From NCBI RefSeq assembly GCF_027530345.1, contig NZ_JAPZQK010000002.1:62001-126000 (forward strand): 64,000 nt of DNA, written 5' to 3'. This stretch comes from Silanimonas sp. GTDB lineage: Bacteria; Pseudomonadota; Gammaproteobacteria; Xanthomonadales; Xanthomonadaceae. Shown here in pieces: positions 1 to 64,000 of the stretch. Each line of letters starts with the position of its first letter. The first letter of the stretch is position 1. Under the pieces are notes generated by a model. That model searched no databases, was not told the origin of the DNA, and saw only the letters and a list, made by a program, of their open reading frames with translations. The position numbers were made by a program, and so were the translations under genes.

Positions 1-1
1 C

Positions 2-433
2 TGGCGCGTGGTGCTGTGTGGCGGGCCAAGCGCTCTGGAGCGCGAGGTCGGCGATGCCATCCTCGCGGCCATGACCGGGCGCGAGCGCGTCCTCGACCTC
101 ATCGGCAAGGACACGTTCAAGCGCTTCCTCGCACTTTGCGGGCGCGCCTCGATCCTGCTCGGCCCCGATTCCGGGCCGGTGCACATGGCGAATGCGATGG
201 GCTGCCGCGTCATCGCCCTGCACGCCTGCACCGATGCCGAGCGCAGCGGTCCGTACTCCGACCGCCGCTGGTCGCCGAACCGTTATGCCGAGGCGGCGGA
301 GCGCTTCCTGCGCAAGCCCGCCACGGCGCTGCCCTGGGGCAAGCGCGTCGAGTTCGAAGGGGTCATGGACCTCATCGGCATTGACGAGGTCATCGAGCGT
401 TTCGAGGCCTGCGCTGCCGACCTCGGGCGCTGA
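2..433 (+). CDS. Glycosyltransferase family 9 (ADP-heptose:LPS heptosyltransferase-like), C-terminal part, truncated by window start
   Basis: ORF open at left edge; SILLGPDSGPVHMANAMGCRVIALHACTD motif typical of GT9 C-terminal domain. Confidence 0.8.
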   Translation, partial: WRVVLCGGPSALEREVGDAILAAMTGRERVLDLIGKDTFKRFLALCGRASILLGPDSGPVHMANAMGCRVIALHACTDAERSGPYSDRRWSPNRYAEAAERFLRKPATALPWGKRVEFEGVMDLIGIDEVIERFEACAADLGR

Positions 434-844
434 TCAGCGCGCCGCGCCGGGCACCTTGTAGTCCTCGTAGCTCTTCTCCTCGACATAGGTCGAGCCGAGC
501 GCGAGGTTGATGTCCTTCTTCACCTTGGCGCGCTCGTCGTTCTCGAAGTAGACGGCACGGGCGAGGCGGATGAATTCCTGGTCGAAGGCCTGCGCCTTCT
601 CCTTGATGCGGATGTCGTCCTCGATCACCCACAGGCGCTCGTTGACCGCCTTCAGGGCCACGAGGAGCGCGGCGATGTCGACCCGCGATGCCGGATGCGC
701 CGCCCAGGTCGCGCGCAGCGCGTCGAGCTCGCGGCGGATGTTGACCAGCTTCGCCTCATCGCGGATCCGCTCGGACTTGATCTCGAGGATGGCGATCTTG
801 TCGAGCAGTTCGCCGAACGACACCGGCACGCTGATCTCGGACAT
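434..844 (-). CDS. DUF6165 family protein
   Basis: MSEISVPVSFGELLDKIAILEIKSERI N-terminus; placed next to an LPS glycosyltransferase; start chosen at second Met. Confidence 0.7.
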   Translation of the reverse strand: MSEISVPVSFGELLDKIAILEIKSERIRDEAKLVNIRRELDALRATWAAHPASRVDIAALLVALKAVNERLWVIEDDIRIKEKAQAFDQEFIRLARAVYFENDERAKVKKDINLALGSTYVEEKSYEDYKVPGAAR

Positions 845-858
845 CGGGAGTACTCCGT

Positions 859-2043
859 TCACGGGGCGCGCAGTTTAGCGCGGCGGCGCTCCCGCCAGCG
901 TCGGGCGGCGGCGAGGACGGGGCGCTCGATGGCCCACCAGGACAGGGCCGCGACGGCCAGCGAGACGAGCAGGCTGGCGACGACGTAACCCGCCAAACCC
1001 CAGGTCGGCGGGACGTAGCCGCCGAGGGCCGCGCGCAGCGCCCACTGCACCGGGTAGTGCCACAGGTAGAGGCCGAAACTGACCGTGCCCAGCGCGACCA
1101 GCGGCGCGCTGCCCAGCGCGCGCGCGACCCGGCCCTCCGGGGCACGCACCAGCGATACCAGCAGCACCGCGACCGGCGCGGCGGTGAACAAGGGCCAGAA
1201 CCATGTCCAAACGCGCGCATCGATGATTCCAACGTATGCGCGATCGCCGCCGAGTTGCGGCAGCAGCACCAGCACGGCGAAGGCCAGCAGGGCCAAGGCA
1301 TCAGCCCACAGGGGCGCCCGAGCGGCGCCGAGGGACTCCTGAGCCATGCCGCCACGGCCTTTGCGCTCTCCAGTCGACATCCACCGCGCCAGGGCCATGC
1401 CCGCGACGAACTGCACCAGCCGGCCCGGCAGGTGCTCCGACCAACCGATGCGCTGTTCGATGGCCGTGACGTCATGCATCGCGAAGCGCCACGCCACCGC
1501 GAGGATCGCCGCGCCGAGCAGCAGCCCGAGCATCCGCCGCGATGCCCCCCACGCCCACCAGAGCAAGGGCAGGACCGCATAGAAGCCCGCTTCCACGGGC
1601 AAGCTCCACCACGGCCCCAGATGCGCCGGCATCCAGGGCCAGGCGTTGAGCCAGAGGGCCACATGGGCCAGCGTCTCGCCGTTCGACGCGGGCGTCCACG
1701 CGATGGCGGGCGTCAGCAAGACGGCGGCGGCCGGCAGGGCGAACACCGCCAATTGCGCGTAGTAGGCCGGAAGGATGCGCGCCACGCGCATCAGCGCGAA
1801 GGCAGTCCAGTCGGGGCGCCGTTCCCCACCCGCGAGTTCATCTCCAAGCCCACGGGCCAACAGGAACCCCGACAGCACGAAGAACACGTCGACGCCCAGC
1901 CATCCCGCGCCTAGCAGTGCTGTCATCGGTGCAGGCAGCCCAGCCCCGGCGGCACCCGACAGTGCCCAGGCGTGGAAGACGAGGACCCAGAGCGCGGCGA
2001 GTCCGCGGAGTCCGGTCAGGGCGGGCAGGCGGCGGTCGTTCAT
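859..2043 (-). CDS. Acyltransferase family 3 (OafA/YrhL-like) membrane protein
   Basis: LPALTGLRGLAALWVLVFHAW, DVFFVLSGFLL motifs, multiple hydrophobic segments. Confidence 0.88.
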   Translation of the reverse strand: MNDRRLPALTGLRGLAALWVLVFHAWALSGAAGAGLPAPMTALLGAGWLGVDVFFVLSGFLLARGLGDELAGGERRPDWTAFALMRVARILPAYYAQLAVFALPAAAVLLTPAIAWTPASNGETLAHVALWLNAWPWMPAHLGPWWSLPVEAGFYAVLPLLWWAWGASRRMLGLLLGAAILAVAWRFAMHDVTAIEQRIGWSEHLPGRLVQFVAGMALARWMSTGERKGRGGMAQESLGAARAPLWADALALLAFAVLVLLPQLGGDRAYVGIIDARVWTWFWPLFTAAPVAVLLVSLVRAPEGRVARALGSAPLVALGTVSFGLYLWHYPVQWALRAALGGYVPPTWGLAGYVVASLLVSLAVAALSWWAIERPVLAAARRWRERRRAKLRAP

Positions 2044-2061
2044 GGCGCGGAAAAACGAAAA

Positions 2062-2079
2062 GCGCCCCAAAAGGGGCGC
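2062..2079 (-). terminator. Intrinsic terminator of tRNA-Ser(CGA)
   Basis: Stem GCGCCCC/GGGGCGC with 4-nt loop, followed on minus strand by TTTTCGTTTTT. Confidence 0.8.
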
Positions 2080-2090
2080 CTTTCCTGATC

Positions 2091-2181
<91 letters not shown>

Positions 2182-2280
2182 GGTGGTCTCTCGGCCGCGG
2201 TGGTGCAGCGGCTGATCGAGCCGCGCATCTTACAGCCTCCCCTCGCCTCGCGCCAGCCCTGCCGCGACGGGCCGCAAGGC

Positions 2281-4278
2281 TCAGCGCCCTCCCGCCGACG
2301 CGCCCGCGCCCCGCGCCTGCAGGACGAAGGTGCCGCTCTGGTGGCCGGCGAAGCGGATCGGGGCGAACTGGGGGTCCTGCACGACGCTGGCATCCAGCGT
2401 CGCCAGCGCGAGCGAGGCGGAGACGTCCTGGAACAGCCGCGTCGCCTCGAGCACGCCGCGATTGTCCTCGAGCACGTTGAGGAAGGCGCGGGCGAAGTAG
2501 CTGTGCCCGCTGGGACCCGTGTCCGGCACCGGCTGGACGCCCCCCGAGGTCAGGGCGAGGCGGGAACGCCCGGCCGTGGCCTCGCGAAGCCAACGGCCGA
2601 GGCCGGCGGCATCGAGGCTGGCATCGGCGATCGGCACCGACGCGCGCGTCATCGTGCCGGAGTAGCAGGAATCGGCCACCACGAGCACGCGTTTGGCGGG
2701 CAAGGTGTCGAGCACTTCGCTCAGCGCGCGGTTCGAAATCCACGATTCCGAACGGCCGGACAGGCCATCCACCGGCACCCAATGGCCCTCACCGGAATCC
2801 GAGAGCTCGCCATGGCCGGCGTAGTAGATCAACAGGTTGTCGTTCTCGCCGAGCGTCTTGCGCAGGGCATCGAGGGCGGTGAGCGTCTCGAGCCGCGAGG
2901 CGTTCAGCAGCAGCCGCGTCTCGAAGCCGTAGCGCTGCTCCAGCAACCGCGCCACCGCCGTCGCGTCCTTGGCCGCGCTGCGGAGGTCCGGGTAATCGGG
3001 ATTGCCGTAGCGGTCGTTGCCGATGACCACCGCGTAGTAGCGGCCCAGCGCGGCGTTGGGCGACGTGGTCTCGGCCGCGGCGATGGCCGAGCCACCGCCG
3101 GCCGTCATCAGGGTGAACTCGAGCGTGGCAACGCCACCATCGGCCTTGGTCGCGCTGACTTTCACCGGCGTGCCCGCCTCCGCTGCCTGCAACTTGGCCT
3201 GGAACAGGCCAGCGCTGCTGAGCGGCACGTCGGTGCCATTGATGGTGACGCTCTTGACCTCGCCCGCACCGGCCACGCGACCCGTGATCGTGCGTTCGCC
3301 AGGGCCGCCACGCACTACCGCGGCAGGTCGGCCGCGCATCGCCACCAGCGGCGGGTCGATCAGTTCGAGACGCGCGGCCATGCCGCCGCCCGCGCCGACC
3401 TGGCGCTCCAGCCCGGCGATCAGGTTACGCTGGCGACCGATCTGCGATTCCTGCTCGGCCAGCGTGTTTTCCAACAGGCGTTGCAGCGCCGGGTCCTCGG
3501 CTTGTTTCGCCGCCTCGAGCTTCTGCCGTGTGTCCGCGAGTTCAGCGCGTGCGCTGGCGAGGGCGGCACGTCGCTCGGCCAGCTGCGACCGAAGCCGAGA
3601 CACTTCCGCGCGCAGGGCTTCGGCCGCGGCCTGCTCCCGCGCGACATCCTGCTCGAGGCCCTCGATGCGCTGGTCACGCTGGTCGATTTCGACCTGCACC
3701 ACCGAGGCATACAGCAATTCATCCTCGATGCCGGCGCCCTGCCGGTAGAGGTTCACCGCCTTCGCCGCGTCGCGCTCGACACCAAGGCCCTCCTCGTACA
3801 ACCAGCCAAGGTTGATCATGGCGCGCTTGTCGCCCTGCTCCGCCGCCTTCTTGAACCACTGGAAGGCCATGCCGAAGTCGGGTTCGATGCCGAGTCCTTT
3901 GGCATAGATCTCCCCGACAGCGTTCTGTGCTTCCGCACTGCCGCCCATCGCTGCATCCAGCCACACCTTCAGCGCGGTCTGGTAGTTCGCGCGGTCGTAA
4001 GCGACGTACTCGCCGCCGCGGATCTCGCAATCCGCCTGCGTGGTGCGGATCGGCCGGCGCGCGCTCATGAAGCTGGCCTGCCGGCCAAGCTGGCGGATCT
4101 GCCCCGGCAGCAGGCAATCGACGACCAGGAGATCCTCGGCATTGCGGACGCTGGGGCCGTCCTGGGCCGCCACGGGCGCGGAGGCGCCGGCCGCCAGTGA
4201 AACGAGGAACACCGCGAGGGCGGATGCGAGTCGGGACGAGGTCGGGACGCGGGAAACACGGGCAGGACGACCGGCCAT
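2281..4278 (-). CDS. Exported caspase-family (C14-like) protein with SEL1-like repeats and coiled coil
   Basis: Signal-peptide-like N-terminus; SEL1-like AQNAVGEIYAKGLGIEPDFGMAFQWFKKAAEQGDKRAMINLGWLYEEGLGV; p20 motifs YYAGHG and DSCYSG. Confidence 0.85.
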   Translation of the reverse strand: MAGRPARVSRVPTSSRLASALAVFLVSLAAGASAPVAAQDGPSVRNAEDLLVVDCLLPGQIRQLGRQASFMSARRPIRTTQADCEIRGGEYVAYDRANYQTALKVWLDAAMGGSAEAQNAVGEIYAKGLGIEPDFGMAFQWFKKAAEQGDKRAMINLGWLYEEGLGVERDAAKAVNLYRQGAGIEDELLYASVVQVEIDQRDQRIEGLEQDVAREQAAAEALRAEVSRLRSQLAERRAALASARAELADTRQKLEAAKQAEDPALQRLLENTLAEQESQIGRQRNLIAGLERQVGAGGGMAARLELIDPPLVAMRGRPAAVVRGGPGERTITGRVAGAGEVKSVTINGTDVPLSSAGLFQAKLQAAEAGTPVKVSATKADGGVATLEFTLMTAGGGSAIAAAETTSPNAALGRYYAVVIGNDRYGNPDYPDLRSAAKDATAVARLLEQRYGFETRLLLNASRLETLTALDALRKTLGENDNLLIYYAGHGELSDSGEGHWVPVDGLSGRSESWISNRALSEVLDTLPAKRVLVVADSCYSGTMTRASVPIADASLDAAGLGRWLREATAGRSRLALTSGGVQPVPDTGPSGHSYFARAFLNVLEDNRGVLEATRLFQDVSASLALATLDASVVQDPQFAPIRFAGHQSGTFVLQARGAGASAGGR

Positions 4279-4392
4279 GGGGCCTCCGGGCAGTTGCCGG
4301 ACGCGGCCGGCTTCGTAGCTATACTCGTGGCCACGTGTATACACGCCCGCATGGGGAAATGCGACGCGTGGCCAGCCCCCGGGGAGTCTTCG

Positions 4393-7281
4393 ATGACCAG
4401 TTCCGCGTTGCTTGGCCGCTGCGTGCGGCTGTTCGCCTTTGCCGCTCTGGCGATGCTCGCGCAGCCGGCGCTCGCGACGATCAACTGCGAGATCACGCCC
4501 AACGGCGTGACCACGCTGGTCGCGAACACCGGCGACAGCCTTAGCGTCGACTACACGGTCGGCGGCGGCGGCTGCGGCACCGCGATCACCACAACGACGT
4601 CGATCGTCACCGACACCACCGGAGGCAACGTCTCCCCACCGTCGGAGACGAACCTGCCCGGCTCGCGGAACTCGTTGATCAACGTCGGCCCTGTCGCCGG
4701 AACGATGGTGGTGCGCATCGAGTGCACGGCGGGCTGTTTCGGGTCGCCGGCGAACTTCATCATCAACTACACCATCACCGCGACGGTGCCGGTCATCCGC
4801 AACCTCAGCCCCGTCGGGCCTGTGAGCTTCGACGCGGAGGGGGGCACGTCCACCATCGTCCGGGTAACCGCTGACGACAGCGGAACGCCCGCGAGCACGA
4901 CGATCGTGTGGTTCGCAAGCGGCCCGGTGACGCTGTCTTCCACCTCGACGAACACGGATGCCACCGGCAACGCGAGCGTGGTCGCCACCTTCGGGCCGGG
5001 CACGGGTGCGGCCACCATCTCCGCCAGTCGTGTCGACAACTCCGACTTCTTCATCAACTACACCATCAATGTGCAGCCACCGACGGTGCGCACGATCGTC
5101 CCGGTGAACGGCAACAACCAGAGGGGCCCGACCCGCACGGCGGCCTCCAACCCGCTCGTCGTCGAGGCCCGCGACAACGGCGTCGCCGCGGCGGGCGTGG
5201 GACTGAACTGGGCCGTCGTGTCGGGCGACGCCGCGATCACGACGGCGGACGCCGTGACCGGCGCCGCCGGGCAAGGCCAGGCGACGGTGCGTTTCGGCGC
5301 CGCGCCTGGACCCATCGTGGTGCGGGTGAGCCGTACCGATGACCCCACGGCCAATGCCACGTTCTCGCTGACCTCGACGCTGACGCGGACGATGGTGTCG
5401 GTCTCCGGCAACAACCAGAACGCGCCGACGCGCACGGCCTTGCCCAACCCACTGGTGGTCGAAGCGCGCGACAACGGCATCGCCGCTCCGGGCATCGGCA
5501 TCACCTGGACCGTCGTATCCGGTGACGCCACGCTGTCATCCCCGATCCCGGCCACCGATGCCGCAGGACGCGCTCAAGCGGGACTGCAGCTCGGCGCCAC
5601 GCCCGGAGCGATCGTCGTCCGCGCGGCACGCGCCGACGACACCAGCGCCACCGTCGACTTCGCGGTGACCTCAACCTTCGTGCGCACCCTCGCCCTCGTG
5701 TCCGGCGGCGACCAGCAGGGCATTCCCGGCCTACCGCTGCCGAACCCGATCGTCATCGAGGTGCGGGGCAACGGCCAACCGGAACAGGGCGTGATGGTGG
5801 ACATCCGGGTGGACGGCGATGCGACGGTCGCCGGCGACGGTGGCCCCATGGCGAAAATCACCAAGGTCACCGGGGCCGACGGCCGCGTCAGTGCCGTGGT
5901 CACATTGGGCCCGAACAGCAGTGGCGTCGTCAGCATCCAAGCCAGCGTTCCCGCCACGCCGGGCCTGAGCACCACGGTGGCGGCCACCGCGAACAACCTC
6001 GAGAACCTGCCGGGCCTCACGGGCCCGGAACGCGAACTCGGCGGCGTGATCCAGGACGCCTGCGCGGCCATCGCGCGCATTCCCGTCGCGCAGCGCACCG
6101 CCGAACAGAGCGACCTGCTCGCGCGCTGCCAGAGCTTCGCCGGCGCCAATCCCGGCCAGATCGCCGACGCCCTCGACCAGTTGCTGCCCGACACCACGCT
6201 GGCCATGGTGAACGTCGCGCTGCAGGCCGGACAGGCGCAGCTCGACAATCTCAAGGCGCGCATCGCCGCCCTGCGATCGGGCACCCAGGGCAGTGCGTTC
6301 GGCGGCTTGGCGCTGGCCTCGCCGGCCGGCGCGATCCCCGTCACGAGCTTCGTCGGGAAGGCGCTGAATGCCGACCAGACCACCGAAGCCGGTGCCGGAT
6401 TCGACCGCTGGGGCTACTTCGTCTCCGGCACGATCGGCCGCGGCGAGTCCGAGGCCGGTCGTCGCACGCCGGCCTACGATTTCGACATCAACGGCCTGAC
6501 CGCCGGCGTCGATTACCGCTTCAACGACGGTTTCGTGGCCGGTGCGTCGCTCGGCTACACCAAGCAGGACACCGAGCTGGCCAGTGGCGAAGGCAACGTC
6601 GATGCAGACGGCTACAGCCTGTCGGCCTACGCCACGTTCTACCGTGACGAGAGCTGGTACACGGATGCCGTCCTGACCTGGGGCCGCAACGACTACGAGA
6701 CCCTGCGCCGCATCCGCTACACGCTGACCGGCCCGGGCGGCAGCAGCACCATCGACCAGACCGCCCGCGGACGCCTCGACGGCGACCTGCTCTCCGTGGC
6801 CAGCACGGTGGGCCGCGATTACCAGGCCGGCACCTGGAACATCGGGCCCTATGGCCGACTGCTGTATTCGCGCATCGATTTCGACGCCGGCCGCGAGGTG
6901 ATCGGCAGCGGCGCAGGCAGCGGCCTCGCGCTGGAGATCTTCCCCGGCACCCACACCTCGCTGGCGAGCGTCATCGGCACGAAGTTCAGCACGGCGCTCA
7001 GCCGCGACTGGGGCATCCTGATGCCGCACCTGCAGGTCGAGTGGGAGCACGAGTACCGCGACGACCCGCAGCGCGTCGGTGCCCGCTTCCTCGCCGACCC
7101 GAGCGCCACGCGCTTCAGCATCGAAGGGGAGCCGATCGACAGCAGCTTCTTCCGCATCGGCGGCGGCCTGTCGGTGCTGTTCGCCGGTGGGCGCTCCGGT
7201 TTCGTCTACGTGGAACGGGTGATCGGCAAGTCCGGTTTCACCCAGACCAATCTCGCGCTGGGCATCCGTGGCGAGTTCTGA
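4393..7281 (+). CDS. Autotransporter with tandem bacterial Ig-like domains and C-terminal beta-barrel
   Basis: Signal peptide MTSSALLGRCVRLFAFAALAMLAQPALA; approx. 99-aa Ig-like repeats; barrel-like C-terminus ending in F (LALGIRGEF). Confidence 0.85.
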   Translation: MTSSALLGRCVRLFAFAALAMLAQPALATINCEITPNGVTTLVANTGDSLSVDYTVGGGGCGTAITTTTSIVTDTTGGNVSPPSETNLPGSRNSLINVGPVAGTMVVRIECTAGCFGSPANFIINYTITATVPVIRNLSPVGPVSFDAEGGTSTIVRVTADDSGTPASTTIVWFASGPVTLSSTSTNTDATGNASVVATFGPGTGAATISASRVDNSDFFINYTINVQPPTVRTIVPVNGNNQRGPTRTAASNPLVVEARDNGVAAAGVGLNWAVVSGDAAITTADAVTGAAGQGQATVRFGAAPGPIVVRVSRTDDPTANATFSLTSTLTRTMVSVSGNNQNAPTRTALPNPLVVEARDNGIAAPGIGITWTVVSGDATLSSPIPATDAAGRAQAGLQLGATPGAIVVRAARADDTSATVDFAVTSTFVRTLALVSGGDQQGIPGLPLPNPIVIEVRGNGQPEQGVMVDIRVDGDATVAGDGGPMAKITKVTGADGRVSAVVTLGPNSSGVVSIQASVPATPGLSTTVAATANNLENLPGLTGPERELGGVIQDACAAIARIPVAQRTAEQSDLLARCQSFAGANPGQIADALDQLLPDTTLAMVNVALQAGQAQLDNLKARIAALRSGTQGSAFGGLALASPAGAIPVTSFVGKALNADQTTEAGAGFDRWGYFVSGTIGRGESEAGRRTPAYDFDINGLTAGVDYRFNDGFVAGASLGYTKQDTELASGEGNVDADGYSLSAYATFYRDESWYTDAVLTWGRNDYETLRRIRYTLTGPGGSSTIDQTARGRLDGDLLSVASTVGRDYQAGTWNIGPYGRLLYSRIDFDAGREVIGSGAGSGLALEIFPGTHTSLASVIGTKFSTALSRDWGILMPHLQVEWEHEYRDDPQRVGARFLADPSATRFSIEGEPIDSSFFRIGGGLSVLFAGGRSGFVYVERVIGKSGFTQTNLALGIRGEF
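4798..5979 (+). repeat. Four tandem Ig-like coding repeats (periods 291, 297, 297 bp)
   Basis: Repeat-start codons at 4798, 5089, 5386, 5683; conserved R-T-x-x-V-x-G-N-N-Q / NPLVVEARDNG / GDA blocks. Confidence 0.85.
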
Positions 7282-7294
7282 GTAGGATCTGGCG

Positions 7295-7999
<705 letters not shown>

Positions 8000-8002
8000 G
8001 GC

Positions 8003-9490
8003 TCAGAGGCCGCGCTGGGCCGCTTCAGCGGTTTCCTTCAGCTTGAGCAGCTCGGGGTCGTCGGGCAGGGCTTCCAAGCCGTAACCCGCGACCGTCGCGC
8101 AGCCGATCCAACGCTCGGCAGCGCAGAGCTTGGTGGCCGAATCCCGGTAGTAGGCCGCCACCGCCGCAACACCAGCGATCGCCGCTGGGTTGGTCGGATC
8201 CGCCGAGAGCACACTCTGGAACTTGCCAAGCGCCGTGTCCTCGTGACCGCGGAGGCCAACGCCCTCGCTCCCCACCACTTGGGTGCCCTGCTGGAGGTAC
8301 GCCTCCGCCTGCCGCAGCGCCAGATCCATCTCGTCCGCACTCATCGTCGCGGCTGCCACGCCCGTCTCGCCCGGCGTCTCGAAGGTCGCCACGCCCGGGC
8401 CCGCCACCGGCTGCTCCGAGACCAGCGTCGGCAACAAGGTGGGCTCGGCCGAGCGCCACGGCGCCCACAGCAGCACGCCCACAACAGCGGTCGCCACGAC
8501 GCCCAAGCCGATGCGCAGGGGCCAAGGGTTCGACGCCTCATCCGTGCCCGCCTGCTTCGCGGCCTTGTCGCTGACGCGCGTGCGCTGCTGCGTGGCCGCC
8601 GGCGCCGAGCGCGCCATGCCCTCGCGCGCTTCGAACGCCTGCACGTCGACGGCGCCCGGCGGGGCCGTCGGCAGCATGCGCTGCACCGCAGCGATCACCG
8701 CGGCGCCGGTGTTGTAGCGCTCGCCGGCCATCTTCGACATCAGGCCGTTGAGCAGCGGCTGCAACCACGCGTGCTGCGGCGGTAGGGTAGGGATGGGCTC
8801 GGTGATGTGGGAGAGCGCCACGGAGAAAGCGTCGGGCGCCTCGTAAGGCGGGCGGCCCGTGAGCATCTCGTACAGCATCACGCCGAGGCTGTAGAGGTCG
8901 GAGCGGCCGTCCACGGGTTCGCCGCGCGCCTGCTCGGGACTCATGTAATCCGGCGTACCGACGGACATGCCCGCCATCGTCGAACTGGTGCCGCCATCCA
9001 TCGCCTTGGCGATGCCGAAATCGGCCAGCACGGCGCGGCCGTCCTTGCGGAACAGCACGTTGCCCGGCTTGACGTCGCGATGCACCACGCCCTTCTCGTG
9101 CGCGTAGTCGAGGCCATGCGCAATGTCGGAAAGCACATTGAGGGCCTCGCCCACCGACAGCCCCTCGTCGGTGATCCGTTCCTTCAGCGTGCCGCGCGGG
9201 ATGAACTCCGCCGAGAGGTAGTAGATGCCGTTGTGCATGCCGATGTCGTGGATGGTCACGACGTTCGGGTGCTGCAGCTTGGCGGTGAGCTTGCCTTCCT
9301 TCAGGAAGCGCTCGGCGAACTCGGGGTTGGCGGCGAGCGCCGGTGCCATCACCTTCAGTGCGACTTCGCGATCCAGCGACTCCTGCACGGCGAGGAACAC
9401 CGAGGCCATGCCGCCCTGCCCCAGCGTGCGCAGGATGCGGTAGCCGGGAATAGCGATGTCCACCGCCTGCAGCAGCACCGTCGAATTCAT
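8003..9490 (-). CDS. Hanks-type Ser/Thr protein kinase with single TM segment and C-terminal extracytoplasmic region
   Basis: GQGGMASVF, VVHRDVKPGNVLF, ADFGIAKAMDGG, GTPDYMSPEQARG; TM WPLRIGLGVVATAVVGVLLWAPW. Confidence 0.95.
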   Translation of the reverse strand: MNSTVLLQAVDIAIPGYRILRTLGQGGMASVFLAVQESLDREVALKVMAPALAANPEFAERFLKEGKLTAKLQHPNVVTIHDIGMHNGIYYLSAEFIPRGTLKERITDEGLSVGEALNVLSDIAHGLDYAHEKGVVHRDVKPGNVLFRKDGRAVLADFGIAKAMDGGTSSTMAGMSVGTPDYMSPEQARGEPVDGRSDLYSLGVMLYEMLTGRPPYEAPDAFSVALSHITEPIPTLPPQHAWLQPLLNGLMSKMAGERYNTGAAVIAAVQRMLPTAPPGAVDVQAFEAREGMARSAPAATQQRTRVSDKAAKQAGTDEASNPWPLRIGLGVVATAVVGVLLWAPWRSAEPTLLPTLVSEQPVAGPGVATFETPGETGVAAATMSADEMDLALRQAEAYLQQGTQVVGSEGVGLRGHEDTALGKFQSVLSADPTNPAAIAGVAAVAAYYRDSATKLCAAERWIGCATVAGYGLEALPDDPELLKLKETAEAAQRGL

Positions 9491-10197
9491 GCCTCGCTCC
9501 CCCAGAGCACCGTGCCGCCGGCCTTCTTCGCGATGCCCGCCATGCGGGCCGCATGCGCCTCGGCTTCCTCGGGGAGGATGCCCCGGCGCACCACGGCCGC
9601 CAAGGGGCGAAGCGCGGTTTCCGCGGCACGGGACGTCCCGTTTTCGCCGGCGTCGGCGCCGAGCGAGAACTCGCCCTGACCGGAGGTCATCGTGAGGTAA
9701 ACATCGGCCAGCAGCTCGGCATCGAGCAGCGCGCCGTGGAGCGTGCGATGGCCGTTGTCGACGCCGAGGCGCTTGCACAGTGCATCGAGCGAATGGCGCT
9801 GGCCGGGGAAACGCTGCTTCGACAGCGCCAGCGTGTCGAGCACGCCGATCACGTGATCGTCGATGCGGCCGTATTCCGGGCCCAACCGCGCCAGTTCGGC
9901 GTTCAAGAAGCCGACGTCGAAGGCCGCGTTGTGGATCACCAGTTCCGAACCGCGGATGAAGTCGAGGAACTCCTGCGCCACCTCGTGGAAGAGCGGCTTG
10001 TCGCGGAGGAAATCCCAGGTGAGGCCGGTGACCTCGGCCGCGCCCGGCTCCATCTCGCGCTCGGGATTGAGGTAGCGCTGGAAATGCCGCCGCGTGGGGC
10101 GGCGCTCCATCAGCTCGACGCAGCCGATCTCGACGATGCGGTTGCCCTTTTCCCAGGACAGGCCGGTCGTCTCGGTGTCGAGGATGACCTGCCTCAC
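9487..10197 (-). CDS. dnaQ: DNA polymerase III epsilon subunit (3'-5' exonuclease)
   Basis: [31 protein letters not shown] start overlapping the rnhA stop. Confidence 0.95.
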
Positions 10198-10643
10198 GCC
10201 GTGGCCCCGCTGCGATAGCGCTCGGCCTGCGTGCGAGCCAACACGTCCACGCGCTCGTTGTCGACGTGGCCGGCATGGCCCTTCACCCACGTCCAGGTCA
10301 TGCGGTGCTGCGCCGCCGCGGCATCCAAGCGTTGCCAGAGGTCCTGGTTCTTCACCGCGCCGCCGCCTGCCGTCTTCCAACCCTTGCGCTTCCAGCCCGG
10401 CATCCACTCGCTGATGCCCTGAAGCACGTACTTGGAATCGCTGTGCAGCACGACCGCGCAAGGCTCCTTCAGCGCCTCGAGTGCAGCGATCGCGCCCATC
10501 AGCTCCATCCGGTTGTTGGTGGTCTGCGCCTCGCCGCCGGCGAGCTCGCGCTCGGTACCGTTGAAGCGCAGCAGTGCGGCCCAGCCGCCCGGCCCCGGGT
10601 TACCGAGGCAGGCACCGTCGGTATGGATTTCGATCGACTTCAT
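10194..10643 (-). CDS. rnhA: Ribonuclease HI
   Basis: [41 protein letters not shown]. Confidence 0.97.
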
Positions 10644-10665
10644 GGCCCGATGATACGGGCCCGGC

Positions 10666-11346
10666 TCAGGCGGCCGGTACCCCGGGGGAGGCGCGCCAGG
10701 CTGCGGCGGGACGGCGCAGGGGCGTCAGACCAATATCGCGGCGCACCGCCAGCAGGGCCCAAGCCACGCGCCCCCAGTCCATGCGCGCCGGCACGGGGGC
10801 CACATCGAGGGCGGCCGGCCGCCAACGCGGCCCAAGCGTGCGCTGCGCCACGACGTCGAGCCCCTCGCCGCGCAGCAGATCGACGATACGAGAGCACGGC
10901 AAGGCCCGCACGCCATGCCGCGCCCAGCGCAGCCGGGCCAAGCCCCACGGGTTCAGGCCGAACACCAGCAGTCGCCCATCCGGACGCAGGACCCGCGCGC
11001 ACTCCGAGACCAGACGCTCGGGCGAGGGCACCGACTCGAGGACGAAGCGCAGGTCGATCCGGCTCACCGCGGCGCTGGCCATCGGCAACGTGTGCAGGTC
11101 AGAGCGCCAGGCCCCTTGCCACCGGCCCGCGTCGGGGGCCAGCGTCCACGTCTCCGCGAAGCAGGCGGCGGGCTCTGGGACCAGCCAGTCCAGTTCGGGA
11201 AGCATCCGCAGCGACACCTGTCCGCCGCCATCGGCGCCGTGTTCGGTCCAGGCGGATTGCGCGCCGAGCAGCAAGCCCCGGGCGGGGGGATCGGCCAGCC
11301 AGCGGTTCAGGGCTTCGGCTTGACGGGGGAGTTGGAGGGCCGGCAT
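10666..11346 (-). CDS. Class I SAM-dependent methyltransferase
   Basis: [39 protein letters not shown]; located upstream of rnhA as is common. Confidence 0.75.
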
Positions 11347-11391
11347 GGTCGCGATTGTGCGGCAAAGGGCCGCGTGCCCGATGTTGAGCCC

Positions 11392-12615
11392 GTGCCCCTG
11401 CCCTCCCGACCTGCCCGCCTGATCCGTCACGCCTTGGCCGCCTTGGCCCTTTGCGGGCTCGCCGCGGGCTGCACGACACTGCCGGCCCCGGCGCCTCCCG
11501 GGCCGCCCGACCCCGTCGCCGTCGAGGAGCCAAGCGAGCCGCTGCAGCTCGCTCCGCCCCCGCCGCGCCGGGCCGCTGCCCCGCAGCCCGAGGCCGAACC
11601 CGCTCGCCCCGCCCGGATCGCCGACGGCCGCGTGCTGTTCGAGCGCTTGGCGGAATCCTTCGCCCCGCCGGTCTGCGTGCGCGGCGACCACAACCGCCAG
11701 TGGCGCCGGCGCTATGCCGGACATCCCGCCAGCTTCGAGCGTCAGTTGCGCGAAGCGCTGCCGCTGATGGCCTATGTCGTCGAAGCCGTCGAAGCCCGCA
11801 AGCTCCCCGGGGAGTTCGCGCTGATTCCGATCGTGGAGAGCGGCTATCGCCCGGAAGCCCGCGGCCCGGGGGGCCCGACCGGGCTGTGGCAGATGATCGG
11901 CAGCACGGCGCGCAACCACGGCGTGCAGGTGGGGCGCGGCTACGACGGCCGCCTGTCGCCGGTCGACGCTACCGACGCCGCGCTCGATTACCTCGCCGCC
12001 CTCCACGCCGAGTTCGGCGATTGGCGGGCAACGGCCATGGCCTACAACGCTGGAGAGGGACGGCTCCGCCGCGCGTTCGCCCGCGACGGCGCATCGCGGG
12101 TTTCGGGCGAGCGCCGGCTCCCCGCCGGCCTGTCGAGCGTCACCTACGCCTACGTCGCGAAGCTCCACGCCCTGGCCTGCCTGATCGCCGAACCCACCCG
12201 TCACGGCCTGACCCTGCCCGTCGACGCCTTCACCCCGCTCGAAGTGCGCCGCGCACCGGACGGTGCAACCCGCTTGGATGCCGTGGCCCGCGCTTGGGGC
12301 ACCGCACCCGAAACCCTCGCCCGCTGGAATCCGGCCTACCGCTCGGGCATCGGCCGGTCGGGCGCCCCGCGCCGCCTGCTCGTCCCGGTGGGCTCCGCCG
12401 TCGCGATGGCGCCGATCGCCTCGTCGTCCGCGCCCTTCGCCGGGAACGAGGAAGCGCCGGCCGAGGCGCCGCTCGAGCACACCGTCCGTTCCGGCGAAAC
12501 GCTCTGGCGCATCGCCCGCCGCTACGGCACGACAGTGCGCGCCCTCGCCGCATTCAACGGCATCGACGCGGCGCGCCCGCTGCGCATCGGGCGAACCCTG
12601 CGCATTCCAGACTGA
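11392..12615 (+). CDS. Lipoprotein lytic murein transglycosylase with LysM domain (MltD-like)
   Basis: Lipobox-like LAAGC; SLT region GPTGLWQMIGSTARNHG...MAYNAGEGRLRRA; LysM HTVRSGETLWRIARRYG; GTG start inferred. Confidence 0.85.
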   Translation: MPLPSRPARLIRHALAALALCGLAAGCTTLPAPAPPGPPDPVAVEEPSEPLQLAPPPPRRAAAPQPEAEPARPARIADGRVLFERLAESFAPPVCVRGDHNRQWRRRYAGHPASFERQLREALPLMAYVVEAVEARKLPGEFALIPIVESGYRPEARGPGGPTGLWQMIGSTARNHGVQVGRGYDGRLSPVDATDAALDYLAALHAEFGDWRATAMAYNAGEGRLRRAFARDGASRVSGERRLPAGLSSVTYAYVAKLHALACLIAEPTRHGLTLPVDAFTPLEVRRAPDGATRLDAVARAWGTAPETLARWNPAYRSGIGRSGAPRRLLVPVGSAVAMAPIASSSAPFAGNEEAPAEAPLEHTVRSGETLWRIARRYGTTVRALAAFNGIDAARPLRIGRTLRIPD

Positions 12616-12696
12616 GGCGTACAGTTGGCGCGGCCCTCGCGCGTCGTCACACTGTCGCGCTGCGGCGTCGTCGACGCCTGACCATCCGGAGGTTCC

Positions 12697-13494
12697 ATGG
12701 GTTTCCTTGCGGGCAAGCGCGCCCTCATCACCGGCATCGCCAGCCAGCGCTCGATCGCGAACGGCATCGCCGAGGCCATGCGTCGCGAAGGCGCCGAGCT
12801 GGCCTTCACCTACCAGAACGAGAAGCTGAAATCGCGCGTCGAGGACGCCGCCGCCGAATACGGCTCGAATATCGTCATCCCGCTCGACGTCGCCGACGAC
12901 GCGCAGATCGCCGCTTGCATGGCCGAGCTCGGCAAGCACTGGGACGGTTTCGACATCCTCGTGCACTCGATCGGTTTCGCCCCGCGCGAAGCGCTGGACG
13001 GCGGCTACCTCGACCACCTGACGCGCGAGAACTTCCGCATCGCCCACGACATCTCGGCGTATTCGCTGTCGGCGCTGGCGCAGGCCGCGCGTCCGATGAT
13101 GGCGAACCGCCAATCGGCCATCCTCACGCTCAGCTACCTCGGCGCCGAGCGCGCGCTCGCGAGCTACAACGTGATGGGCGTGGCCAAGGCCGCGCTCGAA
13201 GCCAGCGTCCGCTACCTCGCGCTGAACCTCGGCCCGGAAGGCATCCGCGTGAACTGCATCTCTGCCGGCCCGATCAAGACGCTCGCCGCGTCCGGCGTCG
13301 GCAATCTGCGCAAGATGCTGAAGCACGTCGAGGAGGTCGCCCCGATCCGCCGCAACGTCACCATCGAGGACGTCGGCAACGCCGCCGCCTTCCTGTGCTC
13401 CGACCTCGCGGCCGGCATCACCGGCGAAGTCACCTACGTGGATGGCGGCTACAGCATCCTCGGCATGGCCGGGCTGGACAGCGACAGCCACTGA
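12697..13494 (+). CDS. fabI: Enoyl-[acyl-carrier-protein] reductase (NADH)
   Basis: [61 protein letters not shown]. Confidence 0.96.
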
Positions 13495-13541
13495 GTCCCG
13501 TCGGCATCGCGGGCGCAGGCGGCACGCCGCCCCGGCGCAGC

Positions 13542-13577
13542 AACGGAAAAGCCCGGCTTTCGCCGGGCTTTTCCGTT
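13542..13577. terminator. Bidirectional intrinsic terminator between fabI and ppiD
   Basis: 16-bp perfect stem AACGGAAAAGCCCGGC/GCCGGGCTTTTCCGTT, TTTC loop, between convergent genes. Confidence 0.9.
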
Positions 13578-13629
13578 TCCTGGAGGGACCGCCGGGAATC
13601 GTTTCGCGGGCGGCCGGGGCCGCCCCGAA

Positions 13630-15639
13630 TCAAAGGCGCTCTTCGGCAACCGTGACCTCAAACTGGCCGCGCAGTGCCTTCACGAAGGCCTGGCGCTCCA
13701 TGTCGCCGCGCATCTGCGCAAGCTGCGCGCGGATCTGCGAGCGCACATCCGGCGTCAGCGTGCTGGTGTCACCCGGCGTCACCTTCGTCGCCACAACGAG
13801 GGCGAAACGGCCGCCGCTCAATTCAGCCAACCCGACATCCGCGGGCTTGCCCGCTTCGATCGGGAGCAGGCGGAACGCTTCGGTCGCGATCGCCGGGTCC
13901 GGGAAGCCGGCCTGGCGCGCAACACCATTGCTGTCCTGCGGCACGATGCCGAGTTCAGTCGCCAGCGCCTCGAGGGTCTCGCCCTTGCGCGCACGCTCCA
14001 GCAGGGCTTCCGCGCGCTCGCGGGCCGCGGTGGCCAAGCGGTCGGCTTGCAGATCGGCCTGCACCTGGTCACGGACCTCGGCGAGTGGGCGCAGCGCCGA
14101 CGGCGCATGCTCGGTCACCTGCAGCACGACGACCTGGTTCGGGCCGATCTCGATCGGATCGCTGACGAGGCGATCGTCCTTCTGCGAGCGCGAGAACGCG
14201 GCCGCGCGCACCGCCTCGATCGCCGCCACGCCGTCACCTCCGGCGCGGGTGAACGGCTCGGTCGCCTTGACCTCGACCTCCATCGCGCGCGCGACGGCCG
14301 GCAGCGAGTTCGGCTCGCGCAGGATCGCGTCGATCAGCGTGCCGCTCTTCTCGTTGAACAGGCGCTCGCGCTCCGATTCGCCGAACTCCGCGGCGAGCTG
14401 GTCGCGCACGGCCTCGAACGGCTGCTGCGAACCCGCCACCAGCTGCGTCAGCTTGATCACGTGCCAGCCCGCGTCGGTGCGAACCGGATCGCTCACGCCG
14501 CCCTCGGCCAAGGCATACACCGCATCCTCAAGGGGCTTCGGATAGAGGCCCGGCGCATCCTCGGTCGAACGGGCGATCGTGCCCAAATCGCCGCCCAGAT
14601 CCTTCGAGCCGAGGTCCTCGCTGTTCGCCGCGGCCAGGGCCGCGAAATCAGCGCCTTCCGCACGCGCCTGTTCAGCGATAGCCGCTGCCTTCGCACGCGC
14701 GGCCTCGATGGCCGCGTCGTCCGCATCCGCTGGGAGAGCGACGAGGATGTGCGCAGCGACGCGCTCCTCCTCGGTGCCGAAACGGCCCTTCTCGCTCTCG
14801 TAGCGATCGCGGAGGTCCTGCTCCGTCGGTTCGGAAGCCACGGCAATGCTCGCGACGTCCAACTCGAGGTAGGAGATCGTGACGGTCTCCTCGGTGCTGT
14901 AGCGCTCCGCATTGGCCGAATGCCATTCCGCGAGGGCGGCATCATTGGTGGCGTCCGCTGGCAGCGCCGGCGGCGGGATCTCGACGAAACGCAGATCGCG
15001 GGTTTCCTGCTGAAGCTTCAGCAGGCTCTCCAGTTCGGCATCACCCACGAGGCCGCTCTCGGCGACGGCGTTGGGCAGGGTGGACGTCGTCAGCTGGCGG
15101 GCGATCAGGGCTTCGAAACCCGCCGCGGTCAGGCCGCGCGACTGCAGCCAGATCTTGTAGGCGTCCTCGCCGATGAACTCGCCGTCCTGCGTGATGCCGT
15201 CGATCTCGAGGATGGCCTTGCGGATCTGCGAGGCATCCACCGCCACGCCGTCGCGCTGTGCCGCGATCTCGAGGATCTTCTCGTCGACGAGGCCGTCCAG
15301 CACGAGACGCTTGGTCTCGATGCTTTCCACCTGTTCGGCGTCATAGGCGTCGCCGGCACGCGCGCGCACTTGCTCGCGATAGCGATCGAAGCGTTCGCGG
15401 AATTCCGCCTGCGAGATCTCGACGCTGTCCCAGACGAAGGCACGGGCGAGACGGCCCGTCGCGCCATCCGAAGGGGCATCGCGCCACCAGGTCGGCGGCG
15501 ATTCGATCTTCGCGGAATAGGTATCGATGCGGGTCTGGAAATACTGCTCGATGCCGAAGAACGCCATGGCGAAGATGATCAGGCCGATGACGACCCAAGC
15601 GAACCAACCCGACGTGTGTTCACGGATTCTTTCCAACAT
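13630..15639 (-). CDS. ppiD: Periplasmic folding chaperone / peptidylprolyl isomerase PpiD
   Basis: MLERIREHTSGWFAWVVIGLIIFAMAFFGIEQYF anchor; SurA-N-like and parvulin domain regions. Confidence 0.92.
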   Translation of the reverse strand: MLERIREHTSGWFAWVVIGLIIFAMAFFGIEQYFQTRIDTYSAKIESPPTWWRDAPSDGATGRLARAFVWDSVEISQAEFRERFDRYREQVRARAGDAYDAEQVESIETKRLVLDGLVDEKILEIAAQRDGVAVDASQIRKAILEIDGITQDGEFIGEDAYKIWLQSRGLTAAGFEALIARQLTTSTLPNAVAESGLVGDAELESLLKLQQETRDLRFVEIPPPALPADATNDAALAEWHSANAERYSTEETVTISYLELDVASIAVASEPTEQDLRDRYESEKGRFGTEEERVAAHILVALPADADDAAIEAARAKAAAIAEQARAEGADFAALAAANSEDLGSKDLGGDLGTIARSTEDAPGLYPKPLEDAVYALAEGGVSDPVRTDAGWHVIKLTQLVAGSQQPFEAVRDQLAAEFGESERERLFNEKSGTLIDAILREPNSLPAVARAMEVEVKATEPFTRAGGDGVAAIEAVRAAAFSRSQKDDRLVSDPIEIGPNQVVVLQVTEHAPSALRPLAEVRDQVQADLQADRLATAARERAEALLERARKGETLEALATELGIVPQDSNGVARQAGFPDPAIATEAFRLLPIEAGKPADVGLAELSGGRFALVVATKVTPGDTSTLTPDVRSQIRAQLAQMRGDMERQAFVKALRGQFEVTVAEERL

Positions 15640-15675
15640 GGTGAGCGCAGGCTCCAACGCGAGGTCTGGAAAAAA

Positions 15676-15699
15676 CAAAGGCGCCTTGCGGCGCCTTTG
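15676..15699 (-). terminator. Intrinsic terminator downstream of tRNA-Asp
   Basis: Stem CAAAGGCGCC/GGCGCCTTTG then TTTTTT on minus strand. Confidence 0.88.
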
Positions 15700-15708
15700 A
15701 GTAGAAAG

Positions 15709-15785
15709 TGGCGGAGTGGACGGGACTCGAACCCGCGACCCCCGGCGTGACAGGCCGGTATTCTAACCGACTGAACTACCACTCC
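15709..15785 (-). tRNA. tRNA-Asp(GTC)
   Basis: Minus-strand cloverleaf, anticodon loop CTGTCAC, GGAGTGG/CCACTCC acceptor, CCA encoded. Confidence 0.96.
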
Positions 15786-15795
15786 GCCGAAAACT

Positions 15796-15870
15796 TGGTG
15801 GGTGCTGAGGGTTTCGAACCCCCGACCCTCGCCTTGTAAGGGCGACGCTCTACCGCTGAGCTAAGCACCC
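15796..15870 (-). tRNA. tRNA-Val(TAC)
   Basis: Minus-strand cloverleaf, anticodon loop CTTACAA, GGGTGCT/AGCACCC acceptor, CCA encoded. Confidence 0.96.
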
Positions 15871-15886
15871 TAGGCGAGCGAGGACG

Positions 15887-16159
15887 TTAGTTTACTGCAT
15901 CCTTCAGCGCTTTGCCAGCCTTGAATGCAGGCGACTTCGAGGCCTTGATCTTGATGGTCGCGCCGGTCTGCGGATTGCGGCCCTGACGGGCGGCGCGCTT
16001 GCGGACGGCGAAGGTGCCGAAGCCGACCAGCGTCACGGTGTCGCCCTTCTTCAGCGCCTTCTTGATGGTCTCGACCACGGCGTCGACGGCGCGACCGGCA
16101 TCGGCCTTCGACAGCTCGGCGGCATCAGCGACAGCGTTGACAAAATCAGACTTGTTCAT
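15887..16159 (-). CDS. hupB: DNA-binding protein HU
   Basis: [25 protein letters not shown]...[12 protein letters not shown]; downstream of lon. Confidence 0.96.
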
Positions 16160-16266
16160 TCTTGACTCCCTGGGCGGGCTTCCCCGCGGATGTGTTCTGC
16201 CGGCGCACCGTCCTGCGGGCGCCAGCGGCATTCAGCCCGCCGGTGCGTGGACCGGGGCTGCGTGCC

Positions 16267-16295
16267 GTTATACCAGCGGCATTTCAGCGTCGCAA
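16267..16295 (-). promoter_or_regulatory. Candidate sigma-70 promoter of hupB
   Basis: Minus strand TTGCGA-17 bp-TATAAC. Confidence 0.65.
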
Positions 16296-16354
16296 CAAGC
16301 CAAACGCAGCAACGGCGCGGCTTGCAGCGATTCCAGTCGCGCGCGTTTTCGCGG

Positions 16355-18820
<2,466 letters not shown>

Positions 18821-18886
18821 GTCAGGCTCCTTGCGGCCGGTGTCGGCCCATGGACGCAGGATGGGGACGCCCTGCCCCGGAAACAA

Positions 18887-18918
18887 CAAGCCCCGCCTCG
18901 GAAACCGGGCGGGGCTTG
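18887..18918 (-). terminator. Candidate intrinsic terminator between clpX and lon
   Basis: Stem CAAGCCCCGCC/GGCGGGGCTTG, then TTGTTT on minus strand. Confidence 0.6.
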
Positions 18919-18943
18919 CTGGTATTCATGTTGGCGCCCGAAC

Positions 18944-20233
<1,290 letters not shown>

Positions 20234-20339
20234 TTCTTGGGAAACCCGGGGGCAGCGGTCTCGGCCCGAGAATAGCACCGGCACCCCGGAGCGGAAGCCC
20301 CGGGGTGCTGGCGTGGCGTGAAGGGGAAAACGGCGGCGT

Positions 20340-20963
20340 TCAGCCGGCCTGCACCGTGTCGTCCGGACGGCGCTCGAGCACGGCGTCGATCAGGCCGTAG
20401 GTCTTCGACTCTTCCGCGTTCATGAACAGGTCGCGCTCGAGGTCCTTCTCGATCTGTTCCACCGACTTGCCGGTGTTGGCAGCGTACTCGCGGGCCAGCT
20501 TCTCGCGGAGATACAGGATCTCCTTGGCCTGGATGGCGATATCGGTCGCCTGGCCCTGCGCGCCGCCCGAGGGCTGGTGGATCATCACGCGGGAGTTCGG
20601 CAGGGCGTAGCGCTTGCCCTTGGCGCCGGCGGCAAGCAGGAACGAGCCCATGGAGCAGGCCTGGCCGACGCAAATGGTGCTCACGTCCGGCTTGATGAAG
20701 CGCATGGTGTCGTAGATCGCCAGGCCGGCGGTGACGACGCCGCCCGGCGAGTTGATGTACAGGCTGATGTCCTTCTCGGGGTTCTCGGCCTCGAGGAACA
20801 GCAGCTGGGCGACCACGACGTTCGCCATGTAGTCGTCGATGGGGCCGACCAGGAAGATCACCCGCTCCTTCAGGAGGCGCGAGTAGATGTCGTACGCGCG
20901 CTCGCCGCGGGCGGTCTGTTCGACCACCATCGGGACGAGGTTGAGGCTCTTGGTCGGTTCCAT
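20340..20963 (-). CDS. clpP: ATP-dependent Clp protease proteolytic subunit ClpP
   Basis: [42 protein letters not shown]. Confidence 0.98.
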
Positions 20964-20981
20964 GGGGCGCTCCGGTTCGGT

Positions 20982-22280
20982 TTAGGCGTTCGGGCGCAGC
21001 GCGTCGGTGAAGGACATCGCCACGTCGGTCGCCTGCGCACGCTCGGCGATCCAGTCGATCACCTGCTCTTCCATCACGCGCGCCTGCAGGCCCTGCATCA
21101 GATTGGGGTCGTTGCGGTAAAGATCAACCACCTGCTGCGGATCCTCGTAGGTCGAGGCGATCAGGTTGATGGCTTCGTTCACGCGCTTCGGTTCAAGGCG
21201 CAGGTTGTTGCGCTTGGCCACTTCGCCGACGATCAGGCCGGCCGAAACGCGGTTGCGCGCGGCGGCCATGAACGGGGCATGGTCGACCTGGCCGACGTTC
21301 TGGCCCTGGCGGCGGGCATTCTCGGCGGCCTGGGCGGCCATCGAGCGGGCCTCGGCCTCGATCAGGCGGGGCGGCAGTTCGATGTGGGCGTAGGCGGCGA
21401 CCAGCTTCTGGGCCACCTCCGAGCGCAGGCGGGCCGACAACGCGCCCTTCAGCTCGCGCTGCAAGTTGCTGCGCACTTCATCGCGGAACTTGTCGAGCTT
21501 GCCGGACTTGACGCCGAAGCTCTTGATGAAAGCCTCATCGATCGCCGGCAGGTTCTGCTCGGAAACCTTGGCCGCCTTGACGTTGACCTGCGCGGTCTTG
21601 CCGGCGAGCTCGGCGACGCGCCAGTCACCCGGGAAAGTGACGTCGACGGTCTTTTCCTCGCCGGCCGACAGGCCGACCAGGGCCTGCTCGATCGCCGGGA
21701 ACAGCATGTTGCTGCCGACGACGGTCACGCCGCGCTCGACACCTTCTTCAGGCAGGCGCTTGCCATCGACCATGGCGAAGTTCTCGACGTTGACGAGATC
21801 ACCGGCCTGCGCGGCCCGCTCGACGACGTTCCACGAACGGCGCTGCTGGCGCAGCGTCTCGATCATGTTGTCGATGTCGGTGTCTTCGACCGACGCGGCG
21901 GCCCGCTGGATCGCCAGCGTGGTGATGTCGATGTCGCCGAAGTCCGGCGCCACTTCGAAGGTGGCCGTATAGCGGATTTCTTCCGCGACGCCGCCTTCGG
22001 CGTTGATCTCGGGCTGGCCCACCGGCTGCAGGTTCTGCTGGCGCAGGGCCTCGCCGAAGGTGTCGCGCACGACATCCGAATAAGCCTCCGAACGCACCTG
22101 CGAGCCGAAGCGCTGCTCGATGACCTTCGCGGGGACCTTGCCCGGGCGGAAGCCGTTCATGCGCACCGTGCGCGAGAGCTCGCGAAGGCGGTTGCCCACG
22201 GCGCTCTCGAGGCGCTCGGCCGGGACGCTGACCGAAAGCTTGCGCCCCAGGCTGCCGATGGATTCAACGGAAACGTGCAT
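20982..22280 (-). CDS. tig: Trigger factor
   Basis: MHVSVESIGSLGRKLSVSVPAERLESAV; upstream of clpP. Confidence 0.95.
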   Translation of the reverse strand: MHVSVESIGSLGRKLSVSVPAERLESAVGNRLRELSRTVRMNGFRPGKVPAKVIEQRFGSQVRSEAYSDVVRDTFGEALRQQNLQPVGQPEINAEGGVAEEIRYTATFEVAPDFGDIDITTLAIQRAAASVEDTDIDNMIETLRQQRRSWNVVERAAQAGDLVNVENFAMVDGKRLPEEGVERGVTVVGSNMLFPAIEQALVGLSAGEEKTVDVTFPGDWRVAELAGKTAQVNVKAAKVSEQNLPAIDEAFIKSFGVKSGKLDKFRDEVRSNLQRELKGALSARLRSEVAQKLVAAYAHIELPPRLIEAEARSMAAQAAENARRQGQNVGQVDHAPFMAAARNRVSAGLIVGEVAKRNNLRLEPKRVNEAINLIASTYEDPQQVVDLYRNDPNLMQGLQARVMEEQVIDWIAERAQATDVAMSFTDALRPNA

Positions 22281-22334
22281 GGTGACTCCTGAAATGTCGC
22301 GTGTTGTGCCGCGCTCGTCGCGCGCGCTGGAAAC

Positions 22335-22370
22335 GAAAAAACCCGCGGAGTCAGGCCTCAAATCCTCCGC
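22335..22370 (-). terminator. Candidate terminator downstream of tRNA-Leu
   Basis: GCGGAG/CTCCGC stem then GGGTTTTTTCG on minus strand. Confidence 0.55.
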
Positions 22371-22383
22371 ACCGGATGCTGCT

Positions 22384-22468
<85 letters not shown>

Positions 22469-22502
22469 AGGCTTTGGAGCAGGCGAAGCGGCGTTCGAGG
22501 TT

Positions 22503-22578
22503 TGGTGGGCCGTCTAGGATTCGAACCTAGGACCTACGGATTAAGAGTCCGCTGCTCTACCAACTGAGCTAACGGCCC
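22503..22578 (-). tRNA. tRNA-Lys(CTT)
   Basis: Anticodon loop CTCTTAA, GGGCCGT/ACGGCCC acceptor, CCA encoded. Confidence 0.95.
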
Positions 22579-22632
22579 GGAAACCTCGTCGCCGACGCGA
22601 CTGCGAAGGCGAATTATGCCCTACTGAAGGGC

Positions 22633-22710
22633 TGGGGTGGAAGACGGGATTTGAACCCGCGACCCCTGGAATCACAATCCAGTGCTCTAACCAACTGAGC
22701 TACATCCACC
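22633..22710 (-). tRNA. tRNA-His(GTG)
   Basis: Anticodon loop TTGTGAT, G-1 present, CCA encoded. Confidence 0.95.
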
Positions 22711-22720
22711 ACATTGAAAC

Positions 22721-22797
22721 TGGCGCGCCCGGCAGGAATCGAACCTGCAACCGCCGGCTTAGAAGGCCGGTGCTCTATCCGATTGAGCTACGGGCGC
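22721..22797 (-). tRNA. tRNA-Arg(TCT)
   Basis: Anticodon loop CTTCTAA, GCGCCCG/CGGGCGC acceptor, CCA encoded. Confidence 0.95.
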
Positions 22798-22867
22798 TCA
22801 GAAACGGATGGACCCACCGGACCCGACGCCGGGGCATCAGCTTATCGACACCACCAGACCACGCAAC

Positions 22868-22944
22868 TGGTCGGGGCAGAGGGATTCGAACCCCCGACAT
22901 CCAGCTCCCAAAGCTGGCGCTCTACCAGACTGAGCTATACCCCG
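22868..22944 (-). tRNA. tRNA-Pro(TGG)
   Basis: Anticodon loop TTTGGGA, CGGGGTA/TGCCCCG acceptor, CCA encoded. Confidence 0.95.
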
Positions 22945-23030
22945 GCTTTGAAGCGGTCGGGCGAAGAACGACTGCCACGCGAATTGTGTTGGACCACTGG
23001 ATCGACGCGATGCCGCGTCTCTCCTCCGAA

Positions 23031-23053
23031 CAAAAAAGGTGCCGAAGCACCTT
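23031..23053 (-). terminator. Intrinsic terminator of tRNA-Arg(ACG)
   Basis: Minus strand AAGGTGC-TTCG-GCACCTT followed by TTTTG. Confidence 0.85.
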
Positions 23054-23063
23054 GTTTGATCGA

Positions 23064-23140
23064 TGGCGCGCCCGGAAGGATTCGAACCTCCGACCCCCAA
23101 GTTCGTAGCCTGGTGCTCTATCCAACTGAGCTACGGGCGC
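23064..23140 (-). tRNA. tRNA-Arg(ACG)
   Basis: Anticodon loop CTACGAA, GCGCCCG/CGGGCGC acceptor, CCA encoded. Confidence 0.95.
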
Positions 23141-23290
23141 GTAGAAGTGAAATTATGCGGAGTGGATGTCGGGACGTCAAGCCCCGGAACCCACTTTTCT
23201 GAACCACCACCGCGACGCATGCGATTGATGCAAACGCGCGGGCGATCTATTCCCGCCAGACGAAGACGCCGCCCGAGGGCGGCATCGACG

Positions 23291-23383
23291 TGGCGGAGTG
23301 AGAGGGATTCGAACCCTCGATAGAGCTTTTGACCCTATACTCCCTTAGCAGGGGAGCCCCTTCGGCCTCTCGGGCATCACTCC
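23291..23383 (-). tRNA. tRNA-Ser(GCT)
   Basis: Anticodon loop CTGCTAA, long variable arm, GGAGTGA/TCACTCC acceptor, CCA encoded. Confidence 0.95.
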
Positions 23384-23425
23384 GTCGACCCGCACCTCAT
23401 CGGCGCGGGCGCAAAGAGTAACGGC

Positions 23426-23641
23426 TCACGCCTCTCCGGGCAAATCTTCTTTGCCTCTGGATGGCCCTTTGCCGGCTTCGTCGCGCTGGATGCGCTGGAA
23501 AATCTCTTCGCGATGCACCGCAACTTCCTTCGGGGCGGTGATGCCGATGCGCACCTGATTGCCCTTGACGCCGAGGACCGTCACGGTCACGGAATCGCCG
23601 ATCATCAGGGTTTCACCGACCCGCCTGGTCAAAATCAACAT
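23426..23641 (-). CDS. csrA: Carbon storage regulator CsrA
   Basis: [34 protein letters not shown]. Confidence 0.98.
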
Positions 23642-23821
23642 ACGCGTGTTCCTCGTCCGGGGTTCTTCCTACACCGGACCGCGGCGGCATCCGAGCCCAC
23701 CGCAGCCTGATCGGCTCTGCACGACGCACCGCACAGACCACCGATACTAGGCGCGCTGGACTTCACGCGCAACGCGCCAGGGCCTTGGAAAAGGCAAGCT
23801 CCGTCAGCATCCGCCGCACGC

Positions 23822-26476
<2,655 letters not shown>

Positions 26477-26583
26477 GCGGAACCTGAAGGCGGGTCGGAA
26501 GGGCACGGCCGAGGCCGCGTCATGCCGACATGGGAGGCGGAAAGTCAGCCTTCAAGGGTAGCAGGGGGCGCGCGGGGATTGGC

Positions 26584-27119
26584 TCAGGGCTCGTCGTCGC
26601 CTTCGGCACACAGGGCCAGGGCCTGCCGGGCCTGGTCCTGGGAAAACCCTCGCCGCAGCAGGAAGCTCACGGCCTTGTGACGCAATTTGATCGCTTCCGC
26701 CCCCCGCCCGGCAGCCCGAAGCGCGGGAAGGAAGCGAGCCGCGACGCGAGCCGCGGTGTCCGCCCAATCGAGGCCGTCGGCTTCCGCCACCTCGAACGCC
26801 GCGTCGACATCGGCCGCTGGCACGCCGTTGACGCGCAACTCGGCGCGGATGCGGATCGGACCCTGCCCTGCCAATGCACGGCTTCGAACCAAGGCCTCGG
26901 CGTAGCGGCGATCGTCCTGGAAGCCCTGCCGCTGCAGGGTCTCAACGGCAGCGTCGAGCTCGTCGACCTCGACGCCCTTCCCGCGCAGCTTGCGCTTCAG
27001 CTCAGTGGCCGAGTGCTCGCGCCGGACCAGGAGCCCGAGGGCCCGCTGGTAGGCAGGAACCGCAGGGCGCTCGCGACGACCACGCGGGGATGGCTCGCGG
27101 TCGTCAGCGCCCTCGCCAC

Positions 27120-27123
<4 letters not shown>
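26584..27123 (-). CDS. recX: Regulatory protein RecX
   Basis: [25 protein letters not shown]; overlaps recA stop by 4 bp. Confidence 0.93.
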
Positions 27124-28163
<1,040 letters not shown>

Positions 28164-28328
28164 GTCGGGTCTCGGGTCAGAGGGTGTGGAAAGGAGTCTG
28201 GGGGAGGCGTTTCGCACGGACTGAGACAGCGGCGGAACGCAGGGAAAGCATCGGGGCCGGGCACATCGCCGGGCAGCGGGAAACACCGCTCACCCCAGTG
28301 CGAAGGCATCGACTGCGCACGTCGGCGT

Positions 28329-28973
28329 TCATCGCGACGGCCTCAGCAGGCCGCAGAACAAACCTTCGATGGCGAAATCCTGGTCTTCGGCGACAGCGAT
28401 CGGCGCGTGCTCGGGATTGCGCGGCATCAGCCGGAGGCCGTCACCGCCGAAGTGCAGCACTTTCACGGTGATCTCGCCGTCCACCCGGGCGATGACGACC
28501 TGTCCGTGGCGTGCATCGGCGGTGCGACGCACGCCGATCAGGTCGCCATCGAGGATGGCTTCGTCTCGCATCGAGTCGCCCTGGACGCGCAGCAGGTAAT
28601 CGGGCGTCGGGTGGAAGACGTGGCGATCCAGCACAACCGTAGCGTCGCTACCGATGTCTGCGCCGATCGGCTGGCCCGCGGCCACACGGCCCAACACCGG
28701 GAGGCGCACCGCGTCGTCGTCAGTCGATGGCGCCAGAGGGAGGGCCGACTGCGCCCTAGCCGGCGCCTGCAGAACGCGCAGGCCGCGGGCCTTGCCCGGC
28801 AGGCGCTCGATGGCTCCGGCGGTCTCGAGGGCCTCGAGGTGGTACTGCGCGGCGCGCACGCTCTTGAAGCCGAAAGCACGGGCGATCTCGGTCTGCGAAG
28901 GCGGCATGCCCTCCGACTCGATGCGTTCGGCGATCAGTTCGAGGATGGCGGTTTGGACGTCGGTCAGCGGCAT
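28329..28973 (-). CDS. lexA: SOS repressor LexA
   Basis: MPLTDVQTAILELIAERIESEGMPPSQTEIARAFGFKSVRAAQYHL; S24 peptidase region. Confidence 0.97.
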   Translation of the reverse strand: MPLTDVQTAILELIAERIESEGMPPSQTEIARAFGFKSVRAAQYHLEALETAGAIERLPGKARGLRVLQAPARAQSALPLAPSTDDDAVRLPVLGRVAAGQPIGADIGSDATVVLDRHVFHPTPDYLLRVQGDSMRDEAILDGDLIGVRRTADARHGQVVIARVDGEITVKVLHFGGDGLRLMPRNPEHAPIAVAEDQDFAIEGLFCGLLRPSR

Positions 28974-28978
28974 GTGGG

Positions 28979-28993
28979 TAGTAATACTACTAA
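28979..28993 (-). promoter_or_regulatory. LexA (SOS) box upstream of lexA
   Basis: Minus strand TTAG-TAGTAT-TACTA, matching the TTAG-N6-TACTA Xanthomonadales-type LexA operator, 6 bp before ATG. Confidence 0.85.
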
Positions 28994-29050
28994 CCAGCAA
29001 ACACCACAACCCCCAAGGCCCTGCGAGGGGTGCCCCCGCCCCACTTCCCG

Positions 29051-29560
29051 TCAGCCGGCGGTCAAGCCCAGCAGTCCCCGCAGCGCCGCCGCGATGGTCT
29101 GGCGCCGCACCGCCTCGCGGTCGCCGGCGAAGTGGAACACCTCGGCCTTCGGGTATCCGCCACGACGCTTCCAGCCGATCCAGACGGTGCCGACCGGCTT
29201 GTCGACCGTCCCGCCGCCAGGGCCGGCGATGCCCGTCACCGCGACGGCCACCGAGGCCGCCGAATTCACCAGCGCGCCCGACACCATCTCGATCACCGTT
29301 TCGCGGCTGACCGCGCCCTCGCGCTCGAGGGTCTGCGGCCGCACGCCGAGCATGGCCTGCTTGGCCTCGTAGCTGTAGGCGACCATGCCGCAGTCAAACC
29401 AGCCCGAACTGCCGGCGAGATCGGTGAGGGTCTTGGCGATCCAGCCGCCGGTGCAGCTTTCGGCGGTGCTGACGAACAGGCGCTGGGCGATGAGGGCATC
29501 GGCGAGCTGCCGCGCCAGCGCGGCCAACTCGGCATCGGTGGGGAGGTGGGGCGTGTCCAT
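29051..29560 (-). CDS. pncC: Nicotinamide-nucleotide amidase (CinA C-terminal domain family)
   Basis: LFVSTAESCTGGWIAKTLTDLAGSSGWFDCGMVAYSYEAK; GTAGPGG-like ITGIAGPGGG. Confidence 0.93.
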   Translation of the reverse strand: MDTPHLPTDAELAALARQLADALIAQRLFVSTAESCTGGWIAKTLTDLAGSSGWFDCGMVAYSYEAKQAMLGVRPQTLEREGAVSRETVIEMVSGALVNSAASVAVAVTGIAGPGGGTVDKPVGTVWIGWKRRGGYPKAEVFHFAGDREAVRRQTIAAALRGLLGLTAG

Positions 29561-29610
29561 CCCGCTAGACTAGCCGGCCCTTGCCCGACCGGTCAGCCCG
29601 CACGTTCCGA

Positions 29611-32199
29611 ATGGCCAGCGACGCCCCGCAGCACACCCCGCTGATGAAGCAGTTCTTCGCCGCCAAGGCGGAGCACCCGGACCTGCTGCTGTTCTTCCGG
29701 ATGGGCGACTTCTACGAGCTGTTCTACGACGACGCCCGCAAGGCGGCGCGCCTGCTCGATATCACGCTGACGCAGCGAGGACAGTCCGGCGGCCAGCCGA
29801 TCCCGATGGCCGGCGTGCCGGTGCATGCCTACGAGGGCTACCTCGCCCGCCTCGTCGCATTGGGCGAATCGGTGGCGGTGTGCGAACAGATCGGCGATCC
29901 GGCGCTGGCCAAGGGCCTCGTCGAGCGCAAGGTCGTGCGCATCGTCACCCCAGGCACCGTCACCGACGAGGCCCTGCTTCAGGAGCGTCGCGACACGCTG
30001 CTGATGGCGGTGGTGCGCGGGGGCGCGTCGTCGAAAAGCGGCGGCTTCGGTCTGGCGTGGGCCGACCTCGCCGGCGGCCGCTTCCTCGCCAACGAAGTGG
30101 CCGACGAAGACGCACTCGCGGCGGAGCTCGCTCGGCTGGAGCCGGCCGAAGTGCTCGTGCCGGACGAGGACGGCTGGCCCAGCGCGGTGACCCAGCGCCA
30201 AGGTGCGCGTCGTCGCGCGCCGTGGCTGTTCGACGCCGACAGCGCGCGCCGCGCCCTGCTGCGTTTCTTCCATCTGCACGACCTCTCGCCCTTCGGCCTC
30301 GAAGGAAAAGCGTTGGCGACGGCCGCCGCGGGCGCCCTGCTCGGCTACGTCGAGGAGACGCAGAAGCAGCAGCTGCCGCACCTGACGGCCATCGCCGTCG
30401 AGGCTGCGGACGAGGCCATCGCCCTGAACGCCGCGACGCGGCGGCATCTCGAGATCGACACCCGCGTCGACGGCAACACGGCGCACACCCTGCTGGGCGT
30501 GGTGGACAGCACGATCACGCCGATGGGCGGCCGCCTGCTGCGGCGCTGGCTGCACCGGCCGCTGCGCACTCAGGCGGTCGTGGCCGAGCGCCACCACGCC
30601 GTGCGCAGCCTGTTCGACTCCCGCGCCTTCGATGGCCTGCGCGAAGCCCTGCGCCGCGTCGGCGACCTCGAACGCATCCTCTCGCGCGTGGCCCTGCGCT
30701 CGGCGCGCCCGCGCGATTTGTCCACCCTGCGCGATGGCCTCGCGCTCTTCCCTGCCCTGCGCGAGGCATTGGCGCCGCTGGATTCGCCCCGCCTCGCCGC
30801 CCTGCTCGCCCGGCTCGGCGAGCACGCCGACACCTCGGATTGGCTGCAGAAAGCCATTGCGCCCCAGCCACCGCTGAAGCTGGTGGACGGCGGCGTCATC
30901 GCCGAGGGCTTCGACGCCGAGCTCGACGAATTGCGCGTGCTCTCGACGAACGCCGATCAGTTCCTGCTCGACCTCGAAGCGCGCGAGCGCGCCGCCACCG
31001 GTATCGCGACGCTGAAGGTCGGCTACAACCGCGTCCACGGCTTCTACATCGAGATCAGCAAGGGCCAGGCCGACAAGGCCCCGCTGCACTACAGCCGCCG
31101 GCAGACGCTGACGGGCGCCGAGCGCTACATCACCGACGAGCTGAAGCAGTTCGAGGACAAAGTGCTCTCGGCGCGTGATCGCTCGCTGTCGCGCGAGAAG
31201 CAGCTCTGGGAAGACCTGCTCGACGGCCTCAACGCCGTACTGAACCCGCTGAAAGCCGCCGCCGAGGCGGTGGCCGAGATCGACGTGCTGGCGGCCTTCG
31301 CCGAGCGCGCGCTTGCGCTGGACTGGGTCGAACCGCAGCTGGTGGCCGAGCCGGGCATCGCGATCGAACGCGGCCGCCACCCGGTGGTCGAGGCCGTGCG
31401 CGAAGCCCCGTTCGAACCGAACGACCTCGCGCTGTCGCCCGAGCGGCGGATGCTGGTAATCACCGGCCCGAACATGGGCGGCAAGAGCACCTACATGCGG
31501 CAGGCGGCATTGATCGCGCTGCTGGCCTACGCGGGCAGCTTCGTGCCGGCCTCGCGCTGCGTGCTGGGGCCCGTGGACCGCATCCTCACCCGCATCGGCG
31601 CCGGCGACGACCTCGCCAAAGGCCAGTCGACTTTCATGGTCGAGATGAGCGAGACGGCCTACATCCTCCACCACGCCACGCCACAGTCGCTGGTGCTGAT
31701 GGACGAGATCGGCCGCGGTACGTCGACCTACGACGGCCTCGCGCTGGCGCAGGCCTGCGCCCTTCACCTCGCCAACGTGAATCGCGGCTTCGTGCTGTTC
31801 GCCACGCACTACTTCGAACTAACGGCGCTGGCCGGCGACGGCAGCAACGGCATCGCCAACGTGCACCTCGACGCCGTCGAGCACGGCGAAAAGCTCGTCT
31901 TCATGCACGCGGTGAAGGACGGCCCGGCGAACCGCAGCTTCGGCCTGCAGGTGGCGGCCCTCGCGGGCCTGCCGCGCGCGGTGCTCGGCGAGGCACGACG
32001 CACGCTCGCGGAACTGGAGCAGCGCAGCCGTGACATGCCGGCCACCGCGACATCACCGGCCGCCATTGAACAGCCGGCGCAGATGGCACTGTTCCGCAGC
32101 CCCCCGCCGGCGCTCGATGCGCTGGCCGCCGTGGACCCGGACGAACTCACGCCGAAGCAGGCGCTGGAAGCGCTCTATCGGATCAAGGCGATGCTGTAG
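29611..32199 (+). CDS. mutS: DNA mismatch repair protein MutS
   Basis: [48 protein letters not shown]; start chosen at MASDAPQ. Confidence 0.98.
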
Positions 32200-32202
32200 C
32201 CG

Positions 32203-32676
32203 CTACAGCGCGTCGAGGTCGCCCAAGGCCTGGATCAGGCGGCGCTGGCGCTTGTTCGGGCGCGTCTCGGGCGGATGGTAGCCCTGTGCCTCGAAGCGGC
32301 GTTTCTCGCGCTCCGCGAGGCGGGCGGCGATCGACGCTTCGGATTCAACGTACAGCTGCTGCGCCACGCTGGCCGGACCGCGCTGGTCGGCTACGCCGCG
32401 GACTTCGACGTCGTAACGCTCGCCAGCCCGCTCGACGGCAAGCACGACGCCGGGACGTACCGTGCGGCTCGGCTTCAGGGTCTGGCCGTCGATGCGCACC
32501 TGGCCGAGTTCGATGGCCTTCTTCGCGAGCGCGCGGGTCTTGAAGAAGCGCGCCGCCCAGAGCCAGAGATCGAGACGCACGCACGCCGTGTCCTCCGCAG
32601 CGGGCCCCGCAGCCCCCGAAGGCGTGCCGGCGGGCGCTTCGAGTCGGCGGTGGCGTCGTCGCTTCGGAAGGATCAT
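32203..32676 (-). CDS. hslR: S4-domain RNA-binding protein (Hsp15-like)
   Basis: VRLDLWLWAARFFKTRALAKKAIELGQVRIDGQ. Confidence 0.85.
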   Translation of the reverse strand: MILPKRRRHRRLEAPAGTPSGAAGPAAEDTACVRLDLWLWAARFFKTRALAKKAIELGQVRIDGQTLKPSRTVRPGVVLAVERAGERYDVEVRGVADQRGPASVAQQLYVESEASIAARLAEREKRRFEAQGYHPPETRPNKRQRRLIQALGDLDAL

Positions 32677-32699
32677 GGAGGCGGAGGCCGGAAACACGA

Positions 32700-32720
32700 A
32701 CGGCCGCGCGAGGCGGCCGT
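32700..32720 (-). terminator. Candidate terminator of the rpsP-rimM-trmD-rplS operon
   Basis: Stem ACGGCCGC/GCGGCCGT; short T-rich tail on minus strand. Confidence 0.55.
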
Positions 32721-32747
32721 CCGGGGTTGGCGCTTGCGCAGCCGGGA

Positions 32748-33125
32748 TTACTGGGCCGACTTGCGAGCCGCCAGGTCTTCCTTGATGCGAGCCGCCTTGC
32801 CTTCGAGATCGCGCAGGTAGTAAAGCTTGCCGGCGCGGACCTTGCCGTAGCGCTTCACTTCGACCGAGTCGATGACCGGGCTGTGGGTCTGGAACACGCG
32901 CTCGACGCCGAAGCCGTGCGAGATCTTGCGGACGGTGAACGAGGAGTTCAGGCCGCCGTTCTTCTTGGCGATGACCACGCCTTCGAAGGCCTGCACGCGC
33001 TCGCGATTGCCTTCCTTCACCTTGACGTTGACGATCACCGTGTCGCCGGGGCTGAACTCCGGAAGCTGGCGCTGGATCTGCTCGGCCTCGAACTGGGCGA
33101 CGATCGACTTGTTGAGCTGGCTCAT
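32748..33125 (-). CDS. rplS: 50S ribosomal protein L19
   Basis: [46 protein letters not shown]. Confidence 0.98.
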
Positions 33126-33218
33126 GGCTTTAAACCTGTGTAGTTCTTCTAGATGCCGCGCCACGCAGGCATGCGCCCGGGCGAGTCGGAAAGTATACCC
33201 CCGTCTTGACAGCCGGCG

Positions 33219-33971
33219 CTAGGGGCTGTCGGGGCTCGAAACTTGACGGGCGATGAATTCGGCGAGCAGGGCCCGGTCCTGGCGGCTCAGGTCCATCCGG
33301 GCCAGGAGGTCCGGGCGGCGGAGCCAGGTCCGGCCCAGCGACTGCTGCCGGCGCCAGCGGGCGATCTTCGCGTGGTCGCCGGAGAGCAACACGTCCGGCA
33401 CGCCCGACGTGCCAAGCCTTTCGGAGCGGGTGTAGTGCGGGCAGTCGAGCAGGCCGTCCTCGAAACTGTCCTGCACCGCCGAGGCCGCATCGTTCAGGGC
33501 TCCGTCGAGCAGGCGCCCGACGGCATCGATGACCACCGCCGCGCCCAGCTCACCGCCGGACAGAACGTAATCGCCGATCGACAGCTCTTCATCGACATGC
33601 GCTTCGAGGAAACGTTCATCAACGCCCTCGTAGCGGCCGCAAAGCAGGAGGAATCCGGGCGTGGCCGCGAGTGCACGGGCCTTGGCCTGCGTGAAGCGCG
33701 GCCCCTGTGGCGAGAGATAGATGACCGGGCCCGAGGCACCGTCGGTGCGCGCTGCGGCCAGGCAGGTTTCGAGGGGCTCGGGCAACATCAGCATGCCCGG
33801 GCCGCCGCCGAACGGACGCTCGTCGACGCGCCGGTAATTGCCGGTGGCGTAGTCACGCGGGTTCCAGCCCTTCACCGTGATCAGCCCACGCTCGGCGGCG
33901 CGACCGACCACGCCGACACCAGCCGCTTGGGCGATGAAATCCGGAAACAGCGTGAGGACGTCGATGCGCAT
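33219..33971 (-). CDS. trmD: tRNA (guanine-N1)-methyltransferase
   Basis: [55 protein letters not shown]. Confidence 0.98.
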
Positions 33972-33982
33972 GGGCGCGCCGA

Positions 33983-34489
33983 TCAGAACTCGGGATCCCA
34001 GTCGACGAGCATGCGGCCGCCGTCGAGGTCGACCTCGCGCACGACGTCCGGGGTGTACGGCAGATAGCGCTCGCGCTCGCCCTTGATGGCGATGACGTCG
34101 TTGGCGCCGTTGTTGAACAGATGCGAGATCGTGCCGATCTCGACGCCGTCGATCGTCGCTACCTTCAGGCCTTCGAGATCAACCCAGTAGTACTCGCCGG
34201 GTTTCGAGGGCGGCAGCTGCGAGCGCAGCACCCAGATCTCGGCGCCGACGATGGCCTCGGCGTCGTCGCGGGTTTCCACGTCGGGGAGGCGGGCCGTGAT
34301 CGAACCGTTCGGGTTCAACTTGCCCTTGGCCCCGGACACGAGGCTTTCCTCGCCACGATGGACGAGGATCCAGGGCTTGTAGCGGAACAGCGCGTCGCGG
34401 GGATTCGTCCAGGACTCGAGCTTCAGCTCACCCCGAACGCCGAACGCGCCGATCACCCTGCCCAACAGGATGCGGCGCTCGGTGCTCAT
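33983..34489 (-). CDS. rimM: Ribosome maturation factor RimM
   Basis: [35 protein letters not shown]. Confidence 0.96.
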
Positions 34490-34532
34490 TGCAGGTCTCG
34501 TGCGCCAGCGGGCGGGCCGTGGCGCAACGGGA

Positions 34533-34781
34533 TCAGGCGGCCTTGGCCGCTTCCTTGACCAGCAGCGCGACCTTGTCGGTCATCTGCGCGCCGTGCGACA
34601 CCCAATGCTTGACGCGATCGGCGTCGATCTCGACGCGCTTCTCGGCGCCACGGGCGACCGGGTTGTAGTAACCAACGCGCTCGATGTTGCGGCCATCGCG
34701 GGCGTTGCGGCCATCGGTGACGACGACGTGGTAGAAGGGGGCCTTCTTGGCGCCACCGCGAGCCAGGCGGATCTTGACCAT
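34533..34781 (-). CDS. rpsP: 30S ribosomal protein S16
   Basis: [41 protein letters not shown]. Confidence 0.98.
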
Positions 34782-34930
34782 TGCTGTTTGCTCTGTAGTT
34801 CTTGGGGTCATACCTGCCCTTTCAGGGGCAGGGGATTGGAAAGTCTAGCGGGGCCAGCCTCAAAAGGCAAAGTCGGTGAGGCGAAGCGGGGGTGGCGCCG
34901 GGGTGCCGTTCAGACTCGCCGGACCGGCCC

Positions 34931-36307
34931 TCAGCGCGGGAAGCCGCCGCCCGGGAAACCGCGGCCGCCCATCATGCCCTGCATCCCGCGCAGCATGCCC
35001 TTCATACCGCCCTTCGACAGCTTGGACATCATCTTCTCCATCTGCTGCCACTGCTTGTAGACCTGGTTCACCTGGGCCGCCGACGTGCCCGAACCGCGAG
35101 CAATACGCGCCTTGCGGGAGCCATTCAGCAGGTCGGGGTTGCGGCGCTCCTTCGGCGTCATCGAGTTGATGATCGCGATCATCCGCGGCACTTCCTTGCC
35201 GGTGACCTGCGCCTTCACGCTGTCCGGGATCTGGCCCATGCCGGGGAGCTTGTCCATCAGCCCGGTGAGCCCCCCCATGTTCTGCATCTGCAGCATCTGG
35301 TCGCGGAGGTCGTTGAGGTCGAAGCGCTTGCCCTTGGCGACCTTCTCGGCGAGCTTCGCGGCCTTGTCCTTGTCAACGCTGCGCTCGACCTCCTCGACCA
35401 GCGACAGCACGTCGCCCATGTCGAGGATGCGGCCCGCGGCGCGCTCGGGATGGAACACGTCGAGGCCGTCGGGCTTCTCGCCGACGCCAACGAACTTGAT
35501 CGGCTTGCCGGTGATGTAGCGCACCGACAGCGCCGCGCCGCCCCGGGCGTCGCCGTCGGTCTTGGTGAGCACCACGCCGGTGAGCGGCAGCGCCTCGGCG
35601 AAGGCCTTGGCGGTGTTGGCGGCGTCCTGGCCAGTCATCGCGTCGACGACGAACAGTGTCTCGACCGGATCGACCGCGGCGTGCAGGGCCTTGATCTCGG
35701 CCATCATCTCGGCATCGATGGCCAAGCGGCCCGCGGTGTCGACGATCAGGACATCGGCGACGTTGCGCTTGGCGGCGTCGATGGCCGCCCGGGCGATGTC
35801 GACCGGCTTCTGGCCGGCTTCGGAGGGATGGAACAGCGCGCCGACCTGGCCGGCCAGCGTCTGCAACTGCGCGATGGCGGCCGGACGGTAGACGTCGCAA
35901 CTGACCACCATCACTTTCTTCTTGCGGCGCTCCTTCAGGTGCTTGGCGAGCTTGCCGACCGTCGTGGTCTTGCCAGCGCCCTGAAGACCCGCCATGAGGA
36001 TCACCGCCGGCGGCTGCTGGGCCAGCGAGAGCTCGGCGCCCTGCCCGCCCATCACCAGCGTCATCTCGTCGCGGACGACCTTGATCAGGGCCTGGCCGGG
36101 CGTCAGGGACTGCAGCACCTCCTGCCCGACCGCGCGCACCTTGATGCGTTCGATCAGGGCCTGCACCACCGGCAGGGCGACATCGGCCTCGAGCAGGGCG
36201 ATACGGACCTCGCGCAGGCTCTCGCGGATGTTCTCTTCGCTCAGGCGGCCGCGGCCGCGGAGGCGCTGGAGGGTGCCGGAAAGGCGCTGGGTCAGGGACT
36301 CGAACAT
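34931..36307 (-). CDS. ffh: Signal recognition particle protein Ffh
   Basis: MFESLTQRLSGTLQRLRGRGRLSEENI; GLQGAGKTTTVGKLA; Met-rich C-terminus. Confidence 0.98.
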   Translation of the reverse strand: MFESLTQRLSGTLQRLRGRGRLSEENIRESLREVRIALLEADVALPVVQALIERIKVRAVGQEVLQSLTPGQALIKVVRDEMTLVMGGQGAELSLAQQPPAVILMAGLQGAGKTTTVGKLAKHLKERRKKKVMVVSCDVYRPAAIAQLQTLAGQVGALFHPSEAGQKPVDIARAAIDAAKRNVADVLIVDTAGRLAIDAEMMAEIKALHAAVDPVETLFVVDAMTGQDAANTAKAFAEALPLTGVVLTKTDGDARGGAALSVRYITGKPIKFVGVGEKPDGLDVFHPERAAGRILDMGDVLSLVEEVERSVDKDKAAKLAEKVAKGKRFDLNDLRDQMLQMQNMGGLTGLMDKLPGMGQIPDSVKAQVTGKEVPRMIAIINSMTPKERRNPDLLNGSRKARIARGSGTSAAQVNQVYKQWQQMEKMMSKLSKGGMKGMLRGMQGMMGGRGFPGGGFPR

Positions 36308-36411
36308 GGCGGAAAGCGCTGCTGGGACGCGGGAAAGCGGGGCGCGAAGTATAGCCCCGGGGCCGATGCGAGGCGTTCTCGTTTCGAGGGGCGCTGTGCG
36401 ACACTTCAGCC

Positions 36412-37218
36412 ATGCCCACGGTCCTGATCCTCGCGGCCTTCGCCGCGCTCGCCTACGCGCTCGCCGCCTTCGGGCTGGTGCGTCGCCTGCAGGTCGGTGG
36501 ATCGGCGCACGGTGCGCTGTGGCCGCTGCTTCTCGCGGGCAACGGCGTCCTGCTGCAGCTCGGCCTGCACGCTTGGGCCGGGCACGTGAAAGGCGCACCG
36601 GACCTGCACTTCTTCGCGGCGCTCTCCCTCGTCAGCCTTGGCATGGCGGCCCTGACCGTCGCGGCGGCGAAGCTGGAACGGCTCGAAGCCCTCGGTGTGG
36701 TGGTGTTCCCCGTGGCCGCGGTCTGCGTGCTGACCTACGCCCTCGGCGCGCAACCCGGCAGCGGCAGCAACGATCTCCCCTGGCCGATCCTGATGCACGC
36801 TTGGCTGGCCCTGCTGGCCTACGCGGCCCTTGCCTTGGCGGCGCTGTTCGCGGCCGGCCTATGGCTGCAGGAGCGCGCCCTACGGCAGCGCCGCATCACC
36901 GGCATCGTGCGCATCCTGCCGCCGCTGACGCAGTCGGAGAGCCTGCTGTTCCGCACGCTGGTCGCGGCCTTCGCCTTGCTGACGCTGGCCTTGGCGATGG
37001 GCCTGGTGTTCGTCGAGAACCTGTTCGCACAGCACCTGATGCACAAGACCGTGCTGTCGCTGCTCAGCTGGACCGTCCTGGCCACCCTGCTGTTCGGCCA
37101 TTGGCGTTGGGGTTGGCGCGGCGCCAAGGCCGCACGCTGGACGCTGGCCGCCATGCTGCTGCTCGGGCTGGCGTTCTTCGGCAGCCGCTTCGTCTACGAG
37201 TTCCTGCTGGCGCGCTGA
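36412..37218 (+). CDS. CcsA/YpjD-type cytochrome c assembly membrane protein
   Basis: Multi-TM protein divergent from ffh; WPILMHAWLALLAYAALALAALFAAGLWLQERALR. Confidence 0.85.
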   Translation: MPTVLILAAFAALAYALAAFGLVRRLQVGGSAHGALWPLLLAGNGVLLQLGLHAWAGHVKGAPDLHFFAALSLVSLGMAALTVAAAKLERLEALGVVVFPVAAVCVLTYALGAQPGSGSNDLPWPILMHAWLALLAYAALALAALFAAGLWLQERALRQRRITGIVRILPPLTQSESLLFRTLVAAFALLTLALAMGLVFVENLFAQHLMHKTVLSLLSWTVLATLLFGHWRWGWRGAKAARWTLAAMLLLGLAFFGSRFVYEFLLAR

Positions 37219-37230
37219 GCGTTCGCCGCC

Positions 37231-38082
37231 TCAGGCCTCGATGCGCTCCGAGGGCTGGAAGGGCTCGATGCGCCCGTCCGCGAAACGCTGGAAAAGCACC
37301 GGCGAGAGGGCGTAGGCCGCATCGGCGTGGATTTCGGTCGCGTGTCGGCGCAGTTCGGCGACCACCTTGGGGTCGGCGCTGTCGCCGAACACGAGGACGT
37401 CGCGCGCGGGAATCGCGATCACCGGGTCGCCGCGGAGGCGTTCCCTCTCCCGAACCCAGAATTCGTCGAGAAGCACGATCGAGGCTTCGTAGTAGCCTCC
37501 AGCGACGACCATGTTCAGCCCGCCGCCGCGCTGCACCTCGAGGCGCGGCAACTTCGCGCGCAGGTTGTCGACGGCGCGACGACGCAGGCCATCGACACCG
37601 ATGCCGCGATCGACGAACCAGTCCTCGCCGACATAGGCGACGTTGTGCGGCGTGTCGATGGCGTAGACGATGGCGAGGTGCGCGTTGAGTGCTTCGCTGC
37701 GATGGCCGACGGGGCGACCGTCCTCGCGCGCCGGCAACGCATCGAACCAGTCGGGCGACTTCAACACGGGCACGATGTCGTCGATCCCGGCCGCGTCACT
37801 CGCGGCAGCCCCGGTGCTCGAAGCCAACCAGGCAGCGATGACAGCCTCGCGTCCGGCGTCGTCGGCCGCCTCGGCCGCGAAGCGATAGGCGTTGTCGAGG
37901 AACACCTGCTGCAGGCCGTCCGCGCCCTCGATCGAAAGCGAAAGACAGCTGCTGACGGCCACCGTCCGACCCGGCATCGCGGCGCGCAGGCGGCTGGCCA
38001 TGTCCTCGGTGAAGGCATCCGGGTCGAGCGCCGGACGTCGCGCGCCGAACAACGCGGACTTCAGTGCATCCCACCATCCCAT
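37231..38082 (-). CDS. DUF1444-like (YtpQ-like) uncharacterised protein
   Basis: YAIDTPHNVAYVGEDWF, GGLNMVVAGGYYEASIVLLDEFW; family assignment tentative. Confidence 0.55.
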   Translation of the reverse strand: MGWWDALKSALFGARRPALDPDAFTEDMASRLRAAMPGRTVAVSSCLSLSIEGADGLQQVFLDNAYRFAAEAADDAGREAVIAAWLASSTGAAASDAAGIDDIVPVLKSPDWFDALPAREDGRPVGHRSEALNAHLAIVYAIDTPHNVAYVGEDWFVDRGIGVDGLRRRAVDNLRAKLPRLEVQRGGGLNMVVAGGYYEASIVLLDEFWVRERERLRGDPVIAIPARDVLVFGDSADPKVVAELRRHATEIHADAAYALSPVLFQRFADGRIEPFQPSERIEA

Positions 38083-38097
38083 CGTCGACCCTCCTGT

Positions 38098-39492
38098 TCA
38101 GTCCGTGGCTTGCTCGAGCGCTTCCGACAGCCGCTCGACACCGATCACTTCCATCTCGCCGACGCGACCGGATTTCGGCGCATTGGCTTTCGGCACCACG
38201 GCGCGCTTGAAGCCGTGCGTCGAAGCTTCCTTCAGGCGTTCCTCGCCATTCGGCACCGGCCGCAATTCGCCGGATAGACCAACTTCGCCGAACGCGATGG
38301 TCTTCTCAGGCAGCGGGCGATCGCGCAACGAGCTGAGCACCGCAAGCAGCACCGGCAGATCGGCGGCGGTTTCCTGCACGCGGATGCCGCCGACGACGTT
38401 GACGAACACATCCTGGTCGAACACGCCGACGCCGCCGTGGCGATGCAGCACGGCCAGCAGCATGGCCAAGCGGTTCTGCTCGAGGCCGAGGGCAACGCGG
38501 CGCGGATTGGCGAGCGGGGATTGATCGACGAGGGCCTGCACTTCGACCAGGAGCGGCCGCGTGCCTTCGCGCGTGACCATCACCGCGCTGCCGGGCTGCG
38601 GCAAGCGCGCGCCGGACAGGAAGATCGCCGAAGGGTTCGACACCTCGCGCAGGCCCTTGTCGCCCATCGCGAACACGCCGAGCTCGTTGACGGCGCCGAA
38701 GCGGTTCTTGAAGGCGCGGAGCACGCGGAAGCGGCTGCCGGCCTCGCCTTCGAAATAGAGGACGGCGTCGACCATGTGTTCCAGCACGCGGGGGCCGGCG
38801 ATGCCGCCTTCTTTGGTGACGTGGCCGACGAGGAACACGGCCGTGCCGGTTTCCTTGGCGAAGCGCACCAGTTTCGCCGCGCTCTCGCGCACCTGGCTCA
38901 CCGAGCCGGGCGCCGCGGTGAGCAGTTCCGACCACAGCGTCTGGATGGAGTCGGCGATCATCAGCCGCGGCTTGGCCTGCGCCGCCTGCGAGAGAATGCG
39001 CTCGACGCAGGTCTCGGCAAGCGCCTGCACGCCGTCGATGCCGAGGCCGAGGCGCTGCGCGCGCCCCGCGACCTGGGAGAGGCTCTCCTCACCGGTGACG
39101 TAGAGGCCCGGCACCCGCGCGGCCATGGCCGAAATGGCCTGCAGCAGCAGGGTCGATTTTCCGATGCCCGGGTCGCCGCCCACCAGCACCACCGAGCCTT
39201 CGACGAGCCCGCCACCGAGCACGCGGTCCAGTTCGCCGATGCCGGTGGACACGCGGGACTCGGCCTCGTGCTTCACCGATGCCAACGGCGTGATGCGGGC
39301 CTGCTCCGGCGCGCCGGCCCAGTTCCCGTGGCGGGGATTCGACTTCGCCGCTGCCGGCTCGACAACGATCTCCGACAGCGTGTTCCACGCGCCGCAGGCT
39401 TCGCACTGCCCCTGCCACTTCGAGTAACTCGCACCGCAATCGGTGCAGACGTAGGCCGTCTTCGCCTTGGACTTGCTGCCGGTAACCGCCAC
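38098..39492 (-). CDS. radA: DNA repair protein RadA
   Basis: YVCTDCGASYSKWQGQCEACGAWNTL; GGDPGIGKSTLLLQ; KNRFG; GTG start inferred. Confidence 0.97.
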   Translation of the reverse strand: MAVTGSKSKAKTAYVCTDCGASYSKWQGQCEACGAWNTLSEIVVEPAAAKSNPRHGNWAGAPEQARITPLASVKHEAESRVSTGIGELDRVLGGGLVEGSVVLVGGDPGIGKSTLLLQAISAMAARVPGLYVTGEESLSQVAGRAQRLGLGIDGVQALAETCVERILSQAAQAKPRLMIADSIQTLWSELLTAAPGSVSQVRESAAKLVRFAKETGTAVFLVGHVTKEGGIAGPRVLEHMVDAVLYFEGEAGSRFRVLRAFKNRFGAVNELGVFAMGDKGLREVSNPSAIFLSGARLPQPGSAVMVTREGTRPLLVEVQALVDQSPLANPRRVALGLEQNRLAMLLAVLHRHGGVGVFDQDVFVNVVGGIRVQETAADLPVLLAVLSSLRDRPLPEKTIAFGEVGLSGELRPVPNGEERLKEASTHGFKRAVVPKANAPKSGRVGEMEVIGVERLSEALEQATD

Positions 39493-39563
39493 GCCGATGC
39501 TCCTTGGATCAGAACGCCAGATTGCCATGCGCGGGTCGCAGGGCACGAGACGCCGCGCGAAGC

Positions 39564-40658
39564 CTAGGGGGCTGCCTTCGACAGTTCCATCAGGAAGGCA
39601 TCGCGCTCCGCATCGGAGATCGGCGTGAGCGGTGCACCGAATTCATCCTTGAGCGCAGCGGCGAAGGCCTGCGCCCAGTGCGCGTTCAGCACAGTGCCGG
39701 CATGGCCATCGGCGAGATAGAGATGCGCGAGACCATCGTCCTCGCCAAAGGCCGCGGACCAGGCCACGGTCCCGCCCGCATCGCGCACGGGGATCCCGCG
39801 ATAGGCCGGACGGCCGTCGTCGGAACGCGCACCGACCAGGCCGCGATAGAAGGCCCGGTCGTCAAAGAAAGCGCGATTCGGCAACGATGCGGCCCGCGCA
39901 CGCAATCCGTCGTCGAAGCGATCCAGCATCGCGGCGATACGCCGACGCGCCTCGGGATCGCGGTAGTCGTCGCGCCAACGTGGCCAGTCGACGTTGTCCA
40001 GCACACCGACCAGCAACACGTTCAGTTCCGGCTGCACGTCCGCCAGCTGGCGCAGGGCGAGATCGATGGATGCGAGGCAGGCGTCGACGCGGCGACGATT
40101 GGCGTCGCTGTCACCCTCGCGGGCAAAGGCGTCGAGCGCTTCGCCGGTACCGAGGTCGTTGATGCCGATGCGAACGACGACGACGCCAGTGCGCCACGCT
40201 TCGGGCTGCACCGCCACGCGCTCGGCCAGGCGTGGGGCCTGCCGCCCCGGGCCCTCGACGAGGTCGGCGCAACGCGCGCCCGACCAGGCGTAGTTGAACT
40301 CGTGGTCCTGCTTGCGCGGCGAGCGACGATCGACGCCCAGCCATCCGAGCGGCGCCGCCCATCGGCCGCGAAGGCCCCATTCGCCCCATCCACCGGGGTC
40401 GATTTCGTCGCCACGAAGCCGGACGAGGACTTCGGTCCACTGCAGGGTCGTCGCACGCTGGAGGCCGCCACGCTCGGAACCCGACTCGGCGAACGTGACG
40501 CGGTCCTGGTAGGCATGGGAATCGGAATCGCCCAGCACCGCGAACGGCACGCGATCGGCCGACGGCGACGGTCCGTAGGGGCCCGCACAGCCAACCAGCA
40601 ATGCGGACAACAGGAGAGCGGCGGGAAGCGCGTGTACCGTGCGACGGAAGAAGCCCAT
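39564..40658 (-). CDS. SGNH/GDSL-hydrolase-like lipoprotein
   Basis: Lipobox-like LLSALLVGCAG; VLGDSDSHAYQD and RIGINDLG motifs; terminal DGHAGTVLNAHWAQAF. Confidence 0.7.
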   Translation of the reverse strand: MGFFRRTVHALPAALLLSALLVGCAGPYGPSPSADRVPFAVLGDSDSHAYQDRVTFAESGSERGGLQRATTLQWTEVLVRLRGDEIDPGGWGEWGLRGRWAAPLGWLGVDRRSPRKQDHEFNYAWSGARCADLVEGPGRQAPRLAERVAVQPEAWRTGVVVVRIGINDLGTGEALDAFAREGDSDANRRRVDACLASIDLALRQLADVQPELNVLLVGVLDNVDWPRWRDDYRDPEARRRIAAMLDRFDDGLRARAASLPNRAFFDDRAFYRGLVGARSDDGRPAYRGIPVRDAGGTVAWSAAFGEDDGLAHLYLADGHAGTVLNAHWAQAFAAALKDEFGAPLTPISDAERDAFLMELSKAAP

Positions 40659-40691
40659 CGGGTTCCGTTGGACGCGCTGGAGGGGGGCTGA

Positions 40692-40767
40692 TGGTGCCGG
40701 AGAAGGGACTCGAACCCCCGACCTACGCATTACGAATGCGCCGCTCTACCAACTGAGCTACACCGGC
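40692..40767 (-). tRNA. tRNA-Thr(CGT)
   Basis: Anticodon loop TTCGTAA, GCCGGTG/CTCCGGC acceptor, CCA encoded. Confidence 0.94.
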
Positions 40768-40804
40768 ATCAGACGCGGGATTTTAGGGGGCCGTGGGGCC
40801 GCGG

Positions 40805-41761
40805 TCAATCGACCAGGCTGATGCGGAGTTCCTTGGGCAGGGCGAAGACCACGTCCTCGGGCTTGCCGGAAAGCTCCGTCGCCGCCCCACCGCCCAGTTC
40901 AGCCAGTCGCGCGATCACGCCCTGAACCAGCAGTTCAGGTGCGGATGCACCGGCTGTGACGCCCACGCAGCGCTTGCCGTCGACCCAGCGCGGATCGACA
41001 TGCTCCGCCCCGTCGATGAGGTAGGCCTCGACGCCGTTCTTCTCGGCCAGCTCCCGCAAGCGGTTCGAATTCGAGCTGCTCGGGCTGCCGACCACGAGGA
41101 TCAGGTCGCAGCGCGCTGCCAGGTCACGCACGGCGTCCTGGCGATTCTGCGTGGCGTAGCAGATGTCGTCGTGGCGCGGGCCCTGCATGGCCGGGAAGCG
41201 CCGCTGCAGCGTGGCGATGATGTCCTTGGTGTCGTCGACCGACAGCGTCGTCTGCGTGGTGAACGCCACGTTGTCGGGCTGGGCGATGGCGATGCGCTCC
41301 GCCTGCTCGACGTCCTCGACCAGGTAGATCGAGCCCGTACCGGCTTCCTTGCGCCACTGCCCCATCGTGCCCTCGACCTCGACGTGGCCGGCATGCCCGA
41401 TCAGCACGACATCGCGACCCGCGCGGCAATGCCGCGTGACTTCGATGTGGACCTTGGTCACCAGCGGACAGGTCGCGTCGAACACCTTGAAGCCGCGCTC
41501 GGCGGCCTCGTTGCGCACCGCCTGCGACACGCCGTGGGCACTGAAGATCAGGGTGGCTCCGGACGGCACGTCGGCGAGGTCCTCGATGAACACCGCACCC
41601 TTGGCCCGCAGGTCCTCCACCACGAACCTGTTGTGGACGACCTCGTGACGGACGTAGATCGGCGCACCGAGCTGCTGGAGCGCCCGGTCCACGATCTCGA
41701 TCGCGCGGTCGACGCCGGCGCAGAAACCGCGAGGATTCGCGAGCAGGACGTCGAAGCTCAT
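40805..41761 (-). CDS. ispH: 4-hydroxy-3-methylbut-2-enyl diphosphate reductase
   Basis: [43 protein letters not shown]. Confidence 0.98.
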
Positions 41762-42279
41762 TTCCGTTCCCCGCTGAAGAAACTGGCGATCACGAGCAGC
41801 ACCGCACCGGCAACGATCGCCGAGTCGGCCACGTTGAACACGGGCCAGCTGCGCTCACCCCAATACCAGTGGATGAAGTCCACGACATAGCCGAAGCGCA
41901 CGCGATCGATGAGATTGCCCAGTGCACCGCCGATGATGAGCGCGAACGGCAGGGCCTCGTGCCAATGGCCGCGCGGCAGTTTGCGGAGCCAATGCACCAG
42001 CAGGCCGCTGATGCCGATGGCCAGCGCGCTGAAGAACCAGCGCTGCCAGCCCGACGCCCCGGCGAGGAAACTGAAAGCCGCGCCGTGGTTCTTCGCCAGC
42101 TGCCATTCCCAGAAGCCGTCGATGACGGGGATCGTGGGGCCGCCGTACTCGAGGATGGACAGGAAGTAGAGCTTGCTGGCCTGGTCGAGGACGATGACGA
42201 CGGCGGACAGCCACAGCCATGCCAGCGCATTGGGGCCGGCGAGCGCCGAGGTCGCGGCGTTGGAGGTCGGAACGGTCAC
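41758..42279 (-). CDS. lspA: Lipoprotein signal peptidase
   Basis: Four TM segments; [31 protein letters not shown]. Confidence 0.97.
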
Positions 42280-42288
42280 GGGCGGCGA

Positions 42289-45168
42289 TCAGAAGAAGCG
42301 GCGGTCTTCGCCCGCGCCGTCGACGTTGTCGACGCAGCGGCCGCAGAGCTCGGGATGGTCGGCGTGGGTGCCGACGTCATGGCGGTAGTGCCAGCATCGC
42401 ACGCACTTCGCCGCACCGCTGGCCACGGCGCGGACGAAGGCCCCGGCCACGCCATCGGCGGCGACCGCCTCGGCGGGCTTGGCCGCGACCGGGTGCAGAC
42501 GCAGCTCGCTGGTGATGAACAGGAAGCGGAGTTCGTCGGCGACGGGCGCCAGCGTCGCGAGCGTGGCGTCGTCGACGTACAGGTCGACTTCGGCCTCGAG
42601 CGAGGCGCCGATCGCACCGCCGGCGCGCATCGGCTCCAGCACCTTGGCCACCGCCTCGCGCAGCGCCAGCAGCGCGGCGAAGGTCTCCTTCGAGAGCGCA
42701 CCGCCCGCAGGCAGGGCATCGAGGTCGGTACGCCAGGTGGCGAACAGCACGTGGGCCTCGCGCGCACCCGGCAGGTGCTGCCAGAGCTCGTCGGCGGTGA
42801 AGCTCAGGATCGGCGCGATCCAGCGCGTGAGCGCGTGGGCGATGCGGAACATCGCCGACTGCGCCGAGCGGCGGCCGCGGCTGTCCACCGGCATGGTGTA
42901 CAGGCGGTCCTTGGTGACATCGAGGTACAGCGCGCCGAGGTCGTTGGTGCAGTAGTTCTGCAGCGCCGCGACGACGGCGGCGAAGTCGTAGCGGGCATAG
43001 GCCGCGGTGATCTCGGCCTGCACCTCGCCGGCGCGGGCCACGGCCTGCGCGTCCAGCCACAGCAGTTCGCCGTTCGGCAGCAGGTGGGTGGCCGGGTCGA
43101 AGCCCGCGAGGTTGCCGAGCAGGAAGCGCGCGGTGTTGCGGATGCGGCGGTAGGCGTCGGCGGTGCGCTTCAGGATGTCGTCGGAAACGGACATCTCGTT
43201 GCGGTAGTCGGTACTGGCCACCCACAGGCGCAGCACGTCGGCACCCATCTGGTCGATGACCTTCTGCGGTTCGACCACGTTGCCGATCGACTTCGACATC
43301 TTCCGGCCCTGCGCATCGACCGTGAAGCCGTGCGTCAGCACCTGGCGGTACGGCGCCACGCCATCCATCGCCACACCGGTGAGCAGCGAGCTCTGGAACC
43401 AGCCGCGGTGTTGGTCGGAGCCTTCGAGGTAGAGATCGGCGGGCTTGCCCAAGCCCTCGTCGGCGCGCGCGGCGAGCACGGCCTCGTGGGTGACGCCGGA
43501 GTCGAACCAGACGTCGAGGATGTCGGTGACTTTCTCGTAGTCGGAGGCTTCGGCGCCGAGCAACTCGGCGGCATCGAGCGCGAACCACGCGTCCACCCCG
43601 CCCTGCTCGATCTTCGCGGCCACGGCGGCCATCAGCTCGGCCGTGCGCGGATGGATCTCGCCGGTGAGGCGGTGCGTGAACAGCGCGATGGGCACGCCCC
43701 AGGTGCGCTGGCGGGAGATGCACCAGTCCGGGCGGCCGTCGACCATGGCACTGATGCGCGCCTCGCCCCAGTCCGGGAACCACTGCACGCCCTTGATCGC
43801 GGCCAGCGCGTCGGCGCGCAGGTTCGCCTGCGTCATCGAGATGAACCACTGTGGCGTGGCGCGGAACGCCACCGGCGTCTTGTGGCGCCAGCAGTGCGGG
43901 TAGCTGTGGTGCAGCTTGCCCGAGGACAGCAGCACGCCGCGGGCGGCAAGCGCGGCGACGATGAGGTCGTTCGCCTTCCACAGATGCGCGCCGGCGATGG
44001 CGACCTCGCCCTCCGGCGTCGGGATCGGCGGCGTGCCGGGCAGGTACAGGCCCTTGCCGTCGACCGGGTTGATCTGCGCGGCGGTGTAGCGATCGGTGAG
44101 CCCGTAGAGCTTGCCGACCACGAAGTCTTCCTGGCCGTGGCCGGGCGCGGTGTGCACCGCACCGGTGCCGTCGTCGGCGGTGACGTGGTCGCCGAGGATC
44201 AGCGGGATCTCGCGCGCGTAGAACGGATGCGCGAGCACGAGGCCCTCGAGCGCACGACCTTCGACGCGACCCAGCACCTTCGCTTCGGCCACGCCGTAGC
44301 GCGCCAGCGCCTTCTCGACCAGCGCCTCGGCCAGCACCAGCAGCACGCGGCGCCCGTCGCGCGCCGGGCCCTCGACCATCGCGTAGCCGAGCTCGGCACC
44401 CAGCGTCACCGCCAGCGAGGCCGGCAGCGTCCAGGGCGTGGTGGTCCAGATCGGCACCGCGACGATGGCATCCTCGGCGTCGACGCCGAACTTGGCGGCG
44501 AGCGCCTTCGGATCCTTCGCGTCGTAGGCGACGTCGACCATCGGCGAGGTCTTGTCGGCGTACTCGATCTCGGCTTCGGCCAGCGCCGAACCGCAATCGA
44601 AGCACCAGTGCACGGGCTTCGCGCCGCGCACGAGGTGGCCGCGGTCGACGATCTTCGCCAAGGCGCGGACCATGTCGGCCTCGAAGCGGAAGTCCATCGT
44701 GCGATAGGGGTGGTCCCAGTCGCCGAGGACGCCAAGGCGCTGGAAATCGCGCGACTGGCCGGCGATCTGCTCGGCGGCGTACTCGCGGCACTTCTGCCGG
44801 AACGCGGCGGCGTCGAGCTTGTCGCCCACCTTGCCGAACTTCTTCTCGACGGCGAGTTCGATCGGCAGGCCGTGGCAGTCCCAGCCCGGCACATAGGGCG
44901 CGTCGAAGCCGGCCAGCAGCTTCGACTTCACGACGAGATCCTTGAGGATCTTGTTGACCGCGTGGCCGATGTGGATGTTGCCGTTGGCGTAGGGCGGGCC
45001 ATCGTGCAGCACGAAGCGCGGGCGGCCGGCGGCATTCGCGCGCACCTGGTCGTACAGACGGCCATCCTGCCAGCGCTGCAGCGTGGCGGGCTCGCGCTTC
45101 GGCAGGTCGCCGCGCATCGGGAAGGCCGTGTCCGGCAGCGAGATGGTGCTCTTGTAGTCGATGCTCAC
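42289..45168 (-). CDS. ileS: Isoleucyl-tRNA synthetase
   Basis: [41 protein letters not shown]-terminal zinc motif. Confidence 0.98.
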
Positions 45169-46139
45169 GGCGTCGTCAGGCTCAAGGAATGGGGATGGCC
45201 GGCCTTCGGGAGGCCGGCGAGGATCGCGCGCGCTTGCGCCGAATCGCGATCCATCTGTTCGATCAGGGCGGGCAGGCCGTCGAACTTCAGCTCGTCGCGC
45301 AGCTTGGCCACGAACTCGACGCTCAGGCGCTTGCCGTAGAGATCGCCGTTGAAGTCGAACAGGTGCGCTTCAAGCAGCGGCTCCTTGCCATTCACCGTGG
45401 GCCGCGTGCCGAGGCTGGAGACGCTCGGCATCGGCTGGTCGCCGACGCCGTGCACCCAAGTGGCGAAGATGCCGTGCATCGGCGGGCGCTTGCCGCCGAA
45501 ACGCAGGTTCGCCGTCGGGTAGCCCAGCGTTCGGCCGAGCTGCTTGCCGCGCACCACGCGGCCGGGGATGGCGTACGGCCGCCCCAGCAACACCGCGGCG
45601 CGGTCGAGTTCCGCATTCGCCAGCGCGGCGCGCACAGCGGTGCTGGAGACGCGCTCTCCGGCGTCCTCCACCAGCGGCAACGCATGGGTGGCGAAGCCGA
45701 GCTCGGCGCCCATCCGCTGCAGCAGCGCGACATCGCCGCCGCGACGGTGGCCGAAGCGGAAATCGGGCCCCACCCACACCTCGCGGGCGTGCAGCTTCGC
45801 GACTAGGACGGCGCGGACGAAGTCCTCGGCGGCCATCGCCACCATCGCCGGGTTGAAGCGCAGCAGGCCGATGACATCGACCTCGAACGCCTGCAGGCCG
45901 GCGATCTTCGCGGCAGGCAGGATCAAGCGCGCCGGCGGCTCCGGGGCCATGAAGAACTCGCGCGGCAGCGGCTCGAAGCTCAGCACCACGAGCGGCAGGC
46001 CGAGCTCGCGCGCACGGGCGCGGGCGCGGCCGATCAGCGCCTGATGACCCCGATGCAGGCCGTCGAACGCACCGATGCAGACCACGCTGCCGGCGGGGGT
46101 GGGCGACGCGCCCCCGATGTCACGGAACAGCAGGCTCAT
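45165..46139 (-). CDS. ribF: Bifunctional riboflavin kinase/FAD synthetase
   Basis: [34 protein letters not shown]. Confidence 0.96.
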
Positions 46140-46160
46140 AAGCCGCCGAGTATAGCGGCC

Positions 46161-47720
46161 TCAGTGGGCCCAGACCTGCCGCGGACGGATGCCCAGCGCC
46201 AGCAGCGACAGGGCGTACACACCGGCACCGGCGGCGACGCAGCCCAGCACGGCCGCGATCCTCGGCCACTCGGCCATGGCGGTGAAATCACCGAGCCAGC
46301 TGCGCAGGGCGCCCAAGGCGAGGGCCATCAGTGCGGCGGCCAACAGGACCTGCAACAGGTAACGCCCCCAGCCCGGCTGGGTCCGGTAGAGGCCATCGCG
46401 ATGCAACCATGCCCAGAGCAGCGCCGCGTTCGCGATGCCGGCCAGCGCGGTAGCCAGCGCGATGCCCGCGTGCGCCCCGTGGACGCCGTATTGCCAGAGC
46501 GGCGTGGTGATCGCCGCGGTCAGCCCGATGTTGATGAACACCGTCGCGACGGCCGCGCGCATCGGCGTCTTCGTGTCCGAGCGCGAGAAAAACGCGGGAA
46601 GCAGCACTTTCGTCAGCATGAAGGCGGGCACGGCGATCGCCGTCGCCGACAGCGCGAGGCCGGTCATCTTCGCGTCGTCGGCCGAAAACGCGCCGCGCTG
46701 GAACATCGCCGAGGCCAGGGGTTCGGCCAGCATCAGCAGGCCGACGCCGGCCGGGACGCCGGCCAGCAGGACCATCCGCAGCCCCCAGTCGATCGCCTTG
46801 GCGTAGCCCTCGGCATCGCCGGCCGCGTGGCGGGAACTGAGGTGCGGGAGGATCACCGTGCCGATCGCCACCCCGAACAGGCCGAGCGGGAACTCGCTGA
46901 GCCGGTCGGCGTTGTACAGCCAAGTCTGGCTGCCGGTGACGAGCAGCGAGGCGAAGATGGTGCCGACGATCAGGTTGAGCTGCGCCACAGAGGAAGAGAA
47001 CAGCGTCGGCAGCATCAGGGCCCCGACCTTGCGCACCGCCGGATGGCGGAAATCGAGGCGGAAACGCGGCCTTGCCCCGATCCGACCCAACGCCGGCCAC
47101 AGCAGGGCGAACTGCAGCACGCCCGCCAGCAGCACGCCCCAGGCCAAAGCCATCGGCGGCACCTCGAACAGCGGCGCCAGCGCCAGCATCGCCGCGATCA
47201 TCGCGACGTTGTGCAGCACCGGAGTCACCGCCGCCAAACCGAACCGGCCATGGCTGTTCAGCACCGCGCCGGCGAGCGCCGTCATCGAGATGAACACGAG
47301 GTACGGGAAGGTGATCCGCAGCATCGACGCGATGGCGTCGATCTGGCCTGGCTCGTCGAGCGCCCCGGGGGCGAAGACCGCGGCGATCCAGGGCGCAGCA
47401 AGCATGCCGAGCCCCGCCACGACGATCACGACGGCGCACAGCGCGGCGGCCACATGGTCGAGGAAGTCCCGGACGGCCTCGCGGTCGCCCTGCTCCTTCA
47501 GGGCCGAGTAGGCGGGCACGAAGGCCGACGAAAAGGACCCTTCGGCGAAGATGCGCCGAAGGTAGTTCGGGATCCGGTAGGCGATGACGAAGGCGTCCAT
47601 GGCCGCCGAGGCGCCGAACAGGCTGGCCTGAAGCACGTCGCGGGCGAAGCCGGCGAGGCGAGACAGCAGGGTCATGGCGCTGAAAACCGCGCTGGACCGC
47701 AGCAAAGCGGGCTTCTTCAC
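46161..47720 (-). CDS. murJ: Lipid II flippase MurJ
   Basis: [37 protein letters not shown]; many TM helices; GTG start. Confidence 0.95.
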
Positions 47721-47761
47721 GCCGATTTCCTGAACACTGGGGCCGGAAAGCCGCTTACTTC

Positions 47762-47790
47762 TTGACGCACCAAGGTTTTTCCCCAATACT
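47762..47790 (+). promoter_or_regulatory. Candidate sigma-70 promoter of rpsT
   Basis: TTGACG-17 bp-AATACT in murJ/rpsT divergent region. Confidence 0.7.
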
Positions 47791-47839
47791 CCGCGGTCTT
47801 TCGTGCACCATCTTACCCAGTTTCACGCAGGAGCCGTCC

Positions 47840-48109
47840 GTGGCCAACATCAAGTCCGCCAAGAAGCGCGCCAAGCAGGCCGCTGTTCGCAATGCTCGCA
47901 ACTCGGCCCAGCGCTCGATGCTGCGTACCGCCGTCAAGAAGGTCGTCAAGGCCATCGATGCCAAGGATGCCGCTGCCGCCGAGGCCGCGTTCGCCATCGC
48001 GCAGCCTATCCTCGACCGCTACGCCTCGCGTGGCCTGATCCACAAGAACAAGGCTGCCCGCCACAAGGCCCGCCTGAACGGCCACATCAAGGCCCTCAAG
48101 GCCGCCTGA
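47840..48109 (+). CDS. rpsT: 30S ribosomal protein S20
   Basis: (V)[41 protein letters not shown] start with GGAG upstream. Confidence 0.97.
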
Positions 48110-48153
48110 TCACGGGCGCAGCCTTCCGTGGCCCGCAAGGGCCATGGAACACG

Positions 48154-48180
48154 AAAAAGCCGGCACTGCGCCGGCTTTTT
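48154..48180. terminator. Bidirectional terminator between rpsT and obgE
   Basis: Perfect AAAAAGCCGGC/GCCGGCTTTTT stem, 5-nt loop, convergent genes. Confidence 0.9.
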
Positions 48181-48211
48181 TGTTGTCCTTCGCTGACGGA
48201 AACGGGCGCCG

Positions 48212-49444
<1,233 letters not shown>

Positions 49445-49705
49445 TTACTCGGCGCCGACCACGCTCACGGTGCGGCGCTTGTTGGCGCCCTTCACCGAGA
49501 AATCGACCTTGCCGTCGACCAGCGCGTACAGCGTGTGGTCGCGACCGATGCCGACGCCGGCACCCGGATGGAACTCGGTGCCGCGCTGGCGGACGATGAT
49601 GTTGCCGGCTTCGACGGCCTGGCCACCGAAGATCTTCACACCGAGGTACTTCGGGTTGGAATCGCGGCCGTTACGGGTCGAGCCAACGCCCTTTTTACTT
49701 GCCAT
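49445..49705 (-). CDS. rpmA: 50S ribosomal protein L27
   Basis: [43 protein letters not shown]. Confidence 0.98.
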
Positions 49706-49731
49706 GACGTGTTCTCCTTAGGACGGACGGA

Positions 49732-50043
49732 TCAGGCCGAAATGCCGGTGATCTCGAGTTCGGTGAAGTGCTGCCGATGGCCCATCTGCTTGCGATGGTG
49801 CTTGCGGCGGCGGAACTTGACGATGCGGACCTTCTCCAGGCGGCCGTGACCCTTGACGGTCGCGGTGACCTTGGCGCCCGCCACCTTCGGCGCGCCGACG
49901 GTGATCTTCTCACCATCGCCGACCAGGAGGACGTCATTGATTTCGATGTTGGCGCCCGGCTCGGCGTCGATCAGCTCGACGCGGAGGGTTTCGCCCTTCA
50001 TCACGCGGTACTGCTTACCGCCGGTGACGACGACTGCGTACAT
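49732..50043 (-). CDS. rplU: 50S ribosomal protein L21
   Basis: [47 protein letters not shown]. Confidence 0.98.
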
Positions 50044-50331
50044 GTTGCGATTCCTATGTAGTTCTTCTTAGGGATTCGGCTGCCGGCAAAGCCGTCGGCC
50101 ACCCCTGCGCTGCGCCGGTCGGGCCGGGCTGGACGCAGGGAGTTGGGAAGTATGGGGGAGCGCCCCCGCCCGGCGCAAGCCGCGGATGGGGTTCGTTCAG
50201 GCACGGGTCGCCACGATCGCCAAGGCGCGCGGGCCCTCGCCCACAGCCTTTGGGCGCCATCGCTGGCAGGGTCACGGCCCGGCGACGCGGGAGGGCTAGA
50301 CTAGCCGATTGCCCCTGCGCCCAGACCCTCC

Positions 50332-53303
<2,972 letters not shown>

Positions 53304-53307
<4 letters not shown>

Positions 53308-53696
53308 AGACCGTGTTCGAAATCGCCATGGACGTGCGCTGGGGCGACATGGACGCCTTCAACCACGTGAACAATGCGAGCTACCTCCGCTTCATCGAGG
53401 AGGCGCGCGTGGCCTGGTTCAAGAGCCTCACCGCGGACTGGGCCGCCGTCGACTGCGCGCCGATCCTTGCCGCGGCGACGATGAACTATCGCCGCCCGAT
53501 CGGCTGGCCGGAGCGCCTACGCGTGACATTGCATGCCGAAAAGCTGGGCACCAAGAGCCTCACGCTCGGCCACCGCATCGAGAGCGCCACGCAGGACGGC
53601 GTGCTCTACGCCGACGGCACCACGGTGATGGTCTGGGTCGACAACAGCGGCACGTCGATTCCGCTCCCGGCGGGCATCCGAGCGGCCTGCGAGTAG
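53304..53696 (+). CDS. Acyl-CoA thioesterase (4-hydroxybenzoyl-CoA thioesterase-like hot-dog fold)
   Basis: [29 protein letters not shown]; overlaps uvrA stop by 4 bp. Confidence 0.9.
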
Positions 53697-53729
53697 ACAC
53701 GCGCCGGCCGGCGACAACCCGGGCTGAAC

Positions 53730-53765
53730 ACGAGGCCAAGTCCCAACCCCGGGACTTGGCCTCGT
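53730..53765. repeat. Perfect inverted repeat, 15-bp arms with 6-bp loop
   Basis: ACGAGGCCAAGTCCC-AACCCC-GGGACTTGGCCTCGT; no T-tract. Confidence 0.9.
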
Positions 53766-53809
53766 CCGTTGATGGGCTCACGATCCCACCACCCACGACG
53801 GAGTCCCCC

Positions 53810-55294
53810 ATGCCCCTCCCGCGCGTCCACCCCGCACCCGCCGCCCTCGCCGTCGCTCTTTCGCTGGGAGTTGCCTCGATGACCGCCTCCGCCTCCGTTC
53901 CCCAGCGCCTTGCCATCTACAGCGGTGGTTTCGAATCCGTCAGCCAGACCCGCGGCGGCAACGCGCAGGCCGGCTATGCCCTGGTGCAGCGCCCTGTGCG
54001 CGTGATGCCTGGCGAATGGTCCATCGACGACCTTCCGCTCGCGCTCGATCCGTCCACCGTGCAGCTCAGCGGCGATGGCGTGGCGGTGCGCAGCCAGCGC
54101 TACGACTTCGCCACCGCCGACCATGCGCAGCTGCTGCAGCGCGCGGTGGGGCGCACGATCACCGTCGAACAGAGCGTCGCCAGCGGCGTGCGCGAATACA
54201 CCGGCGTCCTCATTGCGGCAGGCAACGGCCTGACCTTGCGCGAGGCCAGCGGCCAGCTGCGCGTGCTCTCCGGCTACAGCGGTTTCACGCTGGCCGAGCC
54301 GCCGAGCGGGCTGGTGGCGCGCCCGACCCTGCGTTTCCTGATCGACGCGCCGGCCGCGCGCGACGCCCGGCTCGACTACGCCACCGCGGGCCTCGCGTGG
54401 CGTGCGGAGTACCGCGCCGTGCTGGCCGGCAGCGGCAGTTCCTGCCGGATGGCCCTCGAAGGCCATGCGATGGTGGCGAACCGCTCCGGTGTCGATTTCA
54501 ACGACGTCGCGCTGGACCTGGTGGCCGGCGAGCCCAACCGCCGCGTCGACGTGATCCAGGTGAGCGGGACGATGATGCGCGCCGCCGCTGCGCCGCCGGA
54601 GGCCAAGATGATGGCCGACGAAGGCGCGCCCTCGGTGTCGGCCTCGGGCGAGAACCATCGCTACACCCTGCCCGGCACCGGCGACCTGCCCGACGGCTCG
54701 CTGCAGCGCCTGCCGCTGCTCAAGCCCGCGGCCAACGTGCCCTGCGAGCGCCGCCTGGTGGCGGTGCGCAACGACGGCGACTGGATGCCGGATCGCCCGA
54801 TGATCCATCGCGAACTCGGCGGCGACGGCGAGATCCCGGTGCGTTCGCGCCTCGTGTTCAAGAACGATCGCGCGGCCGGGCTGGGCGTACCGCTGCCCGC
54901 GGGACGCCTGCGCGCCTTCGACGGCAGCGAGCTGATGGGCGAAGCCGACATCGGCCACACCGCCGCGGGCCGCGAACTCGACCTCGACCTCGGCGGCGCC
55001 TTCGACGTGACGGCCCAACGCAAGACCGTCGATTTCCAGCTGGACCGAAGCGGCCGCACGATGACCGAGACCGTGGAGTGGACGCTGCGCAACGCCAAGG
55101 CCGCCGAGGCCACGGTGCGCCTTGGCGACCGCCTGCCGCGCTGGACGGAGTGGCAGTTGCTCGAAGGCGGCGAGCGCTTCAGCAAGACCGACGCGCAGCG
55201 CATCGAAGCGGACGTGCGCGTCCCGGCCGGCGGCGAGACGGTGCTGCGCTACACCGTGCGCTATCGTTGGGCCGCTGACATCACCCTCGACTGA
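53810..55294 (+). CDS. DUF4139 domain-containing exported protein
   Basis: Signal peptide; LAIYSGGFESVSQTRGGNAQAGYALVQRPVRVMPGEWSIDDLP; LVFKNDRAAGLGVPLPAGRLRAF. Confidence 0.75.
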   Translation: MPLPRVHPAPAALAVALSLGVASMTASASVPQRLAIYSGGFESVSQTRGGNAQAGYALVQRPVRVMPGEWSIDDLPLALDPSTVQLSGDGVAVRSQRYDFATADHAQLLQRAVGRTITVEQSVASGVREYTGVLIAAGNGLTLREASGQLRVLSGYSGFTLAEPPSGLVARPTLRFLIDAPAARDARLDYATAGLAWRAEYRAVLAGSGSSCRMALEGHAMVANRSGVDFNDVALDLVAGEPNRRVDVIQVSGTMMRAAAAPPEAKMMADEGAPSVSASGENHRYTLPGTGDLPDGSLQRLPLLKPAANVPCERRLVAVRNDGDWMPDRPMIHRELGGDGEIPVRSRLVFKNDRAAGLGVPLPAGRLRAFDGSELMGEADIGHTAAGRELDLDLGGAFDVTAQRKTVDFQLDRSGRTMTETVEWTLRNAKAAEATVRLGDRLPRWTEWQLLEGGERFSKTDAQRIEADVRVPAGGETVLRYTVRYRWAADITLD

Positions 55295-55304
55295 GACTCC
55301 CCCC

Positions 55305-56054
55305 ATGCTGGAACGCATCGCCCACGGCAACGTGCTCGAAATCCGCCTCGCGCGGCCGCCCGTCAACGCGCTGAACCCGGAACTGCTCGCGGCGCTCGCC
55401 ACGGCCTTCGCGCCCGCGCAGCTCCACGGCGTCGAAGGCGTCGTGCTCTCGGGTGGGCCGAAGGTGTTCTCCGGCGGGCTCGACGTGCCGCACCTGCTCG
55501 GCCTCGACCGTGCCGGCCTCACCGCCGCGTGGTCGGGCTTCTTCGCCACCGCACGGGCCATCGCGCACTGCCCGGTGCCCGTCGTCGCCGCCATCGGCGG
55601 CCACAGCCCGGCCGGCGGCTGCGTGCTGGCGCTGTGCTGCGACTACCGGGTGATGGCACGCGGCGCCTACCGCATCGGCCTCAACGAAACGCAGGTCGGG
55701 CTTGTGGTGCCGGATGCGATCCAGGTGCTGATGCGCCGCGTCGTCGGCACGCATCGCGCCGAGCGACTGATGGTGGCCGGCGCGATGATCGACTCGGAGC
55801 AGGCGCTGGCCATCGGCCTCGTCGACGAACTCACCGACGCCGACCACGTCGCCACGCGCGGCCTGCATTGGCTGGGCGAACTGGCCGCCCTGCCCCGCGA
55901 ACCGATGCTGACCACGCGGAAGATCGCCCGCACCGACCTGCATGCGGCCCTCGACGGCTTCACCGACGACGAGCTGGACGGCTTCGTCGACCGCTGGTTC
56001 GCCAAGGCGACCCAGGACGCGCTCCACGCCCTGGTGGCGAAGCTCAAGAAGTAA
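55305..56054 (+). CDS. Enoyl-CoA hydratase/isomerase family protein
   Basis: MLERIAHGNVLEIRLARPPVNALNPELL; AAIGGHSPAGGCVLALCCDYRVM. Confidence 0.9.
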   Translation: MLERIAHGNVLEIRLARPPVNALNPELLAALATAFAPAQLHGVEGVVLSGGPKVFSGGLDVPHLLGLDRAGLTAAWSGFFATARAIAHCPVPVVAAIGGHSPAGGCVLALCCDYRVMARGAYRIGLNETQVGLVVPDAIQVLMRRVVGTHRAERLMVAGAMIDSEQALAIGLVDELTDADHVATRGLHWLGELAALPREPMLTTRKIARTDLHAALDGFTDDELDGFVDRWFAKATQDALHALVAKLKK

Positions 56055-56065
56055 GCTTCGCTCCC

Positions 56066-57424
56066 TCAGCGCTGCCCGCCGACCGCAGTGGCGGCGCCGA
56101 CCGGGCGGATCCACACCTCCACGCGACGGTTGCGCAAACGCCCGGCCAGCGTGTCGTTGCTGGCCACCGTCGCGATCTGCCCGAGCCCGCGCTGGCGCGC
56201 CACGCGAAGCCCCTTCGTCCTCAGCTCTGCGGCCACGAGGTCGACGCGGTCGTTGCTCAGCGAGAGCGCGAGGTAGGGCGTCGCTTCGGAACGATCGGCG
56301 AACCCGATCAGCAGCAATTCGTGGCCGCCCTGACGCGGCGCGGCCATGAAGCGGGCCAGGCGCTCGATGTCTTCGACCGCCTTGTTGTCGAGCACGGCCG
56401 CACCCTCGCCGAAGCGGAAATTCAGGCTCAAGCGACGCGCTCCGGCGACGAGCGCGCGGTAGTCCTGGTGCTCCGGCGCCCGCTGGTCGAGGGCGCGGAT
56501 GTCCTGCGGCACGAAGCCGACGTCGGCGACGACCTGCTGGCCCGAAGGGCCCAGCGCGAAATCGATCAGGGCCTGCACTTCCGCGCGCGGTCGCGCCGCG
56601 CTGTAGAGGAACAGACGGCGCGCGAGCACGTAGTCCTCGGTGGCGACGCTCAGCGCCGTCGGCGCCATTGGCACGGTGCCGCGCTCCGACAAAGCCAAAG
56701 GCTTCGCGCGCCCCACGCCAGCGAGGCCGACGAAACCGATGGCCTGCGGGTCCGCCGCGACCGCCGCGGCGAGCTGCTCCGTCGATTCGTAGCGCGCAGC
56801 GGCCGCGCTGAGCGGCGCCTCGCCCATCACCAGCGATTTGAAGGTGTCGAACGTGCCGGAGCGGTCGTCGCGGGCATGCAGCACCACGGGGCCGGGCGCA
56901 CCGCCGACCTGCGACCAGTCGCGCACGCGCCCGGAGAAGAGCGCGCGGACCTGGTCGACCGTCAGGGTCGACACGCGGTTGCCCGGATGCACGATCACCG
57001 ACAGGCCATCGAGGGCGATGACGTGTTCCAGCCCCTTCTCGTAAAGCGGGCCGATCAGCCGTGCGCCCTGCACCTCCTCCTCGCGCACCGCGCGGGACGC
57101 CATCCACAGATCGCAGTCGCCGTCGCGAAGCGCAGCGAAGCCGGTGCTGGTGCCATGCGCCAGCACGTCGACGACGAGCGGGCCCTTCGGAGTGGTGAAG
57201 CGCAGCCGCGACTCATCGAGGGCGGGGGTGTCCTGGCCGTCGAAGCGCCAGCCCTGCTGGGCCGCCCAGGCCTTCGCCAGCTCCGGGGCCAAGCGCTGGC
57301 CGACCGTGTTCGAACCGGAAAGACAGACCCGCGCCGCGCCCGCCGGCGCCTGCGCCTGCACGGCCCACGCCATGGCGAGCACCAGGCCCACCGCCACACC
57401 GCGCCACACTGCCGATCCGCGCAT
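56066..57424 (-). CDS. Phosphate-binding-protein-like (PstS-like) domain fused to OmpA-like C-terminal domain
   Basis: VCLSGSNTVGQRLAPELAKAW, VHPGNRVSTLTVDQVRALFSG; C-terminus GFADRSEATPYLALSLSNDRVDLVAAELR...NRRVEVWIRP. Confidence 0.8.
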   Translation of the reverse strand: MRGSAVWRGVAVGLVLAMAWAVQAQAPAGAARVCLSGSNTVGQRLAPELAKAWAAQQGWRFDGQDTPALDESRLRFTTPKGPLVVDVLAHGTSTGFAALRDGDCDLWMASRAVREEEVQGARLIGPLYEKGLEHVIALDGLSVIVHPGNRVSTLTVDQVRALFSGRVRDWSQVGGAPGPVVLHARDDRSGTFDTFKSLVMGEAPLSAAAARYESTEQLAAAVAADPQAIGFVGLAGVGRAKPLALSERGTVPMAPTALSVATEDYVLARRLFLYSAARPRAEVQALIDFALGPSGQQVVADVGFVPQDIRALDQRAPEHQDYRALVAGARRLSLNFRFGEGAAVLDNKAVEDIERLARFMAAPRQGGHELLLIGFADRSEATPYLALSLSNDRVDLVAAELRTKGLRVARQRGLGQIATVASNDTLAGRLRNRRVEVWIRPVGAATAVGGQR

Positions 57425-57499
57425 CGCTTGCCCCGCTGGCCGAAAGCCCGACAGGTTGGCGATCCGCGGTGACGCGTTCGTTGCGCGCGGATGACCGTT

Positions 57500-58384
57500 T
57501 CAGTCGCCGGTGGCGACGGGCCGCGAGGGATCGCTCACCCAGCCCGACCAGGAGGGCGCGAACAGGGTGGGCATTGGCCAACCGGCGTGCACGAGCGCCA
57601 GCGCGTTGTGACAAGCCGTGACGCCGGAGCCGCAGAACAACCATGACGCGGTGCCCTCCGGCAGCAGCGCTCGCCACTCCGCCTGCAACTGCGGCCGTGG
57701 CTTGAACCGCCCCGCGGCAAGGTTCTCGGCGAAGGGGCGGTTGATGGCCCCGGGGATGTGCCCCGCTTTCGGGTCGAGGGGTTCGACATCGCCGCGGAAG
57801 CGTTCGCGGGCGCGGGCATCGACCAGCGCGATGGAGGCATCGCGCGCCGCCACCGCGTCGGCGTCGATGGTCGGAGCGCTGCCGGGACACCAGCCGTCGC
57901 CCTGCGCCTCCCGACTGACAGCTTCGTGCCCACCGAAAGCCGCGGCCTCGATGGGCGCGTCATCGACGGGGACCTCCGCCGCGATCCAGGCGGCAAACCC
58001 GCCATCGAGCACGCGCACGTCGACATGCCCCATCCAGCGCAGCAGCCACCACGCACGCGCCGCCGCCATGGCGCCGCTCCCACCGTCATAGACGACCACC
58101 GGCGTCGCCGGCGTGATGCGCCAGCGGGCGAGCGTCGTGGCGAACCGGTCCGCCTCGGGCAGCGGATGGCGGCCTTCCGAAGCGGGCTTCGCGTGGTCGG
58201 AGAGATCGTCATCAAGATGCGCATACACCGCGCCAGGAATCCGCGATGCCGCGAACGCACGGCGGCCGGCATCGGCATCGGCGAGGTCGAAGCGCGCATC
58301 GATGATGCGCAATGACGGGTCGCCGAGACGTGCGCACAGGGCCTCGACATCGACCAGCGGCGACGGTTCGTTCAATGCGGTCAT
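57500..58384 (-). CDS. sseA: Sulfurtransferase (thiosulfate/3-mercaptopyruvate type, two rhodanese domains)
   Basis: LVDVEALCARLGDPSLRIIDARFDL; GHIPGAINRPF; WLFCGSGVTACHNAL. Confidence 0.9.
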   Translation of the reverse strand: MTALNEPSPLVDVEALCARLGDPSLRIIDARFDLADADAGRRAFAASRIPGAVYAHLDDDLSDHAKPASEGRHPLPEADRFATTLARWRITPATPVVVYDGGSGAMAAARAWWLLRWMGHVDVRVLDGGFAAWIAAEVPVDDAPIEAAAFGGHEAVSREAQGDGWCPGSAPTIDADAVAARDASIALVDARARERFRGDVEPLDPKAGHIPGAINRPFAENLAAGRFKPRPQLQAEWRALLPEGTASWLFCGSGVTACHNALALVHAGWPMPTLFAPSWSGWVSDPSRPVATGD

Positions 58385-58415
58385 CGCGGCGCTCCGTGTT
58401 CGGGAGCCCGAGTAT

Positions 58416-59027
58416 TCAGCGCGGTGAAGCGGCCTGCAAACGCTCGCGCAAGTTCACCAGCATGGCCGCGGTGGCGCCCCAGATGCGGTGTTCGCGCCAC
58501 TGGAACTCCACTAGCAGGCGCGTGCGGCCGCGCCACTCCATCGCCACATCGCGGGCGCTGGCCGGGTCGAGCAGGAAATCGAGCGGCACTTCGAAGGCTT
58601 CGGCCACTTCGTCGGCGTTCGGATGCAAGGGATGCTCGTGGTCAATGCGCGCCACCAGCGGATAGACATGAAAGCCGGTGATCGTCGCGTACGGGTCGAG
58701 CCAGCCGAGCGGCTCGATGCTGCGCGCCGGCAGACCGACTTCCTCCTCGGTTTCGCGGATCGCTGCCGCGAGCGGACCCGCGTCGGCGAGATCGACGCGC
58801 CCACCGGGGAAGCTGATCTGGCCGGCATGGTGCCGCAGCGCGTCCTGCCGCCGCGTCAGGAGCACCGTGGTGCCGCTGCCGTGTTCGCGCAGGCCGACGA
58901 GCACCGCGGCCGGGCGCAAGGGTTCGGCGGGCAACAGATCCGCCAACTGTTCGAGGTTCCACGGCGACGCGACGGGCGCCGGGTGCAGCCCAAGCAGCGC
59001 GCGTTCGAACAGGTGGCGGGACAGCAT
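58416..59027 (-). CDS. CoA pyrophosphatase, NUDIX family
   Basis: QISFPGGRVDLADAGPLAAAIRETEEEVGL. Confidence 0.93.
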   Translation of the reverse strand: MLSRHLFERALLGLHPAPVASPWNLEQLADLLPAEPLRPAAVLVGLREHGSGTTVLLTRRQDALRHHAGQISFPGGRVDLADAGPLAAAIRETEEEVGLPARSIEPLGWLDPYATITGFHVYPLVARIDHEHPLHPNADEVAEAFEVPLDFLLDPASARDVAMEWRGRTRLLVEFQWREHRIWGATAAMLVNLRERLQAASPR

Positions 59028-59035
59028 CGAACGCT

Positions 59036-59215
59036 TCAGCCGGCGAGCCGCGACTCGCGTTCCGGCAGCACCTCGTCCGTCAGGCGCTGGCGTTCGGCAT
59101 CGCCCATCAGCGACCAGCGCGCGATCTCGTCGCCGGTGCGGAAGCAGCCTTCACAGAAGCCGGTGGCGTCGAGGCTGCAGATGCCGATGCAAGGGGTGAG
59201 GATTGGCGTGGACAT
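59036..59215 (-). CDS. DUF1289-like small Cys-rich protein (59 aa)
   Basis: Hand-translated MSTPILTPCIGICSLDATGFCEGCFRTGDEIARWSLMGDAERQRLTDEVLPERESRLAG*; below the length cut-off of the ORF track. Confidence 0.82.
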   Translation of the reverse strand: MSTPILTPCIGICSLDATGFCEGCFRTGDEIARWSLMGDAERQRLTDEVLPERESRLAG

Positions 59216-59281
59216 TCAAGGTTCCGGAAACAAACAGGGCGCCGCCGGAGCGACGCCCTGTCGATGCCGCGAGCGTCGGGA

Positions 59282-60025
59282 TTACTTGACGCTGACGAGC
59301 TTCAGGTCGAACACGAGGGCCTGGCCCGGGCCGACCGGCGAACGCGGGTCGTTGCCGAAGGCCTTGTCGGCCGGCAGGTAGATTTCCCAACGCGAGCCGA
59401 CCGGCATCAGCGGCAGCACTTCGCGGATGCCGACGAGCGGGAACTGTTCGATCTTGAACGTGGCCGGCTGCGCGTTCGGCGACGCGTAGGTGTTGGCCAG
59501 CTCCTGGCCGGTGTGCAGCGAGTAGCGGAAGTGCATCTGCACTTCGCTCGTCGCGGTCGGGCGCGCACCGGTGCCGGCGTCGATGATGCGGTACTGGATG
59601 CCCGAGGGCAGCGTGGTGACGCCCTGCTTGGCGCGATTGGCCGCCAGGAAGGCGTCCGACTTCGCCTTGTTCTCGCGAGCGGCGGTCTCGAACTGGGTGC
59701 GGGCTTCGGTCTGCAGCTTCTGCTGCAGCCAGCCCACGGCGCGGCCCATCTGCTCTTCGGTGTAGGCCGCCTGGCGCTTGTTGTAGGCGTCCTGCAGGCC
59801 GCGGATGACCTGGTTCATGTCGACGTCCGCCTTGGCGTTGACGATCGACAGGCCGGCGTCATAGCCGAGCGCGTAGCTCAGGGTGTTCTTGTCGGGCTGG
59901 GGCAGCGGCGCCTGCTGGGCCGGAGCGCCCTGCGGACGGGCCTGCGGAGCGGGGGCCGGGGCCTGCGCGGTCGCGGCGGTGGCGACGGCGGCAGCAAGGG
60001 CAACAGCGAGGACGCGCACGATCAT
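59282..60025 (-). CDS. fkpA: FKBP-type peptidylprolyl isomerase (FkpA/Mip-like)
   Basis: Signal peptide; ALGYDAGLSI N-domain; LPSGIQYRIIDAGTGARPTATSEVQMHF...WEIYLPADKAFGNDPRSPVGPGQALVFDLKLVSV. Confidence 0.92.
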   Translation of the reverse strand: MIVRVLAVALAAAVATAATAQAPAPAPQARPQGAPAQQAPLPQPDKNTLSYALGYDAGLSIVNAKADVDMNQVIRGLQDAYNKRQAAYTEEQMGRAVGWLQQKLQTEARTQFETAARENKAKSDAFLAANRAKQGVTTLPSGIQYRIIDAGTGARPTATSEVQMHFRYSLHTGQELANTYASPNAQPATFKIEQFPLVGIREVLPLMPVGSRWEIYLPADKAFGNDPRSPVGPGQALVFDLKLVSVK

Positions 60026-60049
60026 TCAAGTCTCCAGCGTAAAAAGAAT

Positions 60050-60070
60050 CGAGGCCGTGGGGCGGCCTCG
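60050..60070 (-). promoter_or_regulatory. Terminator-like hairpin in fkpA 5' leader
   Basis: Minus strand CGAGGCCG-CCCCA-CGGCCTCG then ATTCTTTTTACG, located between a TATTCT -10 candidate (60081-60086) and the ATG. Confidence 0.55.
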
Positions 60071-60134
60071 AGGGCGACGTAGAATAGCGGCCGGGGGCCT
60101 GAATCGCCACTGACATTCCGGGCCCGGAAGCACA

Positions 60135-60143
60135 CTTATCCAC
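60135..60143 (+). promoter_or_regulatory. Consensus DnaA-box sequence TTATCCACA
   Basis: Exact 9-mer in fkpA/enoyl-CoA hydratase divergent intergenic region. Confidence 0.4.
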
Positions 60144-60161
60144 AGCCCGCGCGGAGCGCGC

Positions 60162-60944
60162 ATGACCTTTAACACCCTCCTAACCGAAGATCGGGGCGCG
60201 GTTCGCGTCATCACGGTCAACCGCCCCGACAAGCTCAACGCGCTGAACCACGCGACGCTGACCGATCTGCACGCGGCCTTCGCTGCCGCCGCGGCCGACG
60301 ACAGCGTCCGCGCCATCGTGCTCACCGGCGCCGGCCCAAAGGCTTTCGTGGCGGGCGCGGACATCGCCGAGATGAATGGCCTGAGCCCGGTGCAGTCTCG
60401 CGATTTCTCGCGCCACGGCCAGGCGCTCATGACCCGCATCGAACGCCTCGGCAAGCCGGTGGTCGGCATGCTCAACGGCTTCGCGCTCGGCGGTGGCCTC
60501 GAGCTGGCGATGGCCTGCCACCTGCGCATCGCCGCCGACACCGCGAAGATCGGCCAGCCGGAAATCAACCTCGGCCTGATCCCCGGCTTCGGCGGCACGC
60601 AGCGCCTGCTGCGCCTCGCCGGCCGCGCCGCCACCCTCGAACTCTGCCTGCTCGGTGCGCCGATCGGCGCGGAGCGCGCGATGCAGCTCGGCATCGTCAA
60701 TCGCGTGGTTCCGGCGGCGGAGCTTGAAGCCGCCACCTTCGCCATCGCCGAGCAGCTCGCGAGCGCGGCGCCGCAGGCCCTTCGCGGCATCCTCGACGCC
60801 GTGCTGATCGGCGGCGAATCGCCGATCGATGTCGGCCTCGATTACGAGACGCAGGGCTTCGCCATCGCGTTCTCGACCGAGGACATGAAGGAAGGCACCG
60901 GCGCCTTCCTCGCCAAGCGCAAACCCAGCTTCACCGGCCGCTGA
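60162..60944 (+). CDS. Enoyl-CoA hydratase
   Basis: RVITVNRPDKLNALNHATL; GAGPKAFVAGADIAEM; GFALGGGLELAMACHLRIA; GFGGTQRL. Confidence 0.95.
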   Translation: MTFNTLLTEDRGAVRVITVNRPDKLNALNHATLTDLHAAFAAAAADDSVRAIVLTGAGPKAFVAGADIAEMNGLSPVQSRDFSRHGQALMTRIERLGKPVVGMLNGFALGGGLELAMACHLRIAADTAKIGQPEINLGLIPGFGGTQRLLRLAGRAATLELCLLGAPIGAERAMQLGIVNRVVPAAELEAATFAIAEQLASAAPQALRGILDAVLIGGESPIDVGLDYETQGFAIAFSTEDMKEGTGAFLAKRKPSFTGR

Positions 60945-60978
60945 GCGCGCGCGGGCCGGCGGTCATGGGCGGGCGACG

Positions 60979-62583
60979 ATGAGCCTGCATCGGTTCTTCG
61001 GCGGCCTCGTACTGCCGGCGATGAAGCCCGTGCCGGCACCGGTGCGGCGATTGCCGCTGCCGGGCCGACTGCGCGTGCCTCTGCTCCAACACGCCGGTGC
61101 GGAGGCCGAGGCCTGCGTGGCGGTCGGCGATCGCGTTCGGCGGTTCCAGCGGATCGGTCGCCGCGCGGCAGACACGTTTGGCGCGGACGTGCATGCACCG
61201 GCGGCCGGCGTTGTGGTCGCGATCGAGCGCGGGCCGGTCGCGATGCCGGGCACGCCGGAGGCGACGCATGTGGTGATCGCGGTCGATGCCGACGCTGCGC
61301 AAGCGTGGGTTTCGGGCGACGGCGAATCGCAGGACGACGCCCGGATGCCGGCGCTCGATCCACGCACGACGCCCCACGACGCCCTGCGCCAGCGGCTGGC
61401 CGACGCCGGTCTGGTGGGCCTCGGGGGCGCGGGCTTTCCGACCGCCGAGAAGCTCTCCCTCACGCACCACCTCCTGATCCTCAACGGGGCCGAGTGCGAG
61501 CCCGTGGTGGCCTGTGACGAAGCTCTGCTGCGCGAGCGCGCCGACGAGGTGGTGGCCGGCGGACGGCTGCTGGCGCGTCTGTGCGGCGCCGCACGCCTTG
61601 TGCTGGCGATGGAACAACGCATGGGCTCGGCCCTGCCGGCGGTGCAGGCAGCGATCGCCGCAAACGTGGACGGTGACGTCGAGCGGCTGAGGGTTGAACT
61701 GGCGCTGCTACCGGACCGTTACCCCGCCGGTGGTGAACGCCAGCTCATCCAGGCGCTGACCGGCGAGGAAGTCCCCGACGGCGGCCTGCCGCGCGACCTC
61801 GGCGTGCTCGTGCAGAACGTCGGCACCGCCGCGGCGGCTTGGCGGGCCGTCGTGCATGGCGAACCGCAGGTCTCGCGCCTGGTGACCGTGGGTGGCGATG
61901 GGGTTTCCCATGCCGCCACCTTCGAAGTGTTGCTCGGCACCCCGGCGTCGCGCGTGGCGGAAGCCGTGGGCGGCTGGCGCGACGACGCAACGGTGCTGCG
62001 CGCCGGTGGCCCGATGATGGGCGTGGCGCTGCCGCATGACGACGTGGCGGTGATCAAGACCACCATCGCCCTCACCGCCTGGTGCGGGCCTGTGTCACCC
62101 GATGCAGGAGCGCGTTCATCCGCGCCAAGGTCGCCGCTGCCCTGCATCCGCTGCGGCGACTGCGCGGACGCCTGCCCTTCACGGCTCCAACCACAGTTGC
62201 TGCATGGGCGCCTCAAGGCCTCCGACGGCGGCGACCTGGGCGGCGCCCTGGCCCTCGGCCTCGGTGCCTGCATCGAATGCGGGGCCTGCGACGCCGTCTG
62301 CCCGAGCGCGATCCCGCTCACCGCCGGCTTCGTCGCGGCCCGGCAGTCGGCACGGCTCGGCCAGCACCAGCGCGTGCAAGCGGAGGCGGCGAAGGAGCGC
62401 TTCGAACGCCGCATCGAACGCCTGCAGCGCGAGGCCGAAGACGCCGCCCAGCACCAGGCCCAGCGGGTGAAGCGGGTGTCCGGCGCCGCGGCGGCGGCCT
62501 TGGCGAAGGCCCGATCCAAACGCGCCGGGAGTGGTTCGGCCCCGAGCACGGCGGACGCGCCATCCGACGGTGGCCCGCCGTGA
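60979..62583 (+). CDS. rnfC: Electron transport complex subunit RnfC/RsxC
   Basis: GLVGLGGAGFPTAEKL; CIRCGDCADACPSRLQPQLL...CIECGACDAVCPSAIPLT. Confidence 0.95.
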   Translation: MSLHRFFGGLVLPAMKPVPAPVRRLPLPGRLRVPLLQHAGAEAEACVAVGDRVRRFQRIGRRAADTFGADVHAPAAGVVVAIERGPVAMPGTPEATHVVIAVDADAAQAWVSGDGESQDDARMPALDPRTTPHDALRQRLADAGLVGLGGAGFPTAEKLSLTHHLLILNGAECEPVVACDEALLRERADEVVAGGRLLARLCGAARLVLAMEQRMGSALPAVQAAIAANVDGDVERLRVELALLPDRYPAGGERQLIQALTGEEVPDGGLPRDLGVLVQNVGTAAAAWRAVVHGEPQVSRLVTVGGDGVSHAATFEVLLGTPASRVAEAVGGWRDDATVLRAGGPMMGVALPHDDVAVIKTTIALTAWCGPVSPDAGARSSAPRSPLPCIRCGDCADACPSRLQPQLLHGRLKASDGGDLGGALALGLGACIECGACDAVCPSAIPLTAGFVAARQSARLGQHQRVQAEAAKERFERRIERLQREAEDAAQHQAQRVKRVSGAAAAALAKARSKRAGSGSAPSTADAPSDGGPP

Positions 62584-63557
62584 GCCCGCGCCGCTTCCGC
62601 GATCCGGGTACGCCTTCGCTGCGCCTCGCCCGCAGCGTGCCGATGACCATGGGCCTCGTGCTGCTGGCGCTGCTGCCCGGCATCGCGGCGATGACGCTGT
62701 TCTTCGGCCCGGGCGTGCTGGGGCAGATCACGCTCGCCGTGCTGTTCGCCATGGGGTTGGAGGCGGCGATGCTGGCCCTGCGCGGCGCGGCGCTGAAGCC
62801 GGCGCTCACGGATCTCTCCGCACCGCTGACGGCGGTGCTGTTCGCGCTGTGCCTGCCGCCGACCGCGCCGTGGTGGATGAACCTCGTCGGCGTCTCCGCA
62901 GCGATCGTGGTGGCGAAGCATCTGTATGGCGGCCTCGGCCACAACCCGTTCAACCCGGCGATGGTCGGCGTGGCGGTGGTGGTGCTCGCCTTCCCGCTCG
63001 AGTACTCGCGCTGGATCGCGCCCGGTCAGTGGGACACCTTGGCGCAGGCCACGCCGCTCGATCTACTGCGCCAGCAGGCCACGCAGGGCTACGCGCTGTC
63101 CGAGATCCGCGCGAACCCGGTGTTCGGCGCGTTCGGCGGCCGCGGCTGGGAGTGGGTGGCGGGCTGCTGGGCGCTGGGCGGGCTGTTCCTGCTCTGGAAG
63201 CGGGTGATCCCCTGGCAGACGCCCGTCGCGGTGCTGGGCACCACGGTGCTGGTGACCTTGCCGTTCTGGCTATGGGACGCCGACACGCACCCGAGTCCGC
63301 TGAGCCACGTCTTCTCGGGCGCGCTGGTGTTCGCCGCCGTCTTCATCGCCACCGACCCGGTATCGGGCTGCACGACGCCGCGCGGTCGTCTGATCTTCGG
63401 CACCGGCGTGGCCCTGCTGACGCTGGCGATCCGGCGCTGGGGCGGCTTCCCCGATGGCGTGGCCTTCGCCGTGCTGCTGATGAATGCCGCCGCGCCGCTA
63501 ATCGATCGGCTCGCGAGGCCGCGCTGGCTCGGCGAACGGACGAAGGGCGCACCATGA
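62580..63557 (+). CDS. rnfD: Electron transport complex subunit RnfD/RsxD
   Basis: VPMTMGLVLLALLPGIAAM; GGLGHNPFNPAMVG; FIATDPVSGCTTPRGRLIFG; GTG start overlapping rnfC stop. Confidence 0.93.
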   Translation: MSPRRFRDPGTPSLRLARSVPMTMGLVLLALLPGIAAMTLFFGPGVLGQITLAVLFAMGLEAAMLALRGAALKPALTDLSAPLTAVLFALCLPPTAPWWMNLVGVSAAIVVAKHLYGGLGHNPFNPAMVGVAVVVLAFPLEYSRWIAPGQWDTLAQATPLDLLRQQATQGYALSEIRANPVFGAFGGRGWEWVAGCWALGGLFLLWKRVIPWQTPVAVLGTTVLVTLPFWLWDADTHPSPLSHVFSGALVFAAVFIATDPVSGCTTPRGRLIFGTGVALLTLAIRRWGGFPDGVAFAVLLMNAAAPLIDRLARPRWLGERTKGAP

Positions 63558-64000
63558 GCCTGCGCCTCGGCAATCTAGGACGTGGGGCCCTCACGCTGGC
63601 CGTCGTCGGAGCGCTGGGCCTCGGCGGCCTGCTGGCCCTGCGCGCGCTCACCGCGGAGCGCATCGCCGAACAGCAGCGCGCGTCGACCCTCCGTGCCTTG
63701 GCCTTGTTGTTGCCGAAGGAGTACGACAACGACCCGCAAGCCGATCGTATCGACGTGGTCGCCCCCGCGTGGCTCGGCAGCGACGATGCGCTCGCCGTGC
63801 GTCGCGCCCGCCGAGACGGCGTGCTCCAAGCCCTGCTGCTCGAAGCCGTCGCGCCCGACGGCTACAACGGCGACATCCGCCTTCTCGTCGGCGTGGATGC
63901 GCGGGGCCGGGTGATCGGGGTGCGCGTGGTCGAACACCGCGAGACGCCGGGCCTTGGCGATCCCATCGAGATCGCGCGCGGCCCGTGGATCACCGGCTTC
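63554..64000 (+). CDS. rnfG: Electron transport complex subunit RnfG/RsxG, truncated by window end
   Basis: MSLRLGNLGRGALTLAVVGALGLGGLLALRALTAERI...VGVDARGRVIGVRVVEHRETPGLGDPIE; ATGA overlap with rnfD. Confidence 0.92.
   Translation, partial: MSLRLGNLGRGALTLAVVGALGLGGLLALRALTAERIAEQQRASTLRALALLLPKEYDNDPQADRIDVVAPAWLGSDDALAVRRARRDGVLQALLLEAVAPDGYNGDIRLLVGVDARGRVIGVRVVEHRETPGLGDPIEIARGPWITGF

What the first reader, a model, noticed from the sequence alone, without database searches (positions are those of the whole stretch)
2281..9490. Candidate module: exported caspase, Ig-repeat autotransporter, PP2C phosphatase and Ser/Thr kinase side by side
Seen directly: four consecutive genes encode a signal-peptide-bearing SEL1/caspase-fold protein (-), an Ig-repeat autotransporter (+), a PP2C phosphatase (+, 13 nt after the autotransporter stop) and a Hanks-type kinase with one TM segment (-). 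They form a divergent pair followed by a convergent pair, inside otherwise core-genome DNA. Known: caspase-fold proteins and Hanks kinase/PP2C pairs occur in bacterial signalling, death and secretion systems. Inference: this could be a surface-signalling system in which an envelope caspase processes an adhesin or responds to envelope stress under phosphosignalling control. I do not know of a described system with this exact composition.
Basis: partly seen in the sequence, partly recalled or inferred. Interest (0 to 1): 0.7.

Follow-up and report, generated by a model that had tools for sequence, protein, structure and literature searches.

The report
Exported caspase–kinase–autotransporter envelope gene module
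Three neighbouring bacterial genes for an exported caspase-like protease, a membrane-spanning signalling kinase and a surface autotransporter are inherited together across many Gammaproteobacteria, so they very probably form one undescribed cell-envelope system whose exact job is still unproven.

Summary
The four genes are present as described. The caspase (2281-4278, -), autotransporter (AT; 4393-7281, +) and kinase (8003-9490, -) form a real conserved unit. In 150 genomes of the family, their orthologues occupy exactly the same 24 genomes, while PP2C (7295-7999) is core (148/150). Where the unit is missing, even in two congeners, PP2C sits directly between dnaQ and tRNA-Ser: caspase and AT on one side and kinase on the other are absent together. 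In six of the 24 genomes a member has moved away but all three are retained.

Beyond the family the trio recurs in different gene orders. Of 25 full-length SEL1-caspase loci found in a class-wide draw, 20 have a kinase nearby, 16 an AT, 13 an alpha/beta-hydrolase and 7 a PP2C; in 28 control stretches 1, 0, 0 and 0.

The caspase is exported; His489, Cys538 and two putative pocket Asp residues are invariant. Every kinase checked has one TM segment with a C-terminal segment beyond it. I read this as an envelope system coupling regulated proteolysis to Ser/Thr phosphorylation and a surface Ig-type autotransporter. Membership in one system is strongly supported; substrate, trigger and output are inferred. 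I found no published description in the open-access library.

The parts
2281..4278 (-). Exported SEL1-caspase (665 aa): signal peptide; small N-terminal beta domain with invariant C55 and C84 (motif DCLLPGQ...C.IRGGEY); two Sel1 repeats; coiled coil 190-297; Ig-like sandwich 304-392; caspase domain 414-655 with H489/C538
   Evidence: 79-sequence alignment; AlphaFold2, mean pLDDT 83; best fold match MALT1 paracaspase
4279..4392 (.). 114-nt divergent control region between caspase and AT; near-perfect palindrome TATACTCGTGGCCACGTGTATA at 4320-4341; TATACT-type elements facing both ways recur in related loci
   Evidence: TATACT on the AT strand in 18 of 20 upstream regions; a 19th has only the opposite-strand copy (AGTATA)
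4393..7281 (+). Autotransporter (962 aa): signal peptide, about four to five Ig-like passenger repeats, linker with conserved Cys pair C557/C579, C-terminal beta-domain 677-939, ends in Phe
   Evidence: (self-repeats)
7295..7999 (+). PP2C-type Ser/Thr phosphatase (234 aa), core gene of the family (148 of 150 genomes), 13 nt downstream of the AT stop
8003..9490 (-). Hanks-type Ser/Thr kinase (495 aa): kinase domain 17-275, TM 323-347, helical TPR-like C-terminal domain 385-492, predicted periplasmic
9487..10200 (-). dnaQ-like exonuclease gene (flank; true start probably near 10200); stop overlaps the kinase start by 4 nt
2091..2181 (-). tRNA-Ser(CGA), flank of the unit, kept at the same place when the unit is absent

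Best explanation
Caspase, autotransporter and kinase are one cell-envelope system, with PP2C as the likely counter-phosphatase. SHOWN by sequence: joint inheritance, conserved domain layouts, intact catalytic residues, export signals. INFERRED: the AT puts an Ig-type rod on the cell surface. The exported caspase (periplasmic here, lipid-anchored in most distant relatives) is a regulated protease with a basic-P1 preference, held by its Sel1/coiled-coil part until a surface or envelope event activates it. It then cleaves the AT or another envelope substrate. The kinase reads this state through its periplasmic TPR-like domain and passes it to the cytoplasm by Ser/Thr phosphorylation, which PP2C reverses. 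My probability for 'one functional system' is about 0.9; for this specific wiring about 0.35; the confidence given is for the two taken together.
For: Same 24 of 150 genomes hold all three orthologues, with clear score gaps to the next-best hits (caspase 336 vs 129 bits, kinase 422 vs 309, AT 287 vs 125). When absent, all three are missing together and the core backbone is intact. A PP2C tree needs at least 4 gains or losses of the unit, of which 2 are forced by well-supported branches. All three are retained when one has moved: kinase away from caspase in G023, G034, G074, G095, G096; AT away in G041. A second complete AT-caspase-kinase copy exists in G101 (L157) and a diverged kinase-AT-caspase unit in G089 (L160). 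In 80 named loci, 59 have a kinase on the locus, in each case the nearest one within 7 kb of the caspase, usually with an AT. Class-wide draw: kinase 20/25, AT 16/25 versus 1/28 and 0/28 in control stretches. The caspase-linked kinases have a TM-like segment followed by about 85-230 residues and share conserved positions there. H489, C538, D438, D536 are invariant in 79 caspases. Caspase and AT share a conserved divergent control region.
Against: No substrate, activity or expression data. The conserved Arg motif in the AT linker also occurs in ATs outside the system, so sequence gives no specific cleavage site. AT is missing in some relatives (e.g. Ketobacter-type loci L080-L086), where only PP2C, hydrolase and kinase flank the caspase, so the AT may not be obligatory. 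PP2C exists without the system in the same family.
Confidence: 0.45

Rival explanations
1. Incidental neighbours: four unrelated genes that stay adjacent in one clade simply by vertical descent.
For: The gene order is the same in Silanimonas and Arenimonas, the kinase lies in the rnhA-dnaQ run and PP2C is core.
Against: Concerted absence on both sides of PP2C, retention when dispersed, recurrence in other gene orders in many families against clean controls.
Confidence: 0.05
2. Envelope-directed cell-death or defence module: the caspase is an executioner in the envelope that activates a lytic partner (the alpha/beta-hydrolase of distant relatives, or the AT), with the kinase as trigger.
For: Caspase-fold proteases and Ser/Thr kinases occur in bacterial conflict systems (general knowledge); a lipase-like hydrolase with GxSxG is found in 39 hits among the 80 loci, mostly beside the caspase; PADLOC kinase and caspase models match at domain level.
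Against: No hydrolase homologue found in the window genome; setting is core DNA, not a defence island; PADLOC matches are generic domain matches; AT passengers are adhesin-type Ig, cadherin or Calx-beta repeats, not toxin domains.
Confidence: 0.17
3. Processing or quality-control factor only: the caspase matures or sheds the autotransporter, and the kinase controls its synthesis or activity, without outside-in signalling.
For: Divergent, apparently co-controlled caspase/AT pair; caspase and AT stay paired even where the kinase has moved (L145, L146).
Against: Loci with caspase and kinase but no AT (L080-L086); conserved post-TM domain of the kinase suggests it reads something in the periplasm.
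Confidence: 0.2
4. Regulator of another secretion machine, like the kinase-phosphatase switch of type VI secretion.
For: In Hahella and an Oleiphilaceae MAG the caspase-kinase pair lies next to a tssA (ImpA) gene; PP2C adjoins the kinase in several lineages.
Against: The window genome has no TssC (PF05943), and 22 of the 24 genomes with the unit lack it.
Confidence: 0.04

Closest known systems
Lap system (LapG protease, LapD receptor, LapA adhesin) and its Desulfovibrio relative Dvh
   Same: Logic: a periplasmic cysteine protease, an inner-membrane signalling protein and a large surface adhesin encoded together (abstract of PMC13090378 for Dvh; Lap from general knowledge)
   Different: Caspase fold instead of the LapG fold; Ser/Thr kinase/PP2C instead of a c-di-GMP receptor; type V autotransporter instead of a type I-secreted adhesin
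MALT1 paracaspase
   Same: Best structural match of the caspase domain (E 7.5e-12); Ig-like domain next to the caspase domain; MALT1 cleaves after Arg (general knowledge)
   Different: Animal cytoplasmic signalling protein; this one is exported and carries Sel1 repeats and a coiled coil
Bacterial metacaspases/orthocaspases, including Sel1-bearing ones surveyed in PMC3501461
   Same: Peptidase_C14 domain with His-Cys dyad; Sel1 is one of the common partner domains
   Different: The word autotransporter does not occur in that survey and its operon section reports no kinase-AT neighbourhood; the Xanthomonas-type metacaspase it describes has a different architecture and neighbours
PknB/Stk-type Hanks kinase with PP2C (Stp) pairs
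   Same: Single-pass Ser/Thr kinase with extracytoplasmic C-terminal domain beside a PP2C phosphatase
   Different: TPR-like helical domain instead of PASTA repeats; NCBIfam PASTA-kinase model below its cut-off (298.8 vs 450)
Type VI secretion threonine-phosphorylation switch (PpkA/PppA/Fha)
   Same: Kinase-PP2C pair controlling an envelope machine
   Different: No TssC in the window genome; no FHA protein among the unit's genes

Membership tests
Caspase-fold cysteine peptidases (clan CD, Peptidase_C14) | Peptidase_C14 domain and caspase fold | tested here: met
   PF00656 3.8e-17 over cut-off; AlphaFold2 model matches MALT1 and caspases
Caspase-fold cysteine peptidases (clan CD, Peptidase_C14) | Catalytic His-Cys dyad | tested here: met
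   H489 and C538 invariant in 79 sequences
Caspase-fold cysteine peptidases (clan CD, Peptidase_C14) | Measured proteolytic activity | not testable with these tools
   needs purified protein
Meta/para/orthocaspases (basic P1) | Acidic S1 pocket residues | tested here: inconclusive
   D438 and D536 invariant at positions that I equate from memory with metacaspase pocket Asp residues; no assay, no substrate-bound model
Type Va autotransporters | Signal peptide, passenger, C-terminal PF03797 barrel | tested here: met
   (TIGR01414 62.5 bits, cut-off 16)
Hanks-type Ser/Thr kinases | Lys, HRD, DFG catalytic residues | tested here: met
   K46, H137, D139, K141, N144, D157-F158-G159 invariant in 62 sequences
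PASTA-domain PknB/Stk kinases | PASTA repeats outside the membrane | tested here: not met
   TPR-like helices 385-492 instead; NF033483 below cut-off
Stp1/IreP PP2C phosphatases | NCBIfam NF033484 at or above cut-off | tested here: inconclusive
   221.6 bits against a cut-off of 230; PF13672 met
Lap/Dvh protease-adhesin systems | LapG-type protease, GGDEF/EAL receptor, type I-secreted adhesin | tested here: not met
   None of these domains in the four genes; the rest of the genome was not searched for them
Type VI secretion regulation | T6SS core (TssC) in the genome | tested here: not met
   PF05943 absent from G000
Known anti-phage defence systems (PADLOC) | Full set of components of one system | tested here: not met
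   Only separate domain-level hits (caspase, PD-T4-6 kinase, PDC-M21C), no multi-gene match
EACC1-associated caspases (NF047832) | Score at or above 140 bits | tested here: not met
   72.9 bits

The most novel reading that the evidence does not exclude
A previously unrecognised envelope signalling system of Gammaproteobacteria in which an exported paracaspase-like protease, a transmembrane Ser/Thr kinase and a surface autotransporter form an outside-in proteolytic relay: a bacterial system built on a caspase but placed outside the cytoplasm.
Probability: 0.35. Interest if true: 0.85.

Novelty: categorically new. Interest (0 to 1): 0.72.

Why it matters
Bacterial caspase homologues are widespread but mostly without known partners or function, and they are discussed chiefly as cytoplasmic death proteases. 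This gives one subfamily a fixed set of partners, an envelope location and a testable wiring. It also suggests a phospho-signalling counterpart to the c-di-GMP-controlled adhesin proteases, and it may help annotate many 'caspase family protein' and 'autotransporter' genes in Silanimonas, Arenimonas, Methylomonas, Hahella and uncultured Gammaproteobacteria.

Tried and rejected
(1) Conserved Arg623/Arg628 before the AT barrel as a caspase cleavage site: 50 of 69 unit ATs carry the R..LR.G motif, but so do several ATs with no caspase nearby; rejected as specific evidence. (2) T6SS regulator: no TssC in this genome. (3) Alpha/beta-hydrolase as a missing part in Silanimonas: no hit in the genome, though the query is distant and the empty result is weak. 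(4) Defence system: only generic PADLOC domain hits. (5) Sigma-70-type promoter scan of 2000-10700 found nothing; the scan demands both hexamers, so the recurring TATACT elements were judged by comparison instead. (7) Clustering of all neighbour ORFs by BLAST merged unrelated families and shadow ORFs and was replaced by seeded profiles.

Full report
What is there. The four genes are real and as described. The caspase (2281-4278, -) has a signal peptide ending near ...APVAAQ, two Sel1 repeats and a Peptidase_C14 domain; the AT (4393-7281, +) has a signal peptide, Ig-like repeats and an autotransporter barrel; the PP2C (7295-7999, +) starts 13 nt after the AT stop; the kinase (8003-9490, -) ends 3 nt from the PP2C stop and its ATG overlaps the dnaQ stop. 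The caspase is the only Peptidase_C14 match in the genome. The window comes from a Silanimonas relative: the nearest named caspase, at 98% identity, is from Silanimonas sp. LE19-338.1E.

Backbone and variable unit. In family genomes without the unit, including two members of the same genus (G060, G136), the order is rnhA-dnaQ, PP2C, tRNA-Ser(CGA), DUF6165. In genomes with it, the kinase sits between dnaQ and PP2C, and AT plus caspase between PP2C and tRNA-Ser. So three genes appear or vanish together although a core gene lies between them.

Co-occurrence. Searching the same 150 family genomes with each protein gives caspase orthologues in 24 genomes, kinase orthologues in 24 and AT orthologues in 24, and the three sets are identical. 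PP2C is in 148. Score gaps separate orthologues from the next hits: caspase 336 to 129 bits, kinase 422 to 309, AT 287 to 125. In G023, G034, G074, G095 and G096 the kinase lies elsewhere in the assembly, and in G041 the AT does, yet all three are kept. A PP2C tree of 27 genomes needs at least four changes of the 'unit present' label, two of them forced by well-supported branches. The genomes are related, so the co-occurrence count is not a probability; the repeated joint loss or gain and the retention when dispersed carry the argument.

Beyond the family. A scan of GTDB genomes gave 80 named loci from Silanimonas, Arenimonas, Aquimonas, Ketobacter, Hahella, Methylomonas, Sedimenticola, Thiotrichales, Chromatiales, Rhodocyclaceae and others. 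A Hanks kinase lies on 59 of them, the nearest one always within 7 kb of the caspase, and the gene order differs: kinase>caspase>AT on one strand, caspase>kinase, PP2C/caspase/kinase, AT/kinase/caspase. To avoid best-hit bias I drew 370 gammaproteobacterial genomes and read 25 full-length SEL1-caspase loci: kinase in 20, AT in 16, alpha/beta-hydrolase in 13, PP2C in 7. In 28 control stretches from the same genomes, the numbers are 1, 0, 0, 0; two caspases matching only the caspase end of the model had none of the partners. ATs unrelated to the unit in the family generally have no caspase or kinase beside them. In a phylum-wide draw the hits outside the window's class cover only the caspase end or little more.

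Protein anatomy. Alignment of 79 caspases shows invariant H489, C538, D438, D536, and in the N-terminal part invariant C55 and C84 in a DCLLPGQ...C.IRGGEY motif. The model (mean pLDDT 83) shows a small beta domain, Sel1 helices, a long coiled coil, an Ig-like sandwich and a caspase domain. The best structural matches are MALT1 paracaspase structures. In Lysobacteraceae the protein has an ordinary signal peptide; in most distant relatives it has a lipobox (simple pattern). The 62 aligned kinases keep all catalytic residues, have a TM-like segment mostly near residue 300-320 and a C-terminal segment behind it; in the window protein the last part is a confident helical TPR-like domain, 385-492. 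AT passengers differ between lineages (Big_1, Calx-beta, cadherin-like, DUF11) but share the barrel. These are predictions of topology; none was measured.

Shared control region. The 114 nt between caspase and AT hold a near-perfect palindrome, 4320-4341. TATACT on the AT strand recurs in 18 of 20 upstream regions, often with AGTATA about 10-20 nt further on, and a nineteenth keeps only AGTATA. I read this as overlapping divergent -10 elements or an operator; either would co-regulate the pair. This is inference.

How it probably works. The parts span all compartments: surface (AT), periplasm (caspase, kinase C-terminal domain), inner membrane (kinase) and cytoplasm (kinase domain, PP2C). The simplest reading is that regulated proteolysis in the envelope is coupled to Ser/Thr phosphorylation inside. 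Whether the caspase cuts the AT, or the kinase senses the caspase, is not shown. A linker Arg motif that looked like a cleavage site failed its control. Alternatives are a death or defence module using the alpha/beta-hydrolase seen in distant relatives, or plain AT processing.

Known or new. Open-access full-text searches for caspase with autotransporter and Hanks kinase, and for related combinations, found no description. The main survey of prokaryotic caspase homologues lists Sel1 as a partner domain, but its operon section describes no such neighbourhood. Subscription papers and preprints were not searchable. By logic it resembles the Lap/Dvh protease-adhesin systems (PMC13090378), but no defining Lap component is among the genes. 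I rate it categorically new as a gene system, with known component families and an untested mechanism.

Noticed in passing
L080-L135, e.g. L088:10742-11647, L111:8598-9698: A GxSxG alpha/beta-hydrolase gene, often with a lipobox, lies near the caspase in many of the 80 named loci (39 hits); no homologue found in the window genome.
   Followed up: partly
L111, L112, L120: In two Hahella species and an Oleiphilaceae MAG the caspase-kinase pair lies next to a type VI secretion tssA (ImpA) gene.
   Followed up: partly
G122:C65:204031-204423, G026:C40:66256-66462, G129:C3:479577-479828: Short open frames of about 180-320 aa match only the N-terminal cysteine-bearing part of the caspase (residues about 12-96), suggesting this is a separate domain used elsewhere.
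   Followed up: no
L157 (G101:C96) and L160 (G089:C27): A second, diverged copy of the whole AT-caspase-kinase set, and another diverged set in genus g12.
   Followed up: partly
L074-L077, L155: Genus g26 genomes carry two tandem autotransporters between caspase and PP2C, and some have further copies elsewhere.
   Followed up: no
L080:12072-13238 and relatives in L082-L086, L102, L114: Between caspase and kinase in Ketobacter-type loci lies a gene of about 390 aa with no Pfam or NCBIfam match.
   Followed up: partly
L071, L116: Records titled Rhizobium sp. and Klebsiella pneumoniae (both MAGs) carry loci of this gammaproteobacterial environmental type; L071 is Arenimonas-like and probably mis-binned.
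   Followed up: no
window 22384-23383: Cluster of seven tRNA genes (Leu, Lys, His, Arg, Pro, Arg, Ser) on the minus strand.
   Followed up: no
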